Source: an uncultured Faecalibacterium sp. (GTDB lineage Bacteria > Bacillota > Clostridia > Oscillospirales > Ruminococcaceae). Taken from it: 45,959 nucleotides of DNA. Shown in pieces: positions 1 through 45,959 of the stretch (positions within the stretch are counted from its first letter, which is position 1; each line of letters opens with the position of its first letter). Both the position numbers and the translations under genes were made by a program. Under the pieces are notes generated by a model. That model was not told the origin of the DNA. It saw only the letters and a program-made list of their open reading frames with translations, and searched no databases. Location of the stretch: assembly GCA_944386015.1 (NCBI GenBank), contig CALWZK010000013.1, positions 1-45,959 on the forward strand, read 5' to 3'.

Positions 1-75
1 CCGCCACTCCTGCTGAATCCTAATATCCTACACTTGGGGCTTTTTTGTACTGTCCGCACAATTTGGATCAGTTCA
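1..75. mobile_element. IS3-like insertion sequence end (body lies left of window)
   Basis: Read on the minus strand from position 75 toward 1, the sequence starts TGAACTGATCC and has CGGACA about 20 bases in. This is the TGA...CC...GGACA layout typical of IS3-family terminal repeats. The right end of the window (from 45885) starts TGAACCGAACC, again with CGGACA at the same offset, then a GCCCC and GTGTAGGA block in both. The two copies point away from each other. No transposase is visible because the element continues outside the window. The family assignment is by eye. Confidence 0.55.
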
Positions 76-121
76 CCTGTCGTCAAGGCCGGGGGCTTTT
101 CTGCTGGGCGCCGGCTCCTGC

Positions 122-1897
122 TTACTGGAACCAGAAGCCCTTATAATCATACTTAAAGGTGCGGTAGCCCTGCATGGTGCACTCGTAGTCGTACTGGCGG
201 ATCAGGTTTCCCTCGGCGTCGTACTCCCCGAACACCATGGCAATGCCGCTGTTCACCGTCCAGTGGCCGGTGGCGGTGTTCAGGGTGGAGTTGGACACGA
301 TGCTGGAATAGGGCACCGGGAACGACTCCATCAGCTCCACCGTGCCGGCGTTGGTGTCAATCTTATAGACGTAGGTATAGCTGCTGTCCCCGCTGCTGCC
401 GTAGAGGTCGGTGCACACCCCCTCGGGCAGATCCGGCTCATAGTCATCCCGGGAGGAGATGGCCCAATAGTTGTTGTTGAACATCCGCAGATAGCAGACC
501 CCCTCTTCCTCGCCGGGGGCGTATTCCACGCAGTGCTGGCCATACTGCCAGGTGAAGTCGTTCACCGGCTCCAGGCAGTACTGTTCATATTCGGTGCCCT
601 CCCAGAAGTCGGGGTCGCCGCACATCCAGCTGATGGCGGGGGTGCTGTGGACATCCTTCACGCAGAGGATGGTGGAAGTCTCCCGGGAAGAGAGGATCAG
701 GCTGTCCGAATCCGCCAGATACTGGACGGTGTTCAGGTGAATCCAGTCCTGCTCCCCCGCCTGCCAGAAGAAGGGGTCGGTGCCCTTGATGGGCCGGGTC
801 TCGCTGTGATAATCCGCCATCAGGTCCTTGCAGTCCAGCAGCTGGGTGACCTCGCCGGTTTCCAGGTTGATTTCCAGCACCAGGTCTTCCACGTCCACGG
901 CGCCGGTTTTTTCGGCCAGCGCCACCACCGTGCCGTCCTGGCCGTAGTTGATGTCGTGGTGGAGCTCATAGTCCCCCAGGGAGTAGACCTGCTCCACCTC
1001 TCCCAGCCCGTTGATCCGGGCCAGCTTATTGGCCGACACACAGGTGACGATGTCATTGCCGCAGGTGAGGATGCGGTCCAGGCCGAACCCTTCCAGCACC
1101 ATCTCGTACCGCATGACGCCGCTGTTGTCGTAGAGGAAGCCATAGCCCAGATAGCCGTTGGTCCGCATCATGGTGAACAGGCCCTCGTCCTGGGTTTCGG
1201 TGCTGGTGCCGTCGGTGACCTCCAGCCTGGTGTCATAGCCGGAGTAGTTTTCGGGCATCTCGATGGTGAACCGCACCCGCTGGCGGATGTTCCCCCAGCT
1301 GCCCCGGACGGTCAGGGTCACCTCATTCACCTCGCCCGGCACCAGGCCGATGACCTGGAACTCGTGGCTGGTGGTGTAGGCCTGGCCCGAGCTGTCCTGG
1401 GCCGTGGCGGTGAAGTCGGGGATGTCCTCGTCCTCCACATGGATGGTGTATTCCACCCGGGTGGCCCGGTCGGTCTCAAAAGCGAGGTACAGCCCGTTGG
1501 AGCCGGTGCCGAAGGGGTTCAGCACTGCCAGAGGGGCGTCTGCCGACCAGGTGCGGCCATTCCGGCCCTTGTCCAGCGCGGCGCGGATTCGCTGCTGGAC
1601 GTCGGTGTCGTAGTAGGTAAAGCCTTCCTCGTCGATTTCCTCCGGCACCAGCTGGAGCACCGTGATGCTGGCCTCCACCGGGGCCTGGCGGATCTCCACT
1701 TTCTGGTCCTCATCCACGCCGATCAGGTCGCCCACGTCCACTTCCCAGCCGTCCCGGACCTCGGTCTCCTGGCTGGTGAACCATTTGCCCACCACCGGCG
1801 CCACCACCGGGAACAGGGCGGCGGCCAGCAGAATCACTGCCGCCAGCACCACCAGCGGAATCCATATACGTCGTTTTCGTTTTGACTTGGTTTTCAT
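122..1897 (-). CDS. aryl-sulfate sulfotransferase (ASST family), membrane anchored
   Basis: Probably transfers sulfate between aryl sulfate esters and phenolic acceptors outside the membrane. The ATG at 1897 is chosen because AAAGGA lies 10 bases upstream; an upstream in-frame TTG at 1963 has no good ribosome site. The 591-residue product starts with a Lys/Arg-rich stretch and one membrane segment (about residues 11-38), giving a signal anchor. A beta-rich N domain follows, then a propeller-like ASST domain. The catalytic set known from E. coli AssT can be matched: His313/314 in LHHDINY, His387 in DWIHLN, Arg405 in SSRET and His455 in GQHCVE. Several cysteines are present. The 3' end lies only 47 bases from an IS end and no clear terminator remains. 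The family call is firm; the substrate is unknown. Confidence 0.85.
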   Translation of the reverse strand: MKTKSKRKRRIWIPLVVLAAVILLAAALFPVVAPVVGKWFTSQETEVRDGWEVDVGDLIGVDEDQKVEIRQAPVEASITVLQLVPEEIDEEGFTYYDTDVQQRIRAALDKGRNGRTWSADAPLAVLNPFGTGSNGLYLAFETDRATRVEYTIHVEDEDIPDFTATAQDSSGQAYTTSHEFQVIGLVPGEVNEVTLTVRGSWGNIRQRVRFTIEMPENYSGYDTRLEVTDGTSTETQDEGLFTMMRTNGYLGYGFLYDNSGVMRYEMVLEGFGLDRILTCGNDIVTCVSANKLARINGLGEVEQVYSLGDYELHHDINYGQDGTVVALAEKTGAVDVEDLVLEINLETGEVTQLLDCKDLMADYHSETRPIKGTDPFFWQAGEQDWIHLNTVQYLADSDSLILSSRETSTILCVKDVHSTPAISWMCGDPDFWEGTEYEQYCLEPVNDFTWQYGQHCVEYAPGEEEGVCYLRMFNNNYWAISSRDDYEPDLPEGVCTDLYGSSGDSSYTYVYKIDTNAGTVELMESFPVPYSSIVSNSTLNTATGHWTVNSGIAMVFGEYDAEGNLIRQYDYECTMQGYRTFKYDYKGFWFQ

Positions 1898-1991
1898 CTG
1901 TCCACGATCCTTTCCGGATGGTTTCTTCCACAGGATTTCGTTTTCATTCAAAGCCCGCCCCAACGTCTTTTTTTCGGACCGGGCCAGATTC

Positions 1992-2000
1992 AGTATAACA
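1992..2000 (-). promoter_or_regulatory. extended -10 promoter of the sulfotransferase gene
   Basis: On the minus strand the sequence TGTTATACT forms a TGn-extended -10 box about 95 bases upstream of the chosen start. No good -35 is seen 17 bases further upstream, as is common for extended -10 promoters. Confidence 0.5.
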
Positions 2001-2301
2001 CTTCAGCCTCAAATGGGAATGGAAAATCTATGTTTTTTCTGTTGCATTTGCCACAAAAACCGCGTTGGATTTGTGAAACTTTCCCTGCTGCCCCCGTTTC
2101 CCCCGCCTGCTTCTCAGGTGGGGCGCCGTTTTTTCCCGCCGGCAGCATCCATCCGGCGCCGTTTTTGGGCTGCCTTTGCCGGGGCATATTTTATCCTCCC
2201 TTCTGCCGCCGGGTCTATGTGCAAAGTCGCCTTTTTCTGCCCCGCAAAACAAGATAGATTTGATAAAATTTTGTGAAAATTTATATTTCGACACAATATG
2301 A

Positions 2302-2330
2302 TTGCGCCAAAATATACTTCATGATATACT
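2302..2330 (+). promoter_or_regulatory. sigma-A type promoter of the coiled-coil protein gene
   Basis: TTGCGC (2302-2307) and TATACT (2325-2330) are separated by exactly 17 bases, in an A+T-rich stretch about 50 bases before the start codon. Confidence 0.75.
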
Positions 2331-2378
2331 CAGAGGACAGGAACCATTTTTTATTTTTTTATAGGGAGGAAAAACATT

Positions 2379-2720
2379 ATGCCCAGACCCAAGGGAAGCA
2401 AAAACAAAGTGAAAAATCTGAAGGGCCGCACCGCTGCGGATTATGCAGCCGCCCTGGCAGAAAAGAACGCTGAAAAGGACCAGCTGAACGGCGAAATCTC
2501 GGCCATCAACGCCCAGATTGCAGAGCTGAAGGATCAGCTGAAAGCCAAAAAGGCCGCTGTAAAATCCACCGACAAGGTGATTGCAAAACTGCAGGAAAAG
2601 CAGGCCGCCGAGGAAGCAAAAGAGACTCAGCAGGCCCACAAAGCCGAGATTGATTCGGCAGTTCAGAAACTCATCACCAGCGGCATCAGTGTTCAGGAAA
2701 TCCTGGAAAAACTGCAGTAA
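2379..2720 (+). CDS. small coiled-coil protein with AT-hook-like N terminus
   Basis: A 113-residue protein of unknown function, preceded by GGAGG nine bases before the ATG. The first ten residues, MPRPKGSKNK, resemble an AT-hook (PRxKGSKNK), which binds the minor groove of A+T-rich DNA. Residues about 20-90 are a charged, Ala/Lys/Glu-rich heptad pattern that should form a coiled coil, and the last 20 residues form a short amphipathic segment. It has its own strong promoter and a strong terminator, so it is a single-gene unit. A basic DNA-binding tip joined to an oligomerising coil suggests a nucleoid-associated or DNA-bridging protein. This is an inference; no named family was recognised. Confidence 0.8.
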   Translation: MPRPKGSKNKVKNLKGRTAADYAAALAEKNAEKDQLNGEISAINAQIAELKDQLKAKKAAVKSTDKVIAKLQEKQAAEEAKETQQAHKAEIDSAVQKLITSGISVQEILEKLQ

Positions 2721-2747
2721 CTTTCTTGATTTTTGATTTGTGCACAA

Positions 2748-2790
2748 CCGCTGCCGGGGGGCTGCATCCCCCTGACGGCGGGCTTTTTTT
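2748..2790 (+). terminator. rho-independent terminator
   Basis: A G+C-rich hairpin (CCGCTGCCGGGGG paired with CCCCCTGACGGCGG, with minor mismatches) is followed by seven T residues at 2784-2790. It ends the coiled-coil protein gene. Confidence 0.85.
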
Positions 2791-2795
2791 AAATC

Positions 2796-2838
2796 AAAAA
2801 ACCCGGGCCTTTTCCCAGAAGGAAAGGCCCGGGTTTTT
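2796..2838. terminator. bidirectional terminator hairpin
   Basis: AAAAACCCGGGCCTTTTCC pairs with GGAAAGGCCCGGGTTTTT around a CAGAA loop, giving A-run and T-run flanks on both strands. It can stop transcripts from the plus-strand gene at 2379 and the minus-strand gene at 2897. A second, T-less hairpin (CCGGTGTG...CACACCGG, 2850-2876) lies just beyond. Confidence 0.8.
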
Positions 2839-2896
2839 CATCACCCGCGCCGGTGTGGAAAGAAGGAACACACCGGCCGCGGCGGGAACTCTATCT

Positions 2897-3220
2897 TTAC
2901 TTCAGCTGGCTCCACTGGCTCTTGATGAACAGGCCGGTGATGACAGGCACCAGGGCCGAGCCCACCAGGGACATCAGGATGCTGACAGCCCCCAGCTCAG
3001 CGAAGTTCTGGCTGGCGCCCACCACAAAGGAGCCCACTGCGCACACGCACATGATGATGAAGCCCGCCTTGCGCCGGCCGAACAGCAGAATGCACAGGCC
3101 GATGATGGACACCACAGCGATGCCCACAGACAGCCAGCGGCCCTCGGACAGATTCAGGCCGGTGGTGCACACGCACAGCACCAGGGCAACCCACAGCCAG
3201 ATTTTAGATGCTTTGTTCAT
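2897..3220 (-). CDS. small multi-pass membrane protein, MarR-operon partner
   Basis: A 107-residue protein of unknown function. The start at 3220 (MNKASK) has AGGAGG nine bases upstream; a longer frame to 3247 has no site. Hydrophobicity suggests four membrane segments (about residues 6-25, 32-48, 52-72 and 75-98), with a basic GRRK loop after the second. It lies 57 bases downstream of the MarR regulator on the same strand with no terminator between, so it is probably co-transcribed and may be the regulated output of that repressor, for example a stress or permeability factor. No named family was recognised. Confidence 0.75.
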   Translation of the reverse strand: MNKASKIWLWVALVLCVCTTGLNLSEGRWLSVGIAVVSIIGLCILLFGRRKAGFIIMCVCAVGSFVVGASQNFAELGAVSILMSLVGSALVPVITGLFIKSQWSQLK

Positions 3221-3277
3221 GGAATTAATCCTCCTGTTGTTTTGCAATCAAACTCGATACGTACCGGGACAGGGCCC

Positions 3278-3742
3278 TCAGCCCTGCCCCCTGGATAATT
3301 TGCGGGAAGCCATGGCTTCTGCGGCCTCCCGGGGGAGCGGCCTGCTGTTCCGTGCCACCTTCTGCAGCAGGTCAAACAAGTTCTGGCGTTCCTCCCCGGA
3401 CAGGCCGTCCAGCCGCTGGTCGTCCCAGTCGAAAAAGACCTGGTGGCTGACGGCAAAGGCCTCCTGGCCCTTGTCGGTCAGGTGGAGCTGATAGCACCGG
3501 CCCACCTTTTCCTTGGTGAGGAACCCGTTGTCCACCAGTTTGGTGATGCAGCGCTGGGAGTGCCCCCAGTCCAGATGCAGGGTCTGGGTCAAGTCCGAAG
3601 GTGTGGCTCCCGGATGTTTGCCCACATAGATCAGGAAAAACAACAGCCCGAAATGCAGCCCCATTTTTTCCAGCTTTTCACTGGTATATGCGGTGAAATC
3701 CCGGTACAGAACGGATGAATAATAGGCGAGGGTGTTGAACAT
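3278..3742 (-). CDS. MarR-family transcriptional regulator
   Basis: A 154-residue winged-helix regulator. The N-terminal helix leads to a MarR-type DNA-binding domain (about residues 45-100: PSDLTQTLHL, then SQRCITKLVDNGFLTKEK and the wing), followed by a C-terminal dimerisation helix region. AAAGGAG lies seven bases before the ATG. The promoter region carries two TTGAC/GTCAA-type inverted repeats, one on the -35 and one just after the -10, so autorepression is very likely. The first gene after it is the small membrane protein at 2897, the likely co-regulated gene. The ligand is unknown. Confidence 0.88.
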   Translation of the reverse strand: MFNTLAYYSSVLYRDFTAYTSEKLEKMGLHFGLLFFLIYVGKHPGATPSDLTQTLHLDWGHSQRCITKLVDNGFLTKEKVGRCYQLHLTDKGQEAFAVSHQVFFDWDDQRLDGLSGEERQNLFDLLQKVARNSRPLPREAAEAMASRKLSRGQG

Positions 3743-3761
3743 GGGTGCGCTCCTTTCCTTT

Positions 3762-3804
3762 ACTTGACGAGATCAAGTATACAGGATTCATTTGACTTTG
3801 TCAA
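3762..3804 (-). promoter_or_regulatory. marR-type promoter with two operator palindromes
   Basis: On the minus strand a consensus TTGACA (3799-3804) and TATACT (3776-3781) are 17 bases apart. Palindrome one is TTGAC-N3-GTCAA (3792-3804), which covers the -35. Palindrome two is ACTTGA-N5-TCAAGT (3762-3778), which overlaps the -10 and the start region. The two share the TTGA/TCAA half site, as expected for an autorepressing MarR dimer. Confidence 0.85.
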
Positions 3805-3840
3805 GTAAAAAATCAAAAAAATTTTTCTGCGCCTTTTCGC

Positions 3841-3874
3841 AAAAAAGCCCCCGGGGCCCAAAAGCTCCGGGGGG
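3841..3874 (-). terminator. terminator of the Cys-rich protein gene
   Basis: On the minus strand CCCCCCGG pairs with CCGGGGG around a short loop and is followed by six T residues (A-run at 3841-3846). It lies 22 bases after the stop codon of the gene ending at 3896. Confidence 0.75.
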
Positions 3875-3895
3875 ATACGTCCTTTTTCTTTTGCC

Positions 3896-4285
3896 TTATG
3901 CCTCCGGCTCGGGCTGCTGGACCGGCGGCTGGATGCTGTCGCAGCCGGCGCAGATATCCTGGCTGGAAGCGCCGTTGCAGCTGATGCAGCTGTCGCCCAC
4001 GGTGGCCACCGCGCCGAAGGCCACCGGCACAGCCACGCAGATGTTCTGGCTGATGGTGAAGAAGCAGGAACCATTCTTCACCCCGTCGCAGGTCTCACGG
4101 CCGGGGGTGACGATGGGGTCGCCGCAGCACTTGGTGGTGGTGGAGCCCGCCTCAGCGAAGGGGGTCACCATCACAGGCACGCACACCGAGGCGGACTGGT
4201 AGCCCACCGCCGGGCAGGTCTGGATCTCGCCGTTCTCGACGGCCGCTGCAGCTGCTGCGGGCCGGACGTTGTTTTGATTGCACAT
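3896..4285 (-). CDS. conserved Cys-rich small protein, function unknown
   Basis: A 129-residue protein with ten or more cysteines spread in short motifs (QTCPAVGYQSASVCVPV, TKCCGDP, GSCFFTISQNICVAVPV, SCISC, ICAGC) and no membrane segment or signal peptide. Val/Thr-rich strands alternate with Cys turns, giving a beta-rich look reminiscent of clostridial coat or exosporium-type small proteins, though no family could be named. The only plausible start is the ATG at 4285, which has no clear Shine-Dalgarno sequence, so translation may be weak or the start unusual. A terminator follows directly, so it is monocistronic. Confidence 0.6.
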   Translation of the reverse strand: MCNQNNVRPAAAAAAVENGEIQTCPAVGYQSASVCVPVMVTPFAEAGSTTTKCCGDPIVTPGRETCDGVKNGSCFFTISQNICVAVPVAFGAVATVGDSCISCNGASSQDICAGCDSIQPPVQQPEPEA

Positions 4286-4360
4286 AAGGGAACAAGTTTG
4301 CTGTATCCTACGCCGCCCGGCGTCCAGGTGTTCCCCCCGCCCCGCCCTGACCTTTGCGCA

Positions 4361-4397
4361 AAAAGCAAAACCGCCCTCTCTGCTGTCAGAGAAGGCG
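4361..4397 (-). terminator. terminator after tRNA-Thr
   Basis: On the minus strand CGCCTTCTCTG pairs with CAGAGAGGGCG (one G-U) around an ACAG loop, followed by TTTTGCTTTTT. It sits ten bases after the tRNA 3' end. Confidence 0.85.
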
Positions 4398-4406
4398 TTT
4401 TTCAGA

Positions 4407-4482
<76 letters not shown>

Positions 4483-4497
4483 GCAACTGCGGGTTGT

Positions 4498-4526
4498 ATT
4501 ATAGCATACTCCCCACAGGTTTGCAA
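4498..4526 (-). promoter_or_regulatory. promoter of tRNA-Thr
   Basis: On the minus strand TTGCAA (4521-4526) and a perfect TATAAT (4498-4503) are separated by 17 bases, 15 bases before the tRNA. Confidence 0.85.
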
Positions 4527-4535
4527 GAGGGAATT

Positions 4536-5826
4536 TCAGGATTTTCTCAAATTTTCCCGTTTTTCTTTTTCCATGCCCCGGGGCAGCGACCCGTCGGGGG
4601 CCACTTCCAGAGACATCTGGGCCCGCTTGTCCCGCCGGTAATGGGTGGGGGTGAGGCCGGTGGCGCTCTTGAACATCTTGGTGAAGTAGTTGACGTCCAG
4701 GATGCCCACCTCCTCCGCCACCACCGCGATCCGGGCGTTGGTGGTCAGCAGCAGCCGGGCGGCGCGGTCCATCCGCCGGCCGCTGATATAGTCGGTGAGG
4801 GTCTGGCCCGTCTCCTGCTTGAAGACGCTGGACAGATAGCTGGGGCTGATATAGCACTGGGCCGCCAGGCTCTTGAGGGACAGGTCGGAATCCATGTGGA
4901 GGTTCACCTGGTTGATCACCTTCTGGATCAGGGGGCTGTACTGCCGCAGGGAATAGCGCTGGACATACAGGCAGTATTCCTTCACCATCCGCACCCGCAG
5001 CCGCTCCCCCTCCTCCATGCTGGTGAGGGCCTCGATCTCGATGGCAAACCGGGCCGAAATCTGGTCGATATAGTAGGGGTGGACGCTGGCCTGCTCGATG
5101 GCTTTCCGCAGCAGGCTGTTGAGGATGATGGAAAAGTTCTTGAAATCCCGCAGCAGGCTGTGAAGCCGCGGGGTCAGCTGGAACTGCCGGAACTTTTCAT
5201 AAGCCCCCAAAGCGGTGGCGGCGTCCCCCTTGGCCACCGCCTGGAGCATCTTGTTTTCGGCGGCGTACCGATCGGCCACCAGCTCGGCGGGCAGGTCTTC
5301 GGTGAAGGCGATGTCGCTGAAGCTCTCCAGCCCGGGGCGGAAATTCATGGGCATGAACTCCCGCCACTCCTCGGTTTTCAGTTCCCCCTCGGGGTACAAA
5401 AGGGATATCACCGCAAACAGGGTGCTCTTGATGGCAATGTCGTCGATCTGCCGCACCCGGTTGTGGTATTCCTCCACCACCCGCTGGGCCTTTTCGTCCA
5501 GATAGGTGCGGCACCAGGCGATGGATTCAGGGGGAGCGCGGCCCCTCGGCCCAGGGCCCCACACAGTACAGCACATTCTCTTCATCCGGCATCAGGAAAA
5601 AGGCAAACCGCAGCTCGAACACGCCCCGGGCAAACACCAGCGTCTGGGCCGGCACCTGGTGGAGCAGCATATCCCCAAACGCTTTCCAGTCAAAGGCCGG
5701 GTCCAGGGCCCGGCGCAGGCCATAGTCAAAATTCTCTATTCCGTCAAAAGGAGGCGTCATCTTGGTCAGACCCAAGTTCTGGGCGCTGGTCAGCTTCTCC
5801 AGTACACGGCTGAACTCAACGTTCAA
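4536..5826 (-). pseudogene. AraC-family transcriptional regulator, split by a 1-base frameshift
   Basis: Two overlapping reading frames together encode one AraC regulator of about 429 residues. The first part (5826-5527) is an N-terminal sensor region that ends PWAEGPRSP then TGA. The second continues in the next frame with PESIAWCRTYLDE, passes through a helical linker, and ends in a typical AraC double HTH (LAAQCYISPSYLSSVFKQE and YFTKMFKSATGLTPTHYR). The frames join if one C is removed from the CCCCC run at 5530-5534. The gene may be a true frameshift mutant, an assembly error, or use +1 recoding at CCC-TGA. The start is taken as TTG at 5826, with AGAGG eight bases upstream; a GTG at 5835 overlaps that site. 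It is divergent from the GH3 gene at 6194 and probably controlled it. Confidence 0.75.
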
Positions 5827-5914
5827 ACAAATCACCTCTTCTATTTTTCTTTTCTCTCTTCCTTTTTCTTCTCCGCCGGACCACCGGCCGCCTGCTCATA
5901 CAACTGTTGGATTC

Positions 5915-5923
5915 ATTATATCA
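5915..5923 (-). promoter_or_regulatory. extended -10 promoter of the araC-type gene
   Basis: On the minus strand TGATATAAT forms a TGn plus perfect TATAAT box about 90 bases before the start. No clear -35 is present. Confidence 0.6.
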
Positions 5924-6027
5924 TAAAACTTTACTGCCGAAAAGGGAAAGAGGGCCCAGGGCGGCCCTTTTGGCTGTGAATTTCTTCTGTTATTCACGAT
6001 TTCTTTGCCAAAAAAGTGTCAATTTCG

Positions 6028-6099
6028 GGCAGAATGAAAAAATTCTACGGATTCTGCCAAAAATAATTCTTTCCTTTCCCGCCCGGTTTATGCGATAAT
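6028..6099 (+). promoter_or_regulatory. activator-type promoter element upstream of GH3
   Basis: GGCAGAAT (6028-6035) and ATTCTGCC (6051-6058) are perfect inverted arms; inside them is AGAAT...ATTCTACGGA. An AAAAATAATTC block follows, then TGCGATAAT (6091-6099), an extended -10 with no proper -35. The same arrangement recurs before the GH2 gene at 9588. Inferred to be the binding site of an AraC-type activator. Confidence 0.6.
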
Positions 6100-6193
6100 A
6101 GATGTACTATTGGGGTGTGTCACCCACCGTCCGCCCGCCGGTTTTCCGCCGGTTCACCTGTGTATTCCTGGATTGATGAAGGAGGAAGGCTTC

Positions 6194-8443
6194 ATGGCCA
6201 AAAAAGCATCCGACAACCTGAAATATTATCACAATCCCAACGGCCCCACCATCGGCACCGTTTCCCGCCGGGTCATCGAAAAGGATGGCCTCACCTTCAA
6301 GGACATTGACGGCACCGGCGAAGTCACCGCCGTCAACGACTGGCGCCTGTCCCCCGCCCAGCGGGCCGCCGCCTATGTCAAGACCCTGTCGGTGAAAGAG
6401 AAGATCGCCCAGCTGTTCATCTCGGACTGGCGGATGGGCGCCCAGTGCCCCGCCCCCGGCACCGACCACACCGTGGTGCCCGACGAGTCGGGCGTGCTGG
6501 ATGACGGCGAGTTCAACGGCAAGACCATCTTCGGCGAGCAGCACCTGCCCGGCACCACCACCCTGCTGAAGGACTGGTTCAACCGCCACCTGATCCTCCG
6601 GGCCAACCCCACCCCTGCCTACATGGCCGACTGGCTCAACCAGCTCCACGCCGTGGCCGAGGAGTGCGACCACTTCATCCCGGTGCAGGTGGTGTCCAAC
6701 TCCCGCAATGAGAACGGCGAAGTGGTCTTCGGCATGAACGATGCCTCCGGCGTCTTTGCCACCTGGCCCGGCACCCTGGGCATCGCCGCCGCTGTCCGGG
6801 GCGAGGACGGCGCCATGGACATCATCGACAAGTTTGCCGACTGCGTCCGCCGCGAGTGGTCTGCCTGCGGCCTGCGGAAAGGCTATATGTACATGGCCGA
6901 CTGCGTCAGCGATCCCCGCTGGCAGCGGACCTTCGGCACCTTCGGCGAGGACCCCGCTCTGATCGAGAAGATCTTCGAGCACCTGATCCCCGGCATCCAG
7001 GGCAGCCCCGACGGCGTCACCAAAGAGGGCGTGTCCATGACCGTCAAGCACTTCCCCGGCGGCGGCGCCCGTGAAAACGGCTTTGACCCCCACTATGCCG
7101 CCGGCCAGTGGAACGTCTACGCCACCGAGGGCTCCCTCGAGAAATACCACGTTCCCACCTTCCGCCCCGCCATCAAGTATCACGCCGCCTCCATCATGCC
7201 CTACTACTCCAAGCCGGCGGCCGCCAAGAGCGCACCCCAGACCGACTATGAGGGCAACCCCCTGCGGATGGACCCCTACGGATTCTCCTACAACAAGCTG
7301 TTCATCGACGGCATCCTGCGGGGCCAGATGGGCTTTGAGGGCTACATCAACTCGGACACCGGCATCACCCACAACATGAAGTGGGGCGTCGAGGCCCTGG
7401 ATGTGCCCGAGCGGATCGGCTTCGCCGTCACCCAGTCGGGTGTGGACCTGATCAGCGGCCTGTTCGACAACGCCGACGGCCTGGAGGCCTATGAGCGGGC
7501 CACCAACGGCTATTACGACACCCATCCGGTGCCCGAGGGATTCAGGAAAGAGGATCTGGTTCTCACCGACGAGAGCCTGGACCGGGCCGTCACCCGCACC
7601 CTCACCGAGCTGTTCCAGCAGGGCATGTTCGAGGACCCCTACGCCGATCCCAACCACGCCGCCGAGGTTGTGGCCAATGAGGCCGACTGGAGCGAGGCCT
7701 CCCTGGTCCACCGCGAGAGCGTGGTCCTGCTGAAGAACCAGGGCAGCACCCTGCCCCTCACCAGCGACAAGCTGTCGGGCAGCAAGATCTACGCCGAGGC
7801 CTTCGCCAAGACCCCCGAAAAGGGCGAGGCAGCCACCAAGGCCCTGCGGGAGATGCTGGCCCACTACAACCTGACCGACGATCCCGCCCAGGCCGACTAC
7901 GCCATCCTGATGGTGAGCCCCTCCTCCGGCGCCTACTTCAACGCCACCCCGGGCTATCTGGAGCTGGACATCTGCGAGGACAAGGTGGTCCACAATGTCA
8001 GCGCCGACGGCAAGCCCATGGCTGAGACCCACCTGGAGACCACCCTGTCGGGCGCCAAGCGGATTCCCGAAATCGCCGCTGCCGTCCACGGCCACGGCGG
8101 CAAGGTGATCGCCAACATCAACTTCCCCCTGGCCTGGATGGTGGGCAACGTGGAGCCCTATGCCGACGCCCTGACCGCCGGCTTCGACACCTACCCCTCC
8201 GCCACCATGGACGTGATCTTCGGCCGGTTTGAGCCGGTGGGCCGTCTGCCCATCACCCTGCCCCGGGGCGACGAGGTGCTGGCTGTGAATGCCGACGGCA
8301 TCTGCGCCAGCCCCAACGATGTGCCGGGCTATGACAAGGACCAGTACATTGCCGACGCCCTGAAGGATGAGAACGGCAAGGCCTACGCTTACTGCGACGC
8401 TGCCGGCAATTACTATGAGCTGAACTTCGGCCTTCGCTATTGA
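6194..8443 (+). CDS. glycoside hydrolase family 3 (beta-glucosidase/xylosidase type)
   Basis: A 749-residue cytoplasmic (no signal peptide) retaining beta-glycosidase. The ATG at 6194 is preceded by AGGAGG at eight bases; upstream in-frame codons lack a site. The GH3 N-terminal barrel carries the substrate-binding KHFPGG (Lys285-His286) and the candidate nucleophile Asp388 in INSDTG, where many relatives have SDW. The alpha/beta C-terminal domain follows (VLLKNQGSTLPL and onward, about residue 510 to the end). It ends NFGLRY, with no fibronectin-type tail, so it is a two-domain GH3. An SDR oxidoreductase follows 30 bases later in the same operon. The promoter element is shared with the GH2 at 9588, implying joint control. 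Exact substrate is unknown. Confidence 0.88.
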   Translation: MAKKASDNLKYYHNPNGPTIGTVSRRVIEKDGLTFKDIDGTGEVTAVNDWRLSPAQRAAAYVKTLSVKEKIAQLFISDWRMGAQCPAPGTDHTVVPDESGVLDDGEFNGKTIFGEQHLPGTTTLLKDWFNRHLILRANPTPAYMADWLNQLHAVAEECDHFIPVQVVSNSRNENGEVVFGMNDASGVFATWPGTLGIAAAVRGEDGAMDIIDKFADCVRREWSACGLRKGYMYMADCVSDPRWQRTFGTFGEDPALIEKIFEHLIPGIQGSPDGVTKEGVSMTVKHFPGGGARENGFDPHYAAGQWNVYATEGSLEKYHVPTFRPAIKYHAASIMPYYSKPAAAKSAPQTDYEGNPLRMDPYGFSYNKLFIDGILRGQMGFEGYINSDTGITHNMKWGVEALDVPERIGFAVTQSGVDLISGLFDNADGLEAYERATNGYYDTHPVPEGFRKEDLVLTDESLDRAVTRTLTELFQQGMFEDPYADPNHAAEVVANEADWSEASLVHRESVVLLKNQGSTLPLTSDKLSGSKIYAEAFAKTPEKGEAATKALREMLAHYNLTDDPAQADYAILMVSPSSGAYFNATPGYLELDICEDKVVHNVSADGKPMAETHLETTLSGAKRIPEIAAAVHGHGGKVIANINFPLAWMVGNVEPYADALTAGFDTYPSATMDVIFGRFEPVGRLPITLPRGDEVLAVNADGICASPNDVPGYDKDQYIADALKDENGKAYAYCDAAGNYYELNFGLRY

Positions 8444-8473
8444 GGGCCCTGCGTGAGAGGGAGAAAACACAGG

Positions 8474-9328
8474 ATGCAGAACAATGTACTCAACACCGAT
8501 TTAACCGGCAAGGTGGCCGTCGTTACCGGCGCCGGGGGCGTGCTCTGTTCGGATATGGCCAAGGTGCTGGCCCGTGCGGGGGCCAAGGTGGCCCTTCTGA
8601 ACCGGACCGTCTCCAAGGCCCAGGTCTTTGCGGATGAGATCAACGCCGAGGGCGGCACCGCCAAAGCTTACACCTGCAACGTGGTGGACCAGGCCAGCTG
8701 CCAGGCCGCCGCCGCCCAGGTGCTGGCGGATTTCGGCCCCTGCGACATTTTGATCAACGGTGCCGGCGGCAACAATCCCAAGGCCACCACCGACAAGGAG
8801 CACTATGAGGAGGGCGACCTGGCCGATCCCAGCGTCCGCAGCTTCTTTGACCTGGCCCCCGAGGCGGTTACCGGGGTCTTTGACCTGAACTTCCTGGGCA
8901 CCATCCTGCCCACCCAGGCCTTTGTCCCCCAGATGCTGGGCCGCACCGGCTGCTGCATCCTGAACATTTCCAGCATGAACGCCCACATCCCCCTCACCAA
9001 AATCCCCGCCTATTCCGGCGCCAAGGCCGCTGTCAGCAACCTGACCGAGTGGCTGGCGGTCCACTTCAGCCACCAGGGCATCCGGGTGAACGCCATCGCC
9101 CCCGGCTTCTTTGCCGCCGGGCAGAACAAGCAGCTCCTCTACAATGAGGACGGCACCCCCACCCCCCGCACCGGCAAGATCCTGGCCGCCACCCCCATGG
9201 GCCGCTTTGGGGACAGCAGCGAGCTGGAAGGCGCCCTGCTGTTCCTGGTGAATGAGAAGGCAGCCAGCTTCATCACCGGCGTCACCCTGCCGGTGGACGG
9301 CGGCTTCTCGGCTTATTCGGGCGTCTGA
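8474..9328 (+). CDS. SDR-family oxidoreductase (UxuB-like mannonate/fructuronate type)
   Basis: A 284-residue NAD(P)-dependent dehydrogenase. The start at 8474 has AGGGAG about ten bases upstream; an earlier in-frame ATG at 8453 is less favoured. The Rossmann motif is TGAGGVLCSDMA (about residues 18-29), followed by NGAGG and the Ser-Tyr-Lys catalytic set in SSMNAH and YSGAK. Near the C terminus PVDGGFSAYSGV is typical of this subgroup. The TGxGGVLxS signature and length fit the SDR subgroup that includes B. subtilis UxuB (D-mannonate oxidoreductase); the specificity is inferred. It forms a two-gene unit with the GH3 upstream, suggesting oxidation or reduction of the released sugar or sugar acid. 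A terminator follows. Confidence 0.85.
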   Translation: MQNNVLNTDLTGKVAVVTGAGGVLCSDMAKVLARAGAKVALLNRTVSKAQVFADEINAEGGTAKAYTCNVVDQASCQAAAAQVLADFGPCDILINGAGGNNPKATTDKEHYEEGDLADPSVRSFFDLAPEAVTGVFDLNFLGTILPTQAFVPQMLGRTGCCILNISSMNAHIPLTKIPAYSGAKAAVSNLTEWLAVHFSHQGIRVNAIAPGFFAAGQNKQLLYNEDGTPTPRTGKILAATPMGRFGDSSELEGALLFLVNEKAASFITGVTLPVDGGFSAYSGV

Positions 9329-9349
9329 GTTTCCCGGCTTACTTTTGTG

Positions 9350-9382
9350 GGCCGCTCCGCTTTTGGGCGGGGCGGCCTTTTT
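9350..9382 (+). terminator. terminator of the GH3-SDR operon
   Basis: GGCCGCTCCGC pairs with GCGGGGCGGCC (one G-U) around a TTTTGG loop and is followed by TTTTT. Confidence 0.85.
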
Positions 9383-9438
9383 GTTTTGGAAATACGTTTT
9401 TGAATTTTTTATGAACAATCGCAAAAATTCCGCCAGAT

Positions 9439-9505
9439 AGAATAAAAATTCTACAGAACTTCCCCAAAATATTCCTACCTGCTTTGGGGCCGGCCGTGGT
9501 ATACT
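9439..9505 (+). promoter_or_regulatory. activator-type promoter element upstream of GH2
   Basis: AGAAT-A4-ATTCTACAGA (9439 onward), then CCCC and AAAATATTC, then TGGTATACT (9497-9505), an extended -10 without a -35. The order, spacing (61 bases from AGAAT to the -10) and bases match the GH3 promoter at 6028-6099 (63 bases). Confidence 0.6.
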
Positions 9506-9587
9506 GAAGCCATCACAAGAGAACCGCAGCGGAGCCAAGGCTCCCGGTTCGACCCGCAACGTTTTGAAACTGAAAGGAGCCATCTCC

Positions 9588-11819
9588 ATGCGCACAACCA
9601 CACTCCTCACTTCTGCCCGCTTTTCCAAGGGCGGCGAGCCTTTTGCACAGGTCGCCCTGCCCCACACCTGGAACGCCAAGGACGGCCAGGACGGCGGCAA
9701 CGACTATTGGCGCGGTGTCGGCACCTATGAGATTGCCGTTCCCAACCCCACCGACGGCAAACGCCAGTTCATTGAGTTCAAGGGCGCCAACCATGTGGCC
9801 ACCGTTTACTGCAACGGCCGTCTGATGGGCGAGCACAAGGGCGGCTTCTCCACCTTCCGCTTTGACCTGACCCCCGCCATGAAGCCCACCGGCAACGTGG
9901 TGCGGGTGGACGTGTCCAACGCCCCCTCCGACATCTACCCCCAGACCGCTGACTTCACCTTCTTCGGCGGCCTGTACCGGGAGGTCAGCTTCATCGAGAC
10001 CGCTCCCGCCCACTTCGACCTGCTGAAGGGCGGCACCAGCGCTGTCTTTGTCACCCCCAACGTGGCCGGCAACACCCGTCTGGACCTGTTCCCGGTGGGC
10101 GCCGAGGGCTGCACCGTCAATGTGGACCTGAAGGACGCCGACGGCGCCATCGTGGCCTCCGGCTCTGCCCCCGCTGAGCCCCACCTGGTGATGACCCTGT
10201 CGGTCAAGGCCCCCCACCTGTGGAACGGCATGGCCGATCCCTACTGCTACACCGCCGAGGCCTCCATTGTCCGGGGCGAGGAAGTGCTGGACACCGTGTC
10301 GGTGGACTACGGCTACCGCTCCTTCCATGTGGACCCCAACACCGGCTTCTGGCTCAACGGCAAGAATGTGCCCCTCCACGGCGTGGCCCGCCATCAGGAC
10401 CGCCTGGACAAGGGCTGGGCCATCAGCCGCGCCGACCACGAGGAGGACATCTCCCTCATCAAGGAAGTGGGCGCCAACACCATCCGTCTGGCCCACTATC
10501 AGCACGACCAGCACTTCTATGACCTGTGCGACCACACCGGCTTTGTGGTGTGGGCCGAGATCCCCTTCATCAGCCGCTTCATTCCCGGCAAGGAGGCCCA
10601 CGACAACACCATCAGCCAGATGACCGAGCTGATCAGCCAGAACTACAACCACCCCTCCATCTTCTTCTGGGGCATCTCCAATGAGATCCTGATCGGCAAG
10701 GACCGTGAGGATCTGCGTCAGAACCTGCGGGAGCTGAACGCCCTGGCCAAGCGCCTGGACCCCAGCCGCATGACCACCATGGCCCAGGTCACCATGACCC
10801 CCATGGAGAGCGAGCACAACTCCATCACCGATGTGGTGAGCTACAACCACTACTTCGGCTGGTACTTCGGCGAGGCCGCCGACAACGGCCCCTGGCTGGA
10901 CAAGTTCCACGCCCTCTACCCCGACCGCTGCCTGGGCGTCTCGGAGTACGGCTCCGAGGCCATCACCAAGTGGCACTCCGCCTACCCTGAGAACCACGAC
11001 TACACCGAGGAGTACGCCTGCGAGTATCACCACGAGATGCTCAAGACCTTTGCCACCCGCCCCTACCTGTGGGCCACCCATCTGTGGAACATGTTCGACT
11101 TCGCAGCCGACGGCCGCGATGAGGGCGGCGTCCAGGGCCGGAACAACAAGGGCCTGATCACCTACGACCGCAAGACCAAGAAGGATGCCTTCTACATCTA
11201 CCAGGCCTACTGGACCACCCAGCCCATGATGCACGTCTGCGGCGTCCGGTTTGTGGACCGCGCCCCCGGCGAGCGGAACGTCACCGTCTACACCAACTGC
11301 CCCTCGGTCACCCTGGTGGTGAACGGCGCAGAAGTGGCCACCCTGCCGGCTGAGGATCACGCCGCCGTGTTCAAGGATGTGGCCCTGCAGGACGGCCCCA
11401 ACACCGTCACCGCCAAGTGCGGCGACGTGATGGCCAACACCATCACCCTGAACGCTGTGCCCGAGCACAACTTCGCCTATGACCTGCCCGAGGGCAACGA
11501 CGCCGCCAACTGGTTTGACGACCCCGCCGCCCGTGCTGCCCGCAAGCCTCTGGAGTATCCCGAAGGCTTCTACTCCATCAAGGACCGGGTGGTGGATCTG
11601 CTGGCCAACAGCGAGACGGCCGCCGTCATCCATGACGCCATGCAGGTCTTTGCCAAGAGCAGCATGATGAGCATGATGGGCAACGACAAGGACGATGACC
11701 AGGGCGGCATCATGGGCACCATGCGGCTGTCCGATATGATGAAGATGGCCAGCAAAGCCTTCAGCGCCGATGTCAAGCGCCAGCTCAACGAGGCCCTGAC
11801 CAAGATCAAGAAGAACTGA
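9588..11819 (+). CDS. glycoside hydrolase family 2 (beta-galactosidase/glucuronidase type)
   Basis: A 743-residue retaining glycosidase without signal peptide. AAAGGAG is eight bases before the ATG at 9588. The order is a GH2 sugar-binding sandwich domain (LPHTWNAKDG, FFGGLYREV), an immunoglobulin-like domain, then the TIM barrel. The barrel holds acid/base Glu366 in FFWGISNE, the candidate nucleophile Glu453 in GVSEYGSEA, and WNMFDFAADGRDEGG. After a further beta domain (about residues 545-635) comes a C-terminal helical tail of about 80 residues rich in Met and Asp (SSMMSMMGNDKDDDQGG, then MRLSDMMKMASKAFS). The tail resembles the end of the GH3 at 24868. Monocistronic, with its own activator-type promoter and a terminator. 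Substrate unknown. Confidence 0.88.
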   Translation: MRTTTLLTSARFSKGGEPFAQVALPHTWNAKDGQDGGNDYWRGVGTYEIAVPNPTDGKRQFIEFKGANHVATVYCNGRLMGEHKGGFSTFRFDLTPAMKPTGNVVRVDVSNAPSDIYPQTADFTFFGGLYREVSFIETAPAHFDLLKGGTSAVFVTPNVAGNTRLDLFPVGAEGCTVNVDLKDADGAIVASGSAPAEPHLVMTLSVKAPHLWNGMADPYCYTAEASIVRGEEVLDTVSVDYGYRSFHVDPNTGFWLNGKNVPLHGVARHQDRLDKGWAISRADHEEDISLIKEVGANTIRLAHYQHDQHFYDLCDHTGFVVWAEIPFISRFIPGKEAHDNTISQMTELISQNYNHPSIFFWGISNEILIGKDREDLRQNLRELNALAKRLDPSRMTTMAQVTMTPMESEHNSITDVVSYNHYFGWYFGEAADNGPWLDKFHALYPDRCLGVSEYGSEAITKWHSAYPENHDYTEEYACEYHHEMLKTFATRPYLWATHLWNMFDFAADGRDEGGVQGRNNKGLITYDRKTKKDAFYIYQAYWTTQPMMHVCGVRFVDRAPGERNVTVYTNCPSVTLVVNGAEVATLPAEDHAAVFKDVALQDGPNTVTAKCGDVMANTITLNAVPEHNFAYDLPEGNDAANWFDDPAARAARKPLEYPEGFYSIKDRVVDLLANSETAAVIHDAMQVFAKSSMMSMMGNDKDDDQGGIMGTMRLSDMMKMASKAFSADVKRQLNEALTKIKKN

Positions 11820-11884
11820 TCCCGGCCTTAACCCCTGACTTCCTCTTCCATTTCATTTTTCCTTTCTTTTCCAATCCCCCTGCG

Positions 11885-11918
11885 AAAACAGGCGCACCTT
11901 TCGGGGTGCGCCTGTTTT
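11885..11918. terminator. bidirectional terminator after GH2
   Basis: AAAACAGGCGCACC pairs with GGGTGCGCCTGTTTT-type arm around TTTC; A and T runs flank both sides. It separates the plus-strand GH2 from the minus-strand phage cassette. Confidence 0.85.
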
Positions 11919-11944
11919 CCTGTCCCGGGTTTTGGGGCACAGCA

Positions 11945-11974
11945 AAAGGGCGCACCCAAAAGGGTGCGCCCTTT
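11945..11974 (-). terminator. terminator of the phage cassette
   Basis: AAAGGGCGCACCC pairs perfectly with GGGTGCGCCCTTT around AAAA. On the minus strand it is followed by TTTTGCTG. It lies 22 bases beyond the last phage gene. It shares the GGCGCACC core with the hairpin at 11885. Confidence 0.8.
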
Positions 11975-11996
11975 GTGTTTCTTTTGCGTCCCAGCC

Positions 11997-13256
11997 TTAA
12001 CGCATGGCGTCGAACATGGCCTTGATCTCGTCGATGGTATACCCCTGGGCCCGCATGTTCCGCGCGAAGGTGGTATAATCCATCCCGCTGCCGGAGGCGG
12101 CGGTCCCGGAGGAGGACGAGCTCTTGCTGGAACTGCCCGAGCTCTTGCTGGAGCTGCCCGAGGACCCGCCCGAGGCGGACCGTGCCGCAGCCTTTGCGCT
12201 GGCGGCAGCGGCCTCCTGCTGGGCCTGGGTCCGCTTCAGGTTCCACTCGCCCTGAGCGATGGCCAGCTTCTGGCTGGTCACATCGTTGTCGAACTTCTGC
12301 TGGGCCAGGGCGTCCTGGTACTGCTGGGCCGCCACCTGGTCCTCGTACTGCTGCTGGGCCAGGCTGTCCTGCCGCAGCTGCTCCTGCATCTGCTGGTTCC
12401 AGGCGGTGTCGGCCCGGTCTGCCTCGTAGTCCCGTCTGTCGGCGTACATGCCGTAGCCCGCCTGGGCCAGGCCGGTGAACAGGGACCCCAGGCCGGTGGT
12501 GCCGCTGATGGCCAGCTGGACCGCGTTGCCCACCATCCCCAGCACCGTCATGATGTTGTTGAAGCCCTGCTGGCGGCGGGCCGCCTCGGTCTCCTCCTGC
12601 TGGGTGTAATAGCCGTAGAGGTTGTTCAGGTTGGACAGATAGTCGGTGTACTGGGCGTAGTCCTGGGCATAGGCGTCCTGGTAGGCCTCCTGCTTGAGGC
12701 CCAGCTGGGTGTAGTAGTCATCCAGCTGGCGGTAGTACAGATCCTGGGCGTTCTGCTCCTGGGTGTTCAGGGCGTTGATCTGGTCCATCAGCAGGTCACC
12801 CTCGCTGGTGTAGCTGTCCAGGGCCAGGTTGTACAGGGTGGGGATCACGCTGTTCAGCCCGTTCATCTGCTGCTGATAGGCCTGCTGGGCCGCGCTGGTG
12901 GCATAGCTGGAGCCGTAGCCGCCGGTGAGGGAGGCCGCCTGGGCGGCGGCGTCGGTGCTGGCGTCGTGGGCGTTCTGGCGGTAGGCCTGGGCGTACTGCT
13001 TGTACAGCGGGTCGGAGGCGTAGTCGTAGGAGAATTCCTCCCGGGACATGGCCTGGTTCAGCAGGTTGTTGATCTGGCCCTGATACTGGCTCTTGTAGGC
13101 CGAGGGCCGGCTGGCCTGCCACGCCTCCAGATCACTGGCCGCGCTGCTCACCGAAGCGCTGGGCTTGTACTGGGCCGAAGCCAGGGCCTGCTGCACCGCC
13201 GCCTTGCTTCCCAGGCCCTCGGTGCTGTAGGTGTCTTTTTTACGGTTGGTCGCCAT
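11997..13256 (-). CDS. Gln/Ala-rich phage internal or ejection-type protein
   Basis: A 419-residue protein, last gene of the virion cassette. GGGGGAG lies just before the ATG. It is rich in Gln, Ala and Tyr, with long helices. The segment DPLYKQYAQAYRQNAH followed by LTGGYGSSYA near residues 83-120 is a pattern seen in structural proteins of Firmicutes prophages. A hydrophobic patch (about residues 238-270, VLGMVGNAVQLAISG) could contact membrane. Residues about 345-395 are a Ser/Gly/Lys linker, and the end (YTTFARNMRAQGYTIDEIKAM) is a short helical domain. Its position after a tail hub-like gene matches where P22-like phages encode DNA ejection proteins. The role is inferred from this position. 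Confidence 0.65.
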   Translation of the reverse strand: MATNRKKDTYSTEGLGSKAAVQQALASAQYKPSASVSSAASDLEAWQASRPSAYKSQYQGQINNLLNQAMSREEFSYDYASDPLYKQYAQAYRQNAHDASTDAAAQAASLTGGYGSSYATSAAQQAYQQQMNGLNSVIPTLYNLALDSYTSEGDLLMDQINALNTQEQNAQDLYYRQLDDYYTQLGLKQEAYQDAYAQDYAQYTDYLSNLNNLYGYYTQQEETEAARRQQGFNNIMTVLGMVGNAVQLAISGTTGLGSLFTGLAQAGYGMYADRRDYEADRADTAWNQQMQEQLRQDSLAQQQYEDQVAAQQYQDALAQQKFDNDVTSQKLAIAQGEWNLKRTQAQQEAAAASAKAAARSASGGSSGSSSKSSGSSSKSSSSSGTAASGSGMDYTTFARNMRAQGYTIDEIKAMFDAMR

Positions 13257-13271
13257 CTGGCTCCCCCTTTC

Positions 13272-13463
13272 TCACTGTCCACTCCCCTGGAGCTGGCTGC
13301 GGAGCCCCTCCGAGAAGTTGTCGGTGTCAATGTTGGTCAATACGTACTGCAGCTGCTCCTGCATCTGGTACAGGTAGTTGCGGATCACCCGGGCGTCCTC
13401 CGGGTTCATGCTGCTGCTCAGCCGGGGCAGGCCCAGCTTGCTCAATCCTGCAATGCTTGCCAT
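13272..13463 (-). CDS. small phage structural protein
   Basis: A 63-residue protein starting at 13463, with AAAGGAG eight bases upstream. It begins MASIAGLSKL, and the helical segment around residues 20-52 (DARVIRNYLYQMQEQL, then YVLTNIDTDNFSEGL) resembles a short conserved motif in phage minor structural proteins, where an RNYLYQ helix precedes a VLxNxDxxNFSE segment. It lies between the beta-rich tail protein and the ejection-type protein, 15 bases from the next gene, so it is part of the same transcript. Function unknown. Confidence 0.6.
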   Translation of the reverse strand: MASIAGLSKLGLPRLSSSMNPEDARVIRNYLYQMQEQLQYVLTNIDTDNFSEGLRSQLQGSGQ

Positions 13464-13480
13464 AGGCAATGCTCCTTTCT

Positions 13481-15352
13481 TTACAGTCCGCCTTTGGCGG
13501 CGGCAAAGGTGCGGCTGACGCTGCGCAGGGTCACCTGCCCTGTGCCGCTGAGCCGGAACCGGATGGTGTCGTGGCGCCGGGGCACCAGGGGGATGCACAG
13601 CTTTTCCTTTTCCTCCCGTGCCAGGGCCGAGGCCAGCTTTTCCCAGGGGCCGCCGTCGCAGCTGGCCCACACTTCCAGCCAGGTGCCGGGCTGGGCGTCC
13701 AGCCGCAGCACCACCCGGGACAGGTATTTGTCCTCGGTCTGGTCCAGCCCGATGTCCCCGGTCACCAGCTGGAAGGGGAGGGCTGCCTCGGCCCGGCCGG
13801 TCTCTTCGGCCATGACGGCGTCCTCATCCCGGGCCGGGCCTGCCGCCCAGAGGGCGGTGCCGTCCCAGAGGTAGAGCTGCCGGCCGCTGGACAGCATTTC
13901 CAGCTGCTTGCCGCTGCCGGGGTCCTCCTGGTTCCACAGGCCCCGCTCGGTGTCGTACACCAGCAGCCGGCCTTCCTCGCCGGTCCACAGGCAGAGGTAA
14001 TACCGCCCGTCCAGCCAGCCGCCGGCGGCCCGCTGGACTTCTGCCAGTCCCTCGGCGTCCAGCACCCCGGACACCTTCACCGGCAGGCTGCCGTCCCAGG
14101 CCATCACCCCCTCGGGGGAGAGATAGTACAGCGTCTCGTTGAGGACGCAGAGGCTTTCTGCGGCCCCCTTGGCCACACCGCGGCACCGCAGGGAGCTGAG
14201 CTGGAAGTCGGAGGGCTTGGTGCCGCACAGCTTGTGGAGGCTGTTCTCCTTGAAGAACAGCACATATCCCATGCAGGTGGCTGCGCCGGTGAAATTGCCG
14301 TCGCTGCCCACCGTTACCGCATAGCTGTCGGCGGCGGTGTTCCGGTAGGAGAACCAGTTGGTGGGGTCGCCCAGCTTGCAGGCGTAGATCACGTTGTCCC
14401 CGCTGGCGCAGCCCCACACCCGGTTGTCGCACTCGGTGAGGTAGTCCATGTCGGGCACCCGCCGGGTGCACTGGAGGGCCTTTTCCACTGTGTAGGACTG
14501 GGTGGTTTTGCCGTCCAGGCTGGTCCAGACGGCCTGGCGGCCGGTTTGGAGCAGGCGCCCGTAATAGTGCTCCCCGCCCGGTGTCACCCGGACCATCAGC
14601 CAGTCCTCGCTGACCTTATAGAGCACCTTTTCCCCGTCCAGGTCTTCGCAGACATCGGCGGCGGCCGCGGCGCTGCCCTCCACCGTCACAGTGTCCCAGT
14701 CTGCGAAGTCTTTGCCGATCCCCTCGGCGTTGATCCGGCAGTAGTCCAGCGTCACCGAACTCCACCGTTCCAGGGAGCTGCTGTAGACTTCCAGCACCCC
14801 GTCGGCGTTCCAGGGGCTGGAAGCGCTCTCCACCTTCAGGAACACCTGGCCGTCCTGGGGTTCCTCCGGCTCGGTGCCGCCCCAGCTGGCGACGGTGTAG
14901 GTGTTGCCGTCGGCGTCGCAGGGCATCACCTCCACCGCGTCGCCCCCGCCGCCCCAGGCAGCCCCCAGGGCGGTCAGGGTGTGATCGGCGGTGTCAAAGG
15001 CCTTTTTGTCGGGGAAGATCAGCACCTTGGTGCCAATGCCCACCAGGGCCTTCTTCCCCGTCTCCAGCGCCCCGCTGAGGGTCACCGGTTCCTCCCCGCT
15101 GTCGGGGGTGTAGGTCAGCTCCCCCGCCCGGATCAGCACAAAGCCGTTCAGGTGGTACATTCCGTCCACCCCATCCAGGTCCCGCAGCTTTCGGCGGGGC
15201 ATCCGGGTGGACAGGGCCGGGAAATCCCGGCTGGAAAAGTTTTCCCCCGCCGCATACTCCGCCTCGGTGCAGCCGAAGGTTTCGTTCAGCCCGCCGAAGA
15301 CCCGGGTCTGTTTGCTGCTGTTTTTCAGCCCGGGCAGTTCAGGAAGATACAT
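13481..15352 (-). CDS. phage tail hub/DNA-stabilisation protein, beta-propeller-like
   Basis: A 623-residue, strand-rich protein with repeated Trp/Gly blade-like units (VWGCASGDNVIYACKLGD, GVMAWDGSLPVKVSG, LLVYDTERGLWNQED). AAAGGAGG lies six bases before the ATG. Size, beta-propeller look and place (after capsid and connector genes) resemble P22 gp10, the packaged-DNA stabilisation protein that closes the portal and bears the tail. The N terminus (PELPGLKNSSKQTRVFGGLN) is of the type found in such Firmicutes phage proteins. The assignment is by gene order and composition, not by a diagnostic motif. Confidence 0.6.
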   Translation of the reverse strand: MYLPELPGLKNSSKQTRVFGGLNETFGCTEAEYAAGENFSSRDFPALSTRMPRRKLRDLDGVDGMYHLNGFVLIRAGELTYTPDSGEEPVTLSGALETGKKALVGIGTKVLIFPDKKAFDTADHTLTALGAAWGGGGDAVEVMPCDADGNTYTVASWGGTEPEEPQDGQVFLKVESASSPWNADGVLEVYSSSLERWSSVTLDYCRINAEGIGKDFADWDTVTVEGSAAAAADVCEDLDGEKVLYKVSEDWLMVRVTPGGEHYYGRLLQTGRQAVWTSLDGKTTQSYTVEKALQCTRRVPDMDYLTECDNRVWGCASGDNVIYACKLGDPTNWFSYRNTAADSYAVTVGSDGNFTGAATCMGYVLFFKENSLHKLCGTKPSDFQLSSLRCRGVAKGAAESLCVLNETLYYLSPEGVMAWDGSLPVKVSGVLDAEGLAEVQRAAGGWLDGRYYLCLWTGEEGRLLVYDTERGLWNQEDPGSGKQLEMLSSGRQLYLWDGTALWAAGPARDEDAVMAEETGRAEAALPFQLVTGDIGLDQTEDKYLSRVVLRLDAQPGTWLEVWASCDGGPWEKLASALAREEKEKLCIPLVPRRHDTIRFRLSGTGQVTLRSVSRTFAAAKGGL

Positions 15353-15364
15353 GAAATCCCTCCT

Positions 15365-15745
15365 TTACCACCGCATCCGCCGAGGCTTGGTCTGGAAATT
15401 GCGCCGCAGCCAGACTGCAAACTCCCCCAGCACCGCGTTGCACCGGTTCATCTCGCCGCTGTAGCGGTCGTTCTCCCCCAAAGCAGCGTCCATCATGGCG
15501 CACAGATAGTGGGGGTACATCCCGTCAAATGGGAAGGGCACCAGCAGTTCTGCCCCATCGGCCAGCTGGCCGTCCCAGAGCAGATCCGCTCCCACGCCTC
15601 CGAATCCCTCGGCGCCTGCGGTTTCCACCATCCGGACACGGATTTCGCCGTCCTGCCGGCGCAGCCAGTTTTTCATGGTTTCTTCGTCGATCTCGCAGCC
15701 CGGGCGCAGTGCCCTGGCCTGCCGGATCGCCTCGCCTGCCGTCAT
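15365..15745 (-). CDS. putative head-tail connector protein
   Basis: A 126-residue protein starting MTAGEAIRQARALRPG at 15745, with AAAGGAGG seven bases upstream. It is mixed alpha/beta, with ETMKNWLRRQDGEIRVRMVE in the N half and a helical MMDAALGENDRYSGEMNRC segment in the C half. In P22-like order this slot (after the coat gene and before gp10) is filled by the tail accessory factor gp4; small connector proteins of this kind also occur in related Firmicutes phages. Its stop codon overlaps the ribosome site of the next gene. A strong terminator lies directly upstream of its own ribosome site, so its expression may depend on readthrough. Confidence 0.55.
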   Translation of the reverse strand: MTAGEAIRQARALRPGCEIDEETMKNWLRRQDGEIRVRMVETAGAEGFGGVGADLLWDGQLADGAELLVPFPFDGMYPHYLCAMMDAALGENDRYSGEMNRCNAVLGEFAVWLRRNFQTKPRRMRW

Positions 15746-15765
15746 CTGCAAGCCTCCTTTCTTGG

Positions 15766-15805
15766 AAAAAAGCCCGGCACACCGGTCCAAAGGCTGTGCC
15801 GGGCT
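15766..15805 (-). terminator. internal terminator within the phage cassette
   Basis: On the minus strand AGCCCGGCACA pairs perfectly with TGTGCCGGGCT (15771-15805) and is followed by TTTTTT inferred from the A-run near 15766-15770. It lies after the capsid and 71-residue genes and immediately before the ribosome site of the connector-like gene. Confidence 0.85.
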
Positions 15806-15812
15806 GATTCAG

Positions 15813-16028
15813 TTACTTCCCTGCTGCGTCCTCAGCCGCCGCAATGCGGGCGGCGGTGAGATCATCCTGGCGCTGGCTGTGTTCCAGCACCTCGGCCACA
15901 GCCTTGGGCACTTCCACATCCACACCCCGGCGGATCTTGTAGTTGACGCCGTTGACGCTGACAAACAGGTCGCCCTTGTAGCGGCCGTTGTCCTTGAACA
16001 GGCGGATGCGGACCTTGCCTTCACTCAT
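15813..16028 (-). CDS. small phage head protein
   Basis: A 71-residue protein (MSEGKVRIRLFKDNG...) with AAAGGAG nine bases before the start. The first 45 residues look like a small beta barrel (RIRLFKDNGRYKG, VNYKIRRGVDVEVP); the rest is a helix. It lies 21 bases after the major capsid gene and just before an internal terminator, so it is probably made at high level with the capsid. It could be a decoration or head-completion protein. This is inferred from position; the family is not recognised. Confidence 0.6.
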   Translation of the reverse strand: MSEGKVRIRLFKDNGRYKGDLFVSVNGVNYKIRRGVDVEVPKAVAEVLEHSQRQDDLTAARIAAAEDAAGK

Positions 16029-16049
16029 GGGTCATCTCTCCTTTCCTCA

Positions 16050-17096
16050 TCAGTTGGCGGCCGCCGAAGCAGAATAGCTGGACAGGCTCTCGATGCGGAC
16101 CATGTACTGCTCCACCAGGCGCTCGGCTGCCCGCATGCCCTTCCAGCCCACCGAAGCGCGCTGGTTCAGGGGGTCGTCGCCGTAGCCCAGCTGCTTGACA
16201 ATGTGCTCCAGGCCGCCGCCTTCCAGCTCGGTGACGCCGTAGGCGTGGGCGCCCAGCACCAGGGTGCCGAACACCGCATAATGGCCGCTGGAGCCGTCGG
16301 AGGGGCAGGTCTCGTCCTTCCAGATCTTGGCCTCGCTGGTCTCGATGAACCGGATGTTGCCCAGCTTGCCGATCTCGCCCCGGTACATGGCCTCGGGGTC
16401 GGCGTACTTGTGGACCTCGATCCACTCCTTGCTGGTCTTCAGGTCATAGGCGGCGTAGGGGTGGATGATGGCCACATAGCTGTCGCCCAGGGTGTCGGCG
16501 TTCATGGCGCCCAGCTGGGCGGCGGCCTGGAAGAACAGCTTGGGGGTCAGCTTGCAGTCCAGGGTCAGGTCGGCCCGGCTGGTGACGGGGGTCTCAGCGC
16601 CATCATCGGCCACCTTGGGGGCGTAGATCACGTTGGTGCCGCCGGCCAGCACATCCCGGGTCAGGGTGTCCAGGGTGCGGCCGGCCTGGCTGGCCAGAAT
16701 CCGGGTGGCCTGGACCACGTTGTTGTCGATGGCGGTCATCTGCAGCACGTCGGTCAGAGGGGTCCAGCCGCCGTACTGGTGCAGGTCGCTCTTGATGGTG
16801 GAGACGGTGAGGGTCTGGCCGTCGGGGGTGACGCCCTCGGTCAGGGGGGTGGTGGCCTTGGGCAGGCTGTCGTACTTGCGGAACTCAATGGTCTTGCCGC
16901 CGCCCACAGGCATGGGGTAGTAGTCGGCGAACTGGTCGTGGACCAGCCGGGGCTCTGCCTGGTCGATCAGACGCTTCTCATAGAAGGTCTTCATCTCGTC
17001 GGTCATCCCCGGTGTGCCGGTGGTGTTCAGCAGCTGGCTGGCGGGGTCGGCAAAGAACTGCAGGTCAAAGGGGAAGAGATTGTGGTTCTTGTTCAT
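16050..17096 (-). CDS. phage major capsid protein, N4-gp56 type
   Basis: A 348-residue capsid subunit resembling the N4-gp56 major capsid family. Characteristic parts are an N arm with FYEKRLIDQAEPRLVH, the GGGKTIEFRKYDSLPKA segment, GVTPDGQTL with a YGGW loop, and a C-terminal FGTLVLGAHAYGV region. AAAGGA is seven bases before the ATG. The first residues read MNKNHNLFPFDLQFFADPAS. FDLQFFA (residues 10-16) is the motif at which Prp-type proteases cut L27 and some staphylococcal phage capsid proteins, so the first 15 or so residues are probably removed. The matching protease is encoded by the gene just upstream at 17154. Confidence 0.85.
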   Translation of the reverse strand: MNKNHNLFPFDLQFFADPASQLLNTTGTPGMTDEMKTFYEKRLIDQAEPRLVHDQFADYYPMPVGGGKTIEFRKYDSLPKATTPLTEGVTPDGQTLTVSTIKSDLHQYGGWTPLTDVLQMTAIDNNVVQATRILASQAGRTLDTLTRDVLAGGTNVIYAPKVADDGAETPVTSRADLTLDCKLTPKLFFQAAAQLGAMNADTLGDSYVAIIHPYAAYDLKTSKEWIEVHKYADPEAMYRGEIGKLGNIRFIETSEAKIWKDETCPSDGSSGHYAVFGTLVLGAHAYGVTELEGGGLEHIVKQLGYGDDPLNQRASVGWKGMRAAERLVEQYMVRIESLSSYSASAAAN

Positions 17097-17123
17097 AGAT
17101 CGTTCCTTTCTTTATGGTGCCAT

Positions 17124-17139
17124 GCCGGCCGAAGCCGGC
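17124..17139 (-). other. tetraloop hairpin between scaffold and capsid genes
   Basis: On the minus strand GCCGGC-TTCG-GCCGGC forms a six-pair stem with a UUCG tetraloop. There is no T-run. It may act as an mRNA stability or processing element that favours the capsid message, but this is speculative. Confidence 0.4.
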
Positions 17140-17153
17140 GCGTATCCTGAATC

Positions 17154-18098
17154 TTACAGCCGGATCTTTGCCCCGTGGAGGGCTTCCCGCTCGATGGCCT
17201 CCCGCTGGGCCCGGCTCATCCGGCTCACATCGGGGGCGGTGGTCATGGCGCCCTGGCTGTGGATGCCGTTTTCCGGGGGGCGTGCCCCCCGCTCCTGGAC
17301 CCGGTTGATGACCCCCTGCTCCACGGTGCGGGCGGTGCCCTCCATCAGCTTGTCATAGAAAGCCGCGTGATAGGCCTCCTGCATCCGCATCCCGGGCATC
17401 CGCATCATCCGGCGCATGGCGGGGTTTTTCAGGGCCTCCTTCAGGGAGAACTTGGGGTCGCCCTTGCGCATCTCAGCTTCCTCCCGGGCCCACTGGTTGT
17501 GCAGGAACCGGATGAACCGCCCCACTTCGCCGATGCCCAGCATGGGCTCCCGGCGGGGCTGTGCCTCTCTTGCCGGGGCCTCCCGGGTCTGGGCCGGGGG
17601 CAGCTCTTCCTTGCGCTTGTCCGGCTTGCCGGCGGGGCGCATGGTGCCCTCGGCCACCGCCTGCCGCTCCTGCTCCCGGCTGAGGGCAGGGCCCCTGCGG
17701 TCCTTTTTGTCCTTCCGGGCGAACAGCTGCAGGTCGATCATCCCTTCCTCGCCCCGGCTGCTGGTGTCAGCAAACCGCAGGTTGTCGGGGTACCGCTCGG
17801 CCAGCAGGGCCAGGCCGGCTTTGGCCAGCTCAAAGCTGCCCTCCATCCGCTGGTTCTCCCGGGGGTCGGCCGCGGGGCGGGCGGTGATCACCACCCGGGG
17901 GCCCTCGGGGCCGTCGGAAGCGGTGCACTCTGCCTGCTCCATCTCAGCCGCCATCCAGATCAGGGCCTGGGTCAGGATGCTGGCCCCGGCGCAGACAATA
18001 TCCTGGCCGGCGGGGGCGTAGCCGGCATGGCCCTTGACTTCCAGCCGCCGGGTCACCCCGGCGGGGCCGTCCAGCTCGCTGTACATTGCGTGGATCAT
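17154..18098 (-). CDS. Prp-like cysteine protease fused to phage scaffold
   Basis: A 314-residue two-part protein. AAGGAGG is nine bases before the ATG. Residues 1-115 match Prp, the Firmicutes protease that trims ribosomal protein L27: GHAGYA with His24, then DIVCAGAS with Cys36, the same 12-residue His-Cys spacing as S. aureus Prp, and a C-terminal helix ending LAERYPDNLRF. Residues 121-127 read IDLQLFA, a Prp-type cleavage motif at the joint. Residues 128-314 are charged, Arg/Glu/Pro-rich and helical (a Met-rich MRRMMRMPGMRM stretch near 240), as expected of a scaffold. It sits between portal and capsid, the usual scaffold position. Self-release of protease and scaffold, then trimming of the capsid N arm, is the inferred function. 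Confidence 0.75.
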   Translation of the reverse strand: MIHAMYSELDGPAGVTRRLEVKGHAGYAPAGQDIVCAGASILTQALIWMAAEMEQAECTASDGPEGPRVVITARPAADPRENQRMEGSFELAKAGLALLAERYPDNLRFADTSSRGEEGMIDLQLFARKDKKDRRGPALSREQERQAVAEGTMRPAGKPDKRKEELPPAQTREAPAREAQPRREPMLGIGEVGRFIRFLHNQWAREEAEMRKGDPKFSLKEALKNPAMRRMMRMPGMRMQEAYHAAFYDKLMEGTARTVEQGVINRVQERGARPPENGIHSQGAMTTAPDVSRMSRAQREAIEREALHGAKIRL

Positions 18099-18104
18099 CC
18101 TTTG

Positions 18105-19946
18105 TTACCTCCTTGTATTGGTGTTCATGGCCCTGCGGGCCGCCGTGTCAGGGCTGGGGGCCTGGGGCACCCGGTTCACCTGGCCCGAGGTTTTCTGGCC
18201 AGTCATCTTCTGGCCGGCGGCCTTCTGCCCCGCTGCCTTTTGGCGGCTGAGGGCCCTGGCCGCCTGCATGGTCTGGGTCAGGCGGGCCAGCTGCTGCTGG
18301 GCCAGCTGGAGCTGCTGGGCCAGGGTGCCGTTCTGGCGCACCCGCTGGCGGACCTTTTCGATCCCCTCAAAGTCCATCATCTCCAACGCAGCCAGGGCGG
18401 CGTCGGCGTTGGCGGGGTTGAAGAACCCCAGCTGATAGCACTCCTTGGCGGTCTCGTTCTGGCTCAGGCGGCTGAAGGTGGACTTTTTGGCCGCCGAGAT
18501 GGTGATGTCAAACACCGGCTCCCGGCTGCCCAGCTCCACGCCGCCCACGCTGGCCACAGGCACCGGCCGCAGGGCGGCGCCGCTGAACTGGACAAAGACG
18601 TTCTGGCCCTGCTGGCCGGTGATCCGGAACACCCGGTCCTCGTCGTAGAACTGGCGCATCAGGTCGATGACCAGATAGCACTCCTTGGCGAAGGCCCGGT
18701 AGGAGCTCTTGAGCATGTCCCGGGACAGCTTGCTGCCCGCCTCCTGGAGGGCTGCGATGGCCGAAGCCGCCGTGACGCCGCCCGAGGTGCCGCCCTGGCT
18801 CATATCCCGGTTGCCGCTGATCTCCTTCAGCTCGTCCACCCGGCTGTTGCGGTAGGTGATGGAGCTGCCCTGGAGCGCGGCGGTCTGGATCTGGTGGAAG
18901 CTGTCGCTGTTGAGCCGGCCGGTGACATGGACAATGTCCCGGCTCAGATCGGCCAGCTCTTCCTCGTTGACCCCGGCCCCGTCGCTGAGGACGTACCGCT
19001 GTTTGGAGGCCAGCAGGACGTTTTCGTCCATAGCCTGGTTCATCTTGTCGATGGAGTTCTGGCAGTCCTTCATCACATCGATGAGGCCGAAGCCGGCGGG
19101 GCTGTCCTCTTCCTGGTACAGCACGTCAAAGACAAAGGGATATTTGCCGTGGTCATAGTAGCCCCGCCGGGCCAGCCGGGGGTCGTTTTCGCTGGCATAC
19201 AGGACCACACCGTTGCAGAATTTGCAGTAGTGGACCAGCTCTTTGCCGCCGGGGCCCGGTTTCTTGTAGTACCAGTCCACCACCACGCTCTTGTCGGTGG
19301 TGTCGATGCTGTCATCGTGGATGTACCGGGCTGCGTCGATGGTGCCGCCGGTGCGGCCCCGCAGCTGGGGGTAGCGGGCCGCCAGCTGGTCGGAATCCTC
19401 CAGGCTCAGGCTGAAAAAGTGGGGGCTGTCCTGGATGTCCATCACCCCCGGCTCCCAGTAGAGCATCAGCAGGTTCATGGACCGGATGGCGATCTCCCCC
19501 ATGCCGCCCCGGGCGGCGGTGTCCCAGAAGATGCCCTTGACGCCGGTGCCCTGTTTCAGCTTGCGCCACCAGCTGTCTGAGTAGACCTGCTCGTAGTCGG
19601 CCTGTTCCAGCACCACCGGCAGGATGCTGGAGAGGGTGCGGGCGGTGGCCTCATCGTCGGCAGCCCGGGGCAGGACGTTGGGTTCGGGGTAGTTGTCCAT
19701 GGCCTCGGCGTGCTTGCTGGCAATGGAGTTGAACAGCCACCCGCTGGAGGGCTGGGGTTTGCCCTCCATCATCCGGTTTTTGTACTGTTTCCAGTGGGCC
19801 ATCCGGAACCACAGCTCGTTGTCGATCAGCCGCCGGTCCAGCGCCGCTTTGCCGGATTTGTACTTGTGCAGGATGCGCTCCGCCTCTGCGGCCTGTTCGG
19901 GGCCGATGACCGGCGCAGGCTGCATCTGAATTTCCTGTTCTTGCAT
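18105..19946 (-). CDS. phage portal protein, P22-like
   Basis: A 613-residue portal subunit, the ring through which DNA enters the capsid. The start has GAGGTG five bases upstream and lies nine bases after the terminase stop. Portal features include a basic N region (MAHWKQYKNRMMEGKPQPSS), WLFNSIASKHAEAMDNYPEP, a strand-rich middle, GLIDVMKDCQNSIDKMNQAM and a long helical C part ending in a Gln-rich barrel-like stretch (QQLQLAQQQLARLTQTMQAA). Near the end, a five-residue unit (KxxGQ) is repeated four times from a 15-base DNA repeat. Size and layout fit podovirus portals of the P22 type. Confidence 0.8.
   Translation of the reverse strand: MQEQEIQMQPAPVIGPEQAAEAERILHKYKSGKAALDRRLIDNELWFRMAHWKQYKNRMMEGKPQPSSGWLFNSIASKHAEAMDNYPEPNVLPRAADDEATARTLSSILPVVLEQADYEQVYSDSWWRKLKQGTGVKGIFWDTAARGGMGEIAIRSMNLLMLYWEPGVMDIQDSPHFFSLSLEDSDQLAARYPQLRGRTGGTIDAARYIHDDSIDTTDKSVVVDWYYKKPGPGGKELVHYCKFCNGVVLYASENDPRLARRGYYDHGKYPFVFDVLYQEEDSPAGFGLIDVMKDCQNSIDKMNQAMDENVLLASKQRYVLSDGAGVNEEELADLSRDIVHVTGRLNSDSFHQIQTAALQGSSITYRNSRVDELKEISGNRDMSQGGTSGGVTAASAIAALQEAGSKLSRDMLKSSYRAFAKECYLVIDLMRQFYDEDRVFRITGQQGQNVFVQFSGAALRPVPVASVGGVELGSREPVFDITISAAKKSTFSRLSQNETAKECYQLGFFNPANADAALAALEMMDFEGIEKVRQRVRQNGTLAQQLQLAQQQLARLTQTMQAARALSRQKAAGQKAAGQKMTGQKTSGQVNRVPQAPSPDTAARRAMNTNTRR
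18191..18245 (-). repeat. 15-base imperfect tandem repeat in the portal gene
   Basis: Four units based on TTCTGGCC plus seven variable bases encode the KxxGQ pentapeptide repeats near the portal C terminus. Such in-frame repeats can change copy number without breaking the gene. Confidence 0.6.
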
Positions 19947-19955
19947 CGTTTCACC

Positions 19956-21401
19956 TCATATTCTGTAAAATGCCGCGTGTCTGCGGGGCCGCAGGTCCAG
20001 CGGGTCGTCGGTGAGCGGCGCGGGGGCCGGCCGGGCCGGGGGGCTGATGGGGTTTTCCATCAGCACATACCGGCACTCGTCGTAGATGTGGTCCTCCTGG
20101 CGGGAGTCCACATCCTCCACGTTGCTCTCGTCGTACACCAGGGAGGGGATGGTGCGGATGAAATGTTTGCAGGTGCGGAACACCTGGAACATGGGCCGCC
20201 CCTCCTGGTCAAAGGCCAGCCGGTAGTGCATCTGCATCTTGCCGGCCAGGCGGGTGTTGTCCGCCGCCGACCAGAAGATGCCGTTGGGGGGCCGCTCCAT
20301 CATGGCGGCGATGCTCTCCCCCCGGCTCTCGTCAAAGATGGCCGGGTCTGCGATCCCCCGGATGGTCCGGCCCCGGAGCACCGGGTCGTTCTGTTCCGCT
20401 TCCCGGATTTTCCGGGCCTGCTCCACCGGGTTCATCCGCAGCCCCTCGTTGGGCCGGCCGGTGCAGCCGTAGAGCTCCTTGATCCGGTAAATCCGCCCCT
20501 CCTCGTCCACCGCGTACCACCCCACCGAAAAGGGCCGGGAATAGCCGAAGTCGTACCCCCGCCAGATCTTCCAGTGTCTGGGGATCTCGAAGGGCTCCAC
20601 CACATGGGTCCACCGCTGGTCCCGGTAGTGTTCGGGGTCGTTGCGCCACTCGGTGAACACCTGCCCCGAAAAGCTGTCCCAGCTGCCGTAGAGCAGGGCC
20701 TGCTTTTCCGCCTCGGGCAGGGCGGCCAGGCTGGCCAGATAGTCGGGGTCGTTGGCCAGCAGGGCCGGGTTGTCAAAGACGCTGGAGGGGATGAACACCC
20801 GGGCCCGGGTGTAGGTCCGGGTGGTGCCGTCGGGCATCCGCACCTGGTACTCCTCCCGGATGGGGGTGCCGGGGGGCGCCGGGGTGATGAACCGCTCCTT
20901 GACCCAGCCGTGGCCCACCCCGCCGGGGTTGGTGGTGGCCCGCATATACACCCGGGTGCCGGGGCCGGTGGGGCGGTTGCGGCTCATCATGTAGCTGTAC
21001 TCCTCCCACTCAAAGTGGGTCAGCTCGTCAAACCCGATGAAGTCGAAGGCCTTGCCCTGGTAGTTGGTGCGGTCCTTGGTGTACTGCATCGACCCGAAGT
21101 AGATCTTGGCCCCGCTGGGGAAAATCCAGACGTGGGCGGTGGCATTGTACTGGGCCCCCGGGAAAGCCCGGCGGTAGTAGTTCATGCTCTTGTCCACCAG
21201 GTCGCTGAGCTGGGGAAAGGTTTTCCGCAGGATCAGCCCCCGGTAGTGGGGAATGTTCACCTGCCGCAGCGCCTCGATCACCAAAGCGTCGCTTTTTCCG
21301 CCCCCGGCCGCCCCGCCGTACAGCGCCTCCGGCTCGCTGCGCTCCATAAAGGCCCGCTGCCGGGGCTGGGGCTGCCAGATGATGGGCGCGTGCCGGTTCA
21401 T
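19956..21401 (-). CDS. terL: phage terminase large subunit
   Basis: A 481-residue DNA-packaging motor. The N-terminal ATPase has a Walker A at GGAAGGGKS (residues 29-37) and a Walker B with catalytic acid at FIGFDE (Asp125-Glu126), followed by a coupling motif in RATTNPGG. The C-terminal RNase H-like nuclease has acidic residues in RGYDFGYS, GIADPAIFD and EDHIYDECRY. The ATG at 21401 overlaps the stop of the preceding gene (ATGA), with AAGGAGG upstream. It leads into the portal gene nine bases later. All nuclease and ATPase key residues appear intact, so the protein looks functional. Confidence 0.93.
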   Translation of the reverse strand: MNRHAPIIWQPQPRQRAFMERSEPEALYGGAAGGGKSDALVIEALRQVNIPHYRGLILRKTFPQLSDLVDKSMNYYRRAFPGAQYNATAHVWIFPSGAKIYFGSMQYTKDRTNYQGKAFDFIGFDELTHFEWEEYSYMMSRNRPTGPGTRVYMRATTNPGGVGHGWVKERFITPAPPGTPIREEYQVRMPDGTTRTYTRARVFIPSSVFDNPALLANDPDYLASLAALPEAEKQALLYGSWDSFSGQVFTEWRNDPEHYRDQRWTHVVEPFEIPRHWKIWRGYDFGYSRPFSVGWYAVDEEGRIYRIKELYGCTGRPNEGLRMNPVEQARKIREAEQNDPVLRGRTIRGIADPAIFDESRGESIAAMMERPPNGIFWSAADNTRLAGKMQMHYRLAFDQEGRPMFQVFRTCKHFIRTIPSLVYDESNVEDVDSRQEDHIYDECRYVLMENPISPPARPAPAPLTDDPLDLRPRRHAAFYRI

Positions 21402-21673
21402 GTTGCTTCATCCTCCTTTCCCGGCGCCACCGGCGGCAGCAGCACCACGCCGTATTCGGCCTCGTCGCTGCCGGCGCTCTGTTCGCCCAGGCTCCTGGCC
21501 ACGGCTGCCAGGTCCTTGAGCACCGCCGTGATCTCCTTCAGCGCCTTCATGTCGCCGCTGCCCTCGGCCTGCCGCCGGGCATCCAGCGCCCGGGCCTCCT
21601 GCACCAGCAGCCCGCTGAGAAGATCGGTGGTCCGCTGTAAGTCTGTCAGGCTGCCGTTCTTTTTCTTTGCCAT
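21398..21673 (-). CDS. small gene in terminase small subunit position
   Basis: A 91-residue protein starting MAKKKNGSLTDLQRTTDLL at 21673, with AAGGAG seven bases before the ATG. It is helical and charged through residue 65 (VQEARALDARR, ALKEITAVLKDLAAVARSLG), followed by a hydrophobic strand (GVVLLPPVAPG). Its stop overlaps the terminase large subunit start. The place is that of the small terminase subunit, but no clear helix-turn-helix is visible. It is therefore called by position only; similar small genes precede terL in other Firmicutes prophages. It is the first gene of the cassette. Confidence 0.55.
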   Translation of the reverse strand: MAKKKNGSLTDLQRTTDLLSGLLVQEARALDARRQAEGSGDMKALKEITAVLKDLAAVARSLGEQSAGSDEAEYGVVLLPPVAPGKEDEAT

Positions 21674-21728
21674 CCTTTCGCTCCTTTCCGCCGCTGTCCG
21701 GCCGCCTGTCAACATCCTACCACCGGGC

Positions 21729-21846
21729 CCGGTTTTCCCCCAGTGTGTCCTTCCGGCCCCGGTTTTCGGCGGCAAAACCCGCCGGTTTTCTGCGGGCTGC
21801 CCAAAAGAAAAACCGGCCTGTGTCCCAAGGGCAAAGTCCGGTTTAC
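21729..21846. repeat. cluster of CCGGTTTT motifs before the phage cassette
   Basis: CCGGTTTTC occurs at 21729, 21759 and 21782, the inverted form GAAAAACCGG at 21807, and CCGGTTTAC at 21839, spaced about 23-32 bases. The first overlaps a perfect 12-base palindrome ACCGGGCCCGGT (21722-21733). They fill the only non-coding stretch in front of the first phage gene. No standard promoter is evident here. Confidence 0.5.
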
Positions 21847-21860
21847 AGCATCACACACAG

Positions 21861-21896
21861 AAAAACGCCGCCCAGACTGTGCAGTCTGCGCGGCGT
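21861..21896 (-). terminator. terminator of the thioredoxin relay operon
   Basis: On the minus strand ACGCCGC-N-CAGACT type arms (21865-21896) fold around a GCAC/GTGC loop and are followed by TTTTT. It lies 11 bases after the TlpA-like gene and insulates it from the phage cassette. Confidence 0.85.
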
Positions 21897-21907
21897 CTCT
21901 TGTGCGC

Positions 21908-22546
21908 TTACGATTCAGTTTTGGGTGCAATCAGGTCGATGCCCTGCTGCAGGGTGTCGGCGTCGATGGCGCCGGTGGCCTGCGCCACCGCGTACCCGTC
22001 GGCGTCAATGAAATAGGTGGTGGGCAGCGAGTAGGCCCCATAGGTGAGGGCGGCGTTCGAGTCGGTGTCATACAGCACCGGGAAGGTGTATCCCTTCTCT
22101 GCGATGAAGGCAGAGGCACTGTCCACCGTCTCCCGGCCGCCGTCGGTCATGTTGATCATCAGGAACTGGACCTCGTCCCCCAGCTCCTGGTATTTGTCCT
22201 CAAAGTGGGGCATTTCCATCTGGCAGGGCCCGCACCAGCTGGCCCAGAAGTTCACCACCAGGGGCTTGCCGATGTAGTCGTACAGCTGGACCGGATTGCC
22301 CTCCGCGTCATAGACGGTGAAGTCGGGGGCCAGCACCTTTTCAGGCTCTGCGGCCTGGGCGGAATCTGCGGTCTGGCCGCTCTCCGCCCCCTGGCTGCTG
22401 CTGCCAGCGGCCTGGCTCTGGGGGGATTCCACCTTCAGCTGGTTGTGTTCCAGCCCCTGGCTCAGCCGCCCGTAGAGGGTGTAGGCGCCCCCCAGCACCA
22501 GCACAAACACCAGGGCCAGCACAAACAAGATTCGCTTTTTCTCCAT
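21908..22546 (-). CDS. TlpA/ResA-like membrane-anchored thioredoxin
   Basis: A 212-residue extracytoplasmic thiol-disulfide oxidoreductase. An N-terminal KKR and one membrane segment (about residues 6-25) anchor it; a Ser/Gln/Ala-rich linker (about 40-68) leads to a thioredoxin fold with the active site WCGPC (Cys105, Cys108) and the cis-Pro motif SLPTTYFID. It presumably receives electrons from CcdA, encoded ten bases upstream, and keeps extracellular thiols reduced. It is the last gene of the five-gene relay and is followed by a terminator. The target protein is unknown; cytochrome c maturation is unlikely in such an anaerobe, since no heme genes are nearby. Confidence 0.88.
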   Translation of the reverse strand: MEKKRILFVLALVFVLVLGGAYTLYGRLSQGLEHNQLKVESPQSQAAGSSSQGAESGQTADSAQAAEPEKVLAPDFTVYDAEGNPVQLYDYIGKPLVVNFWASWCGPCQMEMPHFEDKYQELGDEVQFLMINMTDGGRETVDSASAFIAEKGYTFPVLYDTDSNAALTYGAYSLPTTYFIDADGYAVAQATGAIDADTLQQGIDLIAPKTES

Positions 22547-22556
22547 GCCTGCCTCC

Positions 22557-23219
22557 TTAGCTCAGCAGGGCCAGCGCCCGGCCCAGGGTACCGGTGGCCA
22601 TCAGGATGCCGATCAAAACCAGCAGCCCGCCCGAAATGGCGTTGATGACCCCGTAGTGGCGTTTGATCCAGTCAAAGGCCGATTTCAGATAGTCGATCAG
22701 GACGGCGCTGAGGATAAAGGGAATCCCCAGCCCCAGGGAGTAAGCCAGCAGCATCAGCACCCCCTGGACCACATGGCCCTGCTGGGAAGCCAGGGCCAGC
22801 GCCGACCCCAGGAAGGCCCCCACGCAGGGGGTCCAGCCCACCGAGAAGATGATGCCGAACACCGCCGCCTGGAAGAAGCCCATGTCGCTGGTGTCCACCT
22901 GATGGCGGCTGCCGTGGAACAGGTCCAGCCGGAACACCCCCAGAAAGTGGAGGCCGAAGAAGATCACCACCAGCCCCGACACCACATTGACAGCGGTCTG
23001 GTATTCCCGCAGGAAGCTGCCCACCGTCCCGGCCAGGGCCCCCAGCAGTACAAAGACCAGGGTAAACCCGGCCACGAAGCCCAAAGCTCCGGTGAGGGTT
23101 TTGCGGACGGTGCGCTCCCCGCCCCCTGCAAAATAGGAGATGTAGATGGGGAGCATGGGCAAAAGGCAGGGGGAGATGAAGGTGATGATCCCTTCCAGAA
23201 AGGAAATTACATATTGCAC
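22557..23219 (-). CDS. ccdA: CcdA-type transmembrane thiol electron carrier
   Basis: A 220-residue membrane protein with six hydrophobic segments. It passes reducing equivalents from cytoplasmic thioredoxin across the membrane. The two redox cysteines are in FISPCLLPMLP (near residue 18) and GWTPCVGAFLG (mid-protein), as in the CcdA/DsbD-beta family. The start is taken as GTG at 23219, which gives the usual family length; GGGGTG lies upstream. This start overlaps the end of the small membrane protein gene by 13 bases, so the two are probably translationally coupled. Next in the operon is the TlpA-like acceptor. Confidence 0.85.
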   Translation of the reverse strand: MQYVISFLEGIITFISPCLLPMLPIYISYFAGGGERTVRKTLTGALGFVAGFTLVFVLLGALAGTVGSFLREYQTAVNVVSGLVVIFFGLHFLGVFRLDLFHGSRHQVDTSDMGFFQAAVFGIIFSVGWTPCVGAFLGSALALASQQGHVVQGVLMLLAYSLGLGIPFILSAVLIDYLKSAFDWIKRHYGVINAISGGLLVLIGILMATGTLGRALALLS

Positions 23220-23419
23220 GAGCCGCCACACCCCGTTCCAAACACACCGGACAGCAGCCACCCCACCAGGCCCATGTAAGCCATGGAGGTGAAGGGGCTG
23301 GAAGTGATGATGCAGCTGCCGGTGGGGCAGCCTGCCACCAGATAGTAGCCCAGCCCCACCAGGGCGCCGCCCAGGGTAAAGAGGGCCGGTTTCATCCATT
23401 TGCCGGCTTTTGCTTTCAT
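23207..23419 (-). CDS. small Cys-containing membrane protein of the redox operon
   Basis: A 70-residue protein starting MKAKAGKWMKP at 23419, with AGGAGG eight bases upstream (a GTG at 23428 overlaps that site). Two hydrophobic segments flank the motif CPTGSC, and the C terminus ends GTGCGGSCNM. Size and cysteine pattern resemble the small DUF6132-like membrane proteins. It sits one base after trxB and overlaps ccdA, so its level is tied to both. The paired cysteines suggest a redox or metal role in the relay. This is an inference from neighbours. Confidence 0.7.
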   Translation of the reverse strand: MKAKAGKWMKPALFTLGGALVGLGYYLVAGCPTGSCIITSSPFTSMAYMGLVGWLLSGVFGTGCGGSCNM

Positions 23420-23420
23420 A

Positions 23421-24350
23421 TCAGGCACCTCCTGCCAGATACTCCTCTGCCATGTGGACCGCCACCGCGCCGTCGGCCACGGCGGTCACCACCTGGCGGA
23501 GGGGTTTGGTCCGCACATCTCCCACAGCGAAAACGCCGGGGATGCTGGTGCGGGTGGACTCGTCTGCGACGATATAGCCGCTGCGGTCCAGCTCCAGCTG
23601 ATCCTTCACCAGTTCGGTGGCGGGCTTGCGGCCGATGCTGACAAAGACAGCGTCGCAGGGCAGTTCCGTCTCGGCCCCGGTGACGGTGTCCTTCAGCCGG
23701 ACCCCTGTCAGCTCCTCCTCATGGAGCAGGGCCGACACGGTGCTGTTCCAGCGGAATTCCAGATTTTCAGTTTTCATCAGGGGCTCGTGATAGACCTTGG
23801 TGGCCCGCAGGGTGTCCCTGCGGTGGACCAGGATCACTTTTTTGGCGATGCGGCTGAGGATCAGCGCGTCTGCAGCGGCAGAGTTGCCTCCGCCCACCAC
23901 CACCACGGTTTTATCCTTGTACCGCATCCCGTCGCAGGCGGCGCAGTAGGCCACCCCGCGTCCCACCAGGGACGCCTCCTCCGGCAGGCCCAGCTCCCGG
24001 GGGTTGGCCCCGGTGGCAAAGGCCACGGTTTTGGCCTGGAAGGTTCCCTCGCTGGTGTGGAGCACCTTGGGCGAAGCGGCCAGGTCAACCCCCTCCACCT
24101 CGGCGTACTCGGTGCGGGCGCCGAATTTCTCGGCCTGCCGCTGCATCTGCTCCGCCAGGGTAAAGCCGTCGATCCCCTCTTCAAAGCCGGGATAGTTGTC
24201 GATCTGGTCGGTCAGGGCCATCTGACCGCCCGCCGACAGCTTTTCCAGCACCAGGGTATTCAGACCGGCCCGGGCTGCATAGAGGGCCGCGGTATAGCCC
24301 GCCGGCCCGCCGCCCACAACGATCATATCGTAGACAGGACGTTCGCCCAT
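23421..24350 (-). CDS. trxB: thioredoxin reductase
   Basis: A 309-residue FAD and NADPH-dependent flavoenzyme that reduces thioredoxin. The FAD motif is GGGPAG (residues 13-18), the redox-active pair is CAACD (Cys136, Cys139), the NADPH motif is GGGNSA (about 153-158) with the phosphate-binding VHRRDTLRA, and the C-terminal FAD motif is GVFAVGDVR. Length is normal for low-molecular-weight bacterial TrxB. It lies 25 bases after trxA and one base before the small membrane protein gene, in an operon that links cytoplasmic NADPH to extracytoplasmic thiols. Confidence 0.93.
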   Translation of the reverse strand: MGERPVYDMIVVGGGPAGYTAALYAARAGLNTLVLEKLSAGGQMALTDQIDNYPGFEEGIDGFTLAEQMQRQAEKFGARTEYAEVEGVDLAASPKVLHTSEGTFQAKTVAFATGANPRELGLPEEASLVGRGVAYCAACDGMRYKDKTVVVVGGGNSAAADALILSRIAKKVILVHRRDTLRATKVYHEPLMKTENLEFRWNSTVSALLHEEELTGVRLKDTVTGAETELPCDAVFVSIGRKPATELVKDQLELDRSGYIVADESTRTSIPGVFAVGDVRTKPLRQVVTAVADGAVAVHMAEEYLAGGA

Positions 24351-24375
24351 GGTTCACACCTCCTTGTGTTTTGAA

Positions 24376-24699
24376 TTACTTGGACAGGGCTTCCTGGAGG
24401 AACTGGTCGATGGCCGCCTTGGAGCCGGGGCCCACAACGGAATCCACCATCTTGCCCTCCTTGTAGAGCACCAGGGTGGGGATGGAAGTCACCTTGGCAT
24501 CCTTGGCCAGCTGGGGCACTTCATCCACATTGACCTTGGCCACCACCACTTCTTCGCCGTACTTGTCGGCGATCTGCTCGTAGGCGGGGGCCAGGCGGCG
24601 GCAGTGGCCGCACCAGGGGGCCCAGAAATCCACCAGCACCGGCTTGGTGTCCTTGGCCATTTCGTTGAACTGTTCCAGAGTGAGATTGATGGCTGCCAT
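24376..24699 (-). CDS. trxA: thioredoxin
   Basis: A 107-residue thioredoxin starting MAAINLTLEQF at 24699 with AAAGGAG nine bases upstream. The active site is WCGHC (Cys30, Cys33), with His replacing the usual Pro; this raises the redox potential in studied variants and is the protein disulfide isomerase form. The cis-Pro motif is SIPTLVLY. It is the first gene of the relay operon trxA-trxB-small protein-ccdA-tlpA. It is probably the electron donor for CcdA, as well as for cytoplasmic targets. Confidence 0.92.
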   Translation of the reverse strand: MAAINLTLEQFNEMAKDTKPVLVDFWAPWCGHCRRLAPAYEQIADKYGEEVVVAKVNVDEVPQLAKDAKVTSIPTLVLYKEGKMVDSVVGPGSKAAIDQFLQEALSK

Positions 24700-24751
24700 A
24701 TTGGTCAGCTCCTTTCCTGTTGTATGAAAAGTATGATTTTGTTCGGTTGTT

Positions 24752-24765
24752 GGTATCAGTATACC
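24752..24765 (-). promoter_or_regulatory. trxA promoter -10 with overlapping inverted repeat
   Basis: GGTAT-CAGT-ATACC is a five-base inverted repeat; on the minus strand it contains TATACT, a good -10 about 55 bases before trxA. No good -35 is seen. The repeat may be a regulator site. Confidence 0.4.
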
Positions 24766-24816
24766 CGAAAAAAGCGCCCTGTTCTGTGACGGCATCACCA
24801 AATCCTGGACACAACA

Positions 24817-24856
24817 ACAGCCGCACCCGGGCAGCAGGTCTGCCAGGTGCGGCTGT
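24817..24856. terminator. terminator hairpin after the GH3 gene
   Basis: ACAGCCGCACC pairs with GGTGCGGCTGT over a structured loop. The plus strand has TTTT after it; on the minus strand the T-run is interrupted (TTGTTGTTG). It lies just beyond the GH3 stop at 24868. Confidence 0.65.
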
Positions 24857-24867
24857 TTTGATGGGAT

Positions 24868-27306
24868 TCAGCTGTTTTTCAGCCGTTTTTCCAGGCTGCG
24901 GTTTCGGGCGGCGTTGGCCAGGAACGCCCCCAGGGTCCGCAGCAGGCCGATGATCCAGAAGCCCCGGGCCTCCATCACCAGGCCGTCCACCATCCCCATG
25001 CTGACGGCGCCGCTGGTCATCTTGGCCAGCCCCCGCAGGGGCATGTTGTAAATGAACAGCAGGTTCAGGTCGGGGTGGCCCTTTGCCATGCTCCTGCGCA
25101 GCATCGAGACCAGCACCCGGCAGGCCAGCCAGCCCAGGGGGCTGCGGCCGTGGTTCAGTTCCCCGAAGGTGATGTTCCGGTCGATGGCCACTTTGGCGGA
25201 GGGGATGGGCCGGCCCAGCAGGGCCTCAAAGGCCTCGTCGGGCACCTGCCGCACCCGGGCGGTGCGGTAGCAATCCAGCCGGAGGTCCTGTTCCGGCTGC
25301 ACGGTGACGGTGCCCGCCACCTTGATCTCCCCTTCCAGGCGGATGTCGGCGGCGCTGGCCCCCACCAGCACCTGATAGGCCCCGCCCTCGGTCTCCCAGC
25401 GGCCGGCGGCGCTGTTCCAGAACCGGAAGGCCTTTTCTTCCAGCGGCAGCTCCACCTGCCGGGCCTCCCCCGGCGCCAGCGTCACCCGGGCAAAGCTTTT
25501 CAGTTCCCGGGCCGGGCGGTAGACCATGCTGTCAGGTTTGGCCAGATAGAGCTGGACAATCTCGCTGCCCGCCCGGGTGCCGGTGTTGGTGACGGTGAGG
25601 GTCACCCGGTCTTTTTCCACCGACAGTCCGCTGTAGGCAAACCGGGTGTAGGACAGGCCGTACCCGAAGGGGAACAGCACCGGCACCCCCGCCGTCAGGA
25701 AATAGCGGTAGCCCACATAGAGGCCCTCCCGGTATTCCACCGTCCGCCCCTCGCCGGCAAAGTGCTCGGAAGCCGGGATGTCCTCATAGCGCACCGGCCA
25801 GGTCTGAGCCAGCTTGCCGCTGGGGTTGACCTTGCCGGTGAGGGCGTCGGCCAGAGCCCCCGCCCCCGCCTGCCCGCTGAGGGAGGCATAGAGCAGGGCC
25901 CTGCACTGATCCAGCCAGGGCATCTCCACCGGGCTGCCCGCGTGGAAGATCACCGCAATGCTGGGGTTGACGGCGTGGACCGCCTGCAGCAGGTCGATCT
26001 GGTTTTGGGCCAGCTTCATGGAAGCCCGGTCCAGCCCCTCGCTCTCCTGCACTTCGTCCAGCCCCAGGCAGAGCAGCACCGCGTCGGCCTGCCGGGCCAG
26101 CTCCACCGCCCGGCTGTGTTTGGCGCTGTCGGGGGCGCCGTGGCGGTCAAACCCCGACTCATAGCCGGTGACCTGGAGGCCGCTTTCCCGCAGGGATTCC
26201 AGCAGGGTGTCCACCTGGATGGCGTTGACGGTGCTGGACCCGGCCCCCTGGTACCGGGGGGTCTGGGCAAAATCGCCGATCACCGCCACCCGGGTGCCGG
26301 GGTTCCAGGGCAGCATCCCGCCCTCATTTTTCAGCAGCACCATGCTCTCCTCGGCGGCCCGCCGGGCCAGGGCGTGGTGCCCCTGGGCATCAAAGCTGCC
26401 GGAGGCTGCTTCCAGCCCCGGGCGGGTGGAGAAGATCAGGTCCAGCAGCTCGGCCACCCGGGCGTCCACATCGGCCCGGGAGACCTTGCCTTCCCGGACA
26501 GCCCGCAGCAGCTCCCGCACTGCATCGCCCCCCGGCGCCGGCATTTCCAGGGTGGAGCCCATTTTGACCCCCAGGGCATGGTCGTTGGAGCCGCCCCAGT
26601 CGGTGACCACTGCCCCCTGGTAGCCCCATTCTCCCCGCAGGATGTCCTGGAGCAGATGCTTGTTTTCGTTGGCGTAGACCCCGTTCACCAGGTTGTAGCT
26701 GGTCATGATGGTTTTGGGTTTGCCCTCCCCGACGGCGATCTCAAAGCCGGTGAGGTAGAGCTCCCGCAGGGTCCGCTCGTCCACAATCGAGTCGGACACC
26801 ATCCGCCGGGTCTCCTGGCTGTTCACCGCAAAATGCTTGGGGCAGGCCGAGATTCCCTGGGACTGGATGCCCCGGATGTACCCCGCCGCCATCTTGCCCG
26901 AGAGATAGGGGTCCTCGGAAAAATACTCAAAGTTGCGGCCGCAGAGGGGGTTGCGCTGGATGTTCAGCCCCGGTCCCAGCAGCACCCCCACCCCCTGGGC
27001 GGCGGCCTCCTTTCCCAGGGCGGTGCCGATGGCCTGGCCCAGGGCCGGGTCCCAGCTGTTGGCCACGGCGGCTGCCGTGGGGAAACAGGTGGCGGGCTCG
27101 CTGGGGTTGAGCCCCAGGTGATCGCTGGGCCCCGCCTGCTTGCGGACCCCGTGGGGCCCGTCCGACAGCCACAGGGCCGGGATGCCATGGCGGGGCATAG
27201 CCCGGGTCTTGAAGGTATCCGCCCCCGACAGCAGGGCGCATTTTTCCTCCAACGACAGCCCGGCCATGATTTCACCGATTTTCTGTTTTGCTTGTGCCTG
27301 ACTCAT
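24868..27306 (-). CDS. glycoside hydrolase family 3 beta-glycosidase
   Basis: An 812-residue retaining glycosidase without signal peptide. The start at 27306 overlaps the stop of the GtrA gene (ATGA), with only a weak ribosome site, so translation is probably coupled. The N-terminal barrel has KHF (Lys157-His158), NFEYFSEDP, and the nucleophile Asp236 in VVTDWGG. The alpha/beta domain (VLLKNEGGMLPW onward) and a fibronectin-III-like domain (FPFGYGLSYTRFAYSG, VTNTGTRAGSEIVQLY) follow. A C-terminal extension of about 110 residues (from NITFGELN) contains MPLRGLAKMTSGAVS and a hydrophobic segment, and it resembles the tail of the GH2 at 9588. Cytoplasmic beta-glucosidase is the default reading. 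Confidence 0.88.
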   Translation of the reverse strand: MSQAQAKQKIGEIMAGLSLEEKCALLSGADTFKTRAMPRHGIPALWLSDGPHGVRKQAGPSDHLGLNPSEPATCFPTAAAVANSWDPALGQAIGTALGKEAAAQGVGVLLGPGLNIQRNPLCGRNFEYFSEDPYLSGKMAAGYIRGIQSQGISACPKHFAVNSQETRRMVSDSIVDERTLRELYLTGFEIAVGEGKPKTIMTSYNLVNGVYANENKHLLQDILRGEWGYQGAVVTDWGGSNDHALGVKMGSTLEMPAPGGDAVRELLRAVREGKVSRADVDARVAELLDLIFSTRPGLEAASGSFDAQGHHALARRAAEESMVLLKNEGGMLPWNPGTRVAVIGDFAQTPRYQGAGSSTVNAIQVDTLLESLRESGLQVTGYESGFDRHGAPDSAKHSRAVELARQADAVLLCLGLDEVQESEGLDRASMKLAQNQIDLLQAVHAVNPSIAVIFHAGSPVEMPWLDQCRALLYASLSGQAGAGALADALTGKVNPSGKLAQTWPVRYEDIPASEHFAGEGRTVEYREGLYVGYRYFLTAGVPVLFPFGYGLSYTRFAYSGLSVEKDRVTLTVTNTGTRAGSEIVQLYLAKPDSMVYRPARELKSFARVTLAPGEARQVELPLEEKAFRFWNSAAGRWETEGGAYQVLVGASAADIRLEGEIKVAGTVTVQPEQDLRLDCYRTARVRQVPDEAFEALLGRPIPSAKVAIDRNITFGELNHGRSPLGWLACRVLVSMLRRSMAKGHPDLNLLFIYNMPLRGLAKMTSGAVSMGMVDGLVMEARGFWIIGLLRTLGAFLANAARNRSLEKRLKNS

Positions 27307-27872
27307 CCCTGCTTGACCTGCCTTTCCGGGAAAATGATTTTGTAGATGGGGAAATAAATCACCATCTGAACGCCGCCGTTGATGACGGTCACCAGAATGT
27401 TGTACACCGCCGCCGGGAAAAACTGCCGGCACAGGGGCACATACAGCCCCATCAAAAAGCTGCACACCACCGTGATCAGCACAAAGGCAATGATGTACCA
27501 GAAAATCTGGTACCATACATTCCCGCGGGAGTGGAAGGTAACGTTCCGCTGCATGGGGAAGTTGATGCACTGGGCCAGGAACAGGGTGATGGCAAAGGCT
27601 GCAAAGTAGCCCATGCCCCCGGTCTCATCCCCGGTGACAGGATAGTTGAAGATGTAGGTGTCCACCGGCCCCAGGTTCAGATGCCCCAGCTGGCAGGGGA
27701 TCTGGTTCCAGTCGGTCAGCTGGTAAAAGAGGGCTGGCAGAAAGGTCAGCACCACATACTGAAACACCGTCACCAGGAAAGAGAAGGCATAAAACTTGAT
27801 CAGCTGGGCCAGTGTCTTGTGGTTTTTGGAAAAGCCGTCCCACCAGCGGGCGGCAGATGCCTGGATGCTCAT
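27303..27872 (-). CDS. GtrA-like membrane protein
   Basis: A 189-residue membrane protein with four hydrophobic segments (about residues 22-45, 83-100, 120-142 and 153-175). The QCINFPMQRNVTFHS motif after the second segment is typical of GtrA-family proteins, small flippases or partners in moving lipid-linked sugars. AGGAGG is seven bases before the ATG, and both its start and stop overlap neighbours by ATGA: GH2 before it and GH3 after it. This tight coupling of a GtrA-like protein between two glycosidases is unusual and hints at a role in a surface glycan or in sugar release from a lipid carrier. Confidence 0.75.
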   Translation of the reverse strand: MSIQASAARWWDGFSKNHKTLAQLIKFYAFSFLVTVFQYVVLTFLPALFYQLTDWNQIPCQLGHLNLGPVDTYIFNYPVTGDETGGMGYFAAFAITLFLAQCINFPMQRNVTFHSRGNVWYQIFWYIIAFVLITVVCSFLMGLYVPLCRQFFPAAVYNILVTVINGGVQMVIYFPIYKIIFPERQVKQG

Positions 27873-30271
27873 GCTTGTTCCTCCTGGATGGCCACGGCGG
27901 CCTCGGCCTGGAGGCCGTCCGAGAAAGCCCGGAGCCGGATGCTCCCCTGCTCCCCGGCCTCCACAATGGCCAGCGCTTCGCCGTAATAGGTGTCGGTCAC
28001 CGAGCCGGTATAGCTCAGTTCATAGTAGGGGCAGGCGCTGCCAAGCCCCAGCAGCCTGCCGCCCTCCACTTCCACCGAGATCAGGGCCCGCTCCAGGGGC
28101 TTGGTGGTGCCCTCGGGCCCGGTGAGCCGCAGCCGGATGTAGGCCAGGTGCCCCGGCCGGACGGCGGCCTGTTCGGGCTCGGCCCGCAGGACCGTCTGGC
28201 TGCCCGCGGTGGCCAGGCTGGTGCGGCCGGTCTCATTGCCTGCCGCATCCCGGGCCACAGCCTCCAGCACGCCGTCCTGATAGGGCACGGTGAACCTGGC
28301 CAGGCAGTCGTCCTGGAGGGTTTTCCGTCCCACCGTCTTGCCGTTCAGCACCAGCTCCACCGAGGCGGCCCGGGCGTAGACTTCCACATGGGCCTTTTTC
28401 CCGGCGCAGCCGGCCCAGCTCCAGCTGGGGATGGCGTTGGTCATCTTCCAGGCCGAGGGGCTGTGCTTGTCCCCGGTGTGGTTCACCGGGCAGACGGCGA
28501 TCCAGGGGCCCTTTTCTGCGTCCAGGGCCACCCGGGTGTAGAGGGCCTCCCCCAGGGGTTTGCCGGTGAGGTCCAGCCGGCCCGAGCCGGCGCTGACCCA
28601 GCCCAGCCCGCCGTCAAACCGCCTGGCGTAGTCGGCGTACTCCCAGGAGCCCACCATCACTTCCCCCAGATAGTCCATGCCGGCCCAGACAAAGTCCCCG
28701 ATGATCCGGGGCTCCTTCTGGGCCATCTCGTGGAACCGGTAGGCGTCGTTGCAGAAGGTCTCGCTGCCCAGAATCAGCCGATTGGGATATTTCTTCAGGT
28801 CGTGGGCGTAGCGGTAGATGCCGTAGTTGTAGCCCGCGATGTCCATGTTGGCGAAGGCCCCCCGGGTCCTGACGTCGCAGCCGTGGAGGGTAGCCCCCCG
28901 CTTCATGAATTCGTCCCCCAGCAGGCCGGCCAGATTGTTGAAAAACTGGCTGCCCACTGCCTTCTGTTTGGCGTTTTTGCCCTTGGCCCGGGCGGCCTCT
29001 GCTTTGGCGGCGTCCTTTTGGGCCTTGTCGTCACTGTAGACCCCAAAGCCCACCGAGGACAGGAAGTTGAAAAAGATGTTGACGCCGCAGGTCACCGGCC
29101 GGGTGTTGTCCAGGCTGTGGAGGAACTGGGTCATCTGCCGGGTCAGATAGATGCCCCTGGGCTGGGCGGTCTCGCTGACCTCGTTGCCGGTGGAGTAAAG
29201 AATCACACAGGGGTGGTTGAAGTCCTTGCGGACCATGTCGGTCAGGTCCTGCTTCCACCAGGCGTCAAAGAATTCAGTGTAGTCATAGCGGGTTTTGTGG
29301 ATGTACCAGTGGTCGATGTACTCGTCCATCACCAGCATGCCCTGGCGGTCGCAGGCGGCCAGGAAGGCCTTGGAGCAGGGGTTGTGGGCCGAGCGGATGG
29401 CGTTGTAGCCGGTCTCCTTCAGCAGCCGCACCTTCCGCTCCACCGCGTCGGGGTAGCAGGCCGCCCCCAGCAGGCCGTTGTCGTGGTGGATGCAGGCCCC
29501 CTGCAGCAGGCAGCGTTTGCCGTTCAGCAGCAGCCCCTGCCGGCCCCAGGACAAAGTCCGCAGGCCGAAGGTGGTTTCATGGATATCCCCGCCGAAGGAC
29601 ACCCGGCAGGTGTACAGCTGGGGGGCCTCCGGGCTCCAGGGCCGGGCCCCGGGCAGGGTCAGGCGGACGACACCCCCCTCCGCCTCCCCCGAAGCCAGCA
29701 GGGTGTCACCGTCCAGCACCTGGGCCGAGAGGGTGCCCTTGCCGCGGGTCCGGGCGGTGATTTCCACCCGGGCCGGGTCCAGGGACAGGGTGCGGATCTC
29801 CACCCCGTCGGGCAGGATGTAGTCGGGGGCGTCGGCGGTCCACAGCACCACCGGCCGGTAGATGCCGGCGCCTGAATACCAGCGGCTGTTGGGCTGGTCG
29901 GCGTTGCGGGCGATCACTTCCAGCAGGTTGTCCTGGTCCGGCTTGAGCCTGCCGGTGAGTTCCACATAAAAGTTGGTGTAGCCGTAGGGCCGGAAAGCCA
30001 GCTTTTCCCCGTTGAGCCAGACCTCCGCCTTCCGGTAGACCCCCTCAAATTCCAGGATCATCTGCCGGCCGGCCTGCTCCTTTGTGGGATGGAAGGTCTT
30101 TTCATAGATGTAATCAAATCCCTCGTACCAGCCGGTGTTGGTGCCGCCGGGGGCGGTTTCGCTTTTGGGCTCGGCCAGCATGGCGTCGTGGGGGATGGTC
30201 ACCGGCTGGCCGGGGCCGGGCTGGTCCAGGTGCCGGCAGGTCCAGCCGGTGTGCAGTGTAATGGGTTTCAT
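27869..30271 (-). CDS. glycoside hydrolase family 2 beta-galactosidase type
   Basis: An 800-residue retaining glycosidase with no signal peptide. AAAGGA lies six bases before the ATG. The order is a GH2 sugar-binding domain (IPHDAM, YEGVYRKAEVWLNGE), an immunoglobulin-like domain, a TIM barrel with acid/base Glu364 in LYSTGNEVSE and nucleophile Glu504 in LILGSETF, then DUF4982-like and invasin/Ig-like C-terminal domains. Between the two catalytic residues an Ala/Lys-rich helical insert (about residues 424-448, KAQKDAAKAEAARAKGKN) is not typical of the family. The stop overlaps the GtrA start. Related enzymes hydrolyse beta-galactosides or plant and host glycans; the substrate is not determined. 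Confidence 0.88.
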   Translation of the reverse strand: MKPITLHTGWTCRHLDQPGPGQPVTIPHDAMLAEPKSETAPGGTNTGWYEGFDYIYEKTFHPTKEQAGRQMILEFEGVYRKAEVWLNGEKLAFRPYGYTNFYVELTGRLKPDQDNLLEVIARNADQPNSRWYSGAGIYRPVVLWTADAPDYILPDGVEIRTLSLDPARVEITARTRGKGTLSAQVLDGDTLLASGEAEGGVVRLTLPGARPWSPEAPQLYTCRVSFGGDIHETTFGLRTLSWGRQGLLLNGKRCLLQGACIHHDNGLLGAACYPDAVERKVRLLKETGYNAIRSAHNPCSKAFLAACDRQGMLVMDEYIDHWYIHKTRYDYTEFFDAWWKQDLTDMVRKDFNHPCVILYSTGNEVSETAQPRGIYLTRQMTQFLHSLDNTRPVTCGVNIFFNFLSSVGFGVYSDDKAQKDAAKAEAARAKGKNAKQKAVGSQFFNNLAGLLGDEFMKRGATLHGCDVRTRGAFANMDIAGYNYGIYRYAHDLKKYPNRLILGSETFCNDAYRFHEMAQKEPRIIGDFVWAGMDYLGEVMVGSWEYADYARRFDGGLGWVSAGSGRLDLTGKPLGEALYTRVALDAEKGPWIAVCPVNHTGDKHSPSAWKMTNAIPSWSWAGCAGKKAHVEVYARAASVELVLNGKTVGRKTLQDDCLARFTVPYQDGVLEAVARDAAGNETGRTSLATAGSQTVLRAEPEQAAVRPGHLAYIRLRLTGPEGTTKPLERALISVEVEGGRLLGLGSACPYYELSYTGSVTDTYYGEALAIVEAGEQGSIRLRAFSDGLQAEAAVAIQEEQA

Positions 30272-30419
30272 GGCATGTCCTTTCCTGTTGTCTCTTTTCC
30301 CTCCAAAGGCAGAGCGCCGGCAGGGACCCGGGGCTGTGTTGCTGCACCCGAAATCCCCGCCGGCGCCCTGGTCCGGCGCTGCGCTGCAGGCCGGTTTTCA
30401 TGGGGTCAGAAAACCTGAA

Positions 30420-30833
30420 TCAATCCTTGTCGGCCGAAAAGGCAGCCGCCAGATCTGCAAGCAGGGCCACCAGGTACCCGGCGATGCCCGCCAGCGACAG
30501 CTGGAAGGCGGTTTCCTCCGAGGCCGGATAGTTGACAGGGATGAAGTAGAGGTCTGCCGCCAGGGAGGTGCGGTCCAGCGCAAAGAGGACCATCCCTCCA
30601 ATCAGCAGGAACCCTGCGGCCAGGATCACCAGATCCCGCACGCCGCCGGAGGTTTTGCCCGAAGCCAGCACTGCCAGCAGCAGGATGGCCAGCACCGAGC
30701 AGACCAGCACCGCCGGGTTGGGGGCGCTGCCGGTGAGATAACCGGTGAAAGTGGTAACCAGATAGAAGGCTGTGCCCACCAGGGCAGCTGCCGCGGCCAC
30801 CAGGCCGGTGACGGATAATTTGTGCTGTTTCAT
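30420..30833 (-). CDS. four-helix membrane protein, unknown function
   Basis: A 137-residue membrane protein with GAGGAGG nine bases before the ATG. Four membrane segments are predicted by eye (about residues 8-32, 42-58, 66-86 and 108-128), with a loop containing YFIPVNYPASEE between the third and fourth. It begins three bases after the stop of the interrupted GH3, so it belongs to that transcript. No family was recognised. It could be a partner of the membrane-bound GH3. About 150 bases without a clear terminator separate it from the GH2 at 30271. Confidence 0.7.
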   Translation of the reverse strand: MKQHKLSVTGLVAAAAALVGTAFYLVTTFTGYLTGSAPNPAVLVCSVLAILLLAVLASGKTSGGVRDLVILAAGFLLIGGMVLFALDRTSLAADLYFIPVNYPASEETAFQLSLAGIAGYLVALLADLAAAFSADKD

Positions 30834-30836
30834 CGC

Positions 30837-33800
30837 TCAGACCCTCCTCTTGGCCTTGGATTTTCTGCGGCTGACCGCACAGCCTGCCAGGCAGATCACC
30901 AGGCCCACTGCAAAGACCACCGAGCAGCCGATGTAGGCACCGCGCCACCAGGTCATGACGTTTTCGGTGTGGGTGGTGGCGTTGACGCCGTTCATGGCCG
31001 CGCTGTTGGCCAGGGCGTAGAGGAGGTAGTGCAGGTTCTGGCGGATGGCGGCCAGCATGTCATGGTCGCCGCTGAGGCTCTCGGGGTTCCAGTAGGTGAT
31101 GCTCTCATCGATGCCGAAGCCGCAGAAGGCGGTGGTGCCGGCCAGGATGCTCTCCTTGGGGGATGCTTTCAGGGACACGCCGGTGAAGTCGGTGACGTTG
31201 TAGCCCTTAAAGCCCCACTCGTTGCGCATGATGCCCACCTGGACGGCGTAGTTGGCGCTGGAAGCCACGGCGCCGATCCGGTTGTAGGAGCTCATGACGC
31301 CCAGAGCGCCGACGGTGTAGCTGTTCTCCATCTCGGGATCATCCTCGAAGGAGGCGGGCTTGCCGTTGGCCTCAAAGGCCTGCTGCAGGTTCCGCAGCTC
31401 CATCTCCCGGGCCTTGGCCTCGCTCATAAAGACGGCGATGCCTGCGCGGTTGATCTCCTGATCGTTGAAGGCTGCGTGCTTGATGTTCACCAGGCAGCCC
31501 TTGGACTGGGCGCCCTGGACCACGGCGCTGCCGGTGTAGCCCGACAGGATGGGGTCCTCGGAATAATACTCATGGCCGCGGCTGTTGTAGGCGTGGCGGT
31601 GAAGGTTCATGCCGGGGCCGATCATGATGGGCAGGTTCAGCACCAGGGTGCTCTCGCCCAGGATGATCTGTCCGTTCTCATAGGCCAGCTCCTTGTTCCA
31701 GCTGTAGGCCAGGTTGACGGGGGCGGGGGCCACCCGGGTGCCGTAGTCGTACTCGGCGGCGTCCGCATAGGGGGTGCCCTGGTAGGAGCCCTCGGTCAGA
31801 TAGTGGGAGTCAGAGCCGCCGGGGCCGTCGTCTGCCGCATACTGCATCAGGCCCACCGAGGGGATGGCGGCAATGTTGTGGAAGGCGTTGGCGGCAAAGT
31901 CCAGGAATTCCTGCACTGTCACCTTGTTCAGCAGCTCGTCTCAGCGGGGGTCGTCGAAGTCGGCGCCCTTCATGTCGCTGATGGTCAGATCGCTGCTGGT
32001 GTCGCCGAAGACCAGGTCGGAGGTATCCTCACCGGTCTCCAGGGGGATGAAGTCGTTGTTCAGCAGGCGGGACAGGTTCTCATCTGCCACCAGGCCGCTG
32101 TAGGTCTTGGGGAAGGTGCCGTTCCAGTCGCTGCGGGACAGATAGGTCACGGTGCCGGGCTGGAATGCATTGAAGTCCATGGCGTAGTCGCCCTCGGACA
32201 GCTGGTTGGTGATTTCGGTGCCGTTCTTGCTCACCGAGAAGGTCTGGCTGTCCACCTCGCCCTCCCAGGTCCACTGGTAGGTCTTGGATGCGTCGCCCTC
32301 GGCGGTCATGCCGTCGGCGGTGGTGTAGCCCTGGGCCGCCAGGATGTTGTTCAGGGCGTCGTGGGAATCGGTGCCGATGGCGAAGTAGTAGTCGCCCGGG
32401 TCCACAATGTAGGTCTGGGCCTTCTCGGAGTCATAGCTGGCCAGGTTGGACATGTCCACTTCCATGGTGATGGTCTGGCTCTCGCCGGGCTCCAGGGTTT
32501 CGGTCTTCTCGTAGTCCATCAGCTGGACGGCGGATTTTTCGATGCCGTACTGGCGGTCGTAGTCGGTGTAGGGTGCCTGGGCGTAAAGCTGGATCACGTC
32601 CTTGCCGGCGGTGTCGCCGGTGTTGGTGACTGTGACGGTGACGTTGGCCGTCTTCTTGTTGCCCATCACCTCGACGCTGTCCAGGGTCTGCGCAAAGGTG
32701 GTGTAGGACAGTCCGTAGCCGAAGGGGTACACCATCTCGTTTTCATAGTCCCAGACACCGTCCTGGGCGGCGACGGTGCCGTCGGGGTTGGTATAAGTGC
32801 CGGCAGAAGTCTCGCTGCCGCCGTTGCCCATGACGATGTCGGCGTAGCGGGTCTCGTAGTAGCGGTAGCCGGTGTAGATGCCCTCGGCCTCGATCAGGTA
32901 GGAGTTGACGCTGGCCGCAGCGTCAAAGTCGGCCGCATTGGCCCAGGGGATGTTGCCATAGTTCATCATGGCGGGGGCCACAGCGGTGTTCTTGGCGTAG
33001 ACATCGCCCAGATGGGCCGAGGGAGAGACGGTGCCGTTCAGCACATCGGCCACGCCGTAGAAGCCGTAGGCGCCGGGCAGGCCGATCCACAGGATGGCGT
33101 CGATGTCGGGGTCATCCTCCAGGTTGGCGATCTCCATCTGGTTGGTGGCGTTGACCAGGACGATGACCTTGTCAAAGTTTGCCTTGGCCTCCTCGATCAG
33201 GGCCATCTCCTCGTCGCTGAGGCTCAGGATGTTGCCGGTGACGGTGGAGACGCCCTCGGCCAGGCCGGCCTCGCCGGGGTAGTAGCCGTCGCCGTTCTCG
33301 CCGTTGGGCCGGCCCACCACCACGATGGCGGCGTCGCCGTACTCACTGTACTGGGAGTTGTAATCGGGGTTCAGGGCTGCCAGCTCTTCCAGGCTCAGCT
33401 CGCAGGGGTCGTTGTAGCTGGTGATCTCTGCATACTCGGGCAGGACGCCGCCGCCGAACTGGGGCACCGTCCACTCCTTGTCAGCGAAATAGTTCTGGTA
33501 GGCTGCCAGCATCGAGGGATTCAGCTGGAAGCCCCGCTCGCTGAAGCAGTCGAAGATCTCGACGGTGGATTTGCCGTCGGTGACGCTGCCGCCGCTGCCG
33601 CCGTAGACCGGCGCATAGCTGCGGACGCCGAACAGGGTGATCTTGGCGTCCTTGGCCAGAGGCAGGGCGTCGTTTTCATTTTTCAGCAGGGCTACGGTTT
33701 CCTGGGACTCCCGGATGGCGAAATCCTTCAGGCCCTCGTAGGCCTCCTGGGCAGTGGTGAAGTCGGACTTGTAGGTCCAGGCGTCTTCCTCGCTGCCGGT

Positions 33801-33953
33801 GGTGTCGGTGACGGTGATCTGGCTGCGGGTGCCGAAGAACGCGTCCACCGAGGTGCGGTAGGTCTCCAGCACGGTGCCGGCTGCCAGCGCAATGGCCAGC
33901 AGCAGCGCCAGGATCAGAGATGTGCCGCGCCACACATTGACTTTGCGGAACAT
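30837..33953 (-). pseudogene. domain-permuted membrane GH3 with one in-frame TGA
   Basis: One frame of 1039 codons, read from ATG 33953 (AAGGAGG seven bases upstream) to 30837, is broken only by TGA at 31941-31943. Domain order is swapped relative to most GH3: N-terminal membrane segment; alpha/beta sandwich (VALLKNENDALPL, GEAGLAEGVS, GLPGAYGFYGVADVLNG); fibronectin-like domain (FGYGLSYTTFAQ); then, after the TGA, the catalytic barrel with the nucleophile in NVTDFTG (codon 31188-31190); and a C-terminal membrane segment with a basic end. Such permuted forms are known in ruminococci. The codon sits in DDPR-stop-DELL, where TGG (Trp) would fit. GTG codons at 31922 and 31916 could permit restart. 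It may be a nonsense mutant, an error, or readthrough. Confidence 0.75.
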
Positions 33954-34044
33954 GAAACAACCTCCTTCTTTCATTCCCCTCTGCGCCGGCCCCCAGCCGC
34001 TGTGAAACAGCTGATTTGCACAAAACACAGAGCACTTTGTATAT

Positions 34045-34073
34045 ATATTCAGTCGAATTCGGCTGTTTTTCAA
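34045..34073 (-). promoter_or_regulatory. promoter of the second glycoside operon with central palindrome
   Basis: On the minus strand TTGAAA (34068-34073) and GAATAT (34045-34050) are 17 bases apart; an overlapping TATATATAC could also serve as the -10. The near-perfect palindrome CAGTCGAATTCGGCTG (34050-34065, one mismatch pair) fills the spacer and is a likely operator. Confidence 0.5.
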
Positions 34074-34091
34074 GTCCGGCTTCCCAAACTG

Positions 34092-35423
34092 TCATTTTTT
34101 TGCATTCAACTGCACATCCCCCTGGCCGGGGAACAGCAGATTGATGGCAAACACCCCGCCGGCGGCGCTGGCCCGGCAGAAGCCGCCGTAGCGCTCCGCA
34201 ATGGTCTGGATGGTTTCCATCCCCCACCCGCTGGCGCTGCCCCCGCTGCGGAAGGATGCCACCGGCATCCCGTCCCGGAAATCCGGCAGGTCCTCGGGCA
34301 CACAGCTGTTCTCGCAGTGGACCACCACCATCTGATGGCGCCGGGCCACCTCCAGCCGGATGTACCGCTCCCGGCTGCTCTTCACCCGGGCGGCGGCGGT
34401 CACGGCATTGTCCAGCAGATTGCCCAGCAGGGCGTAGAGGTCGGAGGTCCGCAGAAATCCCAAAGCCTTCCCCTCGGCCATGCAGTCAAAGGCGATCTGC
34501 TTGCTCTTGCACAGCAGCCTTTTTTCAGCCAGCAGCACATTCAAAGGCTCGCTGCCGGTGTCCACTGCGGTGTCGTAGGCGTCCACCGCCTGGTTCAAAG
34601 CCTCCAGCTGCTCCGGAGGGATCAGCCCCCGCAGGGCGGCGGTCTGCTGTTTCAGCTCGTGGCACCGGGCATTGATCACCCCGATCACCTCCCGGCGGAC
34701 AGCCAGCTGCTGTTTCTGCTGGTAGATCAGCTGGTTGAGCAGGACATTGTCCTCCTGGGCCGCCTGCCGGGAGCCCATCTCAAACTGCAGCCCCAGGATG
34801 AACAGACAGACCAGCATCCCGTACAGCTGGAACACATAGTACAAAACGCTCCCCGCCAGCTCGTTGGACAGCAGGAACAGATTCTGCATCAGGTTGGTGG
34901 TCAGCTGGACCCCCAGCAATAGAGACAGGCTGGTGAGGCTGCTGCGGGGGTGCTCGATCCGCCCCAGGCGCCGGGCAAACAGCAGCCAGCACAGCCCCAG
35001 GGCTGCCCCGAAGCCCGCCATATAGATATAAACTGTGAGGTTCTCTCCCCGGACCCCCGCCAGCCGGGCCAGGGAGGCAGCGGTCTGCCCCACCTTGAAG
35101 CTCAGGTGCTGGGCTGCCGCGGCCGCCGTCACCGTGAACACCGCCCGCATCACTCCCGCCTCAAAACAGAAGCAGACCCCCGGGATGCTCAGCAGCACCA
35201 GCAGGACGGTTTTCAGGCAGACCATCCAGATGCTGTCAAAGCCCAGGGCGTTGTACCCCAGGGAAAACAGCACAAACACCGCCGCCACCCCCAGGGCCCG
35301 GCCCACAAAAAAGCGGCGGTGCCGCATCTTCCAGCTGAAGACGGCCACCGCCGCCATCAGCTCAAAGACATAGCCATCGCCGTTGAAAAAAGTGTACAGA
35401 TCCGCAAAAAACTGTCCCGTCAT
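34092..35423 (-). CDS. sensor histidine kinase, AgrC-like (GHKL)
   Basis: A 443-residue membrane sensor kinase. The N half has about six membrane segments (residues 15-30, 40-60, 65-85, 92-104, 130-150, 165-212). A coiled-coil linker leads to the phospho-acceptor His255 in RCHELKQQ, then a GHKL ATPase domain with the N box LGNLLDNAVTAA and G box SASGWGMETIQTIAERYGG. Its start overlaps the response regulator stop (ATGA), so the pair is coupled. No precursor peptide gene for an AgrD-type signal was found nearby. It may sense a peptide or a membrane state. Adjacent to, but oriented as, the glycoside operon. Confidence 0.87.
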   Translation of the reverse strand: MTGQFFADLYTFFNGDGYVFELMAAVAVFSWKMRHRRFFVGRALGVAAVFVLFSLGYNALGFDSIWMVCLKTVLLVLLSIPGVCFCFEAGVMRAVFTVTAAAAAQHLSFKVGQTAASLARLAGVRGENLTVYIYMAGFGAALGLCWLLFARRLGRIEHPRSSLTSLSLLLGVQLTTNLMQNLFLLSNELAGSVLYYVFQLYGMLVCLFILGLQFEMGSRQAAQEDNVLLNQLIYQQKQQLAVRREVIGVINARCHELKQQTAALRGLIPPEQLEALNQAVDAYDTAVDTGSEPLNVLLAEKRLLCKSKQIAFDCMAEGKALGFLRTSDLYALLGNLLDNAVTAAARVKSSRERYIRLEVARRHQMVVVHCENSCVPEDLPDFRDGMPVASFRSGGSASGWGMETIQTIAERYGGFCRASAAGGVFAINLLFPGQGDVQLNAKK

Positions 35424-36133
35424 AGCATCATTCCGTTTCCCATGGCCTCAGCCAGTTCGCTCATAAAGGCCTTTTTCCGGGGCCGGCTGACGGGCAAAGT
35501 CTCCCCGTTGGTGAGGATCAAATCCAGCCCCTGCACCGCCTGGATGTACCGGGCATTGACCAGGAATCCCTTGTTGCACCGCAGAAACCCCTTGTCCTTC
35601 AGCTTGGCCTCGGCCTCGGCCAGGGTGCCCGTGCCGGTCACCACCTGCCCCCCGGTGTGGAAGGACAGCCGGTGGCCCTGGACTTCCAGATACAGGATGC
35701 TCTGGAGCAAAAGCCGCTGCACCCCGCTCTGCTGCTGCACCAGCAAAAACGCGCTCTCCCGGCGGCAGCGGTCCAGAGCCCGGCCCAGCTTCCGGGCAAA
35801 ATCCTCATACCGGGCGGGCTTCACCAGATAATCCTGGGCCCCCACCTCGTAGCTGTCGGCGGCATACTGGGCCATCCCGGTCATAAAGACCAGCACCGCC
35901 TTCTGGTCCGCCTGGCGCAGCCGGCGGGCCGCCTCCATCCCGTCGATGCCGGGCAGGCAGACGTCCATCAGCACAATGTCAAACCGCCCGCAGCCCTTTT
36001 CCAGGAAGGACAAGGCATCGGGGAACTGTTCCAGCCGCAGCTGCTGGCCGGTCTCCCGGCCATACTGGTCCAGGTACTGTCTGACCCGTTCCACTTCCTC
36101 CTGCCGGTCCTCAATCATGGCGATCTGGAACAT
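35420..36133 (-). CDS. LytTR-family response regulator
   Basis: A 237-residue regulator. The start at 36133 (MFQIAMIEDR) puts the receiver domain at the N terminus; AAGGGG lies about ten bases upstream, while an earlier in-frame ATG at 36169 has a poorer site. The receiver has acidic Glu8-Asp9, the phospho-acceptor Asp57 in IVLMDVCLPG, and the switch Lys in YLVKPARY. The C-terminal LytTR DNA-binding domain (about residues 135-235) has ILYLEVQGHRLSFHT, FLRCNKGFLVNARYI and LPVSRPRKKAF. It is transcribed with the kinase at 34092. The target genes are not evident; the glycoside operon downstream is a candidate. Confidence 0.9.
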   Translation of the reverse strand: MFQIAMIEDRQEEVERVRQYLDQYGRETGQQLRLEQFPDALSFLEKGCGRFDIVLMDVCLPGIDGMEAARRLRQADQKAVLVFMTGMAQYAADSYEVGAQDYLVKPARYEDFARKLGRALDRCRRESAFLLVQQQSGVQRLLLQSILYLEVQGHRLSFHTGGQVVTGTGTLAEAEAKLKDKGFLRCNKGFLVNARYIQAVQGLDLILTNGETLPVSRPRKKAFMSELAEAMGNGMML

Positions 36134-36181
36134 CCTGCCGCATCCCCTTTTCCTTCCGATTCTCCGCATCTTCTTGTTTTA

Positions 36182-36210
36182 ACTATAGCAAATCCCACCT
36201 GGGAATGCAA
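36182..36210 (-). promoter_or_regulatory. promoter of the two-component operon
   Basis: On the minus strand TTGCAT (36205-36210) and TATAGT (36182-36187) are 17 bases apart. The spacer contains a palindrome TCCCA-CC-TGGGA (36193-36204). Confidence 0.75.
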
Positions 36211-36267
36211 GTTTGCTTTTCCAGGCCCCGGTCTGCGCTCCGTATACCCCCGAATCTACCCTCCGTG

Positions 36268-36298
36268 TGTGTACACAGGCCCCCTTGTCTGGTACACT
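36268..36298 (+). promoter_or_regulatory. promoter and palindrome of the XRE regulator
   Basis: TGTACA (36270-36275) and TACACT (36293-36298) are 17 bases apart. A perfect palindrome TGTGTACACA (36268-36277) covers the -35, and a second GGTACAC half lies at the -10, suggesting autoregulation by the XRE protein. Confidence 0.55.
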
Positions 36299-36321
36299 GG
36301 TGGCAGAAAGGAGGCCTCTCG

Positions 36322-36927
36322 ATGGATCAGAGCAAGATCGGGCAATTCATCGCCCGCACCCGCAAATCCAAAAACCTTACCCAGCGCCAGCTGGCTGACC
36401 TTTTGTCCATCAGCGACAAGACGGTGAGCAAATGGGAGACCGGCAAAGGCCTGCCGGATGTCTCCCTGATGCTGCCCCTGTGCCGCGCGCTGGATCTCAC
36501 CGTCAACGACCTGCTCACCGGCGAAAAAGTGCCGGCGGCGGACTACCAGACCAAAGCGGAGGAAAATATGATGGATCTGATTCAGGAAAACCAGGAAAAC
36601 AAAAAGCGGATGGTTCTGTCGGTCATCTGCGGCACCATCACCATCATCGCAGTCTGTTCCCTGATCATCATTGCGTCTTATCTGGAGCTGCCCGCAGCGG
36701 TGCGGGTACTATTGATTCTGCTGGCCGTCGCCACGGCTGTGGCGGGGATCGGTGCGGCAGCGGTGCTGGACGCCCAGGCCGGCTACTATGTCTGCCCCGC
36801 CTGCGGCGCCGCCTTTGTCCCCACCCTGGGGGACTATGTCAAAGGCTACCACACCTTGACCAGGCGCCGTCTCACCTGCCCCGCCTGCGGCAAAACCAGC
36901 ATGTGCCGCCACCGGATTGTCCGCTGA
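36322..36927 (+). CDS. XRE-family regulator with membrane and zinc-ribbon domains
   Basis: A 201-residue protein, with AAAGGAGG seven bases before the ATG. Residues 5-62 are a Cro/CI-type helix-turn-helix (LTQRQLADLLSISDKTVSKWETGKGLPD). A linker leads to two membrane segments (about residues 94-115 and 119-145). The C terminus is a zinc-ribbon-like part with CPACGAAF and CPACGKTS (Cys at about 153, 156, 184 and 187). This layout is common in Clostridia and implies a regulator tethered to the membrane. It is divergent from the two-component operon and convergent with the M16C peptidase gene. The signal is unknown. Confidence 0.85.
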   Translation: MDQSKIGQFIARTRKSKNLTQRQLADLLSISDKTVSKWETGKGLPDVSLMLPLCRALDLTVNDLLTGEKVPAADYQTKAEENMMDLIQENQENKKRMVLSVICGTITIIAVCSLIIIASYLELPAAVRVLLILLAVATAVAGIGAAAVLDAQAGYYVCPACGAAFVPTLGDYVKGYHTLTRRRLTCPACGKTSMCRHRIVR

Positions 36928-36937
36928 CCCCATACAA

Positions 36938-36969
36938 AAAGCGGCATGGCCTTTCAGCCATGCCGCTTT
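36938..36969. terminator. bidirectional terminator
   Basis: AAAGCGGCATGGC pairs perfectly with GCCATGCCGCTTT around CTTTCA, between two convergent genes, with A and T runs on the flanks. Confidence 0.88.
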
Positions 36970-36988
36970 GTATTTTCAGGTGTTGTTT

Positions 36989-39772
36989 TTACCCAAGGTT
37001 TTCGATGGTATCAAAGAGCCCGGCTGCCCGCTGGATGGCCTCTTTGCTGCCGAAGGCGCAGCGGACGCCCTGGGCCATCCGGCCTGCCAGCTGGCCCGCC
37101 TGCTGCTGGAGCCACGGGCCGGTGACGCCGCAGAGGGAGGCCCGGTCGGCCGCCGCCATCTCGGGGGTAACACCGCAGAAGTACCGCCGGTCGGCTTCCA
37201 GAGCCTGCTGGCGGGGCTTGCGGGGCGGGTCCACCTGGGCCACTGTGCCCACAATGCACTCGCTCAGGGCGCTGTCGGTGTACTCTTTCTCGGCCAGCGC
37301 CACCGGGCCCTCGCTGAACCGCTGGTAGCTGCCGCCGGCGTGGGGGTCACGGTAGGTGTAGATCAGCTCCATGTCGGCGCGGCTCAGCATGCCGGCACCA
37401 TAGGCGCCGCCCTTTTCCCGGATGGCCTGCCACAGGTACTCATAGCTCATCACCCGTGCCAGCACCTTCCGGGCGGGTTCGCCATCCCCCGGCCAGGCCA
37501 GCACATCATAGTTCACTCCGCCCTGGATCACAAAGGCCTCGTTGGCCGCCTTGGGCAGGGGTTCGCTGTAAGGCCGGGCAGCGGTGCGGCCCTCCGCCGC
37601 AAAGGCGCTGCCGGGCAGCAGCTCCATCAGCCGGCTGCACACCGCCTCGCTGCCGTGGCAGGTGACGGTGAGGGCGCAGCGGCGCAGCAGCTTGTCCCGC
37701 ACCGCTTCCAGCCGGGCGGACAGGGCTGCCCAGTCCTTTTTCTCCAGCAGGCCGCAGAGATACCGGTACATGCTGACGCCGCCGGTCCGCTCCCCCAGGG
37801 CGGCATCCACCGAGAAGCTCCGGCTGGCCCGGAGGATGGCGTAGTTGTGGCCGCTTTGGATGAAGTCCTGCTCAAAGTTCAGCTTGAACTGGCTCAGGAT
37901 CTGCTCAAAGGCCGCCTCAGCCTGGGGGCCAGACAGCCGGGTGTCGTACAGCAGCTCCCCCATCAGCTCCACCGCCTTGTCCAGGTTCCGCTCCAGCAGG
38001 CTGGTCCGGGCCTCCAGCTTGGCGATGCAGGGTTTGCCCTCCTGGCGGCCCACCCAGTGGTCCAGGGTGAGGGTGCTTTCGCCCAGCCAGGTGTTCCGCA
38101 GGGTGGTCAGCTCCAGGGCAGTGTGGCGGCTGGTGTCCAGCTCCTCCAGCAGATAGGTCAGCAGGGCAGCGTCCTGCACCTCCTCGGGGGTCAGGGCGCC
38201 CAGATCATAGTAGAAGTTCAGGTAGAGGCTGCCGGCGGAGGGCCGGCTCACCAGGGTCAGGCCTGCCAGGTCCTGGATCTTTGCCTCTGCAAAGCGGGCG
38301 GGCTCCCCCAGGTCGGCCACCGTCAGGGGGTGGTCCAGCTGAAGCTTGCCCTCCTGCCGGGCCGAGGGGGCTTTCTCATCCCGGGGCTTCTGGGGCACCA
38401 GCACCACTTCCACCGGGTCGGGGCCCAGCAGCTCACCCAGCAGCTGGGTGTACCAGTCGGTGCCCACCTTGCTGCGCAGGAAGGCGAAAATTTCCTCGGG
38501 CCGCAGGTCGGCCATGGGGTCGCCGGTGTGGAGCCAGCCGGTGGCCGCCTCGATGGCGGCCAGCACACCGTCGGGCAGGCTGCCCGGCCGCTCGGTGACC
38601 TGGAATTCCAGGGCGTTGATGGAGGCGGTCAGCATCTCGTCGGGGATGCCCTCGGCGCAGATCTTGGCCACCCCCTCCCGGACAGCCCCGGCAAACCGGG
38701 CTGCCCGCTCCTGGTCGGTGCCCTTCAGCAGCAGTTCCAGCACAGGCTGCTGCACCGAGCTGTCAAACCCGGCCTCGATGTCGGTGCCCAGGTTCTGCTC
38801 CAGCAGGTATTTTTTCAGGGGGGACTGGTTGGTGCTCAGCAAAGCGTCCAGCAGCAGGCTCACCGCCGTCTGCTTTTCCAGCTCCTCAAAGCGGCCGGTG
38901 TACCAGCCCAGGGCGCACTGCACCGGCACCGTCTCGGGGGTGTCGGTGTCATAGGCCACCACCCGCCGGGTGCCGGCCTGGGGATACTGCAGCGGGGTCC
39001 GGGGCCGGGGTGCTCCCTTGGGCATCCGGCTCAGGTAGTGCTCATCCAGGAAAGCCAGCTTGTCGGCCATATCCATCCGGCCATAGAGGGTGATGCAGCA
39101 GTTGTCGGGCCGGTAGTGCCGGCGGTAAATCTTGACGTACTGCTCATAGCTCAGGCTGGGGATGGCGGCGGGGTCGCCCCCCGACACAAAGCCGTAGCCG
39201 TTGTCGGGGAACAGGGCGGCGCTCATGGCCGCATCCAGCCGGGCCTCGGGGGCCGCCAGGGCCCCCTGCATCTCATTATAGACCACGCCGCTGAAATGGC
39301 CGTCCTCCTCCCGGTGCCAGGCCTCCTGGTCAAAGACGCTCCGCTCCTGGACGGCCAGGGGGCAGAACACTGCGTTGAGGTAAACATCCATCAGGTTGCG
39401 GAAATCGGCCTCGTTGGGGGTGGCGAAGGGGTAGACGGTCTTGTCGGGGAAGGTCATGGCGTTGAGGAAAGAGGCCATGCTGCTCTTGACCAGCTGCAGG
39501 AAGGGAGAGGTCACCGGGTATTTTTCCGACCCGGCCAGCACCGAGTGCTCCAGAATGTGGAATACGCCGGTGTCATCGCAGGGGAAGGTGCCGAAGCCGA
39601 TGCCGAAGGCCTTGTTCTCGTCCTGGTTTTCAATCAGCAGGACGGTGGCGCCGCTGACATCGTGGGTCAGGGTGGTGGCAGTCCCGTGGAAGATGGGGCT
39701 TTCCTCCCGCTTGACCAGGGTATAGCCGGGGTACTGAGGCCCCGGGGTGCAGGTTGTTGCTTGATCCTTCAT
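36989..39772 (-). CDS. M16C-family zinc metallopeptidase (PreP/insulinase type)
   Basis: A 927-residue peptidase of the presequence-protease type, which degrades unstructured peptides inside a closed chamber. The start at 39772 has AAGGAG nine bases upstream. The inverted zinc motif is HILEH (His72, Glu75, His76), with the distal ligand Glu167 in VVYNEMQG. Four M16 half domains and the M16C-associated region fill the length, and ARVMSYEYLWQAIREKGGAYGAG near residue 770 gives the C-terminal Arg/Tyr-type substrate site. No signal peptide is present, so it acts in the cytoplasm. It has its own promoter and a terminator, and is probably a housekeeping gene. Confidence 0.92.
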   Translation of the reverse strand: MKDQATTCTPGPQYPGYTLVKREESPIFHGTATTLTHDVSGATVLLIENQDENKAFGIGFGTFPCDDTGVFHILEHSVLAGSEKYPVTSPFLQLVKSSMASFLNAMTFPDKTVYPFATPNEADFRNLMDVYLNAVFCPLAVQERSVFDQEAWHREEDGHFSGVVYNEMQGALAAPEARLDAAMSAALFPDNGYGFVSGGDPAAIPSLSYEQYVKIYRRHYRPDNCCITLYGRMDMADKLAFLDEHYLSRMPKGAPRPRTPLQYPQAGTRRVVAYDTDTPETVPVQCALGWYTGRFEELEKQTAVSLLLDALLSTNQSPLKKYLLEQNLGTDIEAGFDSSVQQPVLELLLKGTDQERAARFAGAVREGVAKICAEGIPDEMLTASINALEFQVTERPGSLPDGVLAAIEAATGWLHTGDPMADLRPEEIFAFLRSKVGTDWYTQLLGELLGPDPVEVVLVPQKPRDEKAPSARQEGKLQLDHPLTVADLGEPARFAEAKIQDLAGLTLVSRPSAGSLYLNFYYDLGALTPEEVQDAALLTYLLEELDTSRHTALELTTLRNTWLGESTLTLDHWVGRQEGKPCIAKLEARTSLLERNLDKAVELMGELLYDTRLSGPQAEAAFEQILSQFKLNFEQDFIQSGHNYAILRASRSFSVDAALGERTGGVSMYRYLCGLLEKKDWAALSARLEAVRDKLLRRCALTVTCHGSEAVCSRLMELLPGSAFAAEGRTAARPYSEPLPKAANEAFVIQGGVNYDVLAWPGDGEPARKVLARVMSYEYLWQAIREKGGAYGAGMLSRADMELIYTYRDPHAGGSYQRFSEGPVALAEKEYTDSALSECIVGTVAQVDPPRKPRQQALEADRRYFCGVTPEMAAADRASLCGVTGPWLQQQAGQLAGRMAQGVRCAFGSKEAIQRAAGLFDTIENLG

Positions 39773-39808
39773 GGTTTGGTTCTCCTTAGGGAATAAAAAT
39801 TTGTCTCT

Positions 39809-39837
39809 ATTGTAGCATTCCCCGGCGGGAAAGGCAA
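39809..39837 (-). promoter_or_regulatory. promoter of the M16C peptidase gene
   Basis: On the minus strand TTGCCT (39832-39837) and TACAAT (39809-39814) are 17 bases apart, about 37 bases before the start codon. Confidence 0.75.
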
Positions 39838-39901
39838 TCGGAACGGGTGATTCCATCCCCCTTTTTTCGACCGGAACCCCCGCGGGTTTTTCCCCTTCTT
39901 C

Positions 39902-39930
39902 TTGCAAAAAATGCCCGTCTGCGCTATACT
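39902..39930 (+). promoter_or_regulatory. promoter of the LacI-type regulator
   Basis: TTGCAA (39902-39907) and TATACT (39925-39930) are 17 bases apart, 45 bases before the start codon. Confidence 0.8.
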
Positions 39931-39974
39931 TTTCTCAACTAGACTTACTGTCAACGGCTCAACGGAGGAATCCC

Positions 39975-40991
39975 ATGAACATCACCGAATTTGCCGCTTA
40001 CGCCGGCGTCTCCAAGGCGGCGGTCAGCCGCTATTTCAACGGCGGGTATCTCAGCGAGGAAAAGCGGGCCCGCATTGCCGCCGCGGTGGAAGCCACCGGC
40101 TACCACCCCAGCCTCCAGGCCCAGATGCTCCGTACCCGGCGCACCCGTCAGGTCCTGGTGATCCTGCCCAAGCTCTCCAGCGAGAGCTGCGCCCGGATGG
40201 TGGAGGGCATCTCGGATGTGCTGGACCAGAACGGCTACCAGCTGCTGCTGGTGAACACCGCCAACGACAGCTCCCGGGAGGTGGCCGCCCTCAACCTGCT
40301 GCAGCAGAACACGGTGGACGGCGTCATCCTGATTGCCACCATCTTCACCCCCGAGCACCGGACGGTGCTGGCCAGTTTGCGGCTGCCGGTCATCATCCTG
40401 GGCCAGGAGTACCCCGGGTTCTGCTCGGTCTCCCACGATGACCGGGGGGCGGCCCACGCCGCCACCGCCCACATGCTGTCCAAAGGCCGCACCGCCCCCG
40501 GCTTCCTGGGGGTCACCATGCTGGACAAGGCCGCCGGCCTGGACCGCCGCCGGGGCTTTGAGGACGCCCTGCGGGAGGCGGGGGTGCCCCTGCGCCCCGG
40601 CCGCACCAGCATTGCGGCCTTTAATATGGAGTCGGGCTACGAACAGGCCAGCACCCTGCTGGAGCGGGAGCCCTCTTTGGACTGCCTGTTCTGTGCCACC
40701 GATTCCATCGCCATCGGCGCTCTGCAGTACTGCCGCAGCCACGGCATCCGGGTCCCCGAGGACCTGATGATCACCGCTGTGGGGGACAGCGAGGCGGGCC
40801 GGGTGGCCTATGTCCCCATCACCAGCGTCCAGCTCCACTACCGGACCGCCGGGCAGCTGGCCGCCGAGATGCTGCTGGAACATCTGGCCGACCCCCACAC
40901 CAAGCCGGAAAACCGGGTTCTGGACTATGTACTGCGGCCCCGGGCCTCCACCGGGGACGCCTCTCCGGAGGAAGACATCTGGGCGGAATAA
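39975..40991 (+). CDS. scrR: LacI-family regulator of the sucrose locus
   Basis: A 338-residue repressor with GGAGG six bases before the ATG. The N-terminal LacI helix-turn-helix (residues 2-24, TEFAAYAGVSKAAVSRYFNG) is followed by the hinge helix (about 45-57) and a periplasmic-binding-protein-like sugar domain (VLVILPKLSS, NTANDSSREV, VDGVILIATI, FCATDSIAIGAL, ITSVQLHYR). It sits directly upstream of PTS IIBC and GH32 genes in the same direction, which suggests control by sucrose, sucrose-6-phosphate or fructose. The symbol rests on this context. No terminator separates it from the PTS gene, but that gene has its own promoter. Confidence 0.85.
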   Translation: MNITEFAAYAGVSKAAVSRYFNGGYLSEEKRARIAAAVEATGYHPSLQAQMLRTRRTRQVLVILPKLSSESCARMVEGISDVLDQNGYQLLLVNTANDSSREVAALNLLQQNTVDGVILIATIFTPEHRTVLASLRLPVIILGQEYPGFCSVSHDDRGAAHAATAHMLSKGRTAPGFLGVTMLDKAAGLDRRRGFEDALREAGVPLRPGRTSIAAFNMESGYEQASTLLEREPSLDCLFCATDSIAIGALQYCRSHGIRVPEDLMITAVGDSEAGRVAYVPITSVQLHYRTAGQLAAEMLLEHLADPHTKPENRVLDYVLRPRASTGDASPEEDIWAE

Positions 40992-41002
40992 CTGCCTTTT
41001 TC

Positions 41003-41085
41003 TGAAACGTTCTGAAATTGATAACATATAAATCAGGCTTTTGTTTCATCTGCGTATGGAAATACGTCGAAAAATCGTCTATACT
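41003..41085 (+). promoter_or_regulatory. sucrose operon promoter with candidate operators
   Basis: A -10 TATACT lies at 41080-41085 with a poor -35 (TGGAAA, 41057-41062). The -35 is covered by the inverted repeat CGTAT-GGAA-ATACG (41053-41066). Further upstream is TGAAACGTTCTGA (41003-41015), which resembles LacI/GalR family operators. Confidence 0.5.
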
Positions 41086-41169
41086 ATAGCTAGAAAGTGA
41101 AATCGTTCTCTCTTTTTAAAGAGGGTGCGAGAGGTATTGCGGTTCACTGCGGTTCAAAGAGAAAGGAGA

Positions 41170-41177
41170 AAACGTTT
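41170..41177 (+). promoter_or_regulatory. candidate LacI/CcpA-type site at the PTS start codon
   Basis: AAACGTTT is a perfect palindrome inside GAGAAAACGTTTCT, two bases before the ATG and directly after the AAAGGAG ribosome site. It resembles the core of catabolite-response and LacI-family operators. Confidence 0.4.
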
Positions 41178-41179
41178 CT

Positions 41180-42568
41180 ATGGATTACAACAAATCAGCC
41201 CAGCAGGTCCTGGACGCCATCGGCGGCGCATCCAACGTGGTGTCGGCTGCCCACTGTGCCACCCGGCTTCGCCTGGTGATTGCGGACAACAGCAAGGTGA
41301 ACAAAAAGGCCCTGGAGGATGCCGAGGGGGCCAAGGGCGTCTTTGAGGCCCAGGGCCAGCTGCAGATCATCTTCGGCACCGGCACCGTCAACAAGGTGTA
41401 CGACGCCTTCATCGCCCTGTCCGGTGTCCAGGGCGGCACCAAGGAGGATGTCAAGCGGGTTGCGGCCGCCAAGGCTCCTCTGCCCCAGCGGCTGATCAAG
41501 ACCCTGGGCGATATCTTTGTACCCATCATCCCCGCCATCGTGGCCTCCGGCTTCCTGATGGGCATCATGGAAGCCCTGAAGTTCATGGTCAACAACGGCT
41601 TTTTGAACATTGACACTTCCGGCTCCATCTATGTGTTCGCCGACCTGTTCTCCAACACGGCCTACACCTTCCTGCCCATCCTGATCGCCTTTGCTGCGGC
41701 CAAGGTCTTCGGCGGCAACCAGTTCCTGGGCGCCGTCATCGGCATGATCATGATCCACCCCAACCTGCAGAACGCCTGGACCGTCTCGGAGGGTGTCGAG
41801 GTGATGCAGCCCGTGTTCGGCGGCCTGTACTCGGTGCCCCTGGTGGGTTACCAGGGCCACGTGATCCCGGTCATCATCGCCGTCTGGGTCATGTGCCAGA
41901 TTGAGAAGCGGCTCCACAAGGTGGTGCCCGCCATGATCGACCTGTTTGTCACCCCGCTGGTCTCTGTCTTTGTCACCGGCTACCTGACTCTGTCCATCAT
42001 CGGACCCATCTTCACCACCATTGAGAACAGCATCATTGGCGGCGTCCAGACCCTGATCACCCTGCCCTTCGGCATCGGCTCCTTTGTGATGGGCGGCCTG
42101 TACGCTGTCACCGTTGTGGCCGGCATCCACCACATGTACACCATCATCGACCTGGGCCAGCTGGCCCAGTACGGCGTGACCTACTGGCTGCCCCTGGCCA
42201 GCGCCGCCAACATGGGCCAGGGCGGTGCAGCTCTGGCTGTGGCCATCAAGAGCAAGAACGCCAAGGTCAAGTCGATGGCTCTGCCCTCTGCCCTGTCGGC
42301 CTGCATGGGCATCACCGAGCCCGCCATCTTCGGCGTCAACCTGCGGTTCTTCAAGCCCTTCATCGGCGGCCTGGTGGGCGGCGCCTGCGGCGCTCTGTAC
42401 GCCAGCATTGTGGGCCTGGGTGCCACCGGTACCGGCGTCACCGGCATTTTCGGTGTCCTGCTGTGCCTGCAGATGCCCCTGCAGTATATCATTTCGATCG
42501 CCATCGCTTTTATCGTGGCCTTTGTGGTCACCTGGCTGATCTGGAAACCGGAGGAAGCAGCTGAATGA
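41180..42568 (+). CDS. scrA: PTS sucrose-type transporter, EIIBC
   Basis: A 462-residue phosphotransferase permease that imports and phosphorylates sucrose or a similar disaccharide. AAAGGAG lies eight bases upstream. The EIIB domain (residues 1-85) has phospho-Cys26 in SAAHCATRLRL. The EIIC domain (about 105-455) has ten or so membrane segments with the conserved HPNLQNAW, GIHHMYTIIDL and GITEPAIFGVNLRF. There is no EIIA domain, so a separate glucose-type EIIA must serve it. Its stop overlaps the start of the GH32 gene (ATGA). The pairing with GH32 points to sucrose. Confidence 0.9.
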   Translation: MDYNKSAQQVLDAIGGASNVVSAAHCATRLRLVIADNSKVNKKALEDAEGAKGVFEAQGQLQIIFGTGTVNKVYDAFIALSGVQGGTKEDVKRVAAAKAPLPQRLIKTLGDIFVPIIPAIVASGFLMGIMEALKFMVNNGFLNIDTSGSIYVFADLFSNTAYTFLPILIAFAAAKVFGGNQFLGAVIGMIMIHPNLQNAWTVSEGVEVMQPVFGGLYSVPLVGYQGHVIPVIIAVWVMCQIEKRLHKVVPAMIDLFVTPLVSVFVTGYLTLSIIGPIFTTIENSIIGGVQTLITLPFGIGSFVMGGLYAVTVVAGIHHMYTIIDLGQLAQYGVTYWLPLASAANMGQGGAALAVAIKSKNAKVKSMALPSALSACMGITEPAIFGVNLRFFKPFIGGLVGGACGALYASIVGLGATGTGVTGIFGVLLCLQMPLQYIISIAIAFIVAFVVTWLIWKPEEAAE

Positions 42569-43962
42569 ACGCCTTACAGCGGGACCTGAAGCGTCTTGTC
42601 CCCTTGATCGAACATCTGGAGGCCCCCAAAGCGGCTTCTGATCCCCACCGCCAGCGGTTCCACATCCAGCCGCCGGTGGGCTGGCTCAACGATCCCAACG
42701 GCCTGTGCAAAGTGGGGGACACTTACCATGTCTTTTACCAGTACAGTCCCTTCAACCCCAACGGCGGGGTCAAGATGTGGGCCCACGTCACCAGCAAAGA
42801 CCTGCTCCACTGGGAGCAGCAGCCGGTGATGCTCTACCCCGACGAACCCTTTGACTGCCACGGCGCCTATTCCGGCTCGGCCCTCTATGAGGACGGCAAA
42901 CTCTGGCTGTTCTACACCGGCAACATCAAGCTGCCGGGGGACTACGACCACATTAATACCGGCCGCGAGAACAACCTCTGCCTGGCCACCAGCCGGGACT
43001 GCCTCACCATTGACACCAAGGAGTGCCTGCTCCACAACCGGGATTACCCGGCGGGCCTGTCCTGCCATGTGCGGGACCCCAAGGTCTGGGCCCAGGACGG
43101 CCGGTATTATATGGTGCTGGGGGCCCGCACCGCCGACAGCCGGGGCGAAGTGCTGGTCTTTGAGAGCGAAGACAAGCGCAGCTGGCACCACTGCAACACC
43201 CTGACCACTCCCCAGCCGGTGGGCTATATGTGGGAGTGCCCCGACCTGTTCGAGCTGGACGGCCAGTGGTATCTGATGGCATCCCCCCAGGGGTACGAAT
43301 GCCAGAACCAGTATGGCTGCGGCTACTTCCCCCTGTACGGCGATTTCCGCGGCTCCTGCAGGCTGGGGGATTTCCACCTGCTGGACTACGGCTTTGACTA
43401 CTACGCCCCCCAGAGCTTCCTGGACGGCGTCCGGCGGCTGCAGTTTGGCTGGATGGGAATGCCCGACGCATCCTACACCAACCCCACCGCCGACTACGGC
43501 TGGCAGCACTGCCTCACCCTCCCCCGGGAGCTGACCCTGGCCGGAGACGGTTCTCTGCTCCAGACCCCCGCCCAGGAGCTGAAGTCCCTGCGGGGAGAGC
43601 CCATCTCCCTGGTTCCCAATGAGACGCTGTCCATCGACCCCTGCTTTGAGCTGACTGCCGCCCCTCTGGGCAGCTTCTGCCTGACGGTGGCCGAAGGGCT
43701 GGTCCTCACCTACCACGAGCCCTCCCGGACTGTGTCGCTCCGCTTCACCGACCCCACCATCAGCGGCGGCCGGGAGGAGCGGCACCTGGAGCTGGATATT
43801 CCCTGCCGCTCTTTGCAGGTGGTGGCAGACACTTCCAGCCTGGAGATCTTCCTCAACGGCGGGTCCTTTGTCATGAGCACCCGCTACTTCCCGGCACCGG
43901 GCTGTGTGCCGGTGCGGATCAGCGGCACCAGCGCCACCCTGTGGTCCCTGGCCCTCTCCTGA
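42565..43962 (+). CDS. scrB: GH32 sucrose-6-phosphate hydrolase
   Basis: A 465-residue cytoplasmic beta-fructosidase that splits sucrose-6-phosphate into glucose-6-phosphate and fructose. The five-blade propeller carries the nucleophile Asp43 in WLNDPNG, the RDP motif (Arg170-Asp171-Pro172, followed by K), and the acid/base Glu224 in WECPDLF. A C-terminal beta-sandwich (about residues 330-465) contains SSLEIFLNGG. It starts in the ATGA overlap with the PTS gene and so is coupled to it. No signal peptide is present. No fructokinase gene lies in the window. A terminator follows. Confidence 0.92.
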   Translation: MNALQRDLKRLVPLIEHLEAPKAASDPHRQRFHIQPPVGWLNDPNGLCKVGDTYHVFYQYSPFNPNGGVKMWAHVTSKDLLHWEQQPVMLYPDEPFDCHGAYSGSALYEDGKLWLFYTGNIKLPGDYDHINTGRENNLCLATSRDCLTIDTKECLLHNRDYPAGLSCHVRDPKVWAQDGRYYMVLGARTADSRGEVLVFESEDKRSWHHCNTLTTPQPVGYMWECPDLFELDGQWYLMASPQGYECQNQYGCGYFPLYGDFRGSCRLGDFHLLDYGFDYYAPQSFLDGVRRLQFGWMGMPDASYTNPTADYGWQHCLTLPRELTLAGDGSLLQTPAQELKSLRGEPISLVPNETLSIDPCFELTAAPLGSFCLTVAEGLVLTYHEPSRTVSLRFTDPTISGGREERHLELDIPCRSLQVVADTSSLEIFLNGGSFVMSTRYFPAPGCVPVRISGTSATLWSLALS

Positions 43963-44020
43963 TCCATTTTTGCGCAGGCAGCGCAGGGTTTGCTGCCTGA
44001 TGAGAAGGTAAATGATGACG

Positions 44021-44060
44021 CCGGCGGCGGACAGCATTCGGGCTGTCTGCCGCCGGTTTT
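44021..44060 (+). terminator. terminator of the sucrose operon
   Basis: CCGGCGGCGGACAGC pairs with GCTGTCTGCCGCCGG (one G-U) around ATTCGG, followed by TTTTGTTGTTT. Confidence 0.88.
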
Positions 44061-44221
44061 GTTGTTTGCCCCCAGAGGGGGATTTCCCCTCCGCTCCGGA
44101 TCCGCCAGTTTTGCCCAATTTGCGCACCATTTTACCCCATATTTGGAAGTCATGCACAAGATATCCAGTAATTTTTTGGTGCAATCCGGTCTCAATACCG
44201 TTAAAATGTAGGGGTATACCA

Positions 44222-44261
44222 CAAAATATTTCTAATTTTCGCATCCGGGATGTGATATACT
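44222..44261 (+). promoter_or_regulatory. extended -10 promoter of the symporter gene
   Basis: TGATATACT (44253-44261) is a TGn-extended -10 without a clear -35. CAAAATATTTCTA (44222 onward) lies 34 bases before the -10 and resembles the CAAAATATTCCTA block 35 bases before the -10 of the GH2 gene at 9588. Confidence 0.55.
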
Positions 44262-44286
44262 ACAATCACGGTAACCAATATTCCGC

Positions 44287-44316
44287 CACTTTGTACAGTT
44301 GCTACTGTGCAAAGTG
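44287..44316 (+). other. long hairpin in the symporter leader
   Basis: CACTTTGTACAGT pairs with ACTGTGCAAAGTG (one G-U) around a TGCT loop. No T-run follows, so it is not a terminator. It is 81 bases upstream of the start codon, inside the predicted transcript. Confidence 0.55.
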
Positions 44317-44396
44317 ATGTACGCAACCCACTTGGGCCAGTCAGGGCCTGCGGTACCCTGCGGCCGGCCCCCAGAGAAAAAAGGAGTAATCATACT

Positions 44397-45794
44397 ATGG
44401 CAAACACCGGAACCACAGCCGTGCGTCCCTTCGGCATGCGGGACAAAATCGGCTACATGTTCGGTGATTTCGGCAACGACTTCACCTTCATGCTATCCTC
44501 CAGCTTCATGATGGTATTCTACACCGATATCATGGGCGTTTCTTCTGTGATCGTTGGTCTGCTGATGATGGCCGCCCGTTTTGTGGACGCCTTCACTGAC
44601 GTGGCCATGGGCCAGATCATCGACTATTCCAAACCCACCAAGGACGGTCGTTTCCGCCCCTGGATCAAACGGATGTGCGGCCCGGTGGCCATTGCTTCCT
44701 TCCTGATTTACCAGTCTGAGTTTGCCGGTATGCCCATGGCCTTCAAGGTCGTGTGGATGTTCGTCACCTACCTGCTGTGGGGCTCTGTGTTCTACACCTC
44801 CATCAACATCCCCTACGGCTCGATGGCTTCCGCCATCTCGGCCAATGCAGATGACCGCACCCAGCTGTCCACCTTCCGCAGCATCGGCGCTACCCTGGCC
44901 AACCTGGTCATCGGCACTGCCACCCCGCTGCTGGCCTATGAGACCGTCAACGGCAACCCCGTGCTGAGCGGCAGCCGCCTGCTGATGGTTTCCGGCGCCT
45001 TCAGCATCTGCGCTGTTATCTGCTATCTGCTGTGCTTCAACCTGACCACCGAGCGTGTTCAGATCCCCGCCAAGACCGAGAAGTTCAACCTGGGCACCCT
45101 GTTCAAGACCGTCTTCACCAGCCGTGCTCTGATCGGCATCATCCTGGCCGCCATCTGCCTGCTGCTCACCATGCTGACCATGGGCGGCATGAACCCCTAC
45201 ATCTTCCCCTATTACTTCCGCAACACGGCTGCTCAGTCTGCTGTGGCTATGTGCTCTTCCTTCGGCACCCTGCTGGTCGCTGCACCTCTGGCTCCGAGAC
45301 TCTCCGCCAAGTTCGGCAAGAAGGAAGTTTCCATCGCCGGCTCTCTGCTGGGCGCAGCCCTGTTCCTGATCTGCTACCTGGTGCATCCTGAGAACGCTTG
45401 GGTTTACCTGGGCTTCTACACCCTGGCCTACATCGGCCTGGGCCTGTTTAACACCGTTGTCTGGGCTATGATCACCGACGTCATCGATGACAGCGAAGTC
45501 CGCAAGGGCGAGCGCGAGGACGGCACCATCTACTCGGTGTACTCCTTCGCCCGCAAGCTGGGCCAGGCTGCATCCGCCGGTCTGGTTGGTGCCCTGCTGG
45601 GCATCATCGGCTACTCGGCCGAGACCCAGTTTGAGCCCGCTGTCCAGAACGGCATCTACACCATCGCCTGCATCGCTCCTGTCATCGGCTTTGCAGCCAT
45701 CGCCCTTGTCCTGCTGGTCATTTATCCCCTGGACAAGAAGACCGTTGACAACAACGTCAAGACTCTGGAAGCACGCCGCGCTGCCAAGAACTGA
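44397..45794 (+). CDS. GPH-family sugar:cation symporter (MFS)
   Basis: A 465-residue transporter with twelve membrane segments. The start at 44397 (MANTGTT) has AAAGGAG ten bases upstream; in-frame codons before it lie in the structured leader. Features of the glycoside-pentoside-hexuronide:cation family are YMFGDFGNDFTF near the N terminus, FVDAFTDVAMGQIIDYSKPTKDGRFRPW (the loop 2-3 signature), INIPYGSMASAISANADDRTQLSTFR, and MITDVIDDSEVRKGEREDGTIYSVYSF in the second half. It likely imports a glycoside with Na+ or H+. It may serve the cytoplasmic GH2 and GH3 enzymes encoded at 6194 and 9588. It ends 90 bases before an IS-like end. Confidence 0.9.
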   Translation: MANTGTTAVRPFGMRDKIGYMFGDFGNDFTFMLSSSFMMVFYTDIMGVSSVIVGLLMMAARFVDAFTDVAMGQIIDYSKPTKDGRFRPWIKRMCGPVAIASFLIYQSEFAGMPMAFKVVWMFVTYLLWGSVFYTSINIPYGSMASAISANADDRTQLSTFRSIGATLANLVIGTATPLLAYETVNGNPVLSGSRLLMVSGAFSICAVICYLLCFNLTTERVQIPAKTEKFNLGTLFKTVFTSRALIGIILAAICLLLTMLTMGGMNPYIFPYYFRNTAAQSAVAMCSSFGTLLVAAPLAPRLSAKFGKKEVSIAGSLLGAALFLICYLVHPENAWVYLGFYTLAYIGLGLFNTVVWAMITDVIDDSEVRKGEREDGTIYSVYSFARKLGQAASAGLVGALLGIIGYSAETQFEPAVQNGIYTIACIAPVIGFAAIALVLLVIYPLDKKTVDNNVKTLEARRAAKN

Positions 45795-45813
45795 TTTCTG
45801 CCAGCTCATGCTT

Positions 45814-45839
45814 CGTCTTTCATTGCAAAATGAGAGACG
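45814..45839 (+). terminator. weak terminator-like hairpin after the symporter gene
   Basis: CGTCTTTCATT pairs with AATGAGAGACG (one G-U) around GCAA. No T-run follows, so termination here would be weak. Confidence 0.4.
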
Positions 45840-45884
45840 TTCCAACCTCCTAGCCATATAAAACAGAAAGGCCTCCCAGCTTCG

Positions 45885-45959
45885 TGAACCGAACCAGTAA
45901 AAACGGACAATAGACAAAACGCCCCCTGTGTAGGAAAATAAACCTATACAGGGGGTGTT
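45885..45959. mobile_element. IS3-like insertion sequence end (body lies right of window)
   Basis: Starts TGAACCGAACC at 45885, with CGGACA about 20 bases in and then ACGCCCCCTGTGTAGGA. It matches the inverted copy at 75-1 in order and spacing. The element runs past the window end, so no transposase is visible. Confidence 0.55.
45918..45959 (+). terminator. strong hairpin inside the right IS-like end
   Basis: A 17-pair stem (arms 45918-45934 and 45943-45959, loop AAAATAAA). The two non-Watson-Crick pairs are G-T, tolerated in plus-strand RNA (G-U) but C-A mismatches in minus-strand RNA. The hairpin is thus built for transcripts entering the IS from the symporter side and may block outside transcription of the transposase. 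Confidence 0.6.

Follow-up and report, generated by a model that had tools for sequence, protein, structure and literature searches.

The Prp protease of Staphylococcus aureus is encoded by the host as a separate gene and trims the ribosomal protein L27, for which the published motif is MLxx(D/N)LQ(F/L)F'A. The same enzyme processes phage 80alpha, cutting between Phe and Ala within a D/N-L-Q motif in both the scaffold (NLQFF'A) and the capsid protein (NLQHF'A). In the numbering of the published S. aureus Prp work its residues of interest are His22, Asp31 and Cys34. Published accounts of 80alpha describe the N-terminal sequence of the scaffold as required for assembly and its cleavage as not required, and Prp has also been proposed to be a chaperone for L27. 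Phage Cp-1 has been described as encoding its own maturation protease in a separate gene; orf13 of this phage matched Prp weakly in our searches (0.0024, below the cut-off). In phage lambda, C and Nu3 are overlapping products of one frame, and both lambda C and P2 gpO are serine proteases of other folds. The scaffold of P2 has been reported to form part of the protease gpO; P2 and lambda are alike in having protease and scaffold in one protein or frame.

Within the genus Faecalibacterium, a gene-transfer agent operon, FpGTA I, has been described as ten ORFs in about 10 kb that include TerS, TerL, portal, head scaffolding and major capsid proteins (Borodovich et al. 2026, PMC12946183). The same publication reports this operon as near-ubiquitous in the genus and, for strain ATCC 27766, particles that package host DNA. 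Here we analyse a 45,959-nucleotide stretch of DNA from an uncultured Faecalibacterium sp. (the window), in which a gene between those for the portal and the capsid protein codes for a Prp-type protease fused to a scaffold-like domain. We consider it likely, with a probability of roughly 0.72, that this protein serves the Faecalibacterium gene-transfer agent as maturation protease and scaffold in one chain, that it cuts itself and the capsid protein, and that it arose by gene joining.

Results

A ten-gene cassette that fits FpGTA operon I

The cassette lies on the minus strand and, from upstream to downstream, consists of genes for a probable small terminase (TerS; 21398..21775, assigned from its position and the published operon, with no family above cut-off), the large terminase (TerL; 19956..21401; PF03237, 7.3e-16), a P22-type portal protein (18105..19946; PF16510, 5.4e-33), the 314-aa fusion (17154..18098), a 348-aa major capsid protein of the N4-gp56 family (16050..17096; TIGR04387, 1.5e-93), conserved phage proteins of 71 aa (15813..16028; PHROG 15239) and 141 aa (15365..15790; PHROG 12105), a 623-aa virion protein (13481..15352; PHROG 511, labelled internal virion protein, 4.7e-42 over residues 296-617), a small protein of about 64 aa (13272..13466) and, last, a 419-aa protein (11997..13256) that is conserved in the genus and has no strong family match. 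The small protein is the conserved part, starting near residue 69, of a 132-aa ORF that overlaps the 623-aa gene. Together the ten genes span 9.8 kb and are flanked on either side by host genes. We recognised no integrase, replication or lysis gene within the cassette, and no plasmid match was found for it. Adjoining it, window positions 21908-24801 hold ORFs that by eye resemble a thiol-redox set (TlpA-like, CcdA-like, thioredoxin reductase and thioredoxin).

By gene content, size (~10 kb) and genus, rather than by direct alignment to the ATCC 27766 locus, this cassette fits FpGTA operon I. A search of named genomes with a scaffold profile returned 20 loci, 20/20 of them in Faecalibacterium, including strains used in the published study; among these, ATCC 27768, APC923/51-1 and APC923/61-1, for example, carry the Prp-scaffold fusion. 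The published main text differs in naming a head scaffolding homologue only and no maturation protease, and a count of the terms protease, peptidase, Prp, cleav and proteol gave 0 for the main text of PMC12946183 (the supplements lying outside this search). Within the text searched, the protease thus appears to be an unreported component of FpGTA I. A preliminary description of the window had spoken of a phage-derived cassette; the cassette fits a genus-wide gene-transfer agent operon, FpGTA I, rather than a stray phage remnant. It is also present on short contigs deposited as 'Bacteriophage sp.' (L002-L008; IMG/VR, GenBank). Those with enough flank (e.g. L003, L005-L008) share their flanks with Faecalibacterium chromosomal loci and look like bacterial DNA filed as phage.

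Domain architecture of the fusion protein

The fusion gene is an ORF with an ATG start. Its N-terminal domain (residues 1-115; 17754..18098, minus strand) had been suggested to carry a Prp signature, and this was borne out by a profile search in which Peptidase_Prp (Pfam PF04327, MEROPS C108) covered residues 14-107 with E = 8.3e-15 and 55.2 bits against a curated cut-off of 27. The spacing of His24 (codon 18027-18029), Asp33 (18000-18002) and Cys36 (17991-17993) is H-9-D-3-C, identical to that of the corresponding S. aureus residues, as the preliminary description had proposed for His24 and Cys36. Ten NCBIfam models of L27-type Prp scored far under their cut-offs (the best 27.5 bits vs 171), because of which we place the window protein, by profile, in the Prp family but not among the ribosomal Prps. 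A ribosomal Prp is a stand-alone gene between rplU and rpmA, accompanied by a long L27; here, the Prp is fused and lies in a capsid cassette, in a genus whose L27 is short.

An AlphaFold2 model built from a 25-row alignment likewise gave a Prp fold for the N-terminal domain, with block means of 67-93 across residues 1-110, the catalytic loop (21-30) being the weakest-modelled stretch of the domain, and values <50 for residues 118-139, the segment that holds the joint. All 11 Foldseek matches at E <= 0.001 were Prp chains (11/11; 2IDL, 2G0I, 2G0J, 7KLD, 7JVS and 4PEO), among them S. aureus Prp with a bound peptide-like inhibitor (7KLD), and a profile search of PDB sequences returned the same Prp entries (best 2G0I, 4.5e-7).

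The remainder of the protein, 195 aa from an internal ATG to the stop (17154..17741), agrees with its earlier reading as a charged, scaffold-like domain in the scaffold slot, since it falls between the portal and capsid genes and the published operon has a head scaffolding annotation. In its C-terminal part there is a match to PHROG 13908, a family with no assigned function; we therefore call it scaffold-like on the basis of this slot and the published annotation, not of a profile of a named scaffold family.

Predicted cleavage sites at the joint and on the capsid protein

Residues 121-127 of the fusion read IDLQLFA, within a joint M120-I-D-L-Q-L-F126/A127 (MIDLQLFA, residues 120-127; 17718..17741, minus strand) at which the expected cut is F126/A127, in keeping with the earlier claim of a Prp-type recognition motif exactly where the two domains meet. 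A matching site, FDLQFFA, occupies residues 10-16 at the N-terminus of the capsid protein (17049..17069, minus strand), with a predicted cut F-D-L-Q-F-F15/A16. A strict motif regex matched twice in the ten cassette proteins, once in the fusion and once in the capsid protein, as compared with 0.0103 matches expected per shuffle of the 3267-aa cassette set, and gave 0 matches in 73,358 aa of flanking ORFs, spurious antisense frames included. Across the genus, 27/27 capsid rows carry the N-terminal site [DN][LI]Q[LFRY]FA (20 by script, 7 by reading), and the other eight cassette proteins have no site, save a loose match in 2/24 TerL rows.

In 28/28 aligned fusions, some rows of which are near-identical, His24, Asp33, Cys36, Met120, Leu123, Gln124 and Phe126 are invariant, and Asp122, Leu125 and Ala127 are nearly so. 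The joint begins with an ATG (17739-17741) in 36/36 fused rows (duplicates included). Since the position equivalent to Met120 varies in capsid sites, the protease probably does not require this Met, and its invariance speaks for an arrangement that would add to our main proposal: one frame may give two products, as for lambda gpC/Nu3, namely the full-length fusion and a free scaffold (MIDLQLFA...) started at the joint ATG. The full-length form would then be the minor, protease-bearing species, self-release would be less important, and the free scaffold would still bear the site. Shine-Dalgarno pairing with what we take to be the 16S tail points the same way, averaging -6.6 kcal/mol before the joint ATG vs -4.2 at other in-frame Mets (n=34 and 371, in rows that are related), but it is far weaker than at the gene start (-11.9 kcal/mol), amounts to about -3 in one clade, and a second, separate fusion (g16, see below) has GTG or CTG at its joint. 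On balance we give such dual use of the frame a little under even odds.

Conservation of the protease in Faecalibacterium

A Prp match was found in 30/31 genomes of the genus, including 22/22 near-complete ones. Among the 32 Prp copies, 27 are fused and 5, from five species, are separate neighbouring genes of 120-132 aa, each with a scaffold match directly downstream; by eye, the scaffold start shows an LQ.F site in 4/5 of these separate-gene species. His, Asp and Cys are also kept in 9/9 rows that include the five separate Prps. In the separate scaffolds of L107, L108, L061 and L064, the cut site is preceded, as read by eye, by a shared leader resembling LLPALCxAKRC, which L064 has in variant form.

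Median pN/pS was 0.20 for TerL, 0.21 for the capsid protein, 0.30 for the Prp domain (56 pairs with pS < 0.55; 0.38 across all 105 pairs) and 0.54 for the scaffold domain; on these ratios, the Prp domain is under purifying selection and the scaffold domain evolves fast. A competing idea is that the Prp domain is a passenger that has lost protease activity, serving only as a binding module or an extra part of the scaffold. The dispensability of cleavage for 80alpha assembly and the proposed chaperone role of Prp give this idea some ground, but the catalytic triplet is invariant in all aligned fusions and in the separate-gene Prps and cut sites persist in both partners, and we regard it as improbable.

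In genome G320 the fusion frame ends after 178 residues. The G320 loci (L100/L065) and L008, where the frame is a single one of 362 aa, carry an insertion downstream of the joint with a second LQLFA motif. Genomes G171 (L104) and G307 (L105) have a second, diverged cassette, about 25% different in TerL plus capsid, with longer fusions of 472 and 450 aa and no TerS match, at another genomic location common to both. The joint is clearest in these long fusions: PHROG 4478, a phage peptidase family, covers the N-terminus, and the alignment to PHROG 13908 opens at its profile position 4-5, on residues 112 and 118 respectively, so that its start falls within or right at their sites (110-117 and 117-124); on a free scaffold the same family begins at residue 30, near the N-terminus.

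Host Prp and L27

No Prp was found outside the cassettes in the genus genomes, the separate-gene copies having been checked for an adjoining scaffold, and no counterpart of the host-supplied Prp that 80alpha uses was found in them. L27 begins MAHKKG, with no tail to remove, in 24/26 genus loci (the other two being unreadable); in the window's own genome, an 89.6% complete assembly, L27 was not found. The genus therefore appears, from these genomes, to be without both a long L27 and a second Prp, and for this reason the element Prp would not be kept for L27. L27 processing was accordingly ruled out as the cause of conservation: that the Prp domain mainly serves the host, replacing a ribosomal Prp that trims L27, would suit a genus with no other Prp found, but the tail-less L27 nearly refutes it and we hold it to be very unlikely.

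In the wider family, Prp was found in 192/297 genomes and none was shown in 105/297. In G360, which belongs to another genus, L27 is short and the one Prp is in the element, with NLQLF sites in scaffold and capsid protein. The Prp-less family genomes, together with the short L27 of Faecalibacterium and G360, suggest that Prp and the L27 tail were lost together more than once.

Inheritance of the cassette

All ten genes were matched in 17/20 fetched copies; of the other three, two are second copies that lack a TerS match, and one is truncated where its contig ends. Flanks cluster by clade, one right flank being common to 11 loci and another to 6, and TerL plus capsid distances track those of the L27 locus (Spearman 0.85, 16 genomes, 0/2000 permutations), which is what vertical inheritance predicts. 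A prophage in decay with an accidental fusion, which the lack of recognised integrase, replication and lysis genes and the one interrupted frame might imply, is very unlikely too, given the genus-wide presence of Prp, the matched gene sets, the clade-shared flanks, this distance correlation and the published particles with these proteins (PMC12946183).

Related elements in other genera and in phages

The scaffold profile matched 30/396 genomes of the family, 7 of them Faecalibacterium; of the 23 others, 18 were fetched and 16 loci compared. Left out were L187 and L188 (no capsid match), L189 (neighbour of a Faecalibacterium second copy) and L170, where a second Prp lies about 18 kb away, though the L170 capsid protein has a site. 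Of the 16 loci, 11 have a Prp (9 as separate genes, 2 fused), counting L176, whose match of 21.6 bits is under the Pfam cut-off, and 5 do not. The capsid N-terminal motif [DNC]L[QRHDC].F was present in 9/11 loci with Prp vs 0/5 without (Fisher p = 0.005). The regex behind this association was chosen once the N-termini were known, and the loci, several from one genus, are not independent; a first run with one N-terminus cut short had given 8/11 (p = 0.026). Scaffold N-terminal sites are patchy in these genera, none being seen in L180, L183 and L185 as framed.

The five Prp-less elements (L179, L181, L182, L184 and L186) have no Prp in the fetched stretch and no capsid sites. Their hosts all have Prp and a long L27, yet the capsid proteins are site-less, so that an element without Prp does not simply borrow the host enzyme, and borrowing was dropped as an explanation for them.

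The two fused elements (L173 and L177, genus g16) resemble those of Faecalibacterium in gene order (portal, Prp-scaffold, capsid) and have DLCRF/D at the joint, but the tree groups them with unfused g16 Prps and not with Faecalibacterium, which suggests a second, independent fusion. In this tree, built on 116 columns with long branches and with the stand-alone element Prp of L183 and four phages on the host side, Faecalibacterium Prps cluster together (88/89), next to those of the other elements and separated from the host enzymes (98/88). On this placement we rejected the idea that a host Prp was captured recently.

A host Prp query matched 28 phage records. In phages phiFL3A (gp45), BL3 (gp6), phiS11 and PLgT-1, a stand-alone Prp-family gene adjoins and follows the portal gene. 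All four scaffolds have LNLQ.FA or MNLQ.FA sites, and such sites also occur in the phiFL3A and BL3 capsid proteins; the capsid protein of phiS11 has no site within its first 60 residues. These phages thus resemble the cassette in their sites and differ in that protease and scaffold genes are separate.

Discussion

The core of the preliminary description stands: the protein joins a protease of Prp type to a scaffold-like domain, the two domains meet at a Prp-type site, and the genus has yielded no other Prp. Its suggestion that the fusion can free itself is a prediction, and translation from the in-frame ATG at the joint could likewise provide free scaffold with no cut at all. Its view of the protease as unusual needs narrowing: a phage Prp is not in itself unusual, given the stand-alone genes beside the portal in four annotated phages, and P2 provides a precedent for fusion. 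What is new is the fusion; no paper describing a Prp-scaffold fusion was found in the literature searched, which took in neither subscription papers, preprints nor supplements. The window protein differs from P2 gpO and lambda C/Nu3 in combining a Prp-fold cysteine protease with sites of Prp type, and from the 80alpha system in that its Prp is carried by the element and fused to the scaffold, in a genus with a short L27.

We propose that the scaffold domain carries the Prp domain into the procapsid. There, cleavage behind F126, intramolecular or on an adjacent chain, would release the protease from the scaffold, and a cut behind F15 would shorten the capsid protein, so that both N-termini would be trimmed in the way that host Prp trims those of 80alpha. 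The particle would probably bring its own maturation enzyme. Given that the 80alpha scaffold N-terminus is needed and its cleavage is not, the cut may serve to adjust release or expansion instead of being a prerequisite for assembly. As to origin, a Prp gene probably joined the next gene, a scaffold with its own N-terminal Prp site, and the joint site would be the old N-terminal site of the scaffold. Support at the level of sequence comes from the fold, the catalytic residues, both sites, their conservation, the separate-gene relatives and the association of Prp with capsid sites; from these we infer that cleavage takes place, where and in what order, and that the protease is delivered into the procapsid. 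Weighing against this proposal are the dispensable cleavage of 80alpha, the low scores of L27-type models, the fast-evolving scaffold domain and the interrupted frame in G320.

A bolder version, which we offer tentatively and consider rather doubtful as a whole, is that the gene-transfer agent matures its capsid with a Prp-scaffold polyprotein, translated from a single frame in two forms, which cuts itself and the shell, that it arose at least twice by the joining of neighbours with the scaffold site kept, and that in Faecalibacterium it is the sole Prp left after loss of the ribosomal Prp and the L27 tail, with no dependence on a host protease.

These results offer a candidate maturation protease, with exact residues, for the gene-transfer agent of a dominant human gut commensal. 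Since this host seems to have neither another Prp nor a long L27, disabling the protease should in principle spare the ribosome in Faecalibacterium, which it would not do in S. aureus. A natural series, running from host Prp through stand-alone Prps of phages and neighbouring genes to two fusions, lets one ask what the 80alpha work left open: what purpose is served by cutting the N-termini of scaffold and capsid protein.
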